Below are positions 1 to 64,000 of a stretch of 64,000 nt of DNA, piece by piece. This DNA comes from Streptomyces sp. NBC_01298 (lineage in GTDB: Bacteria; Actinomycetota; Actinomycetes; Streptomycetales; Streptomycetaceae), in contig NZ_CP108414.1 of NCBI RefSeq assembly GCF_035978755.1, positions 4,836,001-4,900,000 of the forward strand, read 5' to 3'. The stretch's first letter is position 1; each line of letters opens with the position of its first letter. A program made the translations under genes and the position numbers. The notes below the pieces were generated by a model that was not told the DNA's origin, ran no database searches, and saw only the letters and a program-made list of their open reading frames with translations.

Positions 1-30
1 CAGCGCCGCAGCGCTCACCGGGAGGACGCT

Positions 31-1680
<1,650 letters not shown>

Positions 1681-1700
1681 TCCACCGGCCCCGCCGGGGG

Positions 1701-2279
1701 CTACTGGCCGCGCGTGAGCCAGGGCCGCAGCACCTTGCTGATCGCGGGCATGGCCACGTAGGTCATCAGGGTGCTGAAGACGACGGCGAACGCGGCCGTC
1801 CGCAGCACGAAGTGCAGGTTCACCAGGTACGGCCCGAGCAGCGCGTTGCCCGCGAGCGAGATCGGGAAGATGGCCAGCCCCGAGCTGATCGCCATCTTCC
1901 ACCGCGGCGGCGCGGGCCGGGCCGTACCCGGCTTCGCGAACCAGGTCTCCATGCCGTGCAGTTCGCGCCGGGCTATCTCGGTGTGGTGGTGCCCGAGGCA
2001 GTTGGAGAACCAGGCGGCGCGCTCGGCGGAGTCCTGCCAGCGCTGGAAGGCCGCCTGGTTGCGGAACCGGTGCACCAGGAACCAGGGCCCGCCCTCGACG
2101 GCCGGGCGGAACAGGCCGTACCCCAGGTGGTCGGGGAAGGCCGCGGCCGTCTCCAGGATCCCGTGGGCCCAGGCCTCGAAGTTCTCCTCGTGGCCAGGAT
2201 CAACCTGTCGCGCGATGAGCAGGCTGACCTCCCCGTTGTCGGCGGGGACGGTCTGCTCGCTCGTGTCGATGATGGCCAT
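1701..2279 (-). CDS. Antibiotic biosynthesis monooxygenase (ABM) domain protein with C-terminal membrane segments
   Basis: 192 residues. Residues 15-110 form an ABM-type ferredoxin-like fold (LLIARQVDPGHEENFEAW, then a FLVHRFRNQAAFQRW strand-helix). Residues 125-190 contain two hydrophobic segments that should anchor it in the membrane. ABM domains act as cofactor-free monooxygenases, or in some proteins have no known chemistry, so the reaction is unknown. It starts 14 nt after the stop of the large PAS protein on the same strand and may be co-transcribed with it. No strong ribosome binding site is visible. The tethering of an ABM domain to the membrane is the notable feature. Confidence 0.75.
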   Translation of the reverse strand: MAIIDTSEQTVPADNGEVSLLIARQVDPGHEENFEAWAHGILETAAAFPDHLGYGLFRPAVEGGPWFLVHRFRNQAAFQRWQDSAERAAWFSNCLGHHHTEIARRELHGMETWFAKPGTARPAPPRWKMAISSGLAIFPISLAGNALLGPYLVNLHFVLRTAAFAVVFSTLMTYVAMPAISKVLRPWLTRGQ

Positions 2280-2292
2280 GCGGCCAGAATGA

Positions 2293-5200
2293 CTAGTTGG
2301 TGCCGATCTTGGCCAGCAGGTCCACGATGCGGCCCTGCACGTCCGCCGTGGTGGACCGTTCGGCGAGGAACAGCACGCTCTCGCCCGAGGCCAGCCGCGG
2401 CAGTTCGGCCGGCTCGATCCCGGTGGCCGTGTAGACGACCAGCGGGGTGTGGTTCAACTGCCCGTTGGCGCGCAGCCAGTCCACGATCCCGGCCCGGCGG
2501 CGGCGCACCTGCATCAGGTCCATCACCACGAGGTTCGGCCGCATCCGGGTCGCCAGTTCCACGGCGTCCGTATCGGCGTCGGCCCGCGCGACCTGCATGC
2601 CGCGCCGTTCCAGGGCGGCGGTCAGCGCGGTCGCGATCTCGTCGTGCTCCTCGATCAGCAGCACCCGGGAAGGGTGCTGCTCGCTGTCGCGCGGCGCGAG
2701 CGCCTTCAGGAGGACGGCCGGATCGGCGCCGTACGCGGCTTCGCGCGTGGCGTGCCCCAGCCCGGCCGTGACCAGTACGGGCACCTCGGCGGCCACCGCG
2801 GCCTGACGCAGCGACTGCAGGGCGGTCCGGGTGATCGGCCCGGTCAGCGGGTCCACGAACAGCGCGGCGGGGAACGCGGCGATCTGCGCGTCGACCTCCT
2901 CGCGGGAGTGCACGATCACCGGGCGGTAGCCGCGGTCGCTGAGCGCGGCCTGCGTCTGTGCGTCCGGAGCCGGCCACACCAGGAGCCGGCGCGGGTTGTC
3001 CAGCGGCTCGGGCGGCAGTTCGTCGTCCACGGGACGCGGCACGGTCCGGTTGACCACCTCGACTGCGCCACCGGGCCCGTCCAGCGGCTCCGGGCCCTCG
3101 GCGGAGCCCTCCTCGGGGGCTCCTATGGCGAAGGCACGGCCCTCGGGCGCGGGCTCCGCGAGCCGGCGCCGCCGGCCGGAGCCGTTGGTGTCGGTGGACC
3201 CGCCGCCCTGGCCGAGGCTGCCCAGCGCGCGGACGCTGATCGGCGCCCCGGTGGCCTCCGCCGGGGTGTCCTGCGGCTGCCGGGCTCCGGGTACGGCGAT
3301 CTGCCCGCTGCCGTCGGAGTCCTCGGGCGCGGTACGGGCCGCCGGAACCGGCCAGGCCGGGGTGGCGGGCAGCGCACGCCGCCGCCCGGTGGGATGCGTC
3401 TCGGGGCCTACGGGGCCCTGCGCGCCCGCGTCGGGCCGCCCGGCGGCGGCTTCGCCGCCCTCGGAGTCCGCGACGGGCGGTGCCCCCAGTACCCGGCGCC
3501 CGCGCCGCCCGCCCGAGGCGTCGGCGTCGGCCTCGGCGGAGCCGGCCATGGCGGGAGCCTGCGGCGGCTGCGGAGCCGGCGTCGGCCCGGCGGGCAGTGC
3601 GAAGCCGCCCTCGGGGGCGATGGGCCGTGCGGGAGCGGGGGAGGACGGAGCGGAGGGCACCGGAGCCGGCATCGGCGCGGGCGTCGGCCCGAGCCCGGTC
3701 GCCGGCACCGGGCCGCCGGGCTGCGCCGGTCCCGCCGTGCCCAGGGCACGCCGCCGCCCGGCGGGGTGCTCCGTCAGCGGAACGGGAAGCCCGGGGAACG
3801 GGGGCACCGGCACGGGAGCGACCGGCATGGGCGGGAGCGCGGGCACGGCGGTCCCCTGCGGGGGCACGGGCCGCCCGGGGCCGCCCGGACGGTCGTTGCC
3901 GCCACCGGAGTCGTTGTTGCCGTTGCCGTTGCCGTTGCCGTCGCTGCCGTCGCCGTTCTGGCCGCGCCGCCGTCCGGTGCCGCTTCCACCCAGACCCGCC
4001 GGGTTCACGGGGGACTGGGCGAGCTCCGCGGGAGCGCCGTCGCCGGGCCGTGCCACGGCCGCGGCCTCGCCGCCCCTGCGCCGCCCGGACGGCAGCGCGA
4101 GCGCGCTCCCGCCGTCGGCCGCCTGTCCCGCCTTCGCCAGGCCGGTGCCGCGGTCGGCTCCCTTACCGCCGGCCGCCTCATCGGCGTCGTCGGTGAGGAA
4201 CGCGTCCACGCCGCGCCGGGCCCGCCGGCCGCCGGAGACCTGCCCCGGGCCGCCCTCGGTTCCGGGCTCGGTTCCGGGCTCGGCCGGGGGAGCCTCCTTC
4301 GGCTCGGGCAGGGTGACCGCCCCGGCTCCCGCGCCCAGCGGCAGCTCCAGTACGTACGCCCCGCCGGGAGCGCCGGGTACCTCCACCGTCTGCAGCACAC
4401 CGCCGTGCGCCTCCACGATGCCCCGCACGATCGGCTCGTGCACCGGGTTGCCGCCCTCGTACGGGCCGCGCACCTCGATCCGTACGACCTCGCCGCGCTG
4501 CGCGGCGGCCACGACGATCGTCGAGTCGCCGTACCCGCTGCCCTGGCGGGTCTTGCCGGTGGCGTCCACTCCGGCGACGTCCGCGACCAGGTGCGCGAGG
4601 GCGGTCGCGATCCGCTCCGCGTCCACCTCGGCCTCGATGGTCGGGGCGTGCACGGCGAACTGCGCCCGCCCGGGGCCGATCAGCTCGACCGCGCCGTCGA
4701 CACCGGCCGCGACGACCCCGTCGATCAGCACCTTCTTCTTGTCGAGCTTCTCGCCGCCCGCGTCGAGGCGCTGGAAGGAGAGCACGTTGTCGACCAGCGT
4801 GGTCATCCGGGAGTAGCCGGCGGCCAGGTGGTGCAGGAGCTGGTTGGCCTCGGGCCACAGCTGTCCCGCGTCGTCGGCGGCCAGCGTGGCCAGCTCGCCG
4901 CGCAGCTCCTCCAGCGGTCCGCGCAGGGAGTCGCCGAGGACCGACAGCAGCTGGGCGTGGCGCGCGGCCAGCGCGTCGTAGGAACGCCGGTCGGTGAAGG
5001 TCATGACGGCGCCGACGAGCTGCTCCCCGTCCCGTACGGGAGAGGTGGTCAGGTCCACGGCGACGGGCTGCCCGGCCTTGTTCCACAGCACCTGGCCGCG
5101 GACCCGGTGCTTGCGTCCGCTGCGCAGGGTGTCGGCGAGCGGGGACTCCTCGAAGGGGAACGGCGAACCGTCGGCGCGCGAGTGCTGGACCAGCCCGTGC

Positions 5201-5775
5201 AGTTCGCGGTTGCCGAGGTCGGTGGCGCGGTAGCCGAGGATCTGGGCGGCGGCCGGATTGACCAGCACGACCCTGCCGTCGGTGTCCGTGCCGACGACGC
5301 CCTCGGCGGCGGCGCGCAGGATCATCTCGGTCTGGCGCTGGGAGCGGGCCAGCTCGGCCTCGGTGTCCACCGTCTGCGAGAGGTCCCGTACGACGAGCAT
5401 CAGCAGCTCGTCGCCGGTGTACGAGGGCTGCGGCTCGCGGTAGGCGTCACGGCCGTCGAGATGGGCCGCGGTGACCTCGACCGGGAACTCGCTGCCGTCG
5501 GTGCGGCGGGCGACCATCCGTTTCGGGCGGGCCCGTCCGCCCTCGTCCTCGCCGGGCCGGCGCATGGAGCCGGGGATCAGCTTGGAGTCGAACTCGGGCA
5601 GGAGGTCGAGCACGCCCCGGCCGACGAGCCCGGTTCCGGGGCTCTCCATGACCTCTAGGGCGATCGAATTGGCGTTGACGACCGTGCCGTTGGCGTTGAC
5701 GAGCAACAGCGCGTCCGGAAGAGCGTCGAGTATTGCTGCGAGGCGAGCAGCGCCTCGGGATGGCCTGCTGCTCAC
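2293..5775 (-). CDS. Large PAS / degenerate histidine-kinase / receiver protein
   Basis: 1160 residues if the GTG at 5775 is used; GGGAGGAAG lies 6 nt upstream of it, which is better than the TTG at 5799. In order: a PAS domain (about 10-130), a second PAS (150-270), a dimerisation and ATPase-like block (270-480), a Pro/Gly/Ala-rich linker (490-900) and two receiver-like domains (910-1160). The place where SHELRTPL would sit reads LGDSLRGPLEEL, with no phospho-acceptor His. The N box and DxGxG of the ATPase are also absent, while a G2-like PGGAYVLELPL remains. The second receiver keeps VVMDLMQV. It is therefore probably a signalling scaffold rather than an active kinase. The linker carries seven GRR(R) motifs. 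No membrane segment is seen. Confidence 0.8.
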   Translation of the reverse strand: MSSRPSRGAARLAAILDALPDALLLVNANGTVVNANSIALEVMESPGTGLVGRGVLDLLPEFDSKLIPGSMRRPGEDEGGRARPKRMVARRTDGSEFPVEVTAAHLDGRDAYREPQPSYTGDELLMLVVRDLSQTVDTEAELARSQRQTEMILRAAAEGVVGTDTDGRVVLVNPAAAQILGYRATDLGNRELHGLVQHSRADGSPFPFEESPLADTLRSGRKHRVRGQVLWNKAGQPVAVDLTTSPVRDGEQLVGAVMTFTDRRSYDALAARHAQLLSVLGDSLRGPLEELRGELATLAADDAGQLWPEANQLLHHLAAGYSRMTTLVDNVLSFQRLDAGGEKLDKKKVLIDGVVAAGVDGAVELIGPGRAQFAVHAPTIEAEVDAERIATALAHLVADVAGVDATGKTRQGSGYGDSTIVVAAAQRGEVVRIEVRGPYEGGNPVHEPIVRGIVEAHGGVLQTVEVPGAPGGAYVLELPLGAGAGAVTLPEPKEAPPAEPGTEPGTEGGPGQVSGGRRARRGVDAFLTDDADEAAGGKGADRGTGLAKAGQAADGGSALALPSGRRRGGEAAAVARPGDGAPAELAQSPVNPAGLGGSGTGRRRGQNGDGSDGNGNGNGNNDSGGGNDRPGGPGRPVPPQGTAVPALPPMPVAPVPVPPFPGLPVPLTEHPAGRRRALGTAGPAQPGGPVPATGLGPTPAPMPAPVPSAPSSPAPARPIAPEGGFALPAGPTPAPQPPQAPAMAGSAEADADASGGRRGRRVLGAPPVADSEGGEAAAGRPDAGAQGPVGPETHPTGRRRALPATPAWPVPAARTAPEDSDGSGQIAVPGARQPQDTPAEATGAPISVRALGSLGQGGGSTDTNGSGRRRRLAEPAPEGRAFAIGAPEEGSAEGPEPLDGPGGAVEVVNRTVPRPVDDELPPEPLDNPRRLLVWPAPDAQTQAALSDRGYRPVIVHSREEVDAQIAAFPAALFVDPLTGPITRTALQSLRQAAVAAEVPVLVTAGLGHATREAAYGADPAVLLKALAPRDSEQHPSRVLLIEEHDEIATALTAALERRGMQVARADADTDAVELATRMRPNLVVMDLMQVRRRRAGIVDWLRANGQLNHTPLVVYTATGIEPAELPRLASGESVLFLAERSTTADVQGRIVDLLAKIGTN

Positions 5776-5894
5776 GACGAGCTTCCTCCCTGACCACAAC
5801 TACCGGCATGTCACGGGAGGAGTCTATGCGCACGGGCTCCCGGTGAGAGGGCGGATGTCCGGCGCATACCGCCCGAGCGGTGCATCCTCCCAGG

Positions 5895-6350
5895 TCAGGC
5901 ACGCCCACTCGGAAGCACAGGTTCCAAGTCGTTCCACCGGCGGATCTCGCATCCGTTCGTCCGGCGGAACCGGGAATCCACCCTGTGGCCGTGCCAGGTT
6001 CCGGTGATCCGGGCGGTGGCGCGGCCGCCGTCCTGCAGGGTGCACAGCTGGTTTCCGGGCTCGGGAGCGAAGGGGTCCTTGCCCTCGCGCGCGAGGGCTT
6101 CGAGGCGGGCACAGGCGTCCTGGGCCTGCGGGTGGTTCCCGCCGGGCGGGGCGCACTCCAGCCGGTACTCGCCGTCCGCCCGCGGGTTGCCCGTGTCGGC
6201 CACCACGATGGTGAGCCGGTCGGGGGCCGGGGCGGGGGCGGGGGCGGTCAGGAGCCGGCTCAGGGGTGGCAGCGGGGGCAGGGGGCCCGCCGGGCCCGCC
6301 GCCGCGGCGGCCAGAGCGGAGGTGACGGCGAAAGCGGCGAGACGCAGCAT
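5895..6350 (-). CDS. SSI-type (subtilisin inhibitor-like) secreted protease inhibitor
   Basis: 151 residues with an N-terminal signal peptide (MLRLAAFAVTSALAAAAAG). The mature part shows SSI-family spacing of four cysteines, seen in RLECAPPGG, DACARL, NQLCTLQDG and TNGCEIRRW, which in the family form two disulfides. By alignment with SSI the reactive-site loop is CTL-Q, so P1 would be Leu, with the usual P2 Pro replaced by Thr. Such proteins bind secreted subtilisin- or trypsin-like proteases outside the cell. The ATG at 6350 has GGAG upstream; the longer reading frame has no signal peptide at its start. A 10-bp palindrome (GTCGTACGAC, 6374-6383) lies just upstream. Confidence 0.85.
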   Translation of the reverse strand: MLRLAAFAVTSALAAAAAGPAGPLPPLPPLSRLLTAPAPAPAPDRLTIVVADTGNPRADGEYRLECAPPGGNHPQAQDACARLEALAREGKDPFAPEPGNQLCTLQDGGRATARITGTWHGHRVDSRFRRTNGCEIRRWNDLEPVLPSGRA

Positions 6351-6536
6351 GGGGAACTCCAGGTCGTCCGTACGTCGTACGACAGACCAACGACGAGCAG
6401 GCGCCGACGTTTCGCACATGAGGGTGCTTAAGGCTTTGCTCTGCGGGCCGCCCTCCTTGTACCGTGGGAGCGGATTGGTGACCAGCCCCTGGCCTGTGTC
6501 ATCATCTGCACGCACCTTCGTACGCGGGGGTGTGCT

Positions 6537-6627
6537 GGAGGCGTCGCCTAGTCCGGTCTATGGCGCCGCACTGCTAATGCGGTTTGGGGTTTACGCCCCA
6601 TCGAGGGTTCAAATCCCTCCGCCTCCG
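6537..6627 (+). tRNA. tRNA-Ser(GCT)
   Basis: 91-nt class II tRNA. Acceptor strands GGAGGCG (6537-6543) and CGCCTCC (6620-6626) pair, with discriminator G. The anticodon stem CCGCA/TGCGG encloses the loop CTGCTAA, so the anticodon GCT is at 6573-6575. A long variable arm and the GGTTCAAATCC T-arm are present. CCA is not encoded. It reads AGC/AGU serine codons. Confidence 0.97.
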
Positions 6628-6634
6628 CACTTCA

Positions 6635-6666
6635 CGAAGCCCCGGTCCTTGCGGACCGGGGCTTCG
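6635..6666 (+). terminator. Intrinsic terminator of tRNA-Ser(GCT)
   Basis: Perfect 14-bp stem (CGAAGCCCCGGTCC / GGACCGGGGCTTCG) with a TTGC loop, beginning 7 nt after the tRNA. Confidence 0.85.
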
Positions 6667-6906
6667 GTGCGTTCGGGGTCCGGTGCGTTCGGGGTGCGGG
6701 CCGTTCGGGGATGGCGGGTTCGGGGGATGGCGGGATCTGCCCGGGCAGAGCTGCCCCGAGGGCGCCGCGGCACCCAACCGGATGATCTTCTTCCAGGCCG
6801 TTTCCGCAGGTCAGGGCGGGTGGGACTAATGGATTTCGCGTCCCGGCGAGGTCCATGTATTGTTGTTCTCGCAAGGCCAACGGGGCGCAAAACCCCGGCC
6901 AGCCAA

Positions 6907-6979
6907 GCACTCGTAGCTTAACGGATAGAGCATCTGACTACGGATCAGAAGGTTGCAGGTTCGAATCCTGCCGAGTGCA
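6907..6979 (+). tRNA. tRNA-Arg(ACG)
   Basis: 73-nt cloverleaf. GCACTCG (6907-6913) pairs with CGAGTGC (6972-6978), with discriminator A. The anticodon stem TCTGA/TCAGA encloses CTACGGA, anticodon ACG at 6940-6942. A34 of this tRNA is the substrate of TadA, encoded at 24119-24625, which makes inosine so that CGU, CGC and CGA can be read. A TATTGT box about 30 nt upstream (near 6858) may be part of its promoter. Confidence 0.97.
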
Positions 6980-6985
6980 CAGCCC

Positions 6986-7017
6986 AAGAGGCCCCCCGGT
7001 TCACCGGGGGGCCTCTT
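6986..7017 (+). terminator. Intrinsic terminator of tRNA-Arg(ACG)
   Basis: Stem AAGAGGCCCCCCGG / CCGGGGGGCCTCTT with a TTCA loop, 7 nt after the tRNA. It is followed by an almost pure pyrimidine tract. Confidence 0.85.
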
Positions 7018-7097
7018 GCGTTGCTCTTCCTCTTCTCCCCTTCTCCTCTTCTTTCCTTCCCCTCCGTCCCTGCCTCCCCCTCTCCCCTCCTCCTCAG
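7018..7097. repeat. Polypyrimidine tract (about 80 bp)
   Basis: From about 7018 to 7097 the + strand is nearly all C and T, with only a few purines and many CTCTTC and CCCCT runs. It sits between the tRNA-Arg terminator and the PH-domain gene. No coding potential is seen. Such tracts can form triplex DNA; here that is only a possibility. Confidence 0.6.
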
Positions 7098-7234
7098 TGA
7101 TGAGACCTGGCTCCGGGGGGTTACGGGGTGAGATGGCTCTGCCGGGGGACGCGGGGCAAGGCCGGGCGAGGCTACGGTTTCTTGGAGATCGACTCGCCAG
7201 GGACCGGCTCACCGGGAAAGCAGGGGGAACGCAC

Positions 7235-7600
7235 ATGGGACTGTTCGGGAACGCGCACGCAGTGGATCCGGAGTCGGCTCACCGCGAGTACGCGCGGCTG
7301 CTGGGGCAGGGGGAGCAGGTGCACGCCGCGTACCTGCTGATCCGCGACACGATCCTGTTCACCGACCGTCGGCTCGTGCTCATCGACAAGCAGGGGCTCA
7401 CGGGCAAGAAGGTCGAGTACCACTCGATCCCGTACCGGAGCATCACGCACTTCTCCGTGGAGACCGCCGGACACTTCGACCTGGACGCGGAGCTGAAGAT
7501 ATGGCTCTCCGGTAGCTCGGCGCCGATAGCGAAGACCTTCACCAAGGGCGTCGACATCTATGAGGTGCAGGCGATCCTGACGCAGTTCGTCGCCCGCTAG
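7235..7600 (+). CDS. PH domain-containing protein (bacterial PH, DUF1696-like)
   Basis: 121 residues, one bacterial pleckstrin-homology fold. Recognisable strands include YLLIRDTILFTDRRLVLID near 35-53, the YHSIPYRSITHFSVETAG segment, LDAELKIWLSG and a final helix (VDIYEVQAILTQF). These cytosolic proteins are widespread and their ligands are unknown; they do not bind phosphoinositides as a rule. The ATG at 7235 is chosen because family homology begins there and GGGGGAA lies upstream; the longer frame runs through tRNA-Arg and is not real. Confidence 0.85.
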   Translation: MGLFGNAHAVDPESAHREYARLLGQGEQVHAAYLLIRDTILFTDRRLVLIDKQGLTGKKVEYHSIPYRSITHFSVETAGHFDLDAELKIWLSGSSAPIAKTFTKGVDIYEVQAILTQFVAR

Positions 7601-7631
7601 CCGGGCGGGGGGAGGGAAGCAGGGAAGAGCC

Positions 7632-7650
7632 GGCCGAATGCTGTTCGGCC
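7632..7650. terminator. Short hairpin downstream of PH-domain gene
   Basis: Perfect GGCCGAA / TTCGGCC stem with a 5-nt loop, 32 nt after the stop of the PH-domain gene. It may act as a weak terminator; no T tract follows. Confidence 0.45.
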
Positions 7651-7716
7651 ACAGGGGGTGAATTCAGGATCAGGTAGCGTCTCCGCCAGGGCGTGCAGGG
7701 ACGTAGGAGGAGTTCG

Positions 7717-8151
7717 GTGGACGACATCGACCGGGCGCTGATCCAGCGCCTCCAGGATGACGCGGGCCAGTCGTACGCGGCGCTGGCGGCCTCCGTGGGG
7801 CTCTCCGCGGGCGCCACCCACGAGCGCGTGCGCAAGCTGCGCGAGCGGGGGGTCATCCGGCGGACCACGGTCGAGGTGGATCCGGCGGCCGTCGGCAGCG
7901 GGGTCCTGGCCTACGTGATGGTCGACTCCACGGCCTGGATGGGCGACTCGCGGGCCGCCTTCGAGGGCATCGCGGAGATTCAGGAGGCGCACATCATCGC
8001 CGGCAGCGCCTCGGTGATGGTCAAGGTCCGCACGGCCACCACCGAGCAGCTGCAGGACGTGCTGCGCCGCCTCTACGCCATCGACGGTGTCAGCGGGACG
8101 CAGGCCACCGTCGTCCTGGAAACCTTCTTCGAGCGACCGCTTCCCCTGTGA
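7717..8151 (+). CDS. Lrp/AsnC-family transcriptional regulator
   Basis: 144 residues. The N-terminal helix-turn-helix starts DDIDRALIQRLQDDAGQSY and continues through LSAGATHERVRKLRERGVI. The C-terminal RAM/AsnC ligand domain includes AYVMVDSTA and VSGTQATVVLETF. The family forms octamers of dimers and senses amino acids. The GTG at 7717 is chosen because AGGAGG lies about 7 nt upstream; the ATG at 7693 has none. The stop overlaps the next start (GTGA), so the DUF2797 protein is translationally coupled and a likely functional partner. Confidence 0.9.
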   Translation: MDDIDRALIQRLQDDAGQSYAALAASVGLSAGATHERVRKLRERGVIRRTTVEVDPAAVGSGVLAYVMVDSTAWMGDSRAAFEGIAEIQEAHIIAGSASVMVKVRTATTEQLQDVLRRLYAIDGVSGTQATVVLETFFERPLPL

Positions 8152-9050
8152 CCTGGTGGTGCACCGGGCTTCGGTGGAACGACGGCCGGCCCGCCATGGG
8201 CTGGTACGGGCCGGGACCGGGACGGGGCGAGCGCACCAGCCTCCTCGGGTACGGGCAGCCGCTCGCCTTCGCCGCCCGGGGAGAGCGCCGCTGCCTCGGC
8301 ATCCGGCGGGCCGGACGGCGGACGCCGTGCCCGACGGGGCGGACCGTGCCCGGCCGGGCCGGGAACGCCCAGTGCCCCGAGTGCGCCGGCCTGGACCGCT
8401 CCTTCTCGGTGGCGGCCGACACCAACGCCGGTGATCCGCGTACCTACCGGGTGTACCTCGCCTGGTTCGGGGCCGGACTGGTCAAGGTGGGCATCACCGC
8501 CGAGGAGCGCGGGTCCGTCCGGCTGCTGGAGCAGGGCGCGGTGGCCTGGGCCTGGCTGGGGCGCGGGCCGCTGATGGCGGCCCGTCGGACCGAGGAACTG
8601 CTGCGGGCCGCGCTCGGAGTGCCCGACCGGATCGCCTATGCCCGTAAGCGGGCCGTGCGGGGGGACGTGCCGCCGGTGCCCGAGCGGGCGGCGGAGGTCG
8701 CCGCCCTGCACGCGCGGGCGGCCGCGCTGGAGGGGTGGCCGGAGTCGCTGGAGAGGCTCGAGTGCGAGGTGACCGACCACGCGGGGGTGTTCGGGCTCGA
8801 CGTGCTGCCCGCCCCGGCCCGGGTGATCACCGAGATGGTGCCCGGCGGAAGCGTCGCCGGCCGGCTCGTCGGCGCGGCCGGGCCCGATCTGCACTTCGCC
8901 GACGGGCTGGTCGTGGACACCCGGCTGCTCGCGGGGTGGGAGCTGGTGGCGCCCGGGGAGGGCAGGGAGGGCGGTGCCACCGACGTGCCCGTGGCGGGGA
9001 TCCCGGCTCCCGGGCGGGACGCCGCGGTCGCGCAGGACGGGCTGTTCTGA
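8148..9050 (+). CDS. DUF2797 family protein
   Basis: 300 residues, a conserved actinobacterial family of unknown function. The N-terminal part has a cysteine set suggestive of a metal site (RCLGIRR, TPCPTG, AQCPECAG, residues about 49-84). The middle carries the family's YLAWFGAGLVKVGITAEER block (about 103-120), which resembles a GIY-YIG-like nuclease core; that resemblance is an inference. It overlaps the Lrp gene by 4 nt at GTGA and is probably expressed with it. No signal peptide or membrane segment is visible. Confidence 0.8.
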   Translation: MTWWCTGLRWNDGRPAMGWYGPGPGRGERTSLLGYGQPLAFAARGERRCLGIRRAGRRTPCPTGRTVPGRAGNAQCPECAGLDRSFSVAADTNAGDPRTYRVYLAWFGAGLVKVGITAEERGSVRLLEQGAVAWAWLGRGPLMAARRTEELLRAALGVPDRIAYARKRAVRGDVPPVPERAAEVAALHARAAALEGWPESLERLECEVTDHAGVFGLDVLPAPARVITEMVPGGSVAGRLVGAAGPDLHFADGLVVDTRLLAGWELVAPGEGREGGATDVPVAGIPAPGRDAAVAQDGLF

Positions 9051-9156
9051 TCCGACCGGCGCAGGAGGGGGGGCAAGGTCAAAACTTGGATCCCTTTGGT
9101 GCTCCGGGCCGTTTTCCGGTGGACATGCCACGTACCGGCCGCAGAGGGTGGTGGGC

Positions 9157-9498
9157 ATGAGCATCCAGCCCGTACAGGCCTTCGAACCGCCTTATGTCAT
9201 GAGCGTGTTCACCAGCGTCCGGACCGCCGAGGACGGCGGATACCCCGAGACGCTCGAGCGGATGGCCGAGCTCGTCAGCGGCAATCCGGGGTTCCTCGGC
9301 TACGAGTCCGCGCGCACCCCCGGCGGGCTCGGCATCACCGTCGCCTACTTCCGCGACCACGAGTCCATGGCCCTCTGGCGCAAGGACATGGAGCACCAGG
9401 CGGCGATGAAGCAGGGCCGCACCGACTGGTACGAGAGCTACACGCTGCACGTCGCGACGGTCGAGCGGAGCCACGGCTTTGTCCGCGAAGACGGCTGA
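9157..9498 (+). CDS. Antibiotic biosynthesis monooxygenase-like small protein
   Basis: 113 residues, a single ABM/dimeric alpha-beta-barrel domain (VMSVFTSVRTAEDGGY, FLGYESARTPGGLGITVAYF, HESMALWRKDMEHQ). Such proteins are cofactor-free oxygenases or haem-binding relatives; the substrate is unknown. The ATG at 9157 follows GAGGGTGG. The 3' end overlaps the next gene by 20 nt in another frame, which implies co-expression with the amidohydrolase. Confidence 0.8.
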   Translation: MSIQPVQAFEPPYVMSVFTSVRTAEDGGYPETLERMAELVSGNPGFLGYESARTPGGLGITVAYFRDHESMALWRKDMEHQAAMKQGRTDWYESYTLHVATVERSHGFVREDG

Positions 9499-10360
9499 GG
9501 CCGTCCGGGCGTTCCGGGAACGGCTCGGGGTGCCCGGGCTGGTCGACGTACACACGCACTTCATGCCGGAGCGCGTGCTGGACAAGGTGTGGGACTACTT
9601 CGACGCGGTCGGACCGCTGACCGGCGTCGAGTGGCCCATCACGTACCGGCACGAGGAGGAGCAGCGGGTCGCGCTGCTGCGGGAGTTCGGGGTCCGGGCC
9701 TTCACCGCCATGCTCTATCCGCACAAGCCCGCCATGGCCGCCTGGCTCAACTCCTGGTCCGCCGATTTCGCCGCGCGCACCCCCGACTGCCTGCACACCG
9801 CGACCTTCTTCCCGGAGGACGGGGTGCGGGAGTACGTCGGCCAGGCCGTCGCCGCGGGGGCCCGGGTCTTCAAGGCCCACCTCCAGGTGGGCGGGTACGA
9901 CCCCACCGACGACCGGCTCGATCCGGTCTGGGGGCTCCTCGCCGAGGCCGGGATCCCGACGGTCGTGCACTGCGGTTCGGGGCCCGTCCCGGGGAAGCAC
10001 ACCGGACCCGAGCCGATCGCCCGGCTGCTGGCCCGCCACCCCCGGCTGCCGCTGATCGTCGCGCACATGGGGATGCCGGAGTACGCGGACTTCCTCGACC
10101 TCGCCGCCCGGTACTCCGAGGTCCGCCTCGACACCACCATGGCCTTCACCGACTTCTCGGAGCAGTTCAGCGGCTTCCCGCCGCAGGACCGCGGCCGGCT
10201 CGCCGACCTCGGCGACCGGATCCTGCTGGGCACCGACTTCCCGAACATCCCCTACCCCTACGAGCACCAGCTCGAGGCCCTGGAACGCCTCGGCCTCGGC
10301 GACGCCTGGCTGCGCGCCGTCTGCCACGACAACGCCGCCCGGCTCTTCCGCCTGGCCTGA
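9479..10360 (+). CDS. Amidohydrolase-2 family protein (ACMSD-like metal-dependent hydrolase or decarboxylase)
   Basis: 293 residues, TIM-barrel amidohydrolase. Metal-site motifs are visible: VDVHTHFMPE (HxH) near 22-31, FKAHLQVGGYDP near 133, TVVHCGSGPVPGKHT near 160, and LGTDFPNIPYPYEHQ near 260 with the conserved Asp. This subfamily includes aminocarboxymuconate-semialdehyde decarboxylase and related decarboxylases. The TTG start at 9479 lies inside the upstream ABM gene. The pair could act on one aromatic or quinone-like metabolite, but nothing in the sequence names it. Confidence 0.8.
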   Translation: MSAKTAEAVRAFRERLGVPGLVDVHTHFMPERVLDKVWDYFDAVGPLTGVEWPITYRHEEEQRVALLREFGVRAFTAMLYPHKPAMAAWLNSWSADFAARTPDCLHTATFFPEDGVREYVGQAVAAGARVFKAHLQVGGYDPTDDRLDPVWGLLAEAGIPTVVHCGSGPVPGKHTGPEPIARLLARHPRLPLIVAHMGMPEYADFLDLAARYSEVRLDTTMAFTDFSEQFSGFPPQDRGRLADLGDRILLGTDFPNIPYPYEHQLEALERLGLGDAWLRAVCHDNAARLFRLA

Positions 10361-10436
10361 GGGGCGGGAGGGGTTTCTCAGGGAATTCACAGCTTCAGGC
10401 AAGAGGGCTCTCACGGGCGGCGGCCAGCGTGTACGC

Positions 10437-11204
10437 ATGACTGCGACGACCACATCCCACGCGTCCACGTCCACCGGCAACCACGCGGCCCTCGTCCGGC
10501 CCGACGGCAGCCCGTGCCGGGTCCTCGTCGTGGACGACGAGGCCGCCCTCTCCGAGCTGCTCTCCATGGCCCTGCGCTACGAGGGCTGCGAGGTCCGCAG
10601 CGCGGGTGACGGTGCGGGGGCGGTGCGCGCGGCACGGGAGTTCCGGCCCGATGTCGTCCTGCTCGACATCATGCTCCCCGACATGGACGGGCTGGCCGTC
10701 CTGGGCCGCCTGCGGCGGGAGCTCCCGCACGTCCCGGTGCTGTTCCTGACCGCGAAGGACTCGGTCGAGGACCGCATCGCGGGTCTGACGGCGGGCGGCG
10801 ACGACTACGTCACCAAGCCGTTCAGCCTGGAAGAGGTCGTGGCCCGGCTGCGCGGCCTGGTCCGGCGTTCCGGGGCGGCGCAGGCCGCGCGCGGCGGGTC
10901 GGTGCTGGAGGTCGGCGACCTGCGGCTCGACGAGGACAGCCACGAGGTGAACCGGGGCGGTCAGGACGTCCACCTGACCGCGACCGAGTTCGAGCTGCTG
11001 CGCTACCTGATGCGCAACCCGCGCCGGGTGCTGAGCAAGGCGCAGATCCTGGACCGCGTGTGGTCGTACGACTTCGGCGGGCAGGCCAACGTCGTCGAGC
11101 TCTACATCTCCTACCTGCGGCGCAAGCTGGAGGGCGGTACCGGCCTTCCGCCGATGATCCACACCCGCCGCGGCGCGGGCTACCTGATCAAGCCGGCCGA
11201 CTAG
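10437..11204 (+). CDS. OmpR/PhoB-family response regulator
   Basis: 255 residues. The receiver domain occupies about 27-140 with phospho-acceptor Asp77 in VVLLDIMLPDMDG and the conserved Lys in YVTKPF. The winged-helix DNA-binding domain follows (about 155-252: LTATEFELLRYLMRNPRRVLS and the closing GAGYLIKPAD). The stop codon shares one base with the GTG of the sensor kinase, so the two are translationally coupled. It resembles regulators that control cell-envelope genes, and the operon ends in two glycosyltransferases, its probable targets. Confidence 0.92.
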   Translation: MTATTTSHASTSTGNHAALVRPDGSPCRVLVVDDEAALSELLSMALRYEGCEVRSAGDGAGAVRAAREFRPDVVLLDIMLPDMDGLAVLGRLRRELPHVPVLFLTAKDSVEDRIAGLTAGGDDYVTKPFSLEEVVARLRGLVRRSGAAQAARGGSVLEVGDLRLDEDSHEVNRGGQDVHLTATEFELLRYLMRNPRRVLSKAQILDRVWSYDFGGQANVVELYISYLRRKLEGGTGLPPMIHTRRGAGYLIKPAD

Positions 11205-12853
11205 TGGCGGCCGGCGAGCCCCGGGGCTCCCGCCGCCCGCGCCGGCCGGGCCGCCCGGCGCGTCCCCCCGGACCCCGCCGCCCCCGGTGGAGCCGGCGGC
11301 CCTGGTCGCTGCGGACCCGGCTCGTCGTCTCGGCGGTGGCCCTCATCGCCGTCGTCGGCGCTGCCATCAGCACCGTCACCACCGTCGCGCTGCGCTCGTA
11401 CCTGGTCGACAAGGTCGACGAACAGCTGCGCGCCTCCGTCGAGATAGCGAGCCACCCCGGCGCGGGCAAGTTCCCCCGGGCGAACGACCTCGGCGTCGTC
11501 ATGGGACCCGGATCCCCGCTGGCCGCCGTCGGGGTCCGCCTCGACGCCGCGGGCAAGACCGTCGACAGCCTCCGCAGCCAGCGCAGCGCGGCCATCGGCG
11601 GTTCCGGTGACGGGTCCGGGTCCAGCGGCCGCCTGCCCCTCACCACGGAGCAGGCCTCCGTCCTCGCCGCGGCCGCGCACAAGGCCGCCGACGGCAGTCC
11701 GCGCGATCCGGGTGATCCTGGCGATCCGGTCGAACTGCAGCTGCCCGGCCTCGGCGGATACCGGGTGCTGACGTCGCCCGACGCGAGCATCGTGATCGGC
11801 TTCCCGCTCACCGAGGTCGACTCCACCGTGCACACCCTGATCGCGGTGGAGGTCTTCGTCACCCTCGCCGGGCTGATCGCGGCCTCCCTCGCCGGACAGG
11901 CCCTGGTCGGTGTCGCCCTGCGCCCGCTGCGCCGCGTCGCCGCCACCGCCACCCGGGTCTCCGAACTCACCCTGGACAGCGGCGAGCCCGCCCTCCACGA
12001 GCGGGTACCCGAAGCGGAGGCCGACCCCCGTACCGAGGTCGGGCAGGTCGGCGCCGCCCTCAACCGGATGCTGGGCCACGTCTCCTCGGCCCTGACCGCA
12101 CGCCAGCAGAGCGAGACCCGGGTCCGCCAGTTCGTCGCCGACGCCAGCCACGAGCTGCGCACCCCGCTGGCTTCCATCCGCGGGTACGCCGAACTGACCC
12201 GCCGGGGCCGCGAGGAGCCCGGCCCCGACACCCGGCACGCCCTCGGGCGGATCGAGTCCGAAGCCACCCGGATGACCGGTCTGGTGGAGGACCTACTGCT
12301 GCTGGCCCGGCTCGACGCGGGCCGCCCGCTGTCCACCTGCGACACGGATCTGGCCCCGCTGGTCGTGGACGCCGTCAGCGATGCCCGGGCCGCCGGCCAC
12401 GACCACCACTGGCGCCTGGAACTGCCCGAGGATCCGGCGCCCGTCCACGCCGACCCGGCGCGGATCCAGCAGGTGCTGGTGAACCTGCTGGCCAACGCCC
12501 GGACCCACACCCCGCCCGGCACCACCGTCACGGCGCATGTTTCACGTGAAACATCCGTCGTCCGGCTCCGGATCGAGGACGACGGCCCCGGCATCCCGCC
12601 CGAACTGCTGCCCCACGTCTTCGAGCGCTTCGCCCGCGGCGACGCCTCCCGCTCCCGTTCGGCGGGCTCCACCGGCCTCGGCCTGGCCATCGTGGCCGCC
12701 GTGGTCTCGGCCCACGGCGGCCACGTCGACGTCCGCAGCGCCCCCGGCCACACCTCCTTCGAGGTCCTGCTCCCCCTGGCCGACCCCGCCGCTCCCGTTC
12801 CGGCCGCGCAGCCGCACTCACAGACGGGCCACAGGGTCAGCACACAGCGGTGA
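11204..12853 (+). CDS. Membrane sensor histidine kinase
   Basis: 549 residues. A basic Pro/Arg-rich cytoplasmic tail of about 35 residues precedes a membrane helix (VVSAVALIAVVGAAISTV), an extracytoplasmic sensor region to about 200, a second helix, HAMP (ALRPLRRVAAT) and the kinase core. His316 in ASHELRTPLASIRGY is the phospho-acceptor; N box VNLLANARTH, G1 EDDGPGIP, F box VFERFARGD and G2 STGLGLAIV are all present. The GTG at 11204 overlaps the regulator stop (TAGTG). A perfect parS site is embedded in the ATPase region. It pairs with the upstream regulator. Confidence 0.92.
   Translation: MAAGEPRGSRRPRRPGRPARPPGPRRPRWSRRPWSLRTRLVVSAVALIAVVGAAISTVTTVALRSYLVDKVDEQLRASVEIASHPGAGKFPRANDLGVVMGPGSPLAAVGVRLDAAGKTVDSLRSQRSAAIGGSGDGSGSSGRLPLTTEQASVLAAAAHKAADGSPRDPGDPGDPVELQLPGLGGYRVLTSPDASIVIGFPLTEVDSTVHTLIAVEVFVTLAGLIAASLAGQALVGVALRPLRRVAATATRVSELTLDSGEPALHERVPEAEADPRTEVGQVGAALNRMLGHVSSALTARQQSETRVRQFVADASHELRTPLASIRGYAELTRRGREEPGPDTRHALGRIESEATRMTGLVEDLLLLARLDAGRPLSTCDTDLAPLVVDAVSDARAAGHDHHWRLELPEDPAPVHADPARIQQVLVNLLANARTHTPPGTTVTAHVSRETSVVRLRIEDDGPGIPPELLPHVFERFARGDASRSRSAGSTGLGLAIVAAVVSAHGGHVDVRSAPGHTSFEVLLPLADPAAPVPAAQPHSQTGHRVSTQR
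12537..12554. promoter_or_regulatory. parS: parS, ParB-binding chromosome segregation site
   Basis: An 18-bp perfect palindrome, ATGTTTCACGTGAAACAT, containing the canonical parS core TGTTTCACGTGAAACA at 12538-12553. It lies within the coding sequence of the sensor kinase and encodes HVSRETS. ParB nucleates on such sites and ParA moves the origin region; in Streptomyces they cluster around oriC. A 16-bp exact match is not expected by chance in 64 kb. Confidence 0.93.
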
Positions 12854-12878
12854 CAGCCCGCCCCGGGAGGGTCGGGTC

Positions 12879-14144
12879 ATGCCTACCGACACCTCTTCCG
12901 GAGCGCTCCCGGTCCGGTCGCCCCTCGCGCCCGTACCGGGTGAGCCCGTCCTCGACGTGGTGATCCCGGTCTACAACGAGGAGACGGACCTCGGCCCCTG
13001 CGTGCGCAGGCTGCACGAGCACCTGACCCGGACCTTCCCGTACCCCTTCCGCATCACCATCGCCGACAACGCGAGCACCGACCGCACCCCCGAGGTCGCG
13101 GCCGCCCTCGCCGCCTCCGTGGCCGGCGTACGCAGCACCCGGCTGGAGCAGAAGGGCCGCGGCCGGGCCCTGCGCACGGTGTGGGGGGAGTCGGAAGCAC
13201 CCGTCCTGGCGTACATGGACGTGGACCTCTCCACCGACCTCAACGCCCTGCTCCCGCTGGTCGCCCCGCTGATCTCCGGCCACTCCGACCTCGCCATCGG
13301 CACCCGCCTGGCCCGCTCCTCGCGGGTGGTCCGGGGAGCGAAGCGGGAGTTCATCTCCCGCGCCTACAACCTGCTCCTGCGCTCCTCGCTCTCCGCCCGC
13401 TTCAGCGACGCCCAGTGCGGCTTCAAGGCGATCCGCCGCGAGGTCGCGACCCGGCTGCTGCCGCTCGTGGAGGACTCCGGCTGGTTCTTCGACACCGAGC
13501 TGCTGGTCCTCGCCGAGCGGGCCGGGCTCCGCATCCACGAGGTCCCGGTGGACTGGGTCGACGACCCCGATTCCACCGTGCACATCGCCCGCACCGCCGC
13601 CGAGGACCTCAAGGGCGTCTGGCGGGTGGGCCGGGCCCTGGCCGTCGGCGCGCTCCCGCTGGACCGGCTCGCCCGCCCCTTCGGGGACGACCCGCGCGAC
13701 CGCACCGCCCTGCCCGGGGTCCCGCGCGGGCTGGCCCGCCAGCTCCTGGGCTTCTGCGCGGTCGGCGCCCTGTCCACCCTCCTCTACCTGCTCCTCTACT
13801 CCGCGGCACGGAACGCCGCCGGCCCCCAGCTCGCCAACGCCGCCGCGCTGCTGCTCTCCGCCGTCGCCAACACCGCCGCCAACCGCCGGCTCACCTTCGG
13901 CGTCCGCGGCCGGGCCCGCGCCGTCCGCCACCAGGCCCAGGGGCTCGTGGTGTTCGCCATCGGACTGGCCCTGACCAGCGGATCGCTCGCCGCCCTCGGG
14001 GCCGCCAACTCCACACCGGGGCACAGCACCGAGCTGGCCGTCCTGGTCACCGCCAACCTCGCCGCCACGGTGCTGCGGTTCCTGCTCTTCCGCGCCTGGG
14101 TCTTCCCCGAACGGCGCGCCACTCCCGCGAAGGACCACTCCTGA
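12879..14144 (+). CDS. Glycosyltransferase family 2 (dolichyl-phosphate mannose synthase-like) fused to a GtrA-like membrane domain
   Basis: 421 residues. The N-terminal GT2 domain (about 25-250) has VVIPVYNEETDLG, IADNASTDRT, the DxD motif in AYMDVDLSTD, and SDAQCGFKAIRR. The C-terminal 140 residues hold four hydrophobic helices of the GtrA type (QLLGFCAVGALSTLLYLLLY onward). Such proteins transfer a sugar to polyprenyl phosphate and may flip it. RBS GGGAGG precedes the ATG at 12879. The stop overlaps the next gene's start (ATGA), so the product is probably the lipid-linked donor for the GT39-type protein. Confidence 0.88.
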   Translation: MPTDTSSGALPVRSPLAPVPGEPVLDVVIPVYNEETDLGPCVRRLHEHLTRTFPYPFRITIADNASTDRTPEVAAALAASVAGVRSTRLEQKGRGRALRTVWGESEAPVLAYMDVDLSTDLNALLPLVAPLISGHSDLAIGTRLARSSRVVRGAKREFISRAYNLLLRSSLSARFSDAQCGFKAIRREVATRLLPLVEDSGWFFDTELLVLAERAGLRIHEVPVDWVDDPDSTVHIARTAAEDLKGVWRVGRALAVGALPLDRLARPFGDDPRDRTALPGVPRGLARQLLGFCAVGALSTLLYLLLYSAARNAAGPQLANAAALLLSAVANTAANRRLTFGVRGRARAVRHQAQGLVVFAIGLALTSGSLAALGAANSTPGHSTELAVLVTANLAATVLRFLLFRAWVFPERRATPAKDHS

Positions 14145-16396
14145 TGACCACGGCAGCCCTACCGCTCCACCCGCCCTCCCCGGCCGCCCCGTCCCCCAGG
14201 ACGGCCGGGGCGCACGCCGCGCGCCCCGGCTGGGAACGCCCCGCGTTCCTCGGGCTGCTCCTCGCCGCCGCCGTGCTGCTGCTCTGGGACCTGGGTGCCT
14301 CCGGCTACGCCAACTCCTTCTACTCCGCCGCGGTCCAGGCGGGCGGGGAGAGCTGGAAGGCCTTCTTCTTCGGCTCCTCCGACGCCGGTAACTCCATCAC
14401 CGTCGACAAGCCCCCGGCCGCGCTGTGGCCCATGATGCTGTCCGTCCGGCTCTTCGGGCTCGGTGCCTGGCAGATCCTCGTCCCGCAGGCCCTGATGGGC
14501 GTCGGCACGACCGCCGTGCTCTACGCGGCCGTGCGCCGCCAGTTCGGCCCGGCGGCGGCCCTCATCAGCGGAGCCGTCTTCGCGCTGACGCCCGTGGCCG
14601 CGCTGATGTTCCGCTTCAACAACCCCGACGCGCTGCTGACCCTCCTGATGACCGTCACCGTGTACTGCGTGCTCCGGGCCCTGGACGGCGCGCACACCAC
14701 ATGGCTCGTCTGGGCCGGGGTCGCGGTCGGCTTCGCCTTCCTGACCAAGACCCTCCAGGCCTTCGTCATCCTGCCGCCCCTCGCCCTGCTGTACGCGGTC
14801 TGCGCGCCGACCCGGCTGCGCAGGCGCCTCGGACAACTGCTGCTCTCCACCCTCGCCATGGTGGCGGCCGGCGGCTGGTGGGTGGCGGTCGTCGAACTGT
14901 GGCCCGCCTCCTCCCGCCCGTACATCGGGGGCTCGCAGACCAACTCCTTCCTGGAACTGACCCTCGGCTACAACGGCCTCGGCCGGATCAACGGCGAGGA
15001 GACCGGCAGCGTCGGCGGCGGAGCCCGCACGGCGGCCGCCGAGGGCATCGCCGGCGCCCCCGGAGCCGGTGGTGGCGGCGGTGGCGGAATGGCCTGGGGA
15101 GAGACCGGCATCGACCGGCTGTTCTCCTCGAACATCGGCGGTCAGATCGGCTGGCTGCTGCCCGCCGCGCTGATCCTGCTCGTCGCGGGCCTCGTGGTCA
15201 CCTGGCGGGCCCGCCGGGCCACCGACACCCTGGAGGGCATGGCCCGCGCGGCCTTCCTGGCCTGGGGCGGGGCGCTGCTGATCACCGCGGTGGTCTTCAG
15301 CTTCATGCAGGGCATCTTCCACGAGTACTACACCGTCGCCCTGGCTCCGTACATCGCCGCCCTGGTCGGCATGGGCATCGCCGTCCTCTGGGAGGAGCGG
15401 GGCAGCCGGGCCGCCTCCCTCACGCTCGCCGGGACCCTCGCTCTCACGTCGTACTGGGCCTTCGCCTTGCTCGGTCGCTCCGCGGAGTACGTGCCGTGGT
15501 TGCGCTGGTTGGTCCTCGCTGTCGGACTCGGCACGGCCCTGCTGCTGCCGTTCACCGCGCGGCTGGGCCGCCGCACCGCACTCGGCGTGGCGGCAGTCGG
15601 CCTGGGCGTGGCCCTGGCCGGACCCCTCGCGTACTGCCTGACCACGGTGACCACCCCGCACACGGGCTCGATCGTCACGGCGGGCCCCGCGGTCGCGGGC
15701 GGCCGGGGCGGTCCCGGCGGCGGGATGCGCGGCTTCGAGATGCCGGGCGGCGGCGGGATGCCCGGGGGCGGTGGCGGAGCCGCACCGCAGGGCATGCCCC
15801 CGGGCGGAGCACCCCAGGGCGGCCAGGCCCCCGGCGGGACCGGCCCCACCGACGGCGGCCGGGGCACCCGGACCGGCGGCGGACCGGGCGGTGGCATGGG
15901 CCGGGGCACGGGCGGCGGCGGCACCGGCGGCGGCATGGGCGGCCTGCTCGGCGGGACGCGGACCAGCGCCGAGGCCACGGCCGCGCTGCGCGCCGACGCG
16001 GACCGGTACACCTGGGCGGCGGCGGCCATCGGCTCGCAGAACGCGGCGAGTTACCAGCTCGCTTCGCAGCAGCCGGTGATGGCCCTCGGCGGCTTCAACG
16101 GCAGCGACCCCTCCCCGACCCTGGAGCAGTTCAAGGCGTACGTGAGCGCCGGGAAGATCCACTACTTCATCGGCCAGAGCGGCGCGGGAGCCGACGGCGC
16201 CGTGGCCGACGGCGCCGCGGCCGGCGGCGAAACCGGCGGCGGCGCGGAGACCGGCACCGCGGCACGCGGCGGGGGCGGCCCCGGCGGGGGCGTGAGCAGC
16301 TCCATCGAGACCTGGGTCAAGGCCAACTTCAAGGCCTCCACCATCGGCGGAGCCACCTTCTACGACCTCACCGCGCCGACGTCACCGGCATCCTGA
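14144..16396 (+). CDS. GT39/ArnT-type membrane glycosyltransferase with a large Gly-rich insert
   Basis: 750 residues with about eleven predicted membrane helices. The N-terminal part is typical of polyprenyl-phosphate-sugar-dependent transferases, with the acidic loop NSITVDKPPAALWPM near 85-100. Two unusual glycine-rich stretches occur: a short one near 305-320 and a long one at about 510-610 made of GGGMPGGGG-like runs. The final 140 residues form a soluble, probably extracytoplasmic domain (YTWAAAAIGSQNAASYQL). The ATG at 14144 overlaps the preceding stop. The acceptor is unknown; cell-wall polymer or protein glycosylation are both possible. Confidence 0.85.
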   Translation: MTTAALPLHPPSPAAPSPRTAGAHAARPGWERPAFLGLLLAAAVLLLWDLGASGYANSFYSAAVQAGGESWKAFFFGSSDAGNSITVDKPPAALWPMMLSVRLFGLGAWQILVPQALMGVGTTAVLYAAVRRQFGPAAALISGAVFALTPVAALMFRFNNPDALLTLLMTVTVYCVLRALDGAHTTWLVWAGVAVGFAFLTKTLQAFVILPPLALLYAVCAPTRLRRRLGQLLLSTLAMVAAGGWWVAVVELWPASSRPYIGGSQTNSFLELTLGYNGLGRINGEETGSVGGGARTAAAEGIAGAPGAGGGGGGGMAWGETGIDRLFSSNIGGQIGWLLPAALILLVAGLVVTWRARRATDTLEGMARAAFLAWGGALLITAVVFSFMQGIFHEYYTVALAPYIAALVGMGIAVLWEERGSRAASLTLAGTLALTSYWAFALLGRSAEYVPWLRWLVLAVGLGTALLLPFTARLGRRTALGVAAVGLGVALAGPLAYCLTTVTTPHTGSIVTAGPAVAGGRGGPGGGMRGFEMPGGGGMPGGGGGAAPQGMPPGGAPQGGQAPGGTGPTDGGRGTRTGGGPGGGMGRGTGGGGTGGGMGGLLGGTRTSAEATAALRADADRYTWAAAAIGSQNAASYQLASQQPVMALGGFNGSDPSPTLEQFKAYVSAGKIHYFIGQSGAGADGAVADGAAAGGETGGGAETGTAARGGGGPGGGVSSSIETWVKANFKASTIGGATFYDLTAPTSPAS

Positions 16397-16481
16397 AACC
16401 CGCCGGACCCGGTCCCACTAGCATCGAGGGGGCGGACCGGGCATCGCGGGCCGGTCCCGTGCGCGTGAGGAGGATGCCTCC

Positions 16482-17189
16482 ATGGCCACCCCGGCGGATC
16501 CCGGCACGGCCCGGACCAGCGTCTGGCTGGCGGTACGGCCGGCCGCACGCGCCCGGCGGCGCAGCGAGGCCCCCGCGGGACTGGACCGGGAACGGATCAC
16601 GGCCGCGGCCGTACGGCTGCTGGACGCCGACGGGCTGGCCCGGTTCTCCATGAGGCGGCTCGCCGCCGGGCTCGGGGTCACCGCGATGTCCCTGTACTGG
16701 TACGTCGACACCAAGCACGATCTGCTCGAACTCGCCCTGGACAGCGCCCTGGGCGAGCTCGGTGAACGGCAGGAGCCGGCCGGGCCGCCCGTGGAGGGCT
16801 GGCCCGGCCGGCTCCGTTCGCTGGCCCGGGGCTACCGGAGGCTGCTCGCGGACCATCCGTGGGTGGCTCCGCTCACCGCCGCGTATCCGAACATCGGCCC
16901 GCACGCCCGGGCCTTCGACGCAGCCCTGCACCGGCTGCTGGAGGCCACGGGCCTGCCGGACGCCACCCGTGCCGGGGCCCGGCTGGCCGTCTCCCAGTTC
17001 CTGCACGGCTGCGGGGGCACGGTCCGGCGGCCGGCCGACGGGGAGTTCTGCCTCGCGCTCGACGTCCTGATCGCCGGGATCCAGGCGCACACCGGGCGAC
17101 CGGCGGCCGGGGCGCCCACCGCGCCCGCGCCCCCCGCCGCCACCGCGCCCGGACACCTCACCGCCCCCGCCGCGCCCGCGGCCCCGTAG
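16482..17189 (+). CDS. TetR-family transcriptional regulator
   Basis: 235 residues. The helix-turn-helix region is at about 35-85 (RERITAAAVRLLDADGLARFSMRRLAAGLGV then MSLYWYVDTKHDLLELAL). The C-terminal half matches the tetracycline-repressor type ligand domain (TetR_C). The last 25 residues are an Ala/Pro tail. GTGAGGAGG upstream of the ATG at 16482 supports the start. It converges with the MFS gene that ends at 17199, so it may regulate it or another target; no operator was identified. Confidence 0.88.
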   Translation: MATPADPGTARTSVWLAVRPAARARRRSEAPAGLDRERITAAAVRLLDADGLARFSMRRLAAGLGVTAMSLYWYVDTKHDLLELALDSALGELGERQEPAGPPVEGWPGRLRSLARGYRRLLADHPWVAPLTAAYPNIGPHARAFDAALHRLLEATGLPDATRAGARLAVSQFLHGCGGTVRRPADGEFCLALDVLIAGIQAHTGRPAAGAPTAPAPPAATAPGHLTAPAAPAAP

Positions 17190-17198
17190 ACCGCCCGG

Positions 17199-18803
17199 CT
17201 ACTCCGCCGCGGCGGCCGCCGGCTCGTGGGCCGCCGGCTTCGACCTCAGGGCGACCTCCTTGATGAACACCACCAGCACCAGCGCCAGCAGCGCGGTGGG
17301 GGCGGCGTAGAGGAAGACGTCGCCGACCCCGTGCCCGTACGCGGACTCGACGACCGTGCGGAAGGGCTCGGGCAGCTGGGCGAGGTCGGGGATCGCACCC
17401 CCGCCGGTACCGCCGTGGCCCATGGCCGCCGCCTTCGGGCCGAGCTCGGCGAGGCCGTCCTTGACGTAGTGGGTGACCCGGTTGGCCATGACCGCGCCGA
17501 GGGCGGAGACGCCCATCGCGCCACCGAGCGAGCGGAAGAAGGTGACGACCGAGCTGGCGGCGCCGAGGTCCTCGGGGGCCACTTGGTTCTGGGAGGCGAG
17601 GACCAGGTTCTGCATCATCATGCCGAGGCCGAGGCCGGTCAGCGCCATGAAGATCGCGATGTGCCAGTACGGGGTGTCGTACCGCAGGGTGCCCAGCAGG
17701 CCGAGTCCGGCCGTCAGGAGCACGCCGCCGGAGACGAGCCAGGCCTTCCACTTACCGGTCTTGGTGATCACCTGACCGGAAACGGTGGAGGAGACGAAGA
17801 GCCCGCCGATCATCGGAATCGTGAGGATTCCGGACATCGTGGGGGACTCGCCGCGGGCCAACTGGAAGAACTGGCTGAAAAACACGGTGCCCGAGAACAT
17901 CGCGATGCCGACGAAGAGCGAGGCTGCCGAGGCGAGGCTGATGGTCTTGTTGCGGAAGAGGCGCAGCGGAATGATCGGGTCGCTCGCCCTGGATTCGACC
18001 AGGAGGAAGAGCAGGCCGAGGACGAGGGCGCCGCCGGTCATCGCCGCGCTCTGCCAGGACATCCAGTCGTACGAGGTGCCGGCCTGCGTCACCCAGATCA
18101 GCAGGGCCGAGACGGCGCCGCTGATCAGGAAGGCGCCCAGCCAGTCGACCTTGACCTCGCGGCGCACGACGGGCAGGTGCAGGGTGCGCTGGAGCACGAT
18201 CAGGGCGATGACGGCGAAGGGGATGCCGACGTAGAAGCACCAGCGCCAGCCGAGCCAGCTCGTGTCGGTGATGACCCCGCCGAGCAGCGGGCCGCCGACG
18301 GTGGCGACGGCGAAGACCGCGCCGAGGTAGCCGCTGTACCGGCCGCGCTCGCGCGGGGAGATCATCGCGGCCATCACGATCTGGGCGAGGGCGGAGAGCC
18401 CGCCGACGCCGATGCCCTGGACCACGCGGCAGGCGATGAGCATGCCGGTGTTCTGGGACATGCCCGCGACCATCGAGCCGAGGACGTAGATCACCAGGGA
18501 TATCTGGACCAGCAGCTTCTTGCTGAAGAGGTCGGACAGCTTGCCCCAGAGCGGGGTGGCCGCCGTCATCGAGAGCAGGGCGGCCGTGACCACCCAGGTG
18601 TAGGAGGACTGGGTGCCGCCGAGGTCGCCGATGATCTGGGGCAGGGCGTTGGAGACGATCGTGGAGGACAGGATCGCCACGAACATGCCGAGCATCAGCC
18701 CGGAGAGCGCCTTCATGATCTGCGGGTGGGTCATGGGCGCGCTGTCGGACGTGGTCTCCGGCCGGCCGCCTCCCCGCACACCGGTGGGTGTGGTCGTAGC
18801 CAT
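17199..18803 (-). CDS. MFS drug efflux transporter, DHA2 (14-helix) family
   Basis: 534 residues with about fourteen membrane helices. Signature segments include MFVAILSSTIVSNALPQI in helix 1, LWGKLSDLFSKK in the first cytoplasmic loop, and motif C-like AVATVGGPLLGG in helix 5. DHA2 proteins export drugs using proton motive force. The ATG at 18803 is preceded by AAGGAA and lies 14 nt after the stop of the MarR gene, so the two form an operon. Induction by a substrate of the pump acting on the MarR protein is the obvious model. Confidence 0.9.
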   Translation of the reverse strand: MATTTPTGVRGGGRPETTSDSAPMTHPQIMKALSGLMLGMFVAILSSTIVSNALPQIIGDLGGTQSSYTWVVTAALLSMTAATPLWGKLSDLFSKKLLVQISLVIYVLGSMVAGMSQNTGMLIACRVVQGIGVGGLSALAQIVMAAMISPRERGRYSGYLGAVFAVATVGGPLLGGVITDTSWLGWRWCFYVGIPFAVIALIVLQRTLHLPVVRREVKVDWLGAFLISGAVSALLIWVTQAGTSYDWMSWQSAAMTGGALVLGLLFLLVESRASDPIIPLRLFRNKTISLASAASLFVGIAMFSGTVFFSQFFQLARGESPTMSGILTIPMIGGLFVSSTVSGQVITKTGKWKAWLVSGGVLLTAGLGLLGTLRYDTPYWHIAIFMALTGLGLGMMMQNLVLASQNQVAPEDLGAASSVVTFFRSLGGAMGVSALGAVMANRVTHYVKDGLAELGPKAAAMGHGGTGGGAIPDLAQLPEPFRTVVESAYGHGVGDVFLYAAPTALLALVLVVFIKEVALRSKPAAHEPAAAAAE

Positions 18804-18817
18804 GTGTTTCCTTCGGT

Positions 18818-19273
18818 CTAGCTGTCTGGAAGCGTGAAGCCCGACCGGAGCCGGGCCAGCAGGATGTTGAGGTGGTCGACGTCCGCGTCGGACCAGTCGG
18901 CCAGGGCCTTCGCCAGCGCGGTGGTGTGGCGGGTGCCGAGCTCGGTGAGGAGCGCGCGGCCGGCCGGGGTCAGGCGCAGGATCCGGCAGCGGGCGTCGAC
19001 GGGGTCGGTGTCGCGGGTGATCCAGCCGCGGTCGGTGGTGTGCGCGACGTGCCGGCTGGTCACGGAGATGTCGATGGCCAGGTACTCGGACAGGCGGCCG
19101 AGCCGCATCTCGCCGTGCCGGTCGAGCACGGTGAGCACGGCCGCCGAACCGGGCGGGCAGTCGGAGGGCAGGAGGCGGGCGAGGTCGCGCTTGACGGCGC
19201 CGATGCCGGTGAGCTGTCGGGCCAGTTCGGCGTAACGCGTTGCGGGTGTGGTCACTGCGGGCGCTGTGGTCAC
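18818..19273 (-). CDS. MarR-family transcriptional regulator
   Basis: 151 residues using the GTG at 19273, which has GGAGGGGGG 5-6 nt upstream; an ATG at 19312 is possible but would overlap the predicted -10 box. The winged helix is recognisable (GEMRLGRLSEYLAIDISVTSR then DRGWITRDTDPVDARCRIL). MarR proteins bind palindromes as dimers and release DNA on ligand binding. It heads the operon with the MFS pump and has a perfect inverted repeat in its own promoter, so autorepression is likely. Confidence 0.88.
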   Translation of the reverse strand: MTTAPAVTTPATRYAELARQLTGIGAVKRDLARLLPSDCPPGSAAVLTVLDRHGEMRLGRLSEYLAIDISVTSRHVAHTTDRGWITRDTDPVDARCRILRLTPAGRALLTELGTRHTTALAKALADWSDADVDHLNILLARLRSGFTLPDS

Positions 19274-19294
19274 CGGGACCCCCCTCCGAATGTC

Positions 19295-19337
19295 GTTGCT
19301 TCGGGCAACCATAGAAGCAGATGGTTGTTACAGGCAA
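19295..19337 (-). promoter_or_regulatory. Promoter and palindromic operator of the marR-MFS operon
   Basis: On the - strand, TTGCCT (19337-19332), an 18-nt spacer and TATGGT (19313-19308) form a good housekeeping promoter. Between and over them lies a perfect inverted repeat CAACCAT-N8-ATGGTTG (19306-19327), plus a second repeat GTTGC-N5-GCAAC (19295-19309) at the predicted transcription start. The size and position are typical of MarR operators. Confidence 0.6.
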
Positions 19338-19392
19338 ATGAATCGGAGGCCCGGGCGGTAAAGGAATCGGAAAACCCGCTAGGGTCCTGCGC

Positions 19393-19632
19393 ATGGCTGC
19401 GAATCACGACTCGAACCACAACTCACAGGCTCCCGAGGGTGACTACGACCCCGCGGGCAGCACCCAGATGTTCCGGGCGTTCGTCGACGAGCCGGTACCG
19501 GCCCCCGCCGTCCCCGGTTCGCGCATGCAGAACCGTGCCGCGCGCAAGTCGGGCCCGGGTGCGGGCCTGTGGATCGGCGTCGGCCTCGCCGCGGTGGTCC
19601 TGATCGCCGTGGTGGCCTGGCTGGCGCTCTGA
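19393..19632 (+). CDS. Small single-pass membrane protein (conserved in Streptomyces)
   Basis: 79 residues. A hydrophilic N-terminal half (NHDSNHNSQAPEGDYDP, then STQMFRAFVDEPVPAP) is followed by basic residues and one C-terminal helix (LWIGVGLAAVVLIAVVAWLAL) ending at the stop, so it is probably tail-anchored with the N-terminus inside. Function is not recognised. It is divergent from the marR operon. Confidence 0.7.
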   Translation: MAANHDSNHNSQAPEGDYDPAGSTQMFRAFVDEPVPAPAVPGSRMQNRAARKSGPGAGLWIGVGLAAVVLIAVVAWLAL

Positions 19633-19674
19633 GGCCCGGCCCGCGCGGCGACGGCCGTCAGTTCCCGACCGCCG

Positions 19675-20526
19675 TCAGTTCCAGGTGGCCGTGACCCTCT
19701 GGGTCTCCACGTGCATGCCCAGGGGGACGCGCCAGGCCTCGACGCAGATCCGGTAGGTCCGCGTCTTCGTCGTGCCGCCCGCGATCGGGGCGGGCAGCGG
19801 CTGGGTCGAGATGATGGTGTTCCAGTCGACGCCCAGGGCGCCGATGATGTGCGTCGCGAAGCTGACCGTGCCCGAACGGGCCGCCGTGCCTCCGGTGTTG
19901 GTGAAGGGCACCGCGACCTGCTCGCACCAGCGTTCCGCGGCCGCGGTGCGGGTCGGCGCGCCGATGCTCAGCTTCGCCGGCGTGGCCGGAGGCGGCGCGG
20001 GCGTGGACGGCCCGGGCTTCGGCGGCGGGCTGGACGGGCTCCCGGGCTTGCCGCCCGGGGCGGTCGGAAGCGTGGTGCCGGGTGCGGTGGCGGGCGGGTT
20101 CCCGGAGCCGCCGGGGGGTGTGGCCGCGCCTCCGCCCGAGGCGGAGCCGGCCGGGGGCCGCGATCCCGGGGCGCCGGGCGGCGTACCGCCGGGGCCGCCC
20201 GATGTCCCACCGGAGACTCCGCCCGTGACTCCGCCCGAGCTTCCGCCCGGAGTACCGCCGGGCGTGCCGCCCGGGATGTCCGCCGAGGCGCTCCCCGACG
20301 TGCCGTCGCCGGCCGCGGAGGAGCCGGGCGACGCCTGCGGGAGCGACTGGAACTCGACCCCGGCCCTGGGTGCGACGTTCTCCCCGGCGCCCCGATCCGG
20401 GCCGGGGGCGGCTGCGCCCACGGCCACGTAGGCCTCGCGCGCGGGGCCGCCGCAGCCGGTCAGGGCGACGGCGGAAGCCGTGGCACACAGGGCGAGGACG
20501 GCGGCCTGCCGGGATACCTTTCGCAT
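19675..20526 (-). CDS. Putative lipoprotein with Pro/Gly-rich linker
   Basis: 283 residues. The signal peptide ends in the lipobox VALTGC (Cys25), so it should be lipid-anchored outside the membrane. Residues 70-185 are a low-complexity stalk with PGGTPGGTPGG-like repeats. The C-terminal 100 residues form a compact domain with two cysteines (RWCEQVAVPFTNTG and YRICVEAWRVPLG), probably a beta-sandwich. No catalytic motif is seen. The stalk would let the domain span the thick cell wall. Confidence 0.72.
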   Translation of the reverse strand: MRKVSRQAAVLALCATASAVALTGCGGPAREAYVAVGAAAPGPDRGAGENVAPRAGVEFQSLPQASPGSSAAGDGTSGSASADIPGGTPGGTPGGSSGGVTGGVSGGTSGGPGGTPPGAPGSRPPAGSASGGGAATPPGGSGNPPATAPGTTLPTAPGGKPGSPSSPPPKPGPSTPAPPPATPAKLSIGAPTRTAAAERWCEQVAVPFTNTGGTAARSGTVSFATHIIGALGVDWNTIISTQPLPAPIAGGTTKTRTYRICVEAWRVPLGMHVETQRVTATWN

Positions 20527-20630
20527 CCCGGCAGTTTTACTGACGTGCCGTCAATTGTGAAGCCGCTGCGGAGGATTGGCCGAGCGTGCTCGTGCCGGTC
20601 CGCGCGGCCGCATCCCGGTGGCCGCGGAGG

Positions 20631-21485
20631 CTACTCGCCGATCAGGCCGACGCGGAGCTGCGCGAGCGTGCGCGTGAGCAGCCGGGAGACGTGCATCTGG
20701 GAGATGCCGACCTCCTCGCCGATCTGCGACTGGGTCATGTTCGCGAAGAACCGCAGCATGATGATCTGCCGTTCCCGGGGCGGGAGCTTGGCCAGCAGCG
20801 GCTTGAGCGACTCGCGGTACTCGACGCCCTCCAGCGCGGTGTCCTCGTACCCGAGCCGGTCCGCGAGCGAGCCCTCGCCGCCCTCGTCCTCGGGGGAGGG
20901 CGAGTCGAGCGAGGAGGCGGTGTACGCATTGCCCACGGCGAGGCCGTCGACGACGTCCTCCTCCGAGACCCCGAGCACGGCCGCGAGCTCCGGCACGGTT
21001 GGCGAGCGGTCGAGCTTCTGGGCGAGCTCGTCGCTGGCCTTGGTGAGGGCGAGCCGCAGCTCCTGGAGCCGGCGCGGGACGCGCACGGACCAGGAGGTGT
21101 CCCGGAAGAACCGTTTGATCTCGCCCACGACGGTCGGCATGGCGAAGGTCGGGAACTCCACCCCGCGCTCGCAGTCGAACCGGTCGATGGCCTTGATCAG
21201 CCCGATCGTGCCGACCTGGACGATGTCCTCCATGGGCTCGTTGCGGCTCCGGAAGCGGGCCGCGGCGTAGCGCACGAGGGGGAGGTTCAGCTCGATCAGG
21301 GTGTCGCGCACGTAGGTCCGCTCGGGACTGTCCGCGTCGAGGCCTGCGAGCCGCTTGAAGAGGGAGCGGGAGAGGGTGCGGGTGTCGATCCGGGTGTCGA
21401 TGGCTTCCGAGCGGTGGGACACTGCCGGCACTTCACGCTGCTTGACGAGCGTGAGCACCTGTGAGCTGCCCTGGTCTACGGACAT
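20631..21485 (-). CDS. sigN: RNA polymerase sigma factor, SigB/F/G family (probable SigN)
   Basis: 284 residues with regions 2, 3 and 4 of the SigF/B/G group. Region 2 includes [18 protein letters not shown] and GTIGLIKAIDRFD; region 2.4/3 includes VGEIKRFFRDTSWSVRVPRR; region 4 includes [21 protein letters not shown]. The ATG at 21485 (MSVDQGSS) has AAGGGGGTGG upstream; longer frames have no site. By gene order beside the next sigma gene it corresponds to S. coelicolor sigN (SCO4034), a recalled assignment. A SigB-type promoter lies 65-100 nt upstream. Confidence 0.9.
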   Translation of the reverse strand: MSVDQGSSQVLTLVKQREVPAVSHRSEAIDTRIDTRTLSRSLFKRLAGLDADSPERTYVRDTLIELNLPLVRYAAARFRSRNEPMEDIVQVGTIGLIKAIDRFDCERGVEFPTFAMPTVVGEIKRFFRDTSWSVRVPRRLQELRLALTKASDELAQKLDRSPTVPELAAVLGVSEEDVVDGLAVGNAYTASSLDSPSPEDEGGEGSLADRLGYEDTALEGVEYRESLKPLLAKLPPRERQIIMLRFFANMTQSQIGEEVGISQMHVSRLLTRTLAQLRVGLIGE

Positions 21486-21556
21486 GCCACCCCCTTGAGG
21501 TCGCGGACGGTCGCGCTTCATCTGCGCGCCCGTCGGAGGAACGCAGCCTCCACCTG

Positions 21557-21583
21557 AATACCGGAGGCGGGGCTGCGGCAAAC
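21557..21583 (-). promoter_or_regulatory. SigB/F-type promoter upstream of sigN
   Basis: On the - strand GTTT (21583-21580), a 16-nt spacer and CGGTAT (21563-21558) match the Streptomyces SigB-like consensus GNNT-N14-16-GGGTA(C/T) with one mismatch. The predicted start is about 65 nt before the sigN ATG, suggesting that sigN is transcribed by itself or by a relative. Confidence 0.55.
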
Positions 21584-21731
21584 GCGGTTCCAGCAGAATG
21601 TCACATGTCGGCAACACGCTGTAGCGCCATGTCGACAAGTATCTCCAGCGACAGAACCCGATAGGCCTGCTCTAGGGCGGGAATCTGCCGCTCTGTCAGG
21701 AAACGCGGAGAATGATCTCCACTCGATTCGG

Positions 21732-22805
21732 TTAGGCCTCGATCCTGTTTGCGGATCTCAGCCGGGCGAAGCTCCGGGCGAGGAGTCGGGAGACGTGCAT
21801 CTGGGAGACGCCGAGCTCGGCGCTGATCTGCGACTGGGTCAGATTGTTGTAGTACCGCAGGAGCAGGATCCGCTGCTCGCGTTCGGGCAGCTGTACGAGC
21901 AGGTGGCGGACCAGGTCGCGGTGTTCCACGCCGGCCAGCTCGGGGTCCTCGTAGCCGAGGCGGTCGAGCAGGCCGGGGAGCCCGTCGCCCTCCTGGGCGG
22001 CCTCCAGGGAGGTCGCGTGGTAGCTGCGGCCGGCCTCGATGCAGGAGAGCACCTCGTCCTCGCCGATGCGCAGCCGCTCGGCGATCTCGGGGGTGGTCGG
22101 GGTGCGGCCGTGCAGGGTGGTGAGGTCCTCGGTGGCGGCGTTGACCTGGACCCACAGCTCGTGGAGCCGGCGCGGCACGTGGACGGTGCGGACGTTGTCG
22201 CGGAAGTACCGCTTGATCTCGCCCACGACGGTCGGCATGGCGAAGGTCGGGAACTGCACCCCGCGCTCGGGGTCGAACCGGTCGATCGCGTTGATCAGCC
22301 CGATCGTGCCGACCTGGATCACGTCCTCCATCGGCTCGTTGCGGCTGCGGAAGCGGGCGGCCGCGTACCGGACGAGCGGGATGTTGGCCTCAATGAGGGC
22401 CCCGCGGACCCGCGCGTGCTCGCTGGTGCCCGGCTGCAGGTCCTTCAGCTGCCCGAACAGGACCTGGGTGAGGGCCCGGGTGTCGGCGCCCCGGCTCTGC
22501 GGCCTGGGGGCGACCGGAGGCTCCTCGGGAGCCTCCTGCTGGGGCGGTACGTGGGACTCCTGCGGCTGGGGCTGCGGGGAGACCTGCGACTGGCCCTGCG
22601 GGGTCACCTGCGACTGGCCCTGCGGGGTCACCTGCGGCTGGCCCTGGGGGGACACCTGCGGGGAGGCCTGCGGGGACACCTGCGGGGAGGCCCGGTGCGG
22701 GGCCTGCGCGGAGTTCCCGCGGGGTTCGTGCGGATGGTGGGGCTGCTCCTGCTGTGGGTCCTGCTGGGGCGGCACCTCAGGCGCAGTACTGGCCGGCACG
22801 GTCAC
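21732..22805 (-). CDS. sigF: RNA polymerase sigma factor, SigB/F/G family (probable SigF)
   Basis: 357 residues. Residues 1-95 are a Pro/Gln-rich extension with octapeptide repeats (GQSQVTPQ, twice exactly, plus variants). Residues 105-357 hold sigma regions 2-4: [38 protein letters not shown] and [21 protein letters not shown], close to the neighbouring sigma factor. The GTG at 22805 has AAGGGGTGG upstream. Gene order suggests the late sporulation factor SigF (SCO4035), again recalled. The tandem arrangement implies duplication. Anti-sigma genes are not adjacent. Confidence 0.9.
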
Positions 22806-22869
22806 GCCACCCCTTCACTTCACGTCATCAACTCATCCGTCAAAAGCGGTCATAGCATCACAAGACATG

Positions 22870-22882
22870 TGCACTGTGTGCA
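22870..22882. promoter_or_regulatory. Inverted repeat upstream of sigF
   Basis: TGCAC-TGT-GTGCA, perfect 5-bp arms, about 65 nt before the sigF start. It lies inside a relatively AT-rich stretch of the 211-nt intergenic region and could be a regulator site; no binding protein can be named. Confidence 0.35.
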
Positions 22883-22957
22883 AGCACCGTATAACGCCGT
22901 GTTGGGAGTAACTTGGGCATAACAGGGCATCTTGCCCCGTCTGCGCGAACGCGAAAA

Positions 22958-22983
22958 GCCCCCCATCCGTCGGAGTGGGGGGC
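22958..22983 (-). terminator. Intrinsic terminator of the 53-aa membrane protein gene
   Basis: 8-bp GC stem (GCCCCCCA / TGGGGGGC), read on the - strand followed by TTTT, 33 nt downstream of the stop at 23017. Confidence 0.75.
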
Positions 22984-23016
22984 CGGGAAGTCCGGAAACC
23001 GCTTCAGCGTACGGGT

Positions 23017-23178
23017 TCAGCGCACCAGTTCGGTCATGAACTCGCCGATCGCCGTTGCGGCATCCGAGATCCCCATGAAGCCTATTTTGACCATGTCGGC
23101 GGCTTTTTCGGGCTGGGTGATGATGACGAAGAGGACGAAGACGACAAGGGCGCCCGAGATCAGCTTCTTGGTTTCCAC
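23017..23178 (-). CDS. Small conserved membrane protein
   Basis: About 53 residues from the GTG at 23178 (METKKLISGALVVF), with one membrane helix (LISGALVVFVLFVIITQ) and an amphipathic C-terminal half (KAADMVKIGFMGISDAATAI). Function is unknown. The nearest purine-rich ribosome site, GGGGAGG, is 12 nt from this GTG, and a TTG at 23211 in frame is an alternative giving 64 residues. A TAGACT -10-like box lies about 50 nt upstream at 23227-23222. Confidence 0.6.
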   Translation of the reverse strand: METKKLISGALVVFVLFVIITQPEKAADMVKIGFMGISDAATAIGEFMTELVR

Positions 23179-23233
23179 GTGCGCTGTCGGCCTCCCCAAC
23201 CGGTCCTGCAAGGTCGGCAGAGTCTAGCCCGTC

Positions 23234-23245
23234 GTGTTCGAACAC
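23234..23245. promoter_or_regulatory. 12-bp perfect palindrome GTGTTCGAACAC
   Basis: It lies between the small membrane gene on the - strand and the 6C RNA on the + strand, just upstream of the TAGACT box. The half-site resembles actinobacterial LexA halves (CGAAC/GTTCG), but the arms point the other way, so it is not a standard SOS box. Confidence 0.35.
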
Positions 23246-23388
23246 TCACCCGGCCTTTAGGGACCAATGACCTGGCGGCACAGGCCCTTTGCCGGTGTGC
23301 CGACGGCCCCGGAAGGCGCAGGATTGAACACAAGCCCACCGGTTCTGGCAGGAAATCGGTGAGCGAGGGACAGGACCTCACTGCGGGG

Positions 23389-23523
23389 TCCGAGCCGCAA
23401 GCTTCCCCCCTGACTGCGGCTTGGACTGGCAGGTTCCGTCCTCATCGGGGGAAGTGGCTTGTCCCCCCGATGCCACTTCCCCCGTCCCAACCGTTGAAGG
23501 TCCCGACTCAGGTCGGGGCCTTC
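23389..23523 (+). ncRNA. 6C RNA (actinobacterial small RNA with two C6 loops)
   Basis: Two perfect hairpins each display six cytosines in the loop. The first is AGCCGCA/TGCGGCT (23393-23399 with 23415-23421), loop including CCCCCC. The second is GGGGGAAGTGGC/GCCACTTCCCCC (23447-23458 with 23472-23483), loop TTGTCCCCCCGAT. A terminator-like stem follows at 23496-23523. This is the defining pattern of the 6C RNA class found in most actinomycetes. The 5' end is uncertain, and more weak hairpins (for example GGCACA/TGTGCC at 23277-23301) lie upstream. It stands alone, so it should act in trans. Confidence 0.85.
23496..23523 (+). terminator. Terminator stem of the 6C RNA
   Basis: GAAGG-CCCGAC / GTCGGG-CCTTC stem with a TCA loop, followed by TTCTTCG on the + strand. 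It may also serve the secreted-protein gene on the opposite strand. Confidence 0.7.
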
Positions 23524-23557
23524 TTCGCGTTTGGCGCCTTCCGGGCCGGGGGAGCGC

Positions 23558-23845
23558 CTACTCCAGCCCGCCGGCCAGGTCGGCGATCGGCTGGACGGGG
23601 GCGATCACGGGCGCGAGCTGGTTCGGGAGCTCCATCAGCTGGTTGAGCTGGTTCAGGCCGCCGCTCACCTGTCCGCCGATCTCCTGCACCGAGGACGGGC
23701 TCGCCCCCTCGGGCATGCCCTGCGGGGCCGGCAGGTCCGGAAGGGTGAGTGGGGAGACCGGGGCGGCGGAGGCGGCGGGAGCCGCGAGGCCGGCGGCGGC
23801 CCCCGCGAGGGCGAGGGCGGCGAGGATGCGCTTGGTCTTGGTCAT
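23558..23845 (-). CDS. Small secreted protein
   Basis: 95 residues: a clear signal peptide (MTKTKRILAALALAGAAAG, cleavage near ASAAP) and a mature part of about 60 residues with SVQEIGGQVSGGLNQLNQL and LAPVIAPVQPIADLAGGLE. It resembles the many short exported Streptomyces proteins with Leu/Asn heptads that may sit at the hypha surface; function is unknown. The ATG at 23845 is chosen for the signal peptide. Confidence 0.75.
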   Translation of the reverse strand: MTKTKRILAALALAGAAAGLAAPAASAAPVSPLTLPDLPAPQGMPEGASPSSVQEIGGQVSGGLNQLNQLMELPNQLAPVIAPVQPIADLAGGLE

Positions 23846-23896
23846 GCCGTGACAACGGCCCAGGGCGCGGGCAGTCACGCGGATGTCCCTCGGACG

Positions 23897-23930
23897 CCGG
23901 AACCCCCGGAACCCCCGGAACCCCCGGAAA
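23897..23930. repeat. 9-bp tandem repeat (CCGGAACCC x 3.8)
   Basis: Four near-identical CCGGAACCC units between the tRNA-Ser terminator and the secreted-protein gene, in its upstream region. Confidence 0.8.
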
Positions 23931-23933
23931 CAC

Positions 23934-23967
23934 CGAGAGCCCCGACCCTTGCGGGGCGGGGCTCTCG
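23934..23967 (-). terminator. Intrinsic terminator of tRNA-Ser(CGA)
   Basis: Long GC stem CGAGAGCCCCG... / ...CGGGGCTCTCG with one internal irregularity, immediately after the tRNA on the - strand. Confidence 0.8.
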
Positions 23968-23974
23968 ATCAGAG

Positions 23975-24061
23975 CGGTAGCGGTGGGATTTGAACCCACG
24001 GATAGCTTGCACCATCACACGCTTTCGAGGCGTGCTCCTTCGGCCGCTCGGACACGCTACC
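23975..24061 (-). tRNA. tRNA-Ser(CGA)
   Basis: 87-nt class II tRNA. GGTAGCG pairs with CGCTACC, discriminator G. The stem CACGC/GCGTG encloses CTCGAAA, anticodon CGA at 24027-24025, for UCG codons. It has a long variable arm and GGTTCAAATCC. It lies 57 nt downstream of tadA on the same strand. Confidence 0.96.
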
Positions 24062-24118
24062 GAGAGAGAGCTTAGCCCAAGGAGAGCCGTGCTCTGAAAT
24101 CCATCCGCGCGACAGCGC

Positions 24119-24625
24119 TCAGAGATCGCGGAAGAAGTCCGTGAGCTGCCGCGCGCACTCCCCCGCGAGCACGCCCGCGATCACCTCGGGACGGTGGTTG
24201 AGCCGGCGGTCCCGTACGAGGTCCCACAGCGACCCCGCGGCGCCCGCCTTCTCGTCGGCCGCCCCGTAGACCACCCGGGCCACCCGCGACTGCACGAGGG
24301 CGCCCGCGCACATCACGCACGGCTCCAGGGTCACCACGAGGGTGCACCCCGGGAGCCGCCATTCCCCGAGGGCGGTGGCCGCCCGGCGCAGCGCCAGTAC
24401 CTCGGCGTGTGCCGTCGGGTCGCCGGTCGCCTCCCGTTCGTTGTGCCCGGTGGCCAGGAGCGTGCCGTCCGGGCCGAGCACCACGGCGCCGACCGGCACG
24501 TCGCCGGCCGGCACCGCCCGGGCGGCCTCCCGGAGCGCGAGGCGCATGGAGTCCTGCCACGGGTCCCGTACGGGATCGGGCGTGTACGGGGTGGTGTGCG
24601 GGGTGTGGTGGTGCTCGGGGATCAC
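24119..24625 (-). CDS. tadA: tRNA-specific adenosine-34 deaminase TadA
   Basis: 168 residues. The zinc/catalytic motifs of the cytidine deaminase fold are complete: TAHAEVLAL (HAE) near 72-74 and LEPCVMCAGA (PCxxC) near 100-106. The enzyme converts A34 of tRNA-Arg(ACG) to inosine; that tRNA is encoded at 6907-6979. The GTG at 24625 overlaps the stop of the upstream gene (TAGTG), indicating coupling. An internal ATG at 24547 (MRLALREA) is where most homologues begin, so the first 26 His/Pro-rich residues may be extra. Confidence 0.92.
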   Translation of the reverse strand: MIPEHHHTPHTTPYTPDPVRDPWQDSMRLALREAARAVPAGDVPVGAVVLGPDGTLLATGHNEREATGDPTAHAEVLALRRAATALGEWRLPGCTLVVTLEPCVMCAGALVQSRVARVVYGAADEKAGAAGSLWDLVRDRRLNHRPEVIAGVLAGECARQLTDFFRDL

Positions 24626-25227
24626 TAGCGGACGGCCTCCAGGACCTCGGTGGCGCCGAGCGAATCGGCGATCTCCGAGAGGGCGTCCCCGTCCAGGGTC
24701 ATCAGCTGTTTGTGGCTCACCCCGAGGTCGTCGAGCAGCCGGGGGTCGCCGAGCGGGCCGGCGGGTGCCGGTTCGGCGCCGGCCCGTACGTCGTGGCCGT
24801 CGTCCGCGTCAGCGTCGTCCTCCTCGTCTCTGTCGGCGGATCCGCCGTCCGAATAAGAGGCGATGACCTCGTCCTCGCCGTCCTCGGTGCCGTCGAGGTC
24901 CAGCTCGTCGAGTTCGTCGTCCTCGTCGTCCTTGCCCAGCAGCTCGTCGGTCAGCATCGAGCCGTAGGAGCTGCGGGAGGCGGCGGAGGCGTTGGACACG
25001 TAGTAGCGCGGGTCCTCCTCGCCGTCCACCCGGACGACCCCGAACCAGGTGTCCTCCTGTTCGATGAGGGCTACCACCGTGTCGTCGTCGACAGAGGCGG
25101 AGCGGGCGAGATCGATCAGATCACTCAGAGACTCGACATCGTCGAGTTCCATGTCGCTCGCTTCCCACCCGTCTTCGGTGCGCGCGAGCAGTGCGGCGAA
25201 ATACACCGTGACTCTCCCACTGGTCAT
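24625..25227 (-). CDS. tRNA adenosine deaminase-associated protein
   Basis: 200 residues of an actinobacterial family found directly upstream of tadA. The N-terminal 90 residues are ordered (VTVYFAALLARTEDGWEA, TWFGVVRVDGEEDPRYYVS). The middle (about 105-155) is strongly acidic (KDDEDDELDELDLDGTEDG), and the C-terminus is helical (LMTLDGDALSEIADSLG). The role is unknown; an acidic partner for TadA or tRNA handling is an inference from context. The ATG at 25227 has no good ribosome site and may be leaderless. Confidence 0.82.
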   Translation of the reverse strand: MTSGRVTVYFAALLARTEDGWEASDMELDDVESLSDLIDLARSASVDDDTVVALIEQEDTWFGVVRVDGEEDPRYYVSNASAASRSSYGSMLTDELLGKDDEDDELDELDLDGTEDGEDEVIASYSDGGSADRDEEDDADADDGHDVRAGAEPAPAGPLGDPRLLDDLGVSHKQLMTLDGDALSEIADSLGATEVLEAVR

Positions 25228-25514
25228 AGGTGTGCCGGTTGGAGTTCCCCCCGGCCGGAGGTGGGTGGGGGTGGAACGGTCGCCGTGCTCACCGTTTCGT
25301 ACCCCGCCCAGTCGGCATCGTGGCAGAAACGGAGCCATTGCGAGAGGTCTTCGGCGCCGTGGCGCTGGCCGCGCGTGTTGTACGGGGTCTCGTGCCGGGG
25401 GCGCGGTGGCGGCCGGACGGCGTCACGGGCGGCGTTTCGGGCGGGGGCCCGACGGGGGCCCGACGGGTGCCGCGCGGCAGCCGGGAGGCACCCCGCCGGG
25501 GCCGAAGGCGGGGC

Positions 25515-25688
25515 TCACCAGCGAAAGGTGCGCATGCGCATCTGCTGGCGCATGCGGGCGGCGCGGGCGCGCCTGGGCTGGACCCGGTCGCGCAGTTCCC
25601 GGGCCTCGTGCAGGTCACGGAGGAACTGCGCGCGCCGGGCTCTGCGCTGCGCCGTCGTCTCCAGTGGCTCGTGATCGTCGTCGGGCAT
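25515..25688 (-). CDS. Short Arg-rich conserved protein (57 aa)
   Basis: ATG at 25688 to TGA at 25515-25517, 57 residues, beginning MPDDDHEPLETTAQRRAR and ending MRQQMRMRTFRW. It has an acidic N-terminus and a long basic helix (about 20 Arg), suggesting nucleic-acid or ribosome binding. GGGCGG lies upstream of the ATG. It is too short to stand out among overlapping frames, but I recall similar short proteins next to tadA in other Streptomyces. The 287 nt downstream (25228-25514) hold no gene I can support, only a duplicated GGGGGCCCGAC unit. Confidence 0.65.
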   Translation of the reverse strand: MPDDDHEPLETTAQRRARRAQFLRDLHEARELRDRVQPRRARAARMRQQMRMRTFRW

Positions 25689-25816
25689 GGGTCACCGCCC
25701 CTGGCTGGTCCGGTCCGGTCCGTCCCCCCGAATCCCCACCTTCCCCCGGACCAGCCGTTTGATGCCACCTTCTGTCACGACTCCGCAGGAATTCAGTCGG
25801 ATTCCGACAAACCCGG

Positions 25817-26776
25817 CTACGCGGACTCCTCGGTCTCCTCGGTCTCCGACAGCGTCGGGACGATCGCCACCGGCCCGTGCGCGTGCTGCAGCACGGCGTT
25901 CGCGACCGAGCCCATCATCAGGGACCGGATGTGCCGGCGCGGGTGGTGGCGGCCCACGACGACCAGCGCCGCCGAGTTCGAGGTGGCGACGAGGCGCCCG
26001 GCCGCGTCCCCGGGCACCGCGGCCTGCTCGACGGGCACGGTCGGGTACCTCGCCCGGAACGGTGCGAGCCGCTCCGTCTGGGAGCGGAGCATCTCCCGCT
26101 CGGCCGGCACCGCGTTCTCGTCCTCCCCCACCAGCGCCTCCGGCGGGATCACCGCGAACGGGCTGTCGATCACCATCGTCGGCGACGGCGGGATGCTGTA
26201 CGCCGAGACCACCTGGAGCGTGGTGCCCCGCGCGGCGGCCTCCGTGAACGCGAAGTCCAGTACGTTGTCGGGCGTCTCCGCGGCGTGCAGCCCCAGCACG
26301 ACCCGCCCGGCCGAGGCCTGGGAGGCCGCGTCCACTCCGCGCGCCTCGTGCGCGACCACGACCACGGGGCAGCCGGCGCTGGTGGCCACGGCCCGGCTGT
26401 TCGAGCCGAGCAGCAGCGCGGCGAAGCCGCCGCGGCCCCGGGAGCCCATCACCAGCATCCGGGCGCCCTCCCCGATGTCCCGCAGGGCCTCCGGGACGGA
26501 GCCCTCCAGGGACGCGTAGCGGACTTCGGCGGGCAGTTCGCCCCCGGTGGCCAGATGGGCCCGTATGCGCACGCTGACGGGGTCCTCGGCCTCCTCGGGC
26601 TCGCCGCGGTCCTGGAGGGAGGAACGGCGTGCCGCGTACAACTGGACGCTGTCGGACAGCACGTGGGCGACGACGAGCCCGGTGCCGTGGCGCACTGCCG
26701 CAGCCCTTGCCCACTCCAGGGCCTTGAGGCTGTGTTCGGATCCGTCTACGGCGGCGATCACCATTGCGTGGCTCAT
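25817..26776 (-). CDS. Universal stress protein, tandem UspA domains
   Basis: 319 residues with two UspA folds. Domain 1 (1-150) begins [18 protein letters not shown] and has the ATP-binding signature [19 protein letters not shown] (G-2x-G-9x-G-S). Domain 2 (155-305) begins [20 protein letters not shown] and has [19 protein letters not shown]. Tandem Usp proteins in actinomycetes bind ATP and are induced in dormancy or low oxygen. It is transcribed away from upp. Confidence 0.9.
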
Positions 26777-26969
26777 CAGTCCAGCGTGCTGGGGGTCCGG
26801 GCGGGTCGCATCTCCAGGGCTTTCCGGGCGTGGCCGCCGCTTCGGGCGCGAAGGGGTGGGCGCAGCGCGTAGCCTTTTGGATGTGGGTCGCGTGTTTGCG
26901 GCCGTTTTCGCAGGTAGCGGCGTCGCGGGCCGTGGCTTTTGCTGCGGCAGTCAAGTCTTGGAGGATGTT

Positions 26970-27605
26970 GTGCGTTTGCAGGTAGTGGATCACCCCTTGG
27001 TGGCGCACAAACTCACCACTCTGCGCGACAAGCGCACCGACTCCGCCACCTTCCGGCGGCTCGCCGACGAGCTGGTGACCCTGCTCGCGTACGAGGCCAC
27101 CCGGGACGTGCGCACCGAGCAGGCCGACATCGTCACCCCGGTCGGCCCGACCACCGGCGTGAAGCTCTCCTACCCGCGGCCGCTGGTCGTACCGATCCTG
27201 CGCGCCGGTCTCGGCATGCTCGACGGCATGGTGCGGCTGCTGCCGACCGCCGAGGTCGGCTTCCTCGGCATGGTCCGCAACGAGGAGACCCTGGAGGCCT
27301 CCACGTACGCGACGCGCATGCCGGAGGACCTCTCGGGCCGCCAGGTCTACGTGGTGGACCCGATGCTCGCCACCGGCGGCACGCTCGTCGCGGCGATCAA
27401 GGAGCTCATCAAGCGCGGTGCGGACGACGTGACCGCGGTGGTGCTGCTGGCCGCGCCGGAGGGCGTCGAGGTCATGGAGCGCGAGCTGGCCGGCACGCCG
27501 GTGACGGTGGTGACGGCCGCGGTGGACGAGCGGCTCAACGAGCAGGGCTACATCGTGCCGGGGCTGGGCGACGCGGGCGACCGCATGTACGGCTCGGCGG
27601 AGTAG
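26970..27605 (+). CDS. upp: Uracil phosphoribosyltransferase
   Basis: 211 residues, the family's standard length. It converts uracil and PRPP to UMP in pyrimidine salvage. The N-terminus [20 protein letters not shown] and the PRPP-binding segment [17 protein letters not shown] are diagnostic, and the C-terminal [16 protein letters not shown] closes the uracil site. The GTG at 26970 follows GGAGGA with good spacing. Confidence 0.96.
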
Positions 27606-27625
27606 CGGAGTATCGGCGCAAGCTC

Positions 27626-27666
27626 GAAGAAGCCCGGCCTCCCCCAGGGGTAGGCCGGGCTTCTTC
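27626..27666. terminator. Bidirectional terminator between upp and the LytR_C gene
   Basis: 15-bp perfect stem GAAGAAGCCCGGCCT / AGGCCGGGCTTCTTC with A/T runs at both ends, between two converging genes. Confidence 0.9.
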
Positions 27667-27672
27667 ATGCGG

Positions 27673-28323
27673 TCAGCACTTCTTGGCGGGCGCGGGCTGG
27701 GGGTTGGCCAGGGCGGCGAGGGCCTTGTCGGCGTCGGCCTTCGGCGTGAGCGTCTGGAAGGCGTCGCCCAGGATCAGGTCGATGTCCGCGGTCTCGCGGG
27801 CGTCGGTCTGGTGGGTGGCGCCGGCGAGGTTGGTGCCGAGGACGGAGAAGGCGGCCTTGTCCGTCTGCGGCGAGCCGACCAGTATCCCGGCGCCCGGGAC
27901 CTTCTTGTCGAAGTCGGCGGGGGCGTTGCCGACCTTGCCGATGGCGAAGCCGCGGCTCTTGAGCTCATCGCCCACGGCCTTGGCGAGGCCCGCGCGCGGG
28001 GTCGCGTTGTAGACGTTGACCGTGATGCCGCCGGGCGCCGGGAGGACGACCTTCGGCGCGGCGGCGGGGGTGGCGGCGGAGCCCGCCTTGGGCGCGGGGG
28101 TGGCGCAGTCCTTGGCCGCGGCGGCGGTCTTGCGTTTGTCGGCGTCACCGCCGAACACGTCGATGAGCTGCACGGCCCCGTAAGCGATCAGGGCGAGCCC
28201 GATGATCGATCCGAGCACCACGAGGACGATCCGGCGGCGGCGTCGAGGGCGGGTCATGCGGGGGTAAGCCGCTCCCGTGACCTTGTACTTTCCGCCCATG
28301 CCAGGGGGAGTGAGCATGCTCAT
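27673..28323 (-). CDS. LytR_C domain membrane protein
   Basis: 216 residues. A cytoplasmic basic stretch (RMTRPRRRRR) precedes one helix (VLVVLGSIIGLALIAYGAVQ), an Ala/Lys/Pro linker and a C-terminal LytR_C domain (about 112-195: GITVNVYNATPRAGLAKAVGD, FAIGKVGNAP, ILVGSPQTDKAAFSVL). LytR_C domains occur at the end of some LCP wall-polymer ligases or alone, as here; the ligand is unknown. The ATG at 28323 is one of three clustered starts (28323, 28317, 28299), and there is no clear ribosome site. Confidence 0.82.
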   Translation of the reverse strand: MSMLTPPGMGGKYKVTGAAYPRMTRPRRRRRIVLVVLGSIIGLALIAYGAVQLIDVFGGDADKRKTAAAAKDCATPAPKAGSAATPAAAPKVVLPAPGGITVNVYNATPRAGLAKAVGDELKSRGFAIGKVGNAPADFDKKVPGAGILVGSPQTDKAAFSVLGTNLAGATHQTDARETADIDLILGDAFQTLTPKADADKALAALANPQPAPAKKC

Positions 28324-28433
28324 GTGCGCAGCGTAATGCCGACCGCTGCCGATGCCCACCGAATCATCTGTTGATAGGGCAAGGCTGACCCGAAAGGCGC
28401 AACCGGGACCTATCCGACACCGGCCGGAGCGGG

Positions 28434-28730
28434 TCAGCCCAGTTCGAGGACGCGCGCGTGCAGGACCTGGCGCTGCTGGAGCGCGGCCCGGACGGCGCGG
28501 TGCAGACCGTCCTCCAGGTACAGGTCGCCCTGCCACTTCACGACATGGGCGAAGAGGTCCCCGTAGAAGGTCGAATCCTCGGCGAGCAGCGTTTCGAGGT
28601 CGAGCTGGCCCTTGGTGGTCACAAGCTGGTCGAGCCGGACCGGGCGCGGGGCGACATCCGCCCACTGACGGGTGGTTTCCCTGCCGTGGTCGGGGTACGG
28701 CCGCCTATTTCCGATGCGCTTGAAGATCAC
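28434..28730 (-). CDS. Small ParB/sulfiredoxin-like conserved protein
   Basis: 98 residues. The C-terminal half VVKWQGDLYLEDGLHRAVRAA (split at about 65-85) resembles the DGxHR motif of ParB N-terminal/sulfiredoxin folds, preceded by a PVRLDQLVTTKGQLD strand. Homologues are common in actinomycetes and some are labelled VapB-like antitoxins in databases, but no ribbon-helix-helix is visible and no toxin gene adjoins it. It is divergent from the HerA-like ATPase, with starts 88 nt apart. Confidence 0.65.
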   Translation of the reverse strand: MIFKRIGNRRPYPDHGRETTRQWADVAPRPVRLDQLVTTKGQLDLETLLAEDSTFYGDLFAHVVKWQGDLYLEDGLHRAVRAALQQRQVLHARVLELG

Positions 28731-28793
28731 ACGGAAAGCCTACCGGGCAGGGGCCTGCGGGCGCAGCCTTGCGATGACGGTGCAAAGGTGGCG

Positions 28794-28805
28794 AATAGTG
28801 CTATT
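28794..28805. promoter_or_regulatory. Inverted repeat upstream of the HerA-like gene
   Basis: AATAG-TG-CTATT, perfect arms, 13 nt before the ATG at 28819, in an AT-rich patch of the divergent promoter region. It is a candidate operator. Confidence 0.35.
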
Positions 28806-28818
28806 TCGGGAGTGATAT

Positions 28819-30438
28819 ATGAGTCAGAGCACCGACCCCGCGTCCCCTGCCGAGTCCCCTTCCCCGTCCCCCGCCCCGTCCCCTGCCGACTCCCCCGCCG
28901 GCCGGATCGCCGCCGGGTACGCCTTCACCGGACCCGCGCTCGATCTGGGGGCCCTGCTCTGGGACGGGGCCTGCCTGCCGGAGCATCAGATCCGCATCCC
29001 GCTGTCGATGCTCAACCGGCACGGCCTGGTCGCGGGCGCCACGGGAACCGGCAAGACCAAGACGCTGCAGCTCATCGCCGAACAGTTGTCGGCCAACGGC
29101 GTCCCGGTCTTCCTCGCGGACATCAAGGGCGATGTCTCGGGCATCTCCGCCCCCGGCGCGGCCAACGAGAAGATCGGGGAACGCGCCAAGGACGTGGCCC
29201 AGGAATGGGAGGGCGCCGGATTCCCCAGCGAGTTCTACTCGCTGGGCGGGATCGGCCCCGGAATCCCGCTGCGGTCCACCGTGACGAGCTTCGGCCCGGT
29301 CCTGATGTCCAAGGTGCTCCAGCTCAACCAGACGCAGGAGCAGTCACTGGGGCTGATCTTCCACTACGCCGATACCAAGGGCCTGGAGCTGATCGACCTC
29401 AAGGACCTGCGGGCCGTCGTCGCCTTCCTCGTCTCGGACCAGGGGAAGCCCGAGCTCAAGGGCATCGGCGGACTCTCCACGGTGACCGCCGGAGTGATCC
29501 TGCGGGCGCTCACCGCCTTCGAACAGCAGGGAGCCGCGGAATTCTTCGGCGAGCCCGAATTCGACACCAGTGAATTCCTCCGGACGGCGGCGGACGGGCG
29601 CGGACTGGTCTCCGTACTGGAGCTCCCGGCGGTCCAGGACAAACCGCAGCTCTTCTCCACTTTCCTGATGTGGCTGCTGGCGGACCTGTACACCGACCTG
29701 CCGGAAGTCGGTGATCTGGAGAAGCCCAAGCTGGTCTTCTTCTTCGACGAGGCGCACCTGCTGTTCAACGGGGCCTCGAAGGCCTTCCTCGAAGCCATCA
29801 CGCAGACGGTCCGGCTGATCCGATCCAAGGGCATCGGCGTCTTCTTCGTCACCCAGACCCCCAAGGACGTGCCGGCCGACGTGCTGGCGCAGCTCGGCAA
29901 CCGGGTGCAGCACGCCCTGCGCGCCTTCACCCCGGACGACGCGAAGGCGCTGAAGGCGACGGTGAAGACCTTCCCGAACTCCCCCTATGACCTGGAGGAG
30001 CTGCTGACCCAGCTGGGGACGGGCGAGGCGGTGATCACGGTGCTCAGCGAGAACGGCGCGCCGACCCCGGTGGCGGCGACCCGGCTGCGGGCCCCCCGGT
30101 CGCTGATGGGGCCGATCGACGCGGCCGCGCTGGACCAGGCGGTGAAGTCCTCGCTGCTCTACTCGCGCTACGCGGAGCCCATCGACCGGGAATCGGCGTA
30201 CGAGAAGATCAGCGCCGAGCAGGCGGCGGCGGAGGCGGAAGCCGAGGCGGCGGCCGCGGCGGCGGAGGCCGAGAAGCAGGCGAAGGCGGCCGCGAAGGCC
30301 GCTCCGAAGCCGGATCCCTCGCTGGCGGAGCAGGTGGTGGGCAGCGGGCTCTTCCGCTCCCTGGCCAGGTCGATCGGCACGCAACTGGGCCGCGAGATCT
30401 CCCGGTCCATCTTCGGCACGGCCAGACGGCGCCGCTGA
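28819..30438 (+). CDS. HerA/YjgR-like ATPase (DUF853 helicase family)
   Basis: 539 residues. After a Ser/Pro-rich start (about 30 residues) comes a RecA-like ATPase: Walker A GATGTGKTKT near 74-83, Walker B KLVFFFDEAHLLF near 306-318, and the sensor region GVFFVTQTPKDVPADVL. The last 90 residues include an Ala/Glu coiled coil (AEQAAAEAEAEAAAAAAEAE). Family members are hexameric translocases of unclear biological role; this is not the archaeal HerA-NurA pair. GGGAGTGATAT precedes the ATG. Confidence 0.85.
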   Translation: MSQSTDPASPAESPSPSPAPSPADSPAGRIAAGYAFTGPALDLGALLWDGACLPEHQIRIPLSMLNRHGLVAGATGTGKTKTLQLIAEQLSANGVPVFLADIKGDVSGISAPGAANEKIGERAKDVAQEWEGAGFPSEFYSLGGIGPGIPLRSTVTSFGPVLMSKVLQLNQTQEQSLGLIFHYADTKGLELIDLKDLRAVVAFLVSDQGKPELKGIGGLSTVTAGVILRALTAFEQQGAAEFFGEPEFDTSEFLRTAADGRGLVSVLELPAVQDKPQLFSTFLMWLLADLYTDLPEVGDLEKPKLVFFFDEAHLLFNGASKAFLEAITQTVRLIRSKGIGVFFVTQTPKDVPADVLAQLGNRVQHALRAFTPDDAKALKATVKTFPNSPYDLEELLTQLGTGEAVITVLSENGAPTPVAATRLRAPRSLMGPIDAAALDQAVKSSLLYSRYAEPIDRESAYEKISAEQAAAEAEAEAAAAAAEAEKQAKAAAKAAPKPDPSLAEQVVGSGLFRSLARSIGTQLGREISRSIFGTARRRR

Positions 30439-30440
30439 CC

Positions 30441-30496
30441 CCGCACCGGGGCCCCCGCACCGGGGACACCGCACCCGGGACACCGCACGCCGGAAT
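30441..30496. repeat. 14-bp imperfect tandem repeat (4 units)
   Basis: Units of CCGCACCGGGGACA and close variants at 30441, 30455, 30469 and 30483, between the ATPase gene and opcA. The repeats can form GC-rich hairpins and may terminate transcription. Confidence 0.7.
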
Positions 30497-30535
30497 GCGT
30501 ACCTGAGGCCCCGTCCGGCCTGCGAGACTCGGAGC

Positions 30536-31471
30536 ATGCGGACCGAACTCACCGATACGACCTCCAGCAAGGTCAACCGGGCCCTGCTCGACGCGCGACG
30601 GGCCATCGGGAGCCCCACGATGGGGCTCGTGCTCAACCTCCTCGTCGCCACGGACGAGGAGAACGCCTACGACGCCGTCCGCGCGGCCTCCGAGGCCTCG
30701 CGCGAGCACCCCTGCCGGATCATCGCGGTGATCAAGCGCACCGCGCGCGGCTCGCACCGGCTGCGTCAGAACCGGCTCGACGCGGAGCTGCGGGTCGGCG
30801 CCGACGCCGGGTCCGGGGAGATCGTGCTGCTCCGGCTGCACGGGACGCTCACCGAACACGCGGGCTCCGTGGTGCTCCCGCTGCTGGTGCCGGACGCGCC
30901 CGTGGTGGCCTGGTGGCCCGCCGAAGCCCCGGACGCGCCCGCCCGGGACCCGCTGGGCGCGCTCGCGCAGCGCCGGATCACGGACGCCGAGGCGGCCCCC
31001 GACCCGGTCGCGGCGCTCGACGCCCGGGCCGGCGCCTACGAGCCCGGGGACACCGACCTGGCCTGGACCAGGGTCACCCCGTGGCGTTCGCTCCTGGCCG
31101 CCGCCTTGGACCAGAAGCCGCTCCCGGTGACGGGCGCGGCCGTGGAGAGCGAGCCCGGCAACGCGAGCTCCGAGCTGCTGGCCCGCTGGCTGGAGGACCG
31201 GCTGGGCGTGCCCGTGGAGCGGGTGGCGACCGGGGGCCCGGTCATCACCCGGGTCCGGCTGACGACCTCCGCCGGGGAGATCCGCGTGGACCGCCCGGAC
31301 GGTGTCCTGGCCACCCTGCTCCTGCCGGGCAGCCCCGACCGCAAGGTCGCGCTGAAGATCCGCAGCAGCGCCGAGCTGATAGCGGAGGAACTGCGAAGGC
31401 TCGACGCCGACGAGATCTACGCTTCGGCGCTGCGCTTCAGGCGGCCGGCCCAGGCGTCGCTCTCCGCGTAG
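30536..31471 (+). CDS. opcA: Glucose-6-phosphate dehydrogenase assembly protein OpcA (orphan copy)
   Basis: 311 residues with strong OpcA features throughout: TDTTSSKVNRALLDARRAIG, VATDEENAYDAVRAASEASR, PCRIIAVIKR, LPLLVPDAPVVAWWPAEAP, DTDLAWTRVTPWRSLLAAAL and ELIAEELRRLDADEIYASAL. OpcA promotes assembly or redox activation of G6PDH and is normally between zwf and the other pentose-phosphate genes. Here no such gene is near, so it is a separate paralogue or a moved copy. Its last 55 nt overlap the cupin gene on the other strand. Confidence 0.88.
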   Translation: MRTELTDTTSSKVNRALLDARRAIGSPTMGLVLNLLVATDEENAYDAVRAASEASREHPCRIIAVIKRTARGSHRLRQNRLDAELRVGADAGSGEIVLLRLHGTLTEHAGSVVLPLLVPDAPVVAWWPAEAPDAPARDPLGALAQRRITDAEAAPDPVAALDARAGAYEPGDTDLAWTRVTPWRSLLAAALDQKPLPVTGAAVESEPGNASSELLARWLEDRLGVPVERVATGGPVITRVRLTTSAGEIRVDRPDGVLATLLLPGSPDRKVALKIRSSAELIAEELRRLDADEIYASALRFRRPAQASLSA

Positions 31472-31893
31472 TGGTTGTCGTAGACGGGCTGGCTGTCGAT
31501 GATGTCCTGCACCGTGGCCTCGCCGGCCCGGACCCGGCCGAGCAGCCGGTAGTAGTCGAAGCGGCCCATGCCGGGGGTGAAGCCGACGAAGACCTCGGCC
31601 GTACTGTCCGCGGCCGGGGCGAAGGCGTGCTTCACGCCGGGGGGCACGGCGAGGAAGTCGCCCTTGGTCAGGGTGTGTATCTCGTCGCCGAGCAGGACGT
31701 CGAGCGTGCCGTCCGTGACGTGGAAGAACTCGGTCGCCTTGGTGTGGAAGTGCACCGGGGCACCCGCGGCGCCGACCTCGAAGGTGGCCGTGTTGCAGGT
31801 GAGCTCGGCGGTGTCCGTCAGGAGCGTGATCAGGCTGCCGGGGCCGTCGGAGATGATCTCGGCGGTGGCGGCGCGGGTCAGGTTCTCAGTCAT
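31417..31893 (-). CDS. Cupin-domain protein
   Basis: 158 residues, a single cupin barrel with the metal motif APVHFHTKATEFFHVTDG (G-x5-HxH-x3-4-E, about 46-64) and the second motif GVKHAFAP. The C-terminal RFDYYRLLGRVRAGEATVQD resembles quercetinase-like or germin-like cupins that are often poorly defined. The ATG at 31893 (MTENLTRAA) has no ribosome site but a TATAAG box 10-15 nt upstream, so the message may be leaderless. Its 3' end overlaps opcA antisense by 55 nt. Confidence 0.82.
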   Translation of the reverse strand: MTENLTRAATAEIISDGPGSLITLLTDTAELTCNTATFEVGAAGAPVHFHTKATEFFHVTDGTLDVLLGDEIHTLTKGDFLAVPPGVKHAFAPAADSTAEVFVGFTPGMGRFDYYRLLGRVRAGEATVQDIIDSQPVYDNHYAESDAWAGRLKRSAEA

Positions 31894-31947
31894 GATCACG
31901 AGCTTATAGGCCGGGTCTGACAACGGGCCCGGCACTCGCCCGAACGG

Positions 31948-32586
31948 TCAATTCCGCTTGCCGTCACCGGTATTGGCCGCTTTCCCGGTCGTCGTGGCCG
32001 CCTTCGCGGCGGCCTTCGCCTCCTGCTTGTGCGCCCGCACCTTGGCCAGCGATTCCGGGCCCGTGATGTCCGCCGCCGACCGGTAGACGTTCGCCGGCCC
32101 GTACCCGCCGGCCGCCTCGCGCCAGCCGCGCGGCCGCACCCCGAACCGCTTGCCGAGCAGCGCCAGGAAGATCTGCGCCTTCTGCTCCCCGAAGCCGGGC
32201 AGCGCCCGCAGCCGCGCCAGCAGCTCGGCGCCGGTCCCCGCGTCGGTCCACACGGCCGCCGCGTCCCCTCCGTAGTGCTCCACCAGGTACGCGCACAGCT
32301 GCTGCACCCGCTTCGCCATCGCGCCCGGGTAGCGGTGCACGGCCGGTTTCTCGGAGAGCAGCGCGGCGAAGGCCTCCGGGTCGTAGGCGGCGATCGCGTG
32401 CGCGTCCAGGTCGTCGGAGCCCAGCCGCCGGGCGATCGTGTAGGGCCCCGAGAACGCCCATTCCATGGGCACCTGCTGGTCCAGCAGCATCCCGACCAGT
32501 GCGGCGAGCGGGCTGCGCCCGAGCAGCTCGTCGGCCTCCGGCTGCTGGGCGAGACGGATGGTGACGCTCTTGTCCTTGTCGTCCAT
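31948..32586 (-). CDS. HhH-GPD family DNA glycosylase-like protein
   Basis: 212 residues. The region 15-165 matches the actinobacterial HhH-GPD branch: LVGMLLDQQVPMEWAFSGP, then a helix-hairpin-helix LRALPGFGEQKAQIFLALLG near 125-144. The last 25 residues are a basic Lys/Ala tail. Neither the iron-sulfur cluster cysteines nor an obvious catalytic Lys/Asp pair of Nth or MutY can be assigned with certainty, so a repair function is inferred. It is a single gene, divergent from the VOC gene. Confidence 0.78.
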   Translation of the reverse strand: MDDKDKSVTIRLAQQPEADELLGRSPLAALVGMLLDQQVPMEWAFSGPYTIARRLGSDDLDAHAIAAYDPEAFAALLSEKPAVHRYPGAMAKRVQQLCAYLVEHYGGDAAAVWTDAGTGAELLARLRALPGFGEQKAQIFLALLGKRFGVRPRGWREAAGGYGPANVYRSAADITGPESLAKVRAHKQEAKAAAKAATTTGKAANTGDGKRN

Positions 32587-32694
32587 GGCTCCAGGGTCCC
32601 GCGCGCGGGCGCTCCCCGCGCGATTGTCGGGGCCCCCGCCTAGCGTGTGTACCGAGACGGGTCACGTCGTACACGACACAGGAGTCGATCGATC

Positions 32695-33507
32695 ATGGCT
32701 GAGTTCACGGAAGGCGCGCCCTGCTGGGTGGACGCGATGTTCTCCGATCTTGAGGGCGCGAAGACCTTCTACGGCGACGTGCTGGGCTGGACCTTCGGGG
32801 AGTCCAGCAGCGAGTACGGGAACTACACGCAGGCCTATTCGGACGGCAAGGCCGTCGCGGCCGTGGTGCCGCCGATGCCCGGGGCGGAGGGCCAGTCTCA
32901 GTGGTGCCTCTACCTCGCCTCGCCCGACGCGACCGCCACGGCGGCGAAGATCAAGGCGGCCGGCGGCGAGGTCCTGATGGAGCCGATGCAGGTCGGCTCC
33001 TTCGGCACGATGGCCATCGCGAAGGAGCCCAGCGGCGCCGTCTTCGGCGTCTGGCAGCCGGGCGACCACAAGGGCTTCGAGAAGTCCGGAGAACCGGGCG
33101 CGTACTGCTGGGCCGAGTTCTTCTCGCGCGACGTGGCCAAGCCGGACGCGTTCCTCCCGCGGGTCTTCCCGTACGGGACCCGGCAGATGGACCTCGGCGA
33201 CGACCCCGAGGCGGCCGGCATGGACTTCAAGGTCTTCAGCCTGGGCGGCCCGGAGAACCCGGTGCTGGGCCGGATGAACATGGGCACCGACTTCCCGCCG
33301 GAGATCCCCTCGTACGTCCAGGTCTACTTCGCCGTCCCGGACTGCGACGAGGCGGTCGCGAAGACCCAGGCCCACGGCGGCAAGCTGCACTTCGGCCCGA
33401 TGGACAGCCCCTTCGGGCGCTTCGCGGCGGTGGCGGACCCGCAGGGCGCGGCGTTCGCCGTGATCGACATGGCGAAGACGGTCGGCGAGATGCCGAAGTT
33501 CGCCTGA
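32695..33507 (+). CDS. VOC family protein (two glyoxalase-like domains)
   Basis: 270 residues with two vicinal-oxygen-chelate domains: 1-130 (APCWVDAMFSDLEGAKTFYG, GWTFGE, GAVFGVWQPGDHKG) and 135-265 (GAYCWAEFFSRDV, PFGRFAAVADPQGAAFAVID). It resembles hydroxylase-type PDR/VOC proteins of Streptomyces; the chemistry is unassigned. AGGAG lies 11 nt before the ATG at 32695. Confidence 0.87.
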   Translation: MAEFTEGAPCWVDAMFSDLEGAKTFYGDVLGWTFGESSSEYGNYTQAYSDGKAVAAVVPPMPGAEGQSQWCLYLASPDATATAAKIKAAGGEVLMEPMQVGSFGTMAIAKEPSGAVFGVWQPGDHKGFEKSGEPGAYCWAEFFSRDVAKPDAFLPRVFPYGTRQMDLGDDPEAAGMDFKVFSLGGPENPVLGRMNMGTDFPPEIPSYVQVYFAVPDCDEAVAKTQAHGGKLHFGPMDSPFGRFAAVADPQGAAFAVIDMAKTVGEMPKFA

Positions 33508-33508
33508 C

Positions 33509-33564
33509 GAGACGACGAGACGACGAGACGACGAGACGACGAGACGGCGGGACGGCGGGACGGC
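33509..33564. repeat. 8-bp tandem repeat (7 units)
   Basis: GAGACGAC x4, then GAGACGGC and GGGACGGC x2, starting 2 nt after the VOC stop codon and ending 15 nt before the stop of the converging gene at 33580. It is a simple-sequence tract likely to vary in copy number. Confidence 0.9.
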
Positions 33565-33579
33565 GGTGCGGGCCCCGCC

Positions 33580-34026
33580 CTACAGGCCCAGGCTCGGCGG
33601 CGACAGCGCGCCGAACCACACGTGCGTGACCGCGCTGACGTAGCGCGCCCCGCACCGGTCCGAAGGGACCACCAACTGCGCACCCGTCTCGTCGAGGTCC
33701 TCACCGTCGAGGCGGGTCGCCAGCAGCACCGGGCTCGCGCCGAAGTCGGCGTCCAGCTCGGCCCAGGACAGCATCGAATGGTGTCCGTCCCCGCCGGTCA
33801 CGGCGAGCAGGAACCGCGAGCGGTCCTTGCGACGGCGGGCGTCGAAGGCCGGGCCGGCGTCCGCGATGACCTCGCGGAGCAACGGGCCCTCGAACACGTG
33901 GTGCTGCGGCCCGTTCGTCGCGCAGTCGAACGTGACCGCGGCCCGGTGCTGTGCCCAGTCCCGAAGGTCCGCGACGCTGAGCGCAACCGGGTGGTCCAGG
34001 TCTCCGTGCAGCATGAGTTTGGCCAT
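33580..34026 (-). CDS. Molybdopterin-binding oxidoreductase-like small protein
   Basis: 148 residues, a stand-alone sulfite-oxidase-like fold core: LSVADLRDWAQHRAAVTFDC (Cys35), the FEGPLLREVIADAG segment and a final SAVTHVWFGAL. Single-domain proteins of this type lack the dimerisation domain of true sulfite oxidases, and cofactor binding is not proven. No Tat signal is present, so it should be cytosolic. It lies downstream of the repeat tract and upstream of the xanthine dehydrogenase genes on the same strand. Confidence 0.68.
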   Translation of the reverse strand: MAKLMLHGDLDHPVALSVADLRDWAQHRAAVTFDCATNGPQHHVFEGPLLREVIADAGPAFDARRRKDRSRFLLAVTGGDGHHSMLSWAELDADFGASPVLLATRLDGEDLDETGAQLVVPSDRCGARYVSAVTHVWFGALSPPSLGL

Positions 34027-34142
34027 GGCTCACTCATGCCCGGCACGAGGCTGTCCAGAACCTCATCTGCAAGGTTGGTGACATGATATGAGCCGCAACT
34101 GTGCCCATGTTTGTCGTATCTGCCTGGCAGATCGTGCGACCT

Positions 34143-36935
34143 TCAGGATCGCCCCCCGCCCCCCGCTTCGTGGATCTTCTGCCAGACCACGTCCCGCGTC
34201 ACCGGCAGCTCCGTGAAGCGGATCCCCGTCGCGTCCCGCAGCGCGTTGGCGAAGGCGGGGGCCACCGGGTTGAAGGGGCTCTCGGACATGGACTTGGCGC
34301 CGAGGGGGCCGATCGCGTCGGAGGTTTCCATGAAGTGGACCTCGGTGCGCGGGACATCGGCGTACTGCGGGAGGCGGTAGCGGCGGAAGGCGGCCGTGGT
34401 GACCTCCCCGCGCTCGTCGACCCGTACGGTCTCGAAGAGGGTGGCGCCCAGGGCCTGGGCCACGCCGCCCTCGACCTGGCCGCGGCACTGCATCGGGTTC
34501 ATGACCTTGCCCGCGTCGGCCGCGTGGACGCTGCGCAGGATCCTCATCTCGCCCGTGCCGGGGTCGACCGCGATCCGGAACCACTGGGCGTTGAAGGCCA
34601 CCGAGCGCGGGGAGCCGCCCCAGTGGCCGTCGGCGGCGGTCTCCTCCAGCTCGCCCTTGTCGTACGCGGCCTCGTAGAGCTCCTTGAGGGTGACGACCCG
34701 GCCCGCGCAGTCGAAGGCCTCGGCGGACAGCTCGCACAGGTGCCGGGCCACGTCCGTGTGGCGGGCGGCGAAGGTTTTGAGCCGCTCCGCGAGCGAGTCG
34801 GCGGCCAGCAGTACGGCCTTTCCGGCCACCACCGTGCCGGCCGAGCCGAAGGCGCCGGTGTCGTGGCGGACGACGTCGGTGTCGGACTGGCGGACGGTGA
34901 TCCGGTCGACCGTGGTGTTCAGGGCTCCGGCGGTGATCTGCCGGTGGACGGTGGTGGTGCCGTTGCCGAACTCCGCCGTGCCCACCGCGATGTCGTACGT
35001 CCCGTCCCGCAGCAGGCTGACCCGGGCGTCGGCGTAGTGGCCGCCGGGCGGACCGGTCGCGATCATCGCGACGGCCGTGCCCGTGCCCGTGAGCCAGCCC
35101 TCGGGGACGTCCTCGTGGCTGCGGTCCTCGGCGATGGCCTTGCGGACGACGTCCATGCACTGCTTCATCCCGTAGGAGGCGATGAAGAGGTCCTCCTCGT
35201 GACCGATCGGGGTGACCATGGGGTCGCCGGGGCCGATGACGTTCTTCTCGCGCAGTTCGAGCGGGTCCATGCCGAGCCGGACGGCGAGCTCGTCCATGAC
35301 CGATTCGAGGGCGAAGAGGACCTGGCCCAGGCCGTAGCCGCGGAAAGCGCCCGCCGGTACCCCGTTGGTGTAGACGGAGTACGCCTCGACCTCCTTGTTC
35401 GGCGCCTTGTACACCGCGAAGGACTCGCCGACGCTGTGGAACATGACGGCCGGGCCGTGGTTCCCGTAGGCCCCGGTGTTGGACACGACCCGGATCCTGA
35501 GCGCCGTGAGGGTGCCGTCCGCCTTCGCCCCGATCTTGATGGTGATCTTGAAGGGGTGGCGGGTGGTGGCGCCGTAGAACTGCTCGGCGCGGGTGAATTC
35601 GAGCTTCACGGGGCGCCGCAGCTTCAGGGCGGCGAGGACCACGATGTCCTCGGTGAGCATTTCCTGCTTGCCGCCGAATCCGCCGCCCACGCGGCCGGCG
35701 ACCACACGGACCTCGTCCTCGCCCAGGTCGTAGAGGGCGCACAGCGCCCGCCGGGTCAGGAACGGCGCCTGGGTGGAGGAGCGGACGGTGATGCGCTCGC
35801 CCGGGGAGCCGTCCTCCTTGGGTTCGAAGTACGCGACGCTGCCGTGGGTTTCGAGGCTGGCGTGCTGCACGCGCTGGGTCAGATAGGTCTCCTCGTGGAC
35901 GACGTCGGCCTCCGCGTACCCCTGCTCCATGTCGCCGAGGGTGTGGTGGACCTCGCCGCACACGTTGTTCTCGGCGCGGAAGATGCCTGACTCGGGTCCC
36001 TTGGGGTGGAGGACGGGCGCGCCGGGCAGCATCGCCTCCTCCGGGTCGATGACGTACGGGAGTTCCTCGTACGTGACCACCACGCGCCGGCAGCCCTCCT
36101 CGGCGGCCTGCTCCGAGTCGGCGACGACCGCGGCGACGCGCTGGCCGACGAAGCGGACCACGTCGTCCAGGACACGGGTGTCCATCGGGTCCTCGGTGGG
36201 GTGCTCGTGGCGGGCACTCGAATAGAGCCGGTCAGGGGCGTCGTGGTGGGTGAAGACCGCGTGCACGCCCGGGACCTGGAGGGCTTCGCGGGTGTCGATG
36301 GAGACGATCCGGGCGTGCGGGTGCGGGGAGCGCAGCAGCTTCATGTGGAGCAGCCCGGGCACCTCGACGTCGAAGGTGTAGCGGGCCGTGCCCGTGACCA
36401 CCTGGGGGCCGGCCGGCGCGCCGAGGGATGTACCGACGGCCTGACCCGCCTCGGGGGTTTCGACGTGCTGCACGCCGCGTACGGCGTCCTCGATGGCGCG
36501 GTAGCCCGTACAGCGGCAGATGTTGCCCTTGAAGGCGCGGGGGAGGTCGTCGAGCTTGCCGTCGTCATGGGCGGTGCCCCGCTCCGCCTGGAGGGCGGAG
36601 GTGGTCATCAGGAACCCGGCGGTGCAGAAGCCGCACTGGAAGCCCTGGGCGTCGAGGAACCGCTGCTGGACGGGATGGAGCTCGCCGCCGGGCGAGCAGA
36701 GTCCCTCGACGGTGGTGACGGAGCGCCCCTCGGCGCGGACGGCCGGGTAGAGGCAGCTGTGGACCGGTTGCCCGTCGACGTGGACGGTGCAGGCGCCGCA
36801 GTCGCCCTGGTCGCAGCCCTTCTTCACGCCGAACCAGCCGCGCTCGCGGAGGTAGGTGCGCAGGCACTGGCCGGCGCGGGGCTCCTCGGTGAAGTGCTGC
36901 TCGTTGATGTCGATCCCGTAGCTTCCGCCGCTCAT
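34143..36935 (-). CDS. Xanthine dehydrogenase, fused [2Fe-2S] and molybdenum subunits
   Basis: 930 residues. The first 165 hold two [2Fe-2S] clusters: plant-type GCDQGDCGACTVHVDGQ plus HSC, and the second FQCGFCTAGF with GNICRCTGYR. Residues 175-930 are the molybdopterin part: GRVGGGFGGKQEMLTED, AGAFRGYGLGQVLFALESV, the VGTAEFGNGTTTVHRQ loop and GGVAQALGATLFE near the end. The enzyme oxidises hypoxanthine or xanthine; the exact purine is inferred from the adjacent pucR. GGAGGA precedes the ATG at 36935, and the start overlaps the FAD gene stop by 4 nt. Confidence 0.9.
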   Translation of the reverse strand: MSGGSYGIDINEQHFTEEPRAGQCLRTYLRERGWFGVKKGCDQGDCGACTVHVDGQPVHSCLYPAVRAEGRSVTTVEGLCSPGGELHPVQQRFLDAQGFQCGFCTAGFLMTTSALQAERGTAHDDGKLDDLPRAFKGNICRCTGYRAIEDAVRGVQHVETPEAGQAVGTSLGAPAGPQVVTGTARYTFDVEVPGLLHMKLLRSPHPHARIVSIDTREALQVPGVHAVFTHHDAPDRLYSSARHEHPTEDPMDTRVLDDVVRFVGQRVAAVVADSEQAAEEGCRRVVVTYEELPYVIDPEEAMLPGAPVLHPKGPESGIFRAENNVCGEVHHTLGDMEQGYAEADVVHEETYLTQRVQHASLETHGSVAYFEPKEDGSPGERITVRSSTQAPFLTRRALCALYDLGEDEVRVVAGRVGGGFGGKQEMLTEDIVVLAALKLRRPVKLEFTRAEQFYGATTRHPFKITIKIGAKADGTLTALRIRVVSNTGAYGNHGPAVMFHSVGESFAVYKAPNKEVEAYSVYTNGVPAGAFRGYGLGQVLFALESVMDELAVRLGMDPLELREKNVIGPGDPMVTPIGHEEDLFIASYGMKQCMDVVRKAIAEDRSHEDVPEGWLTGTGTAVAMIATGPPGGHYADARVSLLRDGTYDIAVGTAEFGNGTTTVHRQITAGALNTTVDRITVRQSDTDVVRHDTGAFGSAGTVVAGKAVLLAADSLAERLKTFAARHTDVARHLCELSAEAFDCAGRVVTLKELYEAAYDKGELEETAADGHWGGSPRSVAFNAQWFRIAVDPGTGEMRILRSVHAADAGKVMNPMQCRGQVEGGVAQALGATLFETVRVDERGEVTTAAFRRYRLPQYADVPRTEVHFMETSDAIGPLGAKSMSESPFNPVAPAFANALRDATGIRFTELPVTRDVVWQKIHEAGGGGRS

Positions 36936-37768
36936 CGCCGTTCCTCCGGAGCGTCCGCGTCCGTCAGTTCGCGGCGGACCTCCTCCGCCAGGCGCAGGCC
37001 CATGTGGCGCCGCCAGGCGGGCAGGCCGTGGATGTCGTCGTACCACTCGTCGGGCCGGACGGTGTCGTCGATCGCCCGGCGCAGCTCGGCCGCCGTGGGC
37101 GGCAGTGCGAACCAGAAGCGGAAGGGGCGGGTGGTCGCGGCCGACACGGTGACGGCGAGCGAGCCGTCCCGGGGGTCGTGGGCGCCGATGACGAGGGCGC
37201 CGGAGCGGCCGAGACCGTAGAGGGAGGCCTGCCGGAAGGCCGTACGGGAGTCCAGGGCGCGGGCGGGCAGCCGCACCGAGCGCAGCAGCTCTCCGTCGCG
37301 CAGGTCCTTGGCGCCGGCTCCGCGGATGAACTCGGTGACGGGCAGGCGCCGGGTGGCGCCGTCCTGGCCCTGGAGGAGGAGCGTTCCGTCGAGGGCGGCG
37401 GTGAGGGAGATCATCGGGCCGGCGGGGAGGCCGTTGCAGAGGTTGCCGCCGACGGTCGCCATGTTCCAGATCTTGAAGCTGGCCAGGAAGGCCCGGCAGC
37501 ACTGCTCGAAGAGAGGTGCGGCCGTGGCGGGCAGGGTCCGGGCGAAGCGGGACAGCTCGGTGATGGTGCAGGTGGCGGCGATGTCGAGGGAGCCGTCGGG
37601 CAGCCGGGACAGCGGGGGCCAGCCCATGCGGGAGAGATCGACGAGACGGCGGACGTGGGGCTGGGGCTCGGAGAAGAGGTACGTCCCGCCGCCGAGCCAG
37701 GCGTCACCCGGACGCCAGGGTTCGCGGCGGCGTGCGTCGCGTACGTCGAGCACCGTGTTGAGGTCCAT
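36932..37768 (-). CDS. Xanthine dehydrogenase FAD-binding subunit
   Basis: 278 residues. FAD-binding PCMH-type fold with the LGGGTYLFSEPQPHVRRLVD N-terminal segment and the family signature MATVGGNLCNGLPAGPM near 113-129. It passes electrons from the Fe-S clusters to NAD+. First gene of the operon, with the ATG at 37768 and a GGGAA ribosome site; the fused subunit follows with a 4-nt overlap. An XdhC-type maturation gene is not in the window. Confidence 0.88.
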   Translation of the reverse strand: MDLNTVLDVRDARRREPWRPGDAWLGGGTYLFSEPQPHVRRLVDLSRMGWPPLSRLPDGSLDIAATCTITELSRFARTLPATAAPLFEQCCRAFLASFKIWNMATVGGNLCNGLPAGPMISLTAALDGTLLLQGQDGATRRLPVTEFIRGAGAKDLRDGELLRSVRLPARALDSRTAFRQASLYGLGRSGALVIGAHDPRDGSLAVTVSAATTRPFRFWFALPPTAAELRRAIDDTVRPDEWYDDIHGLPAWRRHMGLRLAEEVRRELTDADAPEERR

Positions 37769-37920
37769 TTCCCGCCATCCTTTCCGTCTTCCGTCGTTTC
37801 GGCCGTTCGGCTCCTTCAGTGAAACAACGGGCCGGGCGCCGGGACGACTGGTCCCTGGCACGGAAAAACACCAGGGCCGACGGGGCCTCCCTGGTGAATC
37901 ATCCAAGAGGCTGTTCGAGT

Positions 37921-37948
37921 GGTTGCCCTTGCATTTACCATGGCAACC
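37921..37948. promoter_or_regulatory. Inverted repeat between xdh operon and pucR
   Basis: GGTTGCC-N14-GGCAACC (perfect 7-bp arms), 54-81 nt before pucR, in the 233-nt divergent intergenic region. It is a candidate site for PucR or another purine-responsive regulator controlling both directions. Confidence 0.5.
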
Positions 37949-38001
37949 CTCATATTCGCCTCGCGATTGTGGGCTGCCACCCGCCGCAAGGAGTCCCCAC
38001 C

Positions 38002-39513
38002 ATGCACGTCCTCGACCTGCTCCAGTCCGACAACCTCGGCCTCACCCTGCTGTGGGGCGAGCAGTCCCTTCTCGGCCAGGAGGTCAGCGGGGTGACCGCC
38101 ATCGACCTGGAGGACCCGGGCCGGTTCCTGGGTCCCGGAGAGCTCGTGCTCAGCGGCCTCGTGTGGTGGCGTCCGGGGGCATCGGCCGCCGCCAGGACCG
38201 ACCGCTTCGTCGCGGCCCTCGCCGACGCCGGAGCACGGGCCCTGCTGGCCGGCGAGGAGACCCACGGAGGGCTGCCGGAGGAGCTCGTCGCCGCCTGCCG
38301 GGCCCACCGGATGCCGCTCGTGGCGGTCCCCGCGCGGACCAGCTTCCGAGCCGTCACCGAAGCGGTGTACCTGCGCCAGTGGGGCGACCTCAGCAGGCGC
38401 CCCACCCGGCACTTCGCGCTGCCCGAGAACGTGCGCGCCGAGCTCAGCCGGCTCCTGGAGGGCGGGGCCGGGCCGGCGGAGCTGCTGGACCGGGCGTGCG
38501 CGCACCTGGGCCGGCTGCCCTGCTACCTGCTGACCGCGAGCGGCCGCACGGTGGCCCGTACCCCGTCGGCGCCCCCGATCCCGGCGCGGCGGGCCGCCTC
38601 CGCCGCCAAGGGCGGGGTCTCGCTGGGGGTGGAGAGCGAGAGTTCCCCGTACGACGCCTGGCTGCTGCACGTCCCGGACGCGGACGCGGCGCCGCCCCGG
38701 GTGCTCCACGAGATCGCCGAGGTGTTCGCGCAGTACCGCGACGGCCGGGCCCGCCGGGCGGCCGCGCGGCGGGCCGCCGCGGGGGACCTGCTCGGCCTGG
38801 TGGCGGCCGAGGCCGAACCGGACCTCCTCGGCGCCGCGCTCCATGCGGCGGGACTGCCCGCGGGGGGCCCGTACCGCGTGGTGACGGCGACCGACGGGGA
38901 CGCGCTGGCGGAGGCGCTGGGGCACCTGGAGGGCGCCCGATGGGCGGCGGGTCCGGGCGGGGCGGTGCTGTACGAGGGCCCGGCCGACGGGGGCGGTGCG
39001 GACGCCCCGGATGGCGCGGGCGACGCGGCCGATGCCGCCGGGGCGGCCACCACCCGCCTCACCGACCGGCTGCGCGCGGTGTGGCCGCTGCTGCGGGCGT
39101 GCGCCGAACCGGGGACCGACCTGCGGCTCGGCGTGGGCGCGCGGACGGCTTCGGCCGAGGGGCTACGCGCGTCACTGTGCCAGGCGAACTTCGCGCTGAC
39201 GGCGGCGGACGCGGAGGTCGCGGTCCGCGGGGTCGAGCAGCTGGACACCCTCGCCGAACTGCTGTCGGGGGTCCCGCCGGAGGTCCGGGGGGTGTTCGGG
39301 GCGCGGACGCTGGGCTCGCTCGGGGACGGGATGCTCAGGGAGACCCTGGAGGTGTTCCTCGCGAACAACTGCTCGTGGACGCGCACGGCGGAGGCGCTGC
39401 ACCTGCACGTGAACACGGTCCACTACCGGATCGAGCGCGTGGAGGCCCTGACCGGCCGCGACCTGTCCCGCCTCGACCACAAGCTGGACCTGTACGCGGC
39501 ACTGCGCTGCTAG
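38002..39513 (+). CDS. pucR: PucR-family transcriptional regulator of purine catabolism
   Basis: 503 residues. The N-terminal PucR domain (1-125) includes GLTLLWGEQSLLGQEVSGVT and the ELVLSGLVWWRPG segment. The C-terminal PucR helix-turn-helix (about 440-500) has LETLEVFLANNCSWTRTAEA-like sequence and HLHVNTVHYRIERVE. Homologues activate purine degradation genes in response to a purine intermediate. AAGGAG precedes the ATG at 38002; the frame continues upstream but without homology. It is divergent from the xanthine dehydrogenase operon. Confidence 0.88.
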   Translation: MHVLDLLQSDNLGLTLLWGEQSLLGQEVSGVTAIDLEDPGRFLGPGELVLSGLVWWRPGASAAARTDRFVAALADAGARALLAGEETHGGLPEELVAACRAHRMPLVAVPARTSFRAVTEAVYLRQWGDLSRRPTRHFALPENVRAELSRLLEGGAGPAELLDRACAHLGRLPCYLLTASGRTVARTPSAPPIPARRAASAAKGGVSLGVESESSPYDAWLLHVPDADAAPPRVLHEIAEVFAQYRDGRARRAAARRAAAGDLLGLVAAEAEPDLLGAALHAAGLPAGGPYRVVTATDGDALAEALGHLEGARWAAGPGGAVLYEGPADGGGADAPDGAGDAADAAGAATTRLTDRLRAVWPLLRACAEPGTDLRLGVGARTASAEGLRASLCQANFALTAADAEVAVRGVEQLDTLAELLSGVPPEVRGVFGARTLGSLGDGMLRETLEVFLANNCSWTRTAEALHLHVNTVHYRIERVEALTGRDLSRLDHKLDLYAALRC

Positions 39514-39560
39514 TGGGAGCAAAATGCTCCTAACGGGGCAAAGAGCTCAATTGGCGTAGC

Positions 39561-39614
39561 GTCGTAGTCGTAGTCGTAGTCGTAGTCGCAGTCGCAGTCG
39601 CAGTCGCAGTCGCA
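39561..39614. repeat. Hexanucleotide tandem repeat (9 units)
   Basis: GTCGTA x4 followed by GTCGCA x5, 54 bp without interruption, between pucR and the universal stress gene and ending 35 nt before the latter's ATG. It is probably in its promoter or leader. Confidence 0.95.
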
Positions 39615-39649
39615 GGAGCGACCGGAAATGTGAAAGAAGGGTGCCGCCG

Positions 39650-40513
39650 ATGTCCGTCCCGTCCGCCCAGCCCGAACCGCTCACCCCTCCCGCCCCGCCC
39701 GCGCTCCCCCTCCTCGTCGGGTTCGACGGTTCGCCCCGGAGCGTCGCCGCCGCCCGCTGGGCCGCCCGTGAGGCCCTGGCGGCCGGGGCGCCGCTGCGGC
39801 TGCTCCACGTGGGCCAGGCCTGGCCGACCGTCCAGCCGATCTCCATGGAGTTCCAGCCCGTGCTCGGCGCGAGCGAGCACGTGGCGAGGACCGCGCTGGC
39901 GGCCCTCGCCGAGGAACTCCGCACCACCCACCGGGGCCTGACCGTCGAGACGGCCACCGCCGAGGGCGGACCCGGCAACGAGATCCCGCGGGCGGCCGCC
40001 CAGGCGGACGCCGGGCTGATCGTGCTCGGTGCGAGCGGCGAGGACCGCCACGTGCTTCCGCGGCTCGGCTCCACCGCGCTGCACGTCGCGGGGCGCGCCG
40101 AGGTCCCGGTCGTCCTGGTACGGGACCCCGTCGCGCGCGCACCGCACGGACGCGGGGTCGTCGTCGGGGTGGACCCGGCGGGCGACCACGGCGCGGTGCT
40201 CGACTTCGCGTACGCCTGGGCCGCGCGGCACGCCCTCCCGCTGCGCGCGGTGCACGCGGCGGCGTCGGGCCCGGCGGCGCCGGAGCCGCTCGAAGCGGCC
40301 GTGGCCGCGGTCGGCGCGCGCTACCCACAGGTCCGGGCCGAGTGCGTGACCCGCTCCGGCGACCCGGCGAAGCTCCTGCTCGAAGAGGCCGCCGAGGCCG
40401 ACCTCCTGGTCGTGGGGCGCCGCCACCACCGCCCCCTCCACGGCATGGGCCCCACGGACCACGCGGTGGCCCACCATGCCCACAGCCCGGTGGCCCTGAT
40501 CCCCCACGGCTAG
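39650..40513 (+). CDS. Universal stress protein, tandem UspA domains
   Basis: 287 residues, two UspA folds (LLVGFDGSPRSVAAARWAAR and GVVVGVDPAGDHGAVLDFAY). The first ATP signature is degenerate (VLGASGEDRHVLPRLGSTAL); the second is VVGRRHHRPLHGMGPTDHAV. The ATG at 39650 is preferred to the GTG at 39641 because AGAAGG lies 9-10 nt upstream. The hexamer repeat just upstream may affect its expression. Confidence 0.87.
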   Translation: MSVPSAQPEPLTPPAPPALPLLVGFDGSPRSVAAARWAAREALAAGAPLRLLHVGQAWPTVQPISMEFQPVLGASEHVARTALAALAEELRTTHRGLTVETATAEGGPGNEIPRAAAQADAGLIVLGASGEDRHVLPRLGSTALHVAGRAEVPVVLVRDPVARAPHGRGVVVGVDPAGDHGAVLDFAYAWAARHALPLRAVHAAASGPAAPEPLEAAVAAVGARYPQVRAECVTRSGDPAKLLLEEAAEADLLVVGRRHHRPLHGMGPTDHAVAHHAHSPVALIPHG

Positions 40514-40550
40514 CCGGCGTTTCCCCCTCCGTGGAGGCGGTCCGCCGTCG

Positions 40551-40973
40551 CTACTTCTCGGCCGTCGGGCCGTACCACTGGAGGGCCTGACCGGTGACGG
40601 CTGCGATGCACTCGAAGTCGCGGTCGCGGTGCAGGAGGGTCAGCCCCTGCAGTTCCGCGGTCGCGGCGACGATGAGATCCACGGCGCCCGCGTTGCGGTG
40701 CTGCCCCCGCCGGGTCAGCAGCTCCTGCACCTGCCAGGCCCGGTCGTAGGCGCGGTCGTCGATCGGCACCCAACCGAACAACAGGCGCATGTCCTCGATC
40801 CCGCGGATCCGGTCCTCGGCGGACCGGGCGCCGTAGAAGAACTCCAGCTCGGTGATCGGGCAGGTGGCGATGAGCCCGGCTGCCGCCGCCTGGTCCCAGC
40901 CGTACTGTTCCGAGTCGCCCCGCATGAGGCGGGCCAGGGCACTCGTGTCGATGAGGAATTGGGCAGCGCTCAC
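40551..40973 (-). CDS. vapC: VapC-type PIN-domain toxin ribonuclease
   Basis: 140 residues with the four PIN acidic positions: Asp9 in FLIDTSALARL, Glu42 in ITELEFFYG, Asp99 in AGAVDLIVAATA, and Asp117 in LLHRDRDFE. VapC toxins cut tRNA or rRNA when free of antitoxin. It overlaps the antitoxin gene by 4 nt, the usual coupling in this family. Confidence 0.92.
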   Translation of the reverse strand: MSAAQFLIDTSALARLMRGDSEQYGWDQAAAAGLIATCPITELEFFYGARSAEDRIRGIEDMRLLFGWVPIDDRAYDRAWQVQELLTRRGQHRNAGAVDLIVAATAELQGLTLLHRDRDFECIAAVTGQALQWYGPTAEK

Positions 40974-41185
40974 CGCCGGTAGTTCCCCTTGTCGTCAAAA
41001 AGGTCCAGGTCGAAGGCGCCATCGGTGGCAGCCGCACGGAGACGTGTCAGGGCGAGCGCTCGGCGTCGGGTTTCCAGCACCTCGCGCAGGGCGGTGTTGA
41101 CCGTGTCCCTCTTGGTGCTGGTGCCAAGGGCCTGGGCGACGTCGGCAAGCAGCTCATCGTCGAGATCAATCACGGTTCTACTCAC
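40970..41185 (-). CDS. vapB: VapB-type antitoxin (ribbon-helix-helix)
   Basis: 71 residues. The N-terminal ribbon-helix-helix SRTVIDLDDELLADVAQALG is followed by KRDTVNTALREVLETRR; the acidic C-terminus (DGAFDLDLFDDKGNYRR) should wrap VapC. GTG start at 41185 with GGAGGT 5 nt upstream. A palindrome with a consensus -10 box just upstream is the likely autoregulatory operator. Confidence 0.9.
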   Translation of the reverse strand: MSRTVIDLDDELLADVAQALGTSTKRDTVNTALREVLETRRRALALTRLRAAATDGAFDLDLFDDKGNYRR

Positions 41186-41196
41186 GAGGCACCTCC

Positions 41197-41224
41197 GTTG
41201 ATATCAACTCGGATGCCGATTATA
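41197..41224 (-). promoter_or_regulatory. vapBC promoter and operator
   Basis: On the - strand a perfect TATAAT (41224-41219) is followed by the 12-bp palindrome GTTGATATCAAC (41208-41197) at about +5 to +16, then the ribosome site and vapB GTG. A VapBC complex bound there would block transcription. No good -35 box is seen. Confidence 0.65.
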
Positions 41225-41264
41225 TCTTCGAAGGTATCTGCCGGGGAACCCTCGCGGGACGTAC

Positions 41265-42971
41265 TCACCGCCGCAGCAGCACGATCACCGACCCCCACAT
41301 CGTCAGCAGTACGTTGCCCAGCGCGTACGGGACCGTCGTCCCCAGGGCCGGGATCTGGCTGCGGGCGCGTTCCGTCAGGGCGCCGAGGGCGGCCGTCGTG
41401 GTCTGGGCTCCGGCCAGGGCGCCGAGCAGGATCGGGAGGGGGAGGCGCTGCACGAAGTGCCCGTAGGCGAATCCGGCCAGCAGTGGCACGGTCGTCACGG
41501 CGGCGCCCCAGAGCAGCAGCGGCCAGCCGGCTTCGCGCAGGCCCGGCACGAAGCTCGGGCCGGCGTTGAGGCCGACGACCGTGACGAACACGCACAGCCC
41601 GAGCGTGCCCATCAGCCACTGCGCCGCGGACGGCAGGTTCCCGTACGTGGGGTACTTGCTCCGGATCCAGCCGAAGACCAGCCCCATCAGCAGCGCCCCG
41701 GTGGAGGTGGACAGCGACAGCGGAGCCCCGGCCGCGTGCAGCGCCGGGATGCCGAGGCAGCCGCCGAGGAAGAGCCCGAGCGCGATCCACACCATGTCCG
41801 TCGCGAAGCTGGTCGGCACCGGCTTGCCCAGCGCCGCCGCGGCCGCCTCCACCCGGCTGCGCGGCCCGGTCAGGACCAGGGTGTCGCCCCGCTCCACGGT
41901 GCTGTCGAGGCGGACCCGCAGGTCGGCGCCGGCCCGCCAGTGCTCGTCGACGAAGACGCCCCGCATGAACTCCTCGTGGCGCAGGGTGCGGATGGTGCGG
42001 CCGCTGAGGTTCCGGTCGGTGATGACCACGTGCAGGGACTCGGTGCGGTAGGCGAGCAGCTCGAAGTCGTCCGTCTCCATCCCGATGTGCGTGCGCGCGT
42101 CGTACGCGACGAGGTCGCCGCGGACCGCGCTGACGGCCAGGACGTCCCCGATCTCGACGCGGGTGTCCGCGGTGTGCTCCAGGATCTTCCCGGCGCGGCG
42201 CAGCCGGGTGATGTAGAGCCGCCGGCCGGCGGCCTTCTGCTCCGCCTCGAAGTCCCCGATCGTGCGCCCGGCGAAGGCGGCCACGTCGACGGCGTACGCG
42301 CGCAGCACGTGCTTGTAGTAGCCCTCCCCGGCGTCGGGGTCGTCCTCGGCGGCCTCCAGGTCGGCGGCGAGCACGGCGCTCTCCTCCGCGAGGTCCCGGC
42401 GCAGCAGGCGCGGCAGGATCCCGGCGAGGAGCAGCGCGGGCAGGACCGTACCGAGGGGGTACGTGACCGCGTAGGCGACGGCGATCAGATGCGACTGGTC
42501 CCGGGCCTCGGCCGCGCTGACGCCGGGCAGGTGGGCGATGGCGTCGGAGCCGACGCCGATGACGGCGGACTGGGTGAGGCCGCCGCCGAGCAGGCCGGCG
42601 GAGAGGCCGGTCCCGTAACCGGCGAGGGTGGCGAAGGCCCAGGCGGAGGCGAGTCCGGTGACGCAGACGATGAGGGCGAGGACCACCTGGGGGAGGCCGT
42701 CCTTGCGCAGGGCGCGGAAGAACTGCGGGCCGACGTCGTAGCCGAGGGCGAAGAGGAACATGAGGAAGAAGACGGACTTGATCGGACCGTCGATCTCGAC
42801 CTTCGCCTGGGAGCCGATGACCAGGCCGGCGACGAGGCATCCGGTGACGGCGCCCAGCGCGATGGACTTGTACCGGACGCGGCCGAGCAGGAAGCCGACG
42901 GCGATGGTCAGGAAGATCAGCAGCTCGGGGTAGGGCTGGAAGATCTCGTCCCGGAGCCAGTCCATCCACAC
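41265..42971 (-). CDS. AspT/YidE-family putative transporter with TrkA_C domains
   Basis: 568 residues. Two membrane blocks (about 15-180 and 385-568) of the aspartate-alanine exchanger fold flank two TrkA_C (RCK_C) domains (about 215-375; VEIGDVLAVSAVRGDLV and VERGDTLVLTGPRSRVE). Signature segments are FLFALGYDVGPQFFRAL and LGGGLTQSAVIGVGSDA in the first half, LAGAQTTTAALGAL in the second. The substrate is unknown; dicarboxylate or amino acid exchange is the family norm. Confidence 0.87.
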   Translation of the reverse strand: MWMDWLRDEIFQPYPELLIFLTIAVGFLLGRVRYKSIALGAVTGCLVAGLVIGSQAKVEIDGPIKSVFFLMFLFALGYDVGPQFFRALRKDGLPQVVLALIVCVTGLASAWAFATLAGYGTGLSAGLLGGGLTQSAVIGVGSDAIAHLPGVSAAEARDQSHLIAVAYAVTYPLGTVLPALLLAGILPRLLRRDLAEESAVLAADLEAAEDDPDAGEGYYKHVLRAYAVDVAAFAGRTIGDFEAEQKAAGRRLYITRLRRAGKILEHTADTRVEIGDVLAVSAVRGDLVAYDARTHIGMETDDFELLAYRTESLHVVITDRNLSGRTIRTLRHEEFMRGVFVDEHWRAGADLRVRLDSTVERGDTLVLTGPRSRVEAAAAALGKPVPTSFATDMVWIALGLFLGGCLGIPALHAAGAPLSLSTSTGALLMGLVFGWIRSKYPTYGNLPSAAQWLMGTLGLCVFVTVVGLNAGPSFVPGLREAGWPLLLWGAAVTTVPLLAGFAYGHFVQRLPLPILLGALAGAQTTTAALGALTERARSQIPALGTTVPYALGNVLLTMWGSVIVLLRR

Positions 42972-43072
42972 CTCCTCGGCCGTCTCGGGAAACGGTATGT
43001 GCCGGTATGCCCGCCCGCACGTTCAGGGCGATGCCCTGATCCGTCGGCCGGGCCCACCGGCCGGAGGCGGGG

Positions 43073-43849
43073 TCAGCGGGCGACCCGCTCGGCGAGGTAC
43101 TGCTCCCAGGTGCGCCGGCCGAGCGCGTGGCCGGGGGCGGTCAGGTGGCCGGCGCGCCAGGCGGCCCCGATCCTGCCGGGGACCCGGACGGGGAGGACCG
43201 GGCGGCGCTTGCCGGCGGCGCGCAGCCAGTCCCTGGCGAGGCCGGCGGCCGGGTACACGGTCGGGCCGGCGAAGTCGGGTACCCGGCCGGCCGGCTCGCC
43301 GAGGGCCAGCTCGACCAGCCGGTCCGCCACTTCGCCCGGGTCGACCGGCTGGCAGTGGGTGCCGGACGGGACGAGGACCACCGGGAGCTTGGACAGGGCG
43401 CCGAAGGCGAGGTCGAGGAGCGCGGGGAACTGGGTGGCCCGCAGGTTGGTCCAGCCGATCCCCGAGCCGGCGAGCAGTTTCTCGCCCTCCAGCTTGACCC
43501 GGTAGTACGGGTAGGGGGTCCGGTCGACGCCGACGATCGAGATGTTGACGACGTGCTCGACCCCGGCCCGCTTCCCGGCGTCCAGCAGGTGCCGGAAGCC
43601 GGGGAGGTCGTTCGTGAAGTGCCGGATGTCGCTCGCGCAGTGGATGACCGTGCCGACGCCCGCGAGCGCCTCGTCGAGTCCGGCGCCGGTGGTCAGGTCG
43701 CCGGTGCGCCAGTCGGCCCCCGCGTCGTCCGGGAGCGCGGTCCCGCGCGTGAGCGCACGGACCGGGCGACCGGTGCGGCGGACCCGCTCCAGCACCTCGC
43801 GGCCGAGCATGCCCGTCGCCCCGGTCACCATGATCGTGTCGTTCTTCAT
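43073..43849 (-). CDS. NAD(P)-binding atypical SDR oxidoreductase (NmrA-like)
   Basis: 258 residues. Rossmann start MVTGATGMLGREVLERV, then VIHCASDIRHF and the PYYRVKLEGEKLLAGSG segment with the usual atypical-SDR Lys. The substrate is unknown. It lies 52 nt downstream of the ECF41 sigma gene on the same strand, and ECF41 factors commonly control an adjacent oxidoreductase, so it is the probable target. Confidence 0.85.
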   Translation of the reverse strand: MKNDTIMVTGATGMLGREVLERVRRTGRPVRALTRGTALPDDAGADWRTGDLTTGAGLDEALAGVGTVIHCASDIRHFTNDLPGFRHLLDAGKRAGVEHVVNISIVGVDRTPYPYYRVKLEGEKLLAGSGIGWTNLRATQFPALLDLAFGALSKLPVVLVPSGTHCQPVDPGEVADRLVELALGEPAGRVPDFAGPTVYPAAGLARDWLRAAGKRRPVLPVRVPGRIGAAWRAGHLTAPGHALGRRTWEQYLAERVAR

Positions 43850-43901
43850 CAGTCCCAGCCTTCCGAATCCGCGCTTGCCGTCACGGATGAAGACCGGCGG
43901 G

Positions 43902-44795
43902 TCAGCCGTTCTGTGACAGCTCCCGGAGCTGAATCGCGAGGAAGGCGAGTTTGTCCGGGTTCAGGACGAGCCGGACGCCGGTGATCCCGCCCTCGCCGAA
44001 CTCCAGCGCCCCGAAGGCGGTCAGCTCGCCGTCCGCCCAGCCGACCACTGCCGGAACGCCGTTCACCTCGGCGAAGGAGATCCGCGCGCCGTTGACCCAC
44101 CGTGCGAAGAGACCGGCCAGGAAACGGGCCGCGTTGTCCCGCCCGGCCACCGGCCGGCTCGCCGCGCTCGCCTTGCCGCCGCCGTCCGACCAGACGACCA
44201 CCTGCTCGGAGAGCAGCTGCTCCAGCTGGTCCATCGCGCCCTCGGACGCGGCGGCCAGGAACCGGGCGAGCAGCTCGTCGTCCCGCTCCCGCGAGGTGGT
44301 GAACCGGGGCCGCCCGTCGGCCAGGTGCTGCTTGGCCCGGCGGTAGAGCTGGCGCGCGTTCGCCTCGGAGCAGTCGAGTACGCCCGCGATGTCCCGGTGG
44401 GAGTAGTCGAAGGCGTCGCGCAGCACCACGGCGGCCCGCTCGGGCGGCGACAGCCGCTCCATCATCGTCAGTAGGGCGAACGACACCGAGTCCCGCTGCT
44501 CGGCGGTCTCCATGGGTCCCAGCACCCCGGCGCCGGTCCCCACCGGCTCCGGGATCCAGGGCCCGAAGTACTCCTCGCGCCGCACCCGGGCGGAGGTGAG
44601 CCGGTTCAGGCACAGGTTGGTGACCACCTTGGCCAGCCATGCCCCCGGCGCCACCACCTGCTCGCGTTCGGCCCCGTGCCACCGCAGGTACGCGTCCTGT
44701 ACGGCGTCCTCGGCCTCGGCTGCCGAGCCGAGCATCCGGTAGGCCAGCGAGAACAGCCGTGGTCGGTGGGCCTCGAACTCCTGTGCCGTGTCCAT
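43902..44795 (-). CDS. ECF41-group RNA polymerase sigma factor (SigJ-like, SnoaL tail)
   Basis: 297 residues. Sigma2 (MLGSAAEAEDAVQDAYLRWH) and sigma4 (RAAVVLRDAFDYSHRDIAGV) are followed by a SnoaL_2-like C-terminal domain. The ECF41 marks are all present: WIPEPV at 80-85 in the linker, DGGGK near 205 and NPDKL near 279. In this group the fused domain replaces an anti-sigma factor and senses an unknown signal. The ATG at 44795 has a weak site (TGGGGCC). Confidence 0.9.
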   Translation of the reverse strand: MDTAQEFEAHRPRLFSLAYRMLGSAAEAEDAVQDAYLRWHGAEREQVVAPGAWLAKVVTNLCLNRLTSARVRREEYFGPWIPEPVGTGAGVLGPMETAEQRDSVSFALLTMMERLSPPERAAVVLRDAFDYSHRDIAGVLDCSEANARQLYRRAKQHLADGRPRFTTSRERDDELLARFLAAASEGAMDQLEQLLSEQVVVWSDGGGKASAASRPVAGRDNAARFLAGLFARWVNGARISFAEVNGVPAVVGWADGELTAFGALEFGEGGITGVRLVLNPDKLAFLAIQLRELSQNG

Positions 44796-44840
44796 GGCCC
44801 CACGCTAGGCGCGGGCCTCCGGCGGACCCCCGGCAGGCCG

Positions 44841-45545
44841 CTACGCGAGCCCCGTGAGTTCCGTGTATTCCCTGCGCTCCGCGCGTTCCGTCAGCAGGCC
44901 GAGCACCTGTCGGGGTGTCCAGTGCCCGGCCGCGCCCGGGCAGGCGGACAGGTAGTCGGCGATCTCCCGCTCCGCCCACGGTCCCGACTCCAGCAGGCCG
45001 GACGCCAGGTGCCGCAGGTACGCGGCCGACGGCACGAGCGGCTCGACGTCCCCGACGGACCACGGTGCGGTGAACGTCAGCACGGGGATGCCCTCGACCG
45101 TCCCCGGGCAGACCAAGGTCTCGTACCGGCCGCCGCCCGCCTCGTCGCGGCCGTGGCGCAGCACCCTCGCGAGGTCGAGGTCCGCTCCCGGTTCCCGGTA
45201 CATCTCCTGTGCGGCGATGTCCGACAGCTGGCTCACGGTCAGGAGGTGGGCCCGCCCCAGCAGGCGGCCCGGCGCCGACGGGTCGTAGAAGCCCCTGCCT
45301 CCCTTCCACACCGGGGACTCGGTGGCGAAGTAGAGGCACCCGGCGAGCCGGACGGCGATGGACCGCTCCGGTGCCCGGCGGTCCCGGCAGCCGGGATACG
45401 AGCGCGCCGCGCCGGGCGGCGTTCCGCCGGCGATGTAGGCGGCCAGCCGGCCCATGTGCATGTTGGACCCGTACGAGGCGTACCAGACCCGGCCGTGAAC
45501 GGCCGGAGCCTCGACACCGAGCGGAACGGCGGTGTGGACGACCAT
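44841..45545 (-). CDS. Gamma-glutamylcyclotransferase-like fold protein
   Basis: 234 residues. The N-terminal VWYASYGSNMHMGRLAAYI contains the YGSN signature of GGCT/AIG2-like folds (about 19-26). No other confident motif; TVEGIPVLTFTAPWS and ADYLSACPGAAGHWTPRQVL are family features. The substrate is unknown. GAGGAA precedes the ATG at 45545. Its leader overlaps the terminator of the tRNA-Ser(GGA) gene, so read-through from that promoter could supply expression. Confidence 0.78.
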   Translation of the reverse strand: MVVHTAVPLGVEAPAVHGRVWYASYGSNMHMGRLAAYIAGGTPPGAARSYPGCRDRRAPERSIAVRLAGCLYFATESPVWKGGRGFYDPSAPGRLLGRAHLLTVSQLSDIAAQEMYREPGADLDLARVLRHGRDEAGGGRYETLVCPGTVEGIPVLTFTAPWSVGDVEPLVPSAAYLRHLASGLLESGPWAEREIADYLSACPGAAGHWTPRQVLGLLTERAERREYTELTGLA

Positions 45546-45581
45546 GCGGTTCCTCGCCTGGGGGACCGTACGTGCGGAGAA

Positions 45582-45621
45582 AGTCGAAGAGCCCCGCTGC
45601 AAGCAGCGGGGCTCTTCGACT
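45582..45621 (-). terminator. Intrinsic terminator of tRNA-Ser(GGA)
   Basis: Perfect 19-bp stem AGTCGAAGAGCCCCGCTGC / GCAGCGGGGCTCTTCGACT separated by only AA. It lies 23 nt after the tRNA on the - strand. Confidence 0.9.
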
Positions 45622-45643
45622 TATTGCCCGGTGAGAGCAATGG

Positions 45644-45728
45644 CGGAGGATACGAGATTCGAACTCGTGAGGGGTTGCCCCCAACACGCTTTCCAAGCGT
45701 GCGCCCTAGGCCACTAGGCGAATCCTCC
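45644..45728 (-). tRNA. tRNA-Ser(GGA)
   Basis: 85-nt class II tRNA. GGAGGAT pairs with ATCCTCC, discriminator G. The stem CACGC/GCGTG encloses TTGGAAA, anticodon GGA, for UCC/UCU. A TATTGT box sits just upstream (about 45742-45737), like that of tRNA-Arg. Confidence 0.96.
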
Positions 45729-45867
45729 GGGGCAAACAATACAAGACGTTGAGGGGTGCTCGCGAACGTGATCGTCGGGAGCCCATGGCGGGGGTCCGGG
45801 CGGGGGTCCGGGCGGAGATGCGGGTCGGGGTGCGGGTCGATTCCGGGGCCCCGCATCCGCTAGGGTG

Positions 45868-45962
45868 GGGCCCAGCCCCTCACGTGGCGCTATCTCACCC
45901 AACTCCCCCAGGGCCGGAAGGCAGCAAGGGTAAGTGGGCTCTGGCGGGTGCGTGGGGGGCGC
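45868..45962 (+). ncRNA. ffs: Signal recognition particle RNA (small bacterial, 4.5S type)
   Basis: About 95 nt. The apical loop GGGCCGGAAGGCAGCAAGGG is the Ffh-binding domain, and CCCCTCACGT near the 5' end pairs with GCGTGGGGGG at the 3' end. A TAGGGT -10 box lies at 45861-45866. It forms the SRP with Ffh to target membrane proteins. It lies directly upstream of dnaX, as in many Gram-positives. The ends are estimated to within a few nucleotides. Confidence 0.93.
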
Positions 45963-46082
45963 TTTGCGTTCCCGGAACGGGTCGGGCCGGCCGGGCCGCT
46001 CAGCGGGAGCGCGCGCGGAGCACGGTGGACCGGGCGGGTCTGCGGGCCACCGTTGTCGGTGCGCCCGGATAACCTCGTATAC

Positions 46083-48311
46083 GTGTCGTCCCTTGCGCTG
46101 TACCGCCGCTACCGCCCCGAGTCGTTCGCCGAGGTCATCGGGCAGGAGCATGTCACTGACCCGCTGATGCAGGCCCTGCGCAACAACCGGGTCAATCACG
46201 CGTACCTGTTCAGCGGGCCGCGAGGCTGCGGCAAGACCACCAGCGCGCGCATCCTCGCCCGCTGCCTGAACTGTGAGCAGGGCCCCACGCCCACGCCCTG
46301 CGGCGCATGCCAGTCCTGCAAGGACCTCGCGCGCAACGGGCCGGGGTCCATCGACGTCATCGAGATCGACGCCGCCTCGCACGGTGGTGTGGACGACGCC
46401 CGTGACCTGCGCGAGAAGGCCTTCTTCGGCCCCGCCTCCAGCCGGTACAAGATCTACATCATCGACGAGGCGCACATGGTCACCCCGGCGGGCTTCAACG
46501 CCCTGCTGAAGGTGGTCGAGGAGCCGCCGGAGCACCTCAAGTTCATCTTCGCCACGACCGAGCCCGAGAAGGTCATCGGGACCATCCGGTCCCGGACGCA
46601 CCACTACCCCTTCCGGCTCGTGCCCCCGGGCACCCTGCGGGACTACCTCGGCGAGGTCTGCGGCCGCGAGGGCGCGCACGTCGAGGAGGGCGTGCTGCCG
46701 CTCGTCGTGCGCGCCGGCGCCGGATCCGTCCGTGACTCCATGTCCGTCATGGACCAGCTCCTGGCCGGCGCCGCCGACCAGGGTGTGACGTACGCCATGG
46801 CCACCTCGCTCCTCGGGTACACCGACGGGACCCTCCTGGACGCCGTCGTGGACGCGTTCGCCGCCGGGGACGGGGCCGCGGCCTTCGAGATCGTGGACCG
46901 GGTGGTGGAGGGCGGCAACGACCCGCGCCGCTTCGTCGCCGACCTGCTGGAGCGGCTGCGCGACCTGGTGATCCTGGCCGCCGTGCCCGACGCCCGGGAG
47001 AAGGGGCTCATCGACGCCCCGAACGACGTGGTCGAGCGGATGCAGGCCCAGGCCTCCGTGTTCGGGGCCGCCGAGCTGTCCCGCGCCGCCGACCTGGTCA
47101 ACACCGGGCTCACGGAGATGCGCGGAGCCACCTCGCCGCGGCTGCAGCTGGAGCTGATCTGCGCCCGCGTGCTGCTGCCCGCGGCCTTCGACGACGAGCG
47201 TTCCGTGCAGGCGCGGCTCGACCGGCTGGAGCGCGGCGGCGCGGCCCAGGCCGCCGCCGCCTTCGCCCCCGCCCCCGCCATGGGCTACGTACCCGGGCCG
47301 GAGGCCCACGCCATGGCCCCCGCGGCCGTACGGACCCCCGCGCAGCCGGCTCCGGCGCACCAGGCTCCCGCCCCCGTGCACCAAGCCCCGGCCCAGGCCC
47401 CGGTCGCGGCCCCGGCGGCCCCCGTGGCCCCGCCCGAGCCGGTGGCCCCGGCCGCCGCCGCTCCCGGCGCCTGGCCCGGCGCCGCGCAGCCCGGCGGCGG
47501 CGCCCCCGGTGCCTGGCCCGGCGCGGCCACCCCCGGCGTCCCCGCGGCCCCGGCTCCCGCCCCCGCCCCGGCCGCCGCCCCCGCCGCGGGTGCCTGGCCC
47601 GGCGCGGCCACCCCCGGCGTCCCGGCCGCCCCCGCGGCTCCCCCGGCGGCGCCCGCGGCCGTCCAGGCCTCCGCTCCGGCGGCGCCCGCCGCCCCGAGCC
47701 CCGGCATGGCCGCCGGCGCCGGGCAGATCCAGGCGATGTGGCCGGCCGTCCTGGACGCCGTCAAGAACCGCCGCCGCTTCACGTGGATCCTGCTGAGCCA
47801 GAACGCCCAGGTCGCCGGTTTCGACGGCACGACCCTCCAGCTCGGCTTCCCCAACGCCGGAGCCCGCGACAACTTCGCGAGCAGCGGCAGCGAGGACGTC
47901 CTCAAGGCGGTGCTCGCCGAGCAGTTCCAGGTCACCTGGAAGATCGAGGCCGTGGTCGGCGGGGGAGCCCAGCCCATGGCCCCGGTGTCCGCGTCCTCCT
48001 ACGGGGCTCCGCCCGCGCCGGCCTCCAACCAGCCGCCGGCCCAGCAGGCACCGCAGCAGCAGCCCCAGCAGTCGTACCAGCAGCAGCCCCAGCAGCCGAC
48101 GCAGTCCCAGCAGCCGCAGCAGTCGTACCAGCAGCACCAGTCCCAGCAGCAGCACCAGCCGCCCACCCACCAGGCGCCCCCGCCGGTGGCCCCCGAGGAC
48201 GACGTCGCGGAGGCCGACGACCCGGACCTGGTCGACACCGCGCTGAGCGGACACGACCTGATCGTGCGCGAGCTCGGAGCCACCGTTGTGGAGGAATATA
48301 CGAACGACTAG
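46083..48311 (+). CDS. dnaX: DNA polymerase III subunits gamma and tau
   Basis: 742 residues. AAA+ clamp-loader motor: Walker [10 protein letters not shown] at 45-53, zinc cysteines C61, C64, C73, C76 and C79, Walker B with sensor YIIDEAHMV, and SRC-like region. Domain III ends near 385; a long Ala/Pro linker (400-545) leads to a tau-like domain ([20 protein letters not shown]) and a Gln-rich stretch. The GTG at 46083 ([15 protein letters not shown]) is chosen because the motor begins there; no ribosome site precedes it, so it may be leaderless (TAACCT at 46071). Confidence 0.95.
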
Positions 48312-48371
48312 GGGGTCCGACTTGGGTGCCCGCACGAAGGGCATCCGGTAACGCGGGCTAGTCTTCTTCGC

Positions 48372-49625
48372 GTGAAGGTCCTCGTCATCGGCGGCGGCGC
48401 CCGCGAACATGCCCTGTGCCGCTCTCTGTCCCTCGATTCCGACGTCAACGCGCTGTACTGCGCTCCCGGCAACGCCGGCATCGCCGAGGTGGCCGAGCTC
48501 CGCCCCGTCGACCCCCTCGACGGCGAAGCCGTCGCCCGCCTCGCCACCGAGCTCCGCGCCGACCTGGTCGTCGTCGGCCCGGAGGCCCCGCTCGTCGCCG
48601 GCGTCGCCGACGCCGTCCGCGCGGTGGGCATCCCCGTCTTCGGCCCGTCCGGCGAAGCCGCGCAGCTGGAGGGCTCCAAGGCCTTCGCCAAGGACGTGAT
48701 GGCCGCCGCCGGCGTCCCCACGGCCCGCAGCTACGTGTGCACCACCCCGGAAGAGGTGGACGAGGCCCTCGACGCCTTCGGCGCCCCGTACGTGGTCAAG
48801 GACGACGGCCTCGCCGCCGGCAAGGGCGTGGTGGTCACCGACGACCGGGCCGCCGCCCGCGCCCACGCGCTGGGCTGCGACCGCGTGGTCATCGAGGAGT
48901 TCCTCGACGGCCCCGAGGTCTCCCTCTTCGCCATCACCGACGGCGTCACCGTGCTGCCGCTCCAGCCCGCGCAGGACTTCAAGCGCGCGCTCGACGGGGA
49001 CGCGGGTCCCAACACCGGCGGCATGGGCGCGTACTCCCCGCTCCCCTGGGCCGACCCGAAGCTCGTCGACGAGGTCATGGCCTCCGTCCTCCAGCCGACC
49101 GTGGACGAGCTGCGCCACCGCGGCACCCCCTTCTCCGGGCTGCTCTACGCCGGCCTCGCGATCACCTCGCGCGGGACCCGGGTCATCGAGTTCAACGCCC
49201 GCTTCGGCGACCCCGAGACCCAGGTGGTCCTGGCCCGGCTGCGCACCCCGCTCGCCGGCGTGCTGCTGGGCTCCGCCAACGGCACCCTGGACGCCCTGCC
49301 CCCGCTCAGCTGGCGCGAGGACGCGGCCGTCACCGTGGTCATCGCCTCCCACAACTATCCGGAGACCCCGCGCACCGGGGACCCCATCACGGGCCTGGCC
49401 GACGTGGCCGAGCAGGACGCCCCGCACGCGTACGTCCTGCACGCGGGGACCCGCACCGAGGGCGACGAGGTCGTCAGCGCCGGCGGCCGCGTGCTGTCGG
49501 TGACGGCGACCGGTTCCGATCTGGCGGAGGCCCGGGACAGGGCGTATAAGGCGGTCGCGCGGATCGGGCTCGACGGCTCGCAGTACCGCACGGACATCGC
49601 GGCGAAGGCGGCCGAATCCCGCTGA
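48372..49625 (+). CDS. purD: Phosphoribosylamine-glycine ligase (GAR synthetase)
   Basis: 417 residues, ATP-grasp enzyme, second step of purine synthesis: phosphoribosylamine + glycine + [23 protein letters not shown] opens the Rossmann-like N domain; [15 protein letters not shown] and the [14 protein letters not shown] stretch bind [21 protein letters not shown] binds metal. The GTG at 48372 matches homologue starts. It follows dnaX by 60 nt and may share its transcript. Confidence 0.97.
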
Positions 49626-49654
49626 CCGGCGGCATTCAGGCGGATTCCACGGAA

Positions 49655-49690
49655 GCGGGCCCGGTGCGCACTCGGTGCGGCCGGGCCCGC
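49655..49690 (+). terminator. Intrinsic terminator after purD
   Basis: Perfect 10-bp stem GCGGGCCCGG / CCGGGCCCGC, 30 nt downstream of the stop codon; no T tract. Confidence 0.7.
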
Positions 49691-49782
49691 GCGCATGCTC
49701 GCGTGCGACTGCATCCGGCCGCGTTCGAACGCACCCAGCTTTACCCAAAGCCATTCCATCGGGTGATCGTCACCCGGACTGC

Positions 49783-49811
49783 CTGACGTCCGCCTCCGCC
49801 CCAACTATGGT
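49783..49811 (+). promoter_or_regulatory. Promoter of the M48-like gene
   Basis: CTGACG, a 17-nt spacer and TATGGT match the housekeeping consensus. The leader to the GTG at 49935 is about 115 nt and includes two direct repeats CATTCCGGC (49822 and 49834). The rest of the 309-nt gap between purD and this gene holds only the terminator above. Confidence 0.55.
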
Positions 49812-49934
49812 GCGGCGCAAGCATTCCGGCTCTCATTCCGGCACATGGCCCACCGGCATTGCGATGTCAGTGGCTGGTGTCACAGTGGGGGAGTGAGCAA
49901 CGCCGCCGCATGGCAGAGGGGGTGAGGTCCGGCC

Positions 49935-51560
49935 GTGTCCGGAACCGGTTCGATCGCTGAAGTGGGTACGCCGTCCGCGCGTTCCCGTGCCTTGGCCGTG
50001 CTGCGTGTGCGCAGCAGGGCACTGGCCGTCGGGCTGCTGCCCGCCGCCGTGGCCGTGGTGCTGGTGAGCGCCCGTACGACGGGCCGGCTCGCCGGTGACC
50101 CCTGGCCGGCCGTGACCCTGGCCGTGTGCGCCGTCGCCGCGTTCGTCCTGCTCGTCGGCGGGATCTTCGCCGCCGTCGTGCTGCGGGCCGGCCCCGCCAT
50201 GACCCCGACCGTGCCGCTGTCGGAGTCCGCGGCCCCCGATCTCTACCAGCTCGTACGGGACCTGGCGGACCGGATGGACGTTCCGGCGCCCTCCGCGATA
50301 GCCCTGACCCCCGACTGCGACAGCTGGCTCGAGGACCGCACGCACCCGGCGCACCGCCGTGCCCGCGGCCGCGCGCTCATATCGGGCGGGGCCGCCGGAG
50401 CGGGCGGCCCGGAGTGCGAGCCCGGCGCCGCCCCGGTGCTGGTGATCGGCTCGCCGTTCCTGTGGTGGATGCGGGTCGCCGAGCTCCGCGCCGTCCTCGC
50501 GCCCGTCGTCGCCGGTACGGGACCCTCCGCGCACCCGGACATAGCCGACGCGCGCGGATTCGTACGGGGCCTGGACGCCGCCGTGGACGTGGGCGGCCGG
50601 CGCTTCCTCGGCTGGATCGCCGCCCCCGCACGGCTGCTGCTGCGGCTGTGCCGGGTGGACGCCGCCGAGATGGAGCGCGGGGTGGCCGCCGCCGCCTCGG
50701 ACCGTGCACAGGGTGTGGACTACGCGCTGCGGATCGTCGCCCAGGAGCAGGTCGGGCTGGCGTACGCCGGCTGGGACCGGCTGCTGACCCGCGTCGCCCT
50801 GCCCGCCTGGCGGATGGGCCGCTGGCCCGCGCACCTGGACGCGGGCGTCGTCTCCGCGCTGACCGAGCTGTCCCGGCGCGACCGGCTGGCCGACGGGTTC
50901 ACCTCCCGGCTGGGCGAGCGCCCGGCCTGCGATCTGCTGGACCAGCCGGGTGCGGTGGACGAGGCCGCCTCGCTGCTGGCCGCGCGGCTGTTCCACGGCG
51001 GTCCCGCCGAGGCCGGGCCGGACTGGTCGCCGGTGGACTGGGCGGCCTATCCGGAGGAGGTCGTCGACCGCAAGTGGCGCACGGAGGCGGCCCGCCTGCT
51101 GGCCGCCCTGGACGCGCTGTCCGCTGCGCCGGGCCCCGCCGCCTCCACGGTGGAGCGGGTGCTGACCTATCTCGCTGCCGACGCCGCCACCGACGCCGAC
51201 GCCCTGGCGGGCCGGCTGAGTGGTGACCTGGCGCGGGAGGCCGTACCCGCCGCGTCGGCCGCCGCCGCGGGAAGCGGGGCCGACGCGCTGCCGCTGTTCC
51301 CGCTGGAGGCCCCGCGCAGCGGGCGGGACCTGCTGGCGGACCACGTCGTGGCGCTGGTGTGCTGCGCCGCGGTCGACTCCGCGGGAGGCGAGCCCGGGCT
51401 GGACTGGCTGGACGGGCCGGTCCTGCTGGTCGCCGGGGTGCGGCGGGCCGATCTCGCCGGACCGGTGCTCTCGCTCGTGGAGGACCGGGACCCCGGCCCG
51501 CTCCGGGACTGGCTCGCGGAGGTCGGCGTACGCCCCGAGAAGCCGGTCCGCCTGGTCTAG
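49935..51560 (+). CDS. Membrane protein with degenerate M48-peptidase-like domain
   Basis: 541 residues. Two N-terminal helices (about 30-47 and 60-85) and an M48-like topology (LYQLVRDLADRMDVPAPSAI, then VLVIGSPFLWWMRVAELRAV). Where HExxH should stand the sequence reads VAELRAVLAPVVAG, so both zinc histidines are missing. The long C-terminal half (about 280-541) has no match I recognise. It is probably a non-proteolytic membrane protein. It occupies the space between purD and purC together with the next gene. Confidence 0.7.
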   Translation: MSGTGSIAEVGTPSARSRALAVLRVRSRALAVGLLPAAVAVVLVSARTTGRLAGDPWPAVTLAVCAVAAFVLLVGGIFAAVVLRAGPAMTPTVPLSESAAPDLYQLVRDLADRMDVPAPSAIALTPDCDSWLEDRTHPAHRRARGRALISGGAAGAGGPECEPGAAPVLVIGSPFLWWMRVAELRAVLAPVVAGTGPSAHPDIADARGFVRGLDAAVDVGGRRFLGWIAAPARLLLRLCRVDAAEMERGVAAAASDRAQGVDYALRIVAQEQVGLAYAGWDRLLTRVALPAWRMGRWPAHLDAGVVSALTELSRRDRLADGFTSRLGERPACDLLDQPGAVDEAASLLAARLFHGGPAEAGPDWSPVDWAAYPEEVVDRKWRTEAARLLAALDALSAAPGPAASTVERVLTYLAADAATDADALAGRLSGDLAREAVPAASAAAAGSGADALPLFPLEAPRSGRDLLADHVVALVCCAAVDSAGGEPGLDWLDGPVLLVAGVRRADLAGPVLSLVEDRDPGPLRDWLAEVGVRPEKPVRLV

Positions 51561-51759
51561 GCCCGAGACGGGCCTGGACCTCCGGCCCCACCGGCCCCGT
51601 CAGCCTCGCCGGCCCCGCCGGCCCCCCTGGTACCGGGTCCGGGCCCCACCGGGATCCCCGTTGAAGTTTTCGCGACGAACGGTGACGGAGTGCGTGCGTT
51701 ATGTGATGTGCTGGGGACCGGTCGCGGCGTTCGGGGGAGCGAGGGAGGGGAACAGGGGT

Positions 51760-53247
51760 ATGGGTGCGGAGCAGATCAGGCGTTGGGAGTCGGGTGCGCT
51801 CGCGCACGCGGTGACCGATCCCTTCGGCCAGGGCCCCCTGCCGTGGTTCCGGGGGAGCGAGCTCTACTACGACGACAACGGCCAGGTCGTGCCCTGGTAC
51901 GTGGACCCGGCCGTGGCCGCCGGGCCGGGCCAGCAGATCCCGCGCGCCCGTGGCGCGGGCGGCCCCCGTACCGCCGACGACGTGCACCGGCAGATCAAGG
52001 GGTTCGCCTCCACCGGAGCCGTCTCGCCCGGTGAGGCCATCGACTTCCACATCACCGTGGACCCGCCCCAGCAGTTCTCCGTGGACGTGTACCGCATCGG
52101 GCACTACGGCGGCGACGGCGCCTCCAAGATCACCACCAGTCCCCGGCTCTCCGGCATCGTCCAGCCCGCGCCCCTGACCGCCGACCGCACCGTCTCCTGC
52201 CACCACTGGTGGCTGTCCTGGCGGCTCCAGGTCCCCTCGTACTGGAGCGTCGGCGCCTACGTGGCGGTCCTGACGACCGCCGACGGATACCGCTCGCACA
52301 TCCCCTTCACGGTGCGCGACGACCATCCGGCCGATCTGCTGCTCCTGCTGCCCGACATCACCTGGCAGGCCTACAACCTCTACCCGGAGGACGGCAGAAC
52401 GGGCGCGAGCCTCTACCACGCCTGGGACGAGGAGGGCCGGCTGCTCGGCGAGCGCGACGCCGCCATCACCGTCTCCTTCGACCGCCCCTACGCGGGCGCG
52501 GGCCTGCCCCTGCACGTGGGCCACGCCTACGACTTCATCCGCTGGGCCGAGCGCTACGGCTACGACCTCGCCTACGCCGACGCCCGCGATCTGCACGCCG
52601 GCCGCGTCGACCCCACCCGCTACCGCGGCCTGGTCTTCCCCGGCCACGACGAGTACTGGTCCGGCCCCATGCGCCGCACCGTCGAGCGCGCCCGCGACCA
52701 CGGGACCTCGCTCGTCTTCCTCTCCGCCAACACCATGTACTGGCAGGTCGAGCTCTCCCCCTCGCCCTCCGGGGTCGACGACCGGCTCCTCACCTGCCGA
52801 AAACGCCGCGGCCCCGGCCGCCCCAGTCTCTGGCGCGAGGTGGACCGCCCGGAGCAGCAGCTGCTCGGCATCCAGTACGCGGGACGGGTCCCCGAGCCCG
52901 CGCCCCTCATCGTGCGCAATGCCACGCACTGGCTCTGGGACTCCACCGGAGCCGCAGAGAACGACGAACTCCCCGGCCTGGTCGCGGGCGAGGCCGACCG
53001 GTACTTCCCGCGCACGCAGCTCCCCGAGCACCAGAGCCGGATCCTGCTCGCGCACTCCCCGTACGAGGACGGCGACGGCCACCGCCGCCACCAGGAGACC
53101 TCGCTCTACCGGGCCCCCAGCGGCGCGCTCGTCTTCGCGTCCGGAACCTTCGCCTGGTCCCCGGCCCTCGACCGCCCCGGGCACGTGGACGAGCGGGTGC
53201 AGCGGGCCACCGCCAATCTCCTCGACCGGATCTGCAAGAGGGACTGA
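51760..53247 (+). CDS. N,N-dimethylformamidase beta subunit-like protein
   Basis: 495 residues. It resembles the large-subunit domain of dimethylformamidase: DFHITVDPPQQFSVDVYRIG, the ITWQAYNLYPEDGRTGASLY stretch, FPGHDEYWSGPMR and GALVFASGTFAWSPALD near the end. The real substrate is unlikely to be dimethylformamide; the gene is conserved in this locus in Streptomyces as I recall. GGGAGGGG precedes the ATG at 51760. No signal peptide is seen. Its ending is 77 nt from purC and it may be co-expressed. Confidence 0.75.
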   Translation: MGAEQIRRWESGALAHAVTDPFGQGPLPWFRGSELYYDDNGQVVPWYVDPAVAAGPGQQIPRARGAGGPRTADDVHRQIKGFASTGAVSPGEAIDFHITVDPPQQFSVDVYRIGHYGGDGASKITTSPRLSGIVQPAPLTADRTVSCHHWWLSWRLQVPSYWSVGAYVAVLTTADGYRSHIPFTVRDDHPADLLLLLPDITWQAYNLYPEDGRTGASLYHAWDEEGRLLGERDAAITVSFDRPYAGAGLPLHVGHAYDFIRWAERYGYDLAYADARDLHAGRVDPTRYRGLVFPGHDEYWSGPMRRTVERARDHGTSLVFLSANTMYWQVELSPSPSGVDDRLLTCRKRRGPGRPSLWREVDRPEQQLLGIQYAGRVPEPAPLIVRNATHWLWDSTGAAENDELPGLVAGEADRYFPRTQLPEHQSRILLAHSPYEDGDGHRRHQETSLYRAPSGALVFASGTFAWSPALDRPGHVDERVQRATANLLDRICKRD

Positions 53248-53324
53248 CCGGACCCGTTGTCCGTGTTCGCGCACCGGTACGGGAGAATGGGCCGCGCGCT
53301 CGTACAGAACCACAGGGAGACTCC

Positions 53325-54227
53325 GTGCCCGGATTCGTCGAAAAGCCCGAGCCGGTCCAGGTGCCCGGCCTCGTCCACCTCCACACCGGCAAGGTCCGCG
53401 ACCTCTACCGCGACGAGGACGGGAACCTGGTGATGGTCGCCAGCGACCGCATCTCCGCGGCCGACTGGGTGCTGCCCACGGAGATCCCGGACAAGGGCCG
53501 GATCCTGACCCAGCTCTCCCTGTGGTGGTTCGACCAGCTCGCGGACCTCGTCCCGAACCACGTCATCAGCACCGAGCTGCCCGCCGGCGCCCCCGCCGAC
53601 TGGGCCGGCCGCGCCCTGGTCTGCCGGAACCTCGCCATGGTCCCCGTCGAGTGCGTGGCCCGCGGCTACCTGACCGGCTCGGGCCTCGCCGAGTACGAGA
53701 AGACCCGTACGGTCTGTGGCCTCGGCCTGCCCGAGGGCCTGGTCGACGGCTCCGAGCTGCCCGGCCCGATCTTCACCCCGGCAGCCAAGGCCGAGGTCGG
53801 CGAGCACGACGAGAACGTCTCCTACGAGGAGGTCGCCCGCACCCAGGGCGCCGAGACGGCCGCCCTGCTGCGCCAGACCACCCTCGCCGTCTACGGCCGG
53901 GCCCGGGACATCGCCCGCGACCGCGGGATCATCCTGGCGGACACCAAGTTCGAGTTCGGCTTCGACCAGGACGGCAGCCTGGTCGCCGCCGACGAGGTGC
54001 TGACCCCGGACTCCTCCCGCTTCTGGCCGGCCGACCTGTGGGAGCCGGGCCACAGCCAGCCGTCCTTCGACAAGCAGTACGTCCGCGACTGGCTGTCCTC
54101 CCCCGCCTCCGGCTGGGACTCCAAGGGCGAACTCCCGCCGCCCGCCCTCCCGCAGGAGGTCGTGGAGCAGACCCGGTCCCGCTACGTAGAGGCCTACGAG
54201 CGCCTCACCGGCCAGACCTGGGCCTGA
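53325..54227 (+). CDS. purC: SAICAR synthetase (phosphoribosylaminoimidazole-succinocarboxamide synthase)
   Basis: 300 residues. It joins CAIR and aspartate with ATP, step seven of purine synthesis. LHTGKVRDLY begins the ATP site, followed by MVASDRISAADWVLP, PVECVARGYLTGSG and ILADTKFEFGFD, with the C-terminal DEVLTPDSSRFW. GTG start at 53325 with GGGAGA upstream. Confidence 0.96.
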   Translation: MPGFVEKPEPVQVPGLVHLHTGKVRDLYRDEDGNLVMVASDRISAADWVLPTEIPDKGRILTQLSLWWFDQLADLVPNHVISTELPAGAPADWAGRALVCRNLAMVPVECVARGYLTGSGLAEYEKTRTVCGLGLPEGLVDGSELPGPIFTPAAKAEVGEHDENVSYEEVARTQGAETAALLRQTTLAVYGRARDIARDRGIILADTKFEFGFDQDGSLVAADEVLTPDSSRFWPADLWEPGHSQPSFDKQYVRDWLSSPASGWDSKGELPPPALPQEVVEQTRSRYVEAYERLTGQTWA

Positions 54228-54248
54228 GCCACACGGCCGAGAACGGCG

Positions 54249-54273
54249 AAGGGGCCCCGGAAACGGGCCCCTT
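54249..54273 (+). terminator. Intrinsic terminator after purC
   Basis: AAGGGGCCC / GGGCCCCTT with a 7-nt loop, 22 nt after the stop codon. Confidence 0.75.
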
Positions 54274-54304
54274 CCCCCGGGGCGACGCCCCCCCCCGGGA
54301 ACGA

Positions 54305-54336
54305 AAGAAGCCCCGGTCCGAGGACCGGGGCTTCTT
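54305..54336 (-). terminator. Intrinsic terminator of tRNA-Gly(GCC), copy 1
   Basis: Perfect 15-bp stem AAGAAGCCCCGGTCC / GGACCGGGGCTTCTT with a GA loop, 9 nt after the tRNA on the - strand. Confidence 0.88.
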
Positions 54337-54344
54337 CACTGCTG

Positions 54345-54417
<73 letters not shown>

Positions 54418-54441
54418 AGGTGCGCCGTAGCGCGAGAACTA

Positions 54442-55053
54442 CTATACCCAACCCCGGGCCCGTGCGAGACGCACCGCCGTGTGCCGGTTCTCGGCCCCCA
54501 GCTTGGTGGCCGCCGAGGACAGGTAGTTCCGTACCGTCCCGGGGGACAGCGAGGCCCGCTCCGCGATCTCCGCGATCGGTGCCCCGTCCCCGGCCAGTTC
54601 CAGCACCTCGGCCTCGCGGGCGGTCAGCGGGGAGTCGCCCGCGCTGATCGCGTCGGCCGCCAACTCCGGGTCCACGTAGCGGCCTCCGGCGTGCACGGTC
54701 CGGATCAGCTCGGCCAGCCGCTGCGCCGAGACGGTCTTCGGCGCGAAGGCCCGTACGCCCGCGGCCAGCGCCCGCTTCAGGTGCCCGGGCCGGCCGTGGC
54801 TGGTCACGATCATGGTCTTGCAGTCGGGGAGTTCGGCCCGCAGGGATGTGGCCACGCTCACACCGTCGGCCCCCGGCATCTGCAGGTCCAGCACCGCCAC
54901 GTCCGGCCGGTGGGCCCGCGCCATCGCGAGCGCCTCCGGCCCCGAGGCGGCCTCGGCGACGACCAGCAGGTCGTCCTCCAGTCCCAGCAGCGCGGCGAGC
55001 GCGCCCCGGATCAGGTGCTCGTCGTCGGCCAGCAGTACGCGTACGGGGGTCAT
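54442..55053 (-). CDS. NarL/LuxR-type response regulator (DesR-like)
   Basis: 203 residues. Receiver 1-120 with Asp56 in VAVLDLQMPGADG; LuxR helix-turn-helix at about 140-200 (LTAREAEVLELAGDGAPIAE then SPGTVRNYLSSAATKLG). It resembles DesR of Bacillus and related actinomycete regulators. The ATG overlaps the kinase stop by 4 nt, so it forms an operon with the kinase at 55050. Confidence 0.9.
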   Translation of the reverse strand: MTPVRVLLADDEHLIRGALAALLGLEDDLLVVAEAASGPEALAMARAHRPDVAVLDLQMPGADGVSVATSLRAELPDCKTMIVTSHGRPGHLKRALAAGVRAFAPKTVSAQRLAELIRTVHAGGRYVDPELAADAISAGDSPLTAREAEVLELAGDGAPIAEIAERASLSPGTVRNYLSSAATKLGAENRHTAVRLARARGWV

Positions 55054-56294
55054 GCCCGCGCCTCCAGTTCTCGGATCGGACCGGCCGCCGGGCCGGGGAT
55101 CCGCGCCCGCAGCCGGAACCGGCCGCCGTCCACCGGGCCGGCCTCCAGCGTGCCGTCCAGCACCGCGAGCCGTTCCCGCAGCCCCGCGAGCCCCGAGCCC
55201 GGCGGCCCGGCCGGGGCCTTGGGGGCCCCGTCGTTCTCCACCACCAGCGTGAGCGCGCCCGAGGGGCCCGCCGTCAGCCGGATCACGCAGCTGCGGGCGT
55301 CGCCGTGCCGCAGGACGTTCGTCGTCGCCTCGCGCACCACCCAGCCGAGCGCCGACTGGGCCTCGGCGGGCAGCTCGTGGCCCTGCTCGTACTCGACCCG
55401 GCAGTCCATCCCGGCGGCGTGCAGGACTCCGCGCGCGCCCTCCAGCTCCACCGCGAGGTTCGCCTCGCGGTAGCCGCGGACCACGTCGCGGACCTCTTTC
55501 TGGGACTCCCGGGCGATCCGCTGCACCTCGATCATCTGGTCGACGGCCTCGGGGCGTTCGCGCCGCGCGAGCTGCACGGCCAGCTCGCTCTTGAGGGCGA
55601 TGACCGCCAGATTGCGGCCCATCACGTCGTGCAGGTCCCGGCCGAACCGCAGCCGCTCCTCGGCCACCGCGAGCTGCGCCTGGACCTCACGGGCCCGGTC
55701 CAGCTCGCACACGGTGTCGAGCAGCCAGCCGGAGAAGCCGCAGGCGAAGGAGAAGAAGGCGCTGCTCAGCAGCACTCCGACGGCCAGACCGGCGGACTCG
55801 CCCCCCGAGATGCCGAAGGCGAGGGACGCCAGGCCGGCGAAGACGGCCGCGGCCGGAGCCACGTAGCGCATCCGCCGGACCTCGCGCAGGCACAGGACGA
55901 GCGTGCCGCTGGTGAAGCAGGTCATGCCGGCGATGAGGGTGGGCGCCAGCTCCCGGTCGCCGGTGAGGCCGGCCGCGCGCAGGCCGAGGACGCCCAGGAC
56001 GGCGGCGGCGGTGAGGCCGGCCACGGTGGCCGCGAGCCGCACGGGACGCTCGCGCCGCCCCAGGATCCAGTCGAGCGACCGGGAGGAGAGGAAGCCGACG
56101 ACGAGCGAGTGCGCGCACACGGTCAGGAAGAGCGTGGCCGTGACCAGCGCGGGGACCTTTCCGGGGGCCGACCCCAGCACGGCCAGCCCGATCGACACGA
56201 TCTCGAGGCCCACGAAGAGGTGGAACGACCAGCGCGTGTACAGCTCGACCTTCCCCGCACTGCTGCGGTTCTTCCACCAGCCGCTGAGTTTCAT
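55050..56294 (-). CDS. NarL-type sensor histidine kinase (DesK-like)
   Basis: 414 residues. About six membrane helices in residues 15-195, then HisKA_3 (FGRDLHDVMGRNLAVIALKS, His phospho-acceptor) and HATPase (REATTNVLRHG N box, LVVENDG, GSGLAGLRERLAVLDG). DesK homologues sense membrane thickness or lipid order; the signal here is unknown. ATG at 56294; a GGGG 4 nt upstream is a weak ribosome site. Confidence 0.88.
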   Translation of the reverse strand: MKLSGWWKNRSSAGKVELYTRWSFHLFVGLEIVSIGLAVLGSAPGKVPALVTATLFLTVCAHSLVVGFLSSRSLDWILGRRERPVRLAATVAGLTAAAVLGVLGLRAAGLTGDRELAPTLIAGMTCFTSGTLVLCLREVRRMRYVAPAAAVFAGLASLAFGISGGESAGLAVGVLLSSAFFSFACGFSGWLLDTVCELDRAREVQAQLAVAEERLRFGRDLHDVMGRNLAVIALKSELAVQLARRERPEAVDQMIEVQRIARESQKEVRDVVRGYREANLAVELEGARGVLHAAGMDCRVEYEQGHELPAEAQSALGWVVREATTNVLRHGDARSCVIRLTAGPSGALTLVVENDGAPKAPAGPPGSGLAGLRERLAVLDGTLEAGPVDGGRFRLRARIPGPAAGPIRELEARA

Positions 56295-56397
56295 GGCCCC
56301 AGTCTCGCGGTCCGCGGGCCGGGGAGGCCATGACACCTGTCATGGATCCCGGAGCCGACGGATAACCACGATCGACAATCGCGATGGAGATACGACA

Positions 56398-56424
56398 AAG
56401 GCCCCGGTCGATGACCGGGGCCTT
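56398..56424 (-). terminator. Intrinsic terminator of tRNA-Gly(GCC), copy 2
   Basis: Perfect 12-bp stem AAGGCCCCGGTC / GACCGGGGCCTT with a GAT loop, 10 nt after the tRNA. Confidence 0.88.
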
Positions 56425-56433
56425 CATTCGCTG

Positions 56434-56506
<73 letters not shown>

Positions 56507-56585
56507 ATGCTTCCCACGACAAAACTGCCGTGCGATGCGTGCATCACTCTACCTGATCCACAACCGTGGTCGGTAAAGCGAGCAG

Positions 56586-56657
56586 AGCGGGTGACAGGGA
56601 TCGCACACTGCGCCTTCCCCCTGGAAGGAGGATGTTCTGCTACTGAACTACACCCGC
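56586..56657 (-). tRNA. Aberrant tRNA-Gly(TCC) (possible pseudogene or non-standard tRNA)
   Basis: 72 nt. The acceptor GCGGGTG/CACCCGC, D-stem GTTC/GAAC and anticodon stem TCCTC/GGGGA with loop CTTCCAG (anticodon TCC) are present. But the T-arm is broken: stem strands CAGTG and CCTGT do not pair and the loop reads TGCGATC, not TTCGA. The D-loop AGTAGCA lacks the normal GG. A rival 6-bp hairpin CCTTCC/GGAAGG could also mask the anticodon. It nevertheless has a plausible promoter and a functional tRNA-Gly(GCC) behind it. Confidence 0.75.
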
Positions 56658-56704
56658 ACGACTTCGGGGTCTGACCTGTGGCCTCGCCCCTTGGCGTGAT
56701 CCAC

Positions 56705-56735
56705 ACACTAGCGGATCGGTGGGGGTGGATGGCAA
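56705..56735 (-). promoter_or_regulatory. Promoter of the tRNA-Gly unit
   Basis: TTGCCA (56735-56730), a 19-nt spacer and TAGTGT (56710-56705) on the - strand, about 50 nt before the aberrant tRNA-Gly, just beyond the stop of the Lsr2-like gene. Confidence 0.6.
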
Positions 56736-56743
56736 ATCGGCTC

Positions 56744-57061
56744 TCAGTGCGCGGCGTTGTACTCCTCGTAGACCTTCTTGGGGATCCGCCCGCGCGGCGG
56801 GACGTCGAGGTGGTTGGAGCGGGCCCAGGCCCGGACGACCGCGGGGTCGGGGGCGATGGAGGTGTGCTTGAAGGTCTTGCCGGAGCGGGCCTGCCGCCGG
56901 CCGGCGGCCACGAAGGGGGCGAGGCTCTTCCGCAGTTTCTTTGCGTTGGCCACATTGAGGTCGATCTCGTACGACTTACCGTCCAGCCCGAAGACGACCG
57001 TTTCCGATGCATCTCCGCCATCGATGTCGTCGGAGATCGTGACTACTACGCGCTGCGCCAC
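56744..57061 (-). CDS. lsrL: Lsr2-family nucleoid-associated protein (probable LsrL paralogue)
   Basis: 105 residues with Lsr2 organisation. N-terminal dimerisation part AQRVVVTISDDIDGG and TVVFGLDGKSYEIDL; C-terminal DNA-binding part VVRAWARSNHLDVPPRGRIP with the RGR AT-hook-like motif, then KKVYEEYNAAH. Lsr2 proteins coat AT-rich DNA and silence it. GTG at 57061 with AAGGGA upstream; the longer frame lacks homology. By gene order it corresponds to the second Streptomyces Lsr2 (SCO4076), a recalled assignment. An AT-rich patch lies directly upstream. Confidence 0.88.
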   Translation of the reverse strand: MAQRVVVTISDDIDGGDASETVVFGLDGKSYEIDLNVANAKKLRKSLAPFVAAGRRQARSGKTFKHTSIAPDPAVVRAWARSNHLDVPPRGRIPKKVYEEYNAAH

Positions 57062-57422
57062 GGATATCGGTCCCTTCGTGCGACGCCGCTCCCGCTGACG
57101 TGCGCGGACGGAGCGGTGATGTCGCCTGTGTGGATGTATCGGAAGAATGCATCTTTCTGGCGTCACCGTGCACCGGAAAATACCGGTGCGACGGAGGATT
57201 CCTTTGTACCCCGATTCTCATTGCATTGCGAAGCCCAGTTAATTGTCTCCGCGTGTCCCGCCGCAATGCCGGGCGCGTGGTTTTCCGGCGGATTTTGCGA
57301 AGCGTTGGTGAAGTTGAAACGGCGTGGAGGATCATACAAGAGAGATATCTACCCGCGTAGAAATTTCCTCCAGGTACGCTGAGGGAACCGCCTTCGCACC
57401 AACCACCTCATCGGGAGTGCCA
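57062..57422. other. AT-rich divergent intergenic region between lsrL and purS
   Basis: 361 nt without a gene I can support. Sampled 60-nt blocks (57181-57240 and 57301-57360) are 47-50% A+T, well above the surroundings. It holds a hairpin GCACCGG/CCGGTGC (57170-57189), an inverted repeat GCATTGCG/CGCAATGC (57223-57230 and 57262-57269) and a possible purS promoter (TTGAAA at 57314, TACAAG near 57335). Confidence 0.6.
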
Positions 57423-57668
57423 GTGGCACGCGTCGTAGTCGACGTCATGCTCAAGCCGGAGATCCTCGACCCCCAGGGCCAGGCGGTGCAGCGTGCACTG
57501 CCGCGCCTGGGCTTCGAAGGGATCGCCGACGTCCGTCAGGGGAAGCGCTTCGAACTGGAGGTGGAGGGACCGGTCGACCAGGCCGCCCTCGACCGCATCC
57601 ACAAGATGGCCGAAACCTTCCTCGCCAACACCGTCATCGAAGACTTCACCGTGAAGGTCGAGGCCTGA
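57423..57668 (+). CDS. purS: Phosphoribosylformylglycinamidine synthase subunit PurS
   Basis: 81 residues, the small bridging subunit of the three-part FGAM synthase: [33 protein letters not shown] and [12 protein letters not shown]. It links PurQ to PurL. The GTG at 57423 follows GGGAG. First gene of purSQL. Confidence 0.95.
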
Positions 57669-57670
57669 CG

Positions 57671-58347
57671 GTGACCACTCGCATCGGAGTCGTCACGTTC
57701 CCCGGAACGCTCGACGACCGTGACTCTCTGCGCGCCGTGCGCCTCGCCGGAGCCGAGCCCGTATCGCTCTGGCACCGCGACAAGGACCTCCACCAGGTCG
57801 ACGCGGTCGTCCTCGCGGGCGGCTTCTCCTACGGGGACTACCTGCGCGCCGGAGCCATCTCCCGCTTCTCGCCGGTGATGGAGAGCATCATCGAGCAGGC
57901 CAAGGGCGGCATGCCCGTCCTTGGCATCTGCAACGGCTTCCAGATCCTCACCGAGGCCCACCTGCTGCCGGGGGCGATGCTCCGCAACAACCACCTGCAC
58001 TTCATCTGCCGCGACCAGAAGCTGCGGGTGGAGAACGCGGAGACCGCCTGGACCGGTGACTACACCGCCGGCGAGGAGATCTCCGTACCGCTCAAGAACA
58101 TGGACGGCCGCTACGTGGCCGACGAGCGGGTGCTGGACGAACTGGAGGCCGAAGGCCGCGTGGCCTTCCGGTACCTCGACGTCAACCCGAACGGCTCGCT
58201 GCGCGACATCGCCGGCATCACCAACGCCGCGGGCAACGTCGTCGGCCTCATGCCGCACCCCGAGCACGCGGTCGAGCCGCTGATCGGGACGGGCCGCACC
58301 GACGGCCTCCCGTTCTTCACCTCGGTCCTGAAGAAGCTGGTCAGCGC

Positions 58348-58351
<4 letters not shown>
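57671..58351 (+). CDS. purQ: FGAM synthase glutaminase subunit PurQ
   Basis: 226 residues, class I amidotransferase: nucleophile Cys87 in [10 protein letters not shown], with the catalytic His and Glu in [11 protein letters not shown] near 196. It supplies ammonia to PurL. It starts 2 nt after purS and overlaps purL by 4 nt. Confidence 0.96.
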
Positions 58352-60597
<2,246 letters not shown>

Positions 60598-60621
60598 GCG
60601 GCCGGTCTGTACGAACCGCGC

Positions 60622-60654
60622 AGCCCCCGTCCGGAACCGTTCCGGGCGGGGGCT
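60622..60654 (+). terminator. Intrinsic terminator of the purSQL operon
   Basis: AGCCCCCG-CCGGAA / TTCCGG-CGGGGGCT stem-loop, 25 nt after purL. Confidence 0.85.
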
Positions 60655-60719
60655 CGTCCGTTCCGGCAAGGAGCCCGCGCCGACGGCGGCGGCGGGTCCG
60701 GCGGGGGAACGGGGCGCAG

Positions 60720-61259
60720 ATGGAGCGGAGTCGGAGACGGTGGCTCCTCGGGGTCGGGATGCCGGTGATCGTGGCCGCCGTGGGGCTGGGCGGCTGGTTC
60801 CTCTACGACAACTCCGGGGACCGCGCGCGAAGCCGGGCGGAGATCATCGAGAACTGCCGGGGCCTGGTCGATCCGGACGCGGTGATGGGCTTCGGCATGC
60901 GCAGGGTGGAGGCGGGCGCCACCGCGGACCAGGCCTGTGTGCTGCGGCGTGCGGTGACGTTCGAGGGACAGGAGCAGATGGAGGAGTTCGCCTCCGTCGC
61001 GGTGGTGGCCTCCAAGGACGCCGAACCGGGCGGAAGCCGGTTCGACTACGGCACCTTCAGCGTCACGGCGATCGCGAAGTGCGCCGACCCGGCCGGGGCC
61101 GGCGGAGTGACCGCCCTGCGGGCGACCGCCGCCGGCGAGGGCGACGGCCGGGGCAGCAGGGGGCGCGGCTTCCTGTCGGGGCTCGCCCGGGAGGCGGCCG
61201 TGCGCGCGGCGGCGAAGGCGGGCTGCGAGACCAGCCTGCCCCCGGCCCCGAAGGACTGA
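60720..61259 (+). CDS. Exported or membrane-anchored protein of unknown function
   Basis: 179 residues. Basic N-terminus (ERSRRRW) and one helix (LLGVGMPVIVAAVGLGGWFL), then an extracytoplasmic part with four cysteines (ENCRGLVD, QACVLRR, AKCADPAG, AGCETSLP), probably two disulfides. No recognised domain. The ATG at 60720 has only a weak ribosome site. Confidence 0.7.
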   Translation: MERSRRRWLLGVGMPVIVAAVGLGGWFLYDNSGDRARSRAEIIENCRGLVDPDAVMGFGMRRVEAGATADQACVLRRAVTFEGQEQMEEFASVAVVASKDAEPGGSRFDYGTFSVTAIAKCADPAGAGGVTALRATAAGEGDGRGSRGRGFLSGLAREAAVRAAAKAGCETSLPPAPKD

Positions 61260-61301
61260 GGTGCGCCGCCCGGCCGGTCCGGGCGGCGTAAGGTCGGCCC
61301 C

Positions 61302-62093
61302 ATGCCTCCCGCGAAGAAGAAGCCGCGCACCTACGACCACGCCAGGACCCGTACGGCCGTCCTCGCGCAGTTCGGGCATGTACGGGACGCGGTACGGGAG
61401 TTGGACGCCGAGCGGCTCGCGCTGCCCAGCGGGGTCGGGGACTGGTCCGTCGCCGAGCTGGCCGCGCACATCGCGTGGATCGCCGACTCGCTGGCGGGCG
61501 GCCTGGCCCGGCCGCCCGCCGCCGTCGCCGAACTCTCGGCCGCCGAGTGGCCGTTCGCGACGGCCTCGCTCGCCGGGAAGATCGCCGAAGCCGCCAAGGA
61601 GACCCTGGAGGGGGCCCCGCTCGCCGAGCTCTACGACCGGGCAGGCGCCCGGCTCGCCGAGGCGCTGGACGCGAACCCCGGCAGCCGCGTGCTGGACCTG
61701 TGGATCGGGGACATGACCCTCGCCGACTTCCTGGTCACCCGCACCGTCGAGCTCGTCGTCCACACCGACGACCTGCGCCGGGCCACCGGACTGGACATCC
61801 CCGTGGACCGCCAGGCCCTGGCCGCCTGCACCCGGCTGCTCGCGGACGCCCTCGCGCTCAAGGCTCCGGGCGGGGCGGTGGAGTTCCGCGTCCCGCCGTT
61901 CGCGGTGGTGCAGTGCGTCGAGGGTCCCCGGCACACCCGCGGCACCCCGCCGAACGTGGTGGAGACCGACCCGCTGACCTGGATCCGGCTCGCCACCGGC
62001 CGGACGAACTGGGCCGAGGCGCTGGACGGGGCCCGGGTCAGGGCCAGCGGCGAGCGCGCCGACCTCTCGGGCCTGCTCCCCCTGATGAGCTGA
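61302..62093 (+). CDS. Maleylpyruvate isomerase N-terminal/DinB-fold protein
   Basis: 263 residues. A DinB-like four-helix domain (LPSGVGDWSVAELAAHIAWI, then TVELVVHTDDLRRATG) with candidate metal histidines at H56 and H154, and a C-terminal sterol-carrier-like part (TDPLTWIRLATGRTNWAEAL). The family includes mycothiol-dependent maleylpyruvate isomerases, but most members have unknown thiol-transfer reactions. ATG at 61302. Confidence 0.83.
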   Translation: MPPAKKKPRTYDHARTRTAVLAQFGHVRDAVRELDAERLALPSGVGDWSVAELAAHIAWIADSLAGGLARPPAAVAELSAAEWPFATASLAGKIAEAAKETLEGAPLAELYDRAGARLAEALDANPGSRVLDLWIGDMTLADFLVTRTVELVVHTDDLRRATGLDIPVDRQALAACTRLLADALALKAPGGAVEFRVPPFAVVQCVEGPRHTRGTPPNVVETDPLTWIRLATGRTNWAEALDGARVRASGERADLSGLLPLMS

Positions 62094-62132
62094 CCCGGGG
62101 AACCGGTTCGCGGCCGGCCGCGTCCCACCGGC

Positions 62133-62957
62133 ATGCGTACGCTGCCGCTCCTCCCCGCCGCCCTGGTCGCCGTGCTCGCGCTGTCCGCCACCGCCACCGC
62201 CTGTGGTGACGGCGGGGGCACGCCAGGGACGCGCCCGTTCCACGGGTTCACCGGCCCCTGGACGGTCGAGAGCCTGACCGTCGACGGAAAGAAGCTGTCG
62301 GCCCCCGCTTCCGCCGCACGGTTGACCGTGGAGCGCGGCAAGGGCGACGAAGCCGAGGCCACGGGCAACTACGGCTGCAACGGCTTCACCTCCGCGGTGG
62401 TCTTCGACTCGGCGTCCACCCTGCGCGTGACCCCGGGCGCGACGACCGAGATGGCCTGCGACGACCTGCCGTTCGAGACGGCCTACCGCTCGCTGTTCCG
62501 CGGCACGCTGACCGTGGAACGGAGCGGGGAGACGATCACCTTGAAGGCCCCGGACGGGAACCTGATCGCCCTGAGCTCGAAGCCCCCGGCCCCCGACGCC
62601 CCGCTCGTCGCCACGCGGTGGACCGTCGATTCCCTGATCAAGGGGGAGACCTCCTCCTCGGTCCCGGCGGGCGCCGAAGGTCGGGCCCGCTTCACGGTGG
62701 CCGCGGACGGGAACGTGAGCGGAAGCCTCGGCTGCAACCGCTTCAACGCCTCGGCCGCCGTCGAGGGGAACCGGCTCACCGTCGGGCCCCTCACCACCAC
62801 CCGGATGGCCTGCGAGGGCGGCCCCGGAGAGGTCGAGCGGGCCCTCACCGATCTGTTCGCCTCCCCGCTCAACTGGAAGATCAGCGGGGATGCCCTCACC
62901 CTCACCGCGAGCGACGGCAGGGCCGCCACCGCGAAGGCGGCCTCCGCCGTCGAGTGA
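62133..62957 (+). CDS. Lipoprotein with two META domains
   Basis: 274 residues. Signal peptide with lipobox near TATAC (Cys24). Two META (HslJ-like) domains: about 35-145 (GPWTVESLTVDGKKL, NYGCNGFTSAV, TTEMACDD) and 155-265 (TRWTVDSLIKGETSS, SLGCNRFNASAAV, TTRMACEG). HslJ-type domains occur in envelope stress and motility proteins; the role here is unknown. Confidence 0.85.
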   Translation: MRTLPLLPAALVAVLALSATATACGDGGGTPGTRPFHGFTGPWTVESLTVDGKKLSAPASAARLTVERGKGDEAEATGNYGCNGFTSAVVFDSASTLRVTPGATTEMACDDLPFETAYRSLFRGTLTVERSGETITLKAPDGNLIALSSKPPAPDAPLVATRWTVDSLIKGETSSSVPAGAEGRARFTVAADGNVSGSLGCNRFNASAAVEGNRLTVGPLTTTRMACEGGPGEVERALTDLFASPLNWKISGDALTLTASDGRAATAKAASAVE

Positions 62958-62979
62958 CCCCCGGCCTCAGACGAGCGCC

Positions 62980-63585
62980 TCAGACGTGCGCGGTCCCGCC
63001 GTCCTTCGCCATCGCCGTGGCGATCCGGCGCGCGGCCTCGGCCCACACCTCGGCGGGGAGCTTCGGCAACACGTCGTCCCACAGCGGCAGGCAGCTCCCG
63101 CGCAGCTGGAGCATCCCCTCGGGCCGGGCCATCAGGAAGAGGTGCAGGTGGGCGCCCCCGTCACCGATCTTGCTGACGTGCACGCGGCCGATGCCTCCGA
63201 GCGTGCGGATGGCCCGCTCGATCCGCTGCGCCATCCCGCCCAGCTCGGCGGCCCGCTCGGCCGGCAGGTCCAGCAGGTCGTGATGGCCGCGCGGGATCAG
63301 CATGAGGATGGCCGGCAGCGAGCCGTGCAGGCCCTTCAAGCGCCAGTGCTCGTCCGTCCACAGGAAGTCTGAGTCCGCCGGCTCGCAGCCCTCGCACCCC
63401 TCCGGCCCGGCCTCCCCGTTGCGGGGCGGCTCGGGCAGGACGGGCGCGTCCAGCGGCCTGACCAGCAGCTCACCCTCGAACGGGAAGGTGTCCCACATCG
63501 GGATGCCCTCGGAGGAGAAGTCGATCCGTTCGCCGATCGGCAACCGGCGTACGTACTCACTGGGTTCAGGTATCAGATCCGTCAT
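62980..63585 (-). CDS. HIT-like family protein
   Basis: 201 residues. The segment VHVSKIGDGGAHLHLFLMAR near 147-166 has the H-x-H-x of histidine-triad-like hydrolases; the third His is not clear. Two cysteine pairs (CEGCEP, about 80-85) may bind metal. ATG at 63585 (MTDLIPEPSEYVRR) with GGAAGG upstream. Nucleotide hydrolysis is inferred from fold only. Confidence 0.72.
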   Translation of the reverse strand: MTDLIPEPSEYVRRLPIGERIDFSSEGIPMWDTFPFEGELLVRPLDAPVLPEPPRNGEAGPEGCEGCEPADSDFLWTDEHWRLKGLHGSLPAILMLIPRGHHDLLDLPAERAAELGGMAQRIERAIRTLGGIGRVHVSKIGDGGAHLHLFLMARPEGMLQLRGSCLPLWDDVLPKLPAEVWAEAARRIATAMAKDGGTAHV

Positions 63586-63636
63586 GATCCACAGCCTTCC
63601 ACAGGCTGTGGACCACGTCACCGACCCGCCGACCGA

Positions 63637-64000
63637 TCAGCCCGGGTACGGCAGCAGCCCCGCGTCCGTCTTCTCCCAGGCCGCCCGCAGTTCGGCCAGC
63701 CGGGCCGGCTCCAGCGCCGCCTTGTCGGCCTGCTCGCGGATGTCGCCGGCCAGGTTGAAGAGCTGGTCGCGGCCCGCCTTGCCGCGGTAGTACTTCCAGT
63801 CGCCGCGCCGCAGCGCCCGCTCCCCGCGCACCCGCCAGAAGAGGTTGCGCTCGGCGACCTTCTCGCCGCGCAGCAGGTACCCGGCCAGGCTGACCCCGTC
63901 CAGCGGGTACGCCGGGTTCGCGCGGGCGCCGGCCAGTTCCAGCAGGGTGGCCGTCCAGTCCGGGGTGAAGACCGGCACGTGGCTGACCTGGCCTCCGTCG
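63637..64000 (-). CDS. Sulfatase C-terminal part (cut by window end)
   Basis: The last 120 residues of an alkaline-phosphatase-superfamily sulfatase, continuing beyond the right edge. Visible features are VFTPDWTATLLELAGARANP, YPLDGVSLAGYLLRG, NLFWRVRGERALRRGDWKYY and the closing QLFNLAGDIREQADKAA. The catalytic formylglycine region lies outside the window. Substrate unknown. Confidence 0.85.
   Translation of the reverse strand, partial: DGGQVSHVPVFTPDWTATLLELAGARANPAYPLDGVSLAGYLLRGEKVAERNLFWRVRGERALRRGDWKYYRGKAGRDQLFNLAGDIREQADKAALEPARLAELRAAWEKTDAGLLPYPG

Follow-up and report, generated by a model that had tools for sequence, protein, structure and literature searches.

A non-canonical tRNA gene and its neighbours

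The window (the whole 64,000-nucleotide stretch of Streptomyces sp. NBC_01298 DNA analysed here) carries on its minus strand, at positions 56586–56657, a 72-nt gene resembling tRNA-Gly(UCC), with U73 as the discriminator and no encoded CCA. It matches the Rfam tRNA family (RF00005) at 45.2 bits with an E-value of 8.1e-8, against a gathering score of 29, and is conserved throughout the genus (see below); ARAGORN makes no call at this position. The anticodon UCC (56623–56625) is placed by the sequence and the Infernal alignment alike, and the acceptor, D and anticodon stems pair, as a preliminary description of this DNA had stated. The two loops it gave as AGTAGCA and TGCGATC are also there: the D-loop AGUAGCA lies at 56638–56644, with A18 (56641) in place of G18 and G19 retained, and the T-loop UGCGAUC at 56599–56605, with G55 (56604) in place of U55, both replacements being found together in 144 of 151 distinct copies.

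The same description took the strands of the T-stem to be unpaired and called the tRNA structurally broken. A wholly unpaired T-stem was rejected on the Infernal and comparative alignments, as the 5' strand GCAGUG (56606–56611) pairs with the 3' strand CCUGU (56594–56598; part of the covariation set) once the U at 56607 is bulged out, which gives G49-U65, C50-G64, A51-U63, G52-C62, the bulged U and G53-C61. ‘Broken’ overstates the case for a stem that pairs around one bulged base. Compared with a canonical bacterial tRNA-Gly(UCC), the acceptor stem, anticodon, discriminator and four-pair D-stem are alike, whereas G18 and U55 are replaced together, the T-stem is bulged and the gene is separate from a canonical copy in the same genome; relative to that 71-nt copy it has one additional base in the T-stem, G18 changed to A and U55 changed to G. 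Where a canonical elongator tRNA has G18-G19, U54-U55-C56 and an unbroken 5-bp T-stem, this one has A18-G19, U54-G55-C56 and five pairs with one bulged base. Folded to minimum energy (z -2.42), the strand forms the acceptor, D and anticodon helices but no standard T-arm, which counts against the explanation we favour below; we do not lean on this fold.

Upstream on the minus strand, a -35 hexamer TTGCCA (56730–56735) and a -10 hexamer TAGTGT (56705–56710), separated by 19 nt, form a putative promoter ending 47 nt before the gene. A generic promoter and terminator scan found nothing, yet of 61 distinct upstream regions from the genus 59 contain a pattern of this kind, ca. 50 nt upstream, whereas it turned up in 0.27% of 5550 plain shuffles; this bears out the -35/-10 pair proposed in the preliminary description as a putative promoter. 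The remaining 50 of the 111 distinct upstream regions examined come from other genera, where the pattern occurs in two, and a TANNNT hexamer was seen by eye in all 12 that were viewed. The normal tRNA-Gly(GCC) said to stand behind the odd tRNA is indeed present at 56434–56506 (minus strand; ARAGORN and Rfam), with a -10-like TAGAGT in the spacer ahead of it and a similar motif visible by eye in relatives. As for the terminator said to follow, a GC-rich hairpin at 56398–56424 (minus strand), 3' of the tRNA-Gly(GCC), is terminator-like by eye, but the scan found none. The conserved upstream neighbour, a gene at 56744–57166 (minus strand, tblastn) which we take to be Lsr2-like, has tblastn matches at all 15 loci with the bulged tRNA in one set (L184–L198) and at all seven intact loci of two genera lacking the odd tRNA (L234–L240, below). 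The neighbours of the odd tRNA are presumably Lsr2 and purine-synthesis genes, not wall genes. A match to the Mg-II riboswitch at 57841–57939 is below threshold (23.3 bits against a gathering score of 40) and probably due to chance.

Glycine tRNAs of the same genome

A normal tRNA-Gly(UCC) gene, for which the preliminary description suggested searching the rest of the genome, was found at G000:C1:6066228-6066298 (71 nt; L002), and a second locus, read in six further carriers (L208–L213), holds a normal tRNA-Gly(UCC) in each. The tRNA-Gly set of the genome consists of three GCC genes, CCC, the normal UCC and the odd UCC, and there are 73 Rfam tRNA matches in all. ARAGORN called 56 other distinct tRNA sequences in the stretches read, every one of which has a GTTCRA T-loop (56/56) and all but one of which (55) show GG in the D-loop window; the A51-U63 pair of the odd tRNA is ordinary, being found in 12 of the 56.

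Several minor observations concern other tRNA genes. The single sequence without GG in the D-loop window is tRNA-Leu(taa) at G000:C1:5553471-5553552 (L089), whose anticodon is presumably that of the developmental tRNA bldA. The normal tRNA-Gly(UCC) lies on the strand opposite to the nearby tRNA-Pro(TGG). A 45.0-bit tRNA at G000:C1:2131496-2131568 (L091), with anticodon cgat, is given by ARAGORN as Ser or Ile, and two Rfam tRNA matches of 40.3 bits each, at 3418365-3418444 and 4191854-4191933 of the same contig (L092, L093), receive no ARAGORN call.

This complement bears on whether the odd gene is a specialised isoacceptor still at work in translation, for instance by reading glycine codons differently or by being used slowly and under regulation in development. 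The anticodon loop is intact in all 145 copies tabulated under a stricter pattern (CUUCCAG in 110, UUUCCAA in 35), as such a role would want, and passages of one study report that T-arm sequence affects decoding by the M. mycoides tRNA-Gly(UCC), in the form of superwobbling (PMC13092985; related PMC10853795). However, with GCC, CCC and normal UCC tRNA-Gly genes already in the genome no decoding gap is evident, and the bulge in the T-stem would be expected to hinder EF-Tu; we consider continued service in translation unlikely.

Conservation in the genus

Searches with sequence patterns and a covariance model recovered the odd tRNA from 294 of the 295 genus genomes that were sampled. A strict pattern accounted for 289 of these and a looser one added G157, whilst G079, G169, G211 and G263 were recovered by the covariance model, which was built on 18 distinct sequences. 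The sole exception, G181, has as its best Lsr2 match a 52% paralogue, so that assembly is missing the whole locus. Almost all genomes sampled from this genus, presumably the main producer of antibiotics, carry a structurally aberrant tRNA. In the first 30 loci read (the window and 29 relatives) the odd D-loop and T-arm were present in 30/30, with three tandem copies in two genomes, and across the 295 genomes 12 have two or three odd copies, in tandem at L044, L058, L097 and L113. The two copies of G144 are arranged unlike the tandem ones elsewhere, on opposite strands ca. 4 kb apart (C134:4433-4489 and 8595-8651).

Across 57 distinct loci, pairwise identity averages 0.951 within the tRNA, against 0.658 in the 45 nt before it and 0.599 in the 60 nt after it, a difference that excludes chance. 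Across the 18 distinct sequences 99.5% of cells are paired, and in 20 cells, spread over five pairs, both sides of a pair have changed; of 500 shuffles, none reached this level for cells and one did for pairs. Further pair types were no more numerous in these sequences than in shuffles (8 vs. 8.8), and the T-stem pairs, being invariant among the 18, receive no support from covariation.

Two other explanations can be judged on these data. The first is that it is a decayed tRNA pseudogene, the simpler alternative offered in the preliminary description, which would account for the missing canonical G18 and U55, the inserted base and the lack of an ARAGORN call. It is contradicted by the retention of the oddities in 294 of 295 genomes, by the paired stem changes, by the identity of 0.951 beside flanks at 0.60–0.66, by the conserved putative promoter and by the fact that 12 of 295 genomes carry more than one copy. 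The relaxed constraint and random decay expected of a pseudogene are not seen: we looked for random, lineage-specific decay of the T-arm and did not find it in the genus, where the odd D-loop, bulge and T-loop recur in all 294 carriers. We reject the pseudogene on conservation and regard it as highly improbable; genus-wide retention and the presence of a normal tRNA-Gly(TCC) in the genome favour the dedicated tRNA that the same description had set against it. The second is a sequencing or assembly artefact, since error in a single genome might produce both an extra base and an altered loop; the same sequence class recurs across hundreds of other genomes, which makes the chance of an artefact negligible.

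Distribution in the family, order and class

The bulged tRNA is carried by 90 of the 121 genomes sampled in the family Streptomycetaceae. A loose pattern matched 69, and all 52 others were searched with the covariance model, which found the tRNA in 21 (three of g15, thirteen of g16, four of g18 and one of g23) and not in 31 (three of g24, twenty-seven of g27, and G344, whose sole Lsr2 match is a 49% paralogue). The genera g24 and g27 therefore lack the odd tRNA in 30/30 sampled genomes. In the seven of their loci that we read (L234–L240), Lsr2 is followed by two tRNA-Gly(GCC) genes in an otherwise intact locus, and the pair is possibly a replacement of the odd tRNA. In a gene tree, which is not a species tree, one set of FemX genes from these two genera (nine rows) clusters together within the family (support 85/86); this grouping suggests a single loss of the odd tRNA.

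Beyond the family, the highest covariance-model score among 15 genomes from the order's other families was 73.3 bits, and 268 class genomes outside the family reached at most 73.8 bits under stricter filters, against at least 85.5 bits for the odd class. A tRNA-Gly(UCC) pattern with a base other than G at position 18 matched 40 of 394 class genomes, all 40 in the genus of the window and none of the other 354, and a T-arm pattern used before it found 28 of 296 class genomes, again in the genus only. These class-wide searches assume a D-arm like that of tRNA-Gly(UCC), or the modelled shape, and would miss very different solutions. As these searches recovered no such tRNA from class genomes beyond the family, the origin of the tRNA looks independent of that of the staphylococcal ones discussed below. 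A phage origin was also considered and set aside, the T-arm pattern of the A18/G55 type having no exact match in viral contigs, the one kind of mobile DNA that the search covered.

Concerted change of the elbow and a constant bulge

Among 151 distinct copies (a subset of the known ones, taken from loci up to L315 and fitting a single pattern), 144 have A18 with G55, seven have G18 with U55 and none is mixed. The 18-55 elbow is altered as one unit, since only these two combinations occur. The preliminary description was right that A18 and G55 are real, but a simple loss of the G18-Psi55 contact overstates what is seen, as both or neither are present in every copy. Independent elbow events are few and there may have been only one, and the 144 copies are not 144 independent observations. 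The FemX gene tree, which contains paralogues, places some A18/G55 genomes beside the group that has the bulge only, so that its branching is compatible with either elbow state being the older. The change provides a natural experiment on the tRNA elbow.

The bulged T-stem base is present in all 151 copies, as U in 148 and as C in three (G079, G169 and one g16 genome), and in G327 (L198) the bulge is shifted by one base with the stem still paired. A 71-nt copy in L142 fits neither this pattern nor the stricter one used for the anticodon loop and stands outside both counts. Of the 151, 14 combine A51-U63 with A49-U65: one is from G327 and the others come from g16, where 13 of 14 sampled genomes show the combination. 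In g15 and g18, which sequence matches identify as Yinghuangia and Embleya, both Streptomycetaceae, the bulged T-stem goes together with an unaltered G18 and U55. A scan of named genomes for the bulge with G18/U55 returned four records: Embleya scabrispora, Yinghuangia seranimata and Streptomyces sp. SID3343, to which G337, G319 and G353, respectively, are identical over 3072 bases each, and Embleya hyalina, to which G347 is identical over 1700 bases. Natural carriers, bulge-only relatives and natural non-carriers allow direct tests in a genus that is tractable and does not cause disease.

A possible role in supplying glycine to the cell wall

Judging from its sequence and conservation, the gene at 56586–56657 is a real tRNA-Gly(UCC) gene, probably specialised for glycine supply outside protein synthesis, perhaps for the cell wall. 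The peptidoglycan of Streptomyces has a glycine bridge, EF-Tu contacts the part of the T-stem that is altered here, and glycine needs a strong T-stem. In the mechanism we propose, GlyRS would charge the odd tRNA with glycine; the bulged T-stem and A51-U63, in place of G51-C63, would sit at the EF-Tu grip and make capture for translation poor; and the free glycyl-tRNA would pass its glycine to FemX for the glycine bridge on the peptidoglycan precursor, so that one part of the glycyl-tRNA pool would serve protein and the other the wall. We give about an even chance to this reading of a functional, dedicated tRNA-Gly(UCC), disfavoured by EF-Tu and feeding a FemX wall transferase. Somewhat short of even, in our judgement, is the proposal that Streptomycetaceae evolved a wall tRNA-Gly independently of staphylococci, by a T-stem bulge and an A18-G55 elbow in place of G18-Psi55, letting wall and protein growth be tuned separately.

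The bacterial glycine identity elements given in part of PMC9976931 are U73, G1-C72, C2-G71, C35 and C36, with C50-G64 in Thermus, and the odd tRNA has all of them, so that charging is expected. In passages of PMC4052509, three S. aureus tRNA-Gly species are described with A49-U65, A51-U63 and UU or CU at positions 18-19, features consistent with weak EF-Tu binding, whilst G49-U65 is a strong EF-Tu pair. The odd tRNA of this genome has A51-U63 but keeps the strong G49-U65; taken together, A51-U63, the altered position 18 and the T-stem bulge would point to weak binding. It resembles the non-proteinogenic S. aureus tRNAs, as far as parts of PMC4052509 and PMC9976931 describe them, in its possible role, in being additional to proteinogenic tRNA-Gly (normal UCC, CCC and GCC genes coexist with it), in the alteration at position 18, in A51-U63 and in the presence of Fem-family genes in the genome, and differs from them in A18-G19 (not UU or CU), the retained G49-U65, G55 and the bulged T-stem. 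Since two staphylococcal sequence features, UU or CU at 18-19 and A49-U65 alongside A51-U63, are not found in this genome, we do not file it as a member of the S. aureus type.

A single unpaired T-stem base is shared with selC* tRNA-Cys and the minor 8/4 tRNA-Sec, whose bulge is at 51a, as described in part of the review PMC7609411; in those the acceptor stem is 8 bp and the T-stem 4 bp long, whereas in the odd tRNA the lengths are 7 bp and 5 bp, not counting the bulge, and the tRNA also has glycine identity and a changed elbow. The words ‘Streptomyces’ and ‘tRNAGly’ do not occur in the main text of that review, and among the matches listed for the open-licence part of PubMed Central no title or abstract opening describes the odd tRNA; it may be listed in a tRNA database or a paper behind a subscription.

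The odd tRNA could instead be a donor or structured RNA for some other process, whether a regulatory tRNA-like RNA, a source of stable fragments or the substrate of another glycyl-tRNA transferase. FemX-like enzymes dependent on Gly-tRNA, DhpK and Orf11, act in natural-product pathways of Streptomyces (passages of PMC12945691), and the spread of FemAB-family genes does not track the absences of the odd tRNA. A precedent for a tRNA-like gene working outside translation is the pseudo-tRNA tRNA-Other of Bacillus cereus, whose deletion thins the wall; it has a Trp anticodon, is charged poorly, lies at the edge of a genomic island and occurs in some Bacilli (parts of PMC3399842), unlike the odd tRNA, which is near-universal in the sampled genus genomes, keeps a conserved place and retains glycine identity. 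Occurrence in 294 of 295 genus genomes is likewise unlike that of accessory pathways, and a purely regulatory RNA would not need the glycine identity set; we think another such process rather unlikely, if credible.

For the wall reading, the relevant enzymes are those of the Fem family: FemX and VanK of S. coelicolor are named among wall enzymes that use aminoacyl-tRNA (passages of PMC4052509), and femX is SCO3904 (part of PMC3123327). FemAB-family matches are present in 36 of 36 genomes checked, carriers of the odd tRNA or not, among them nine of nine checked g24/g27 genomes and four of four outgroups without it. This persistence means that the odd tRNA is not obligatory for FemAB-family genes and weakens the case for a wall role. 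The lack of wall genes among its neighbours, the ordinariness of A51-U63 and the retained G49-U65 also speak against that role. Co-loss of the tRNA and FemX, considered as proof of a partnership, was not seen, with FemAB-family matches in 36/36. The closest FemX relative in the genome of the window lies ca. 149 kb from the odd tRNA. A second, divergent FemAB-family gene at G000:C1:1672773-1673483 (L310) shows 49% identity to the FemX of G018 and sits on a long branch.
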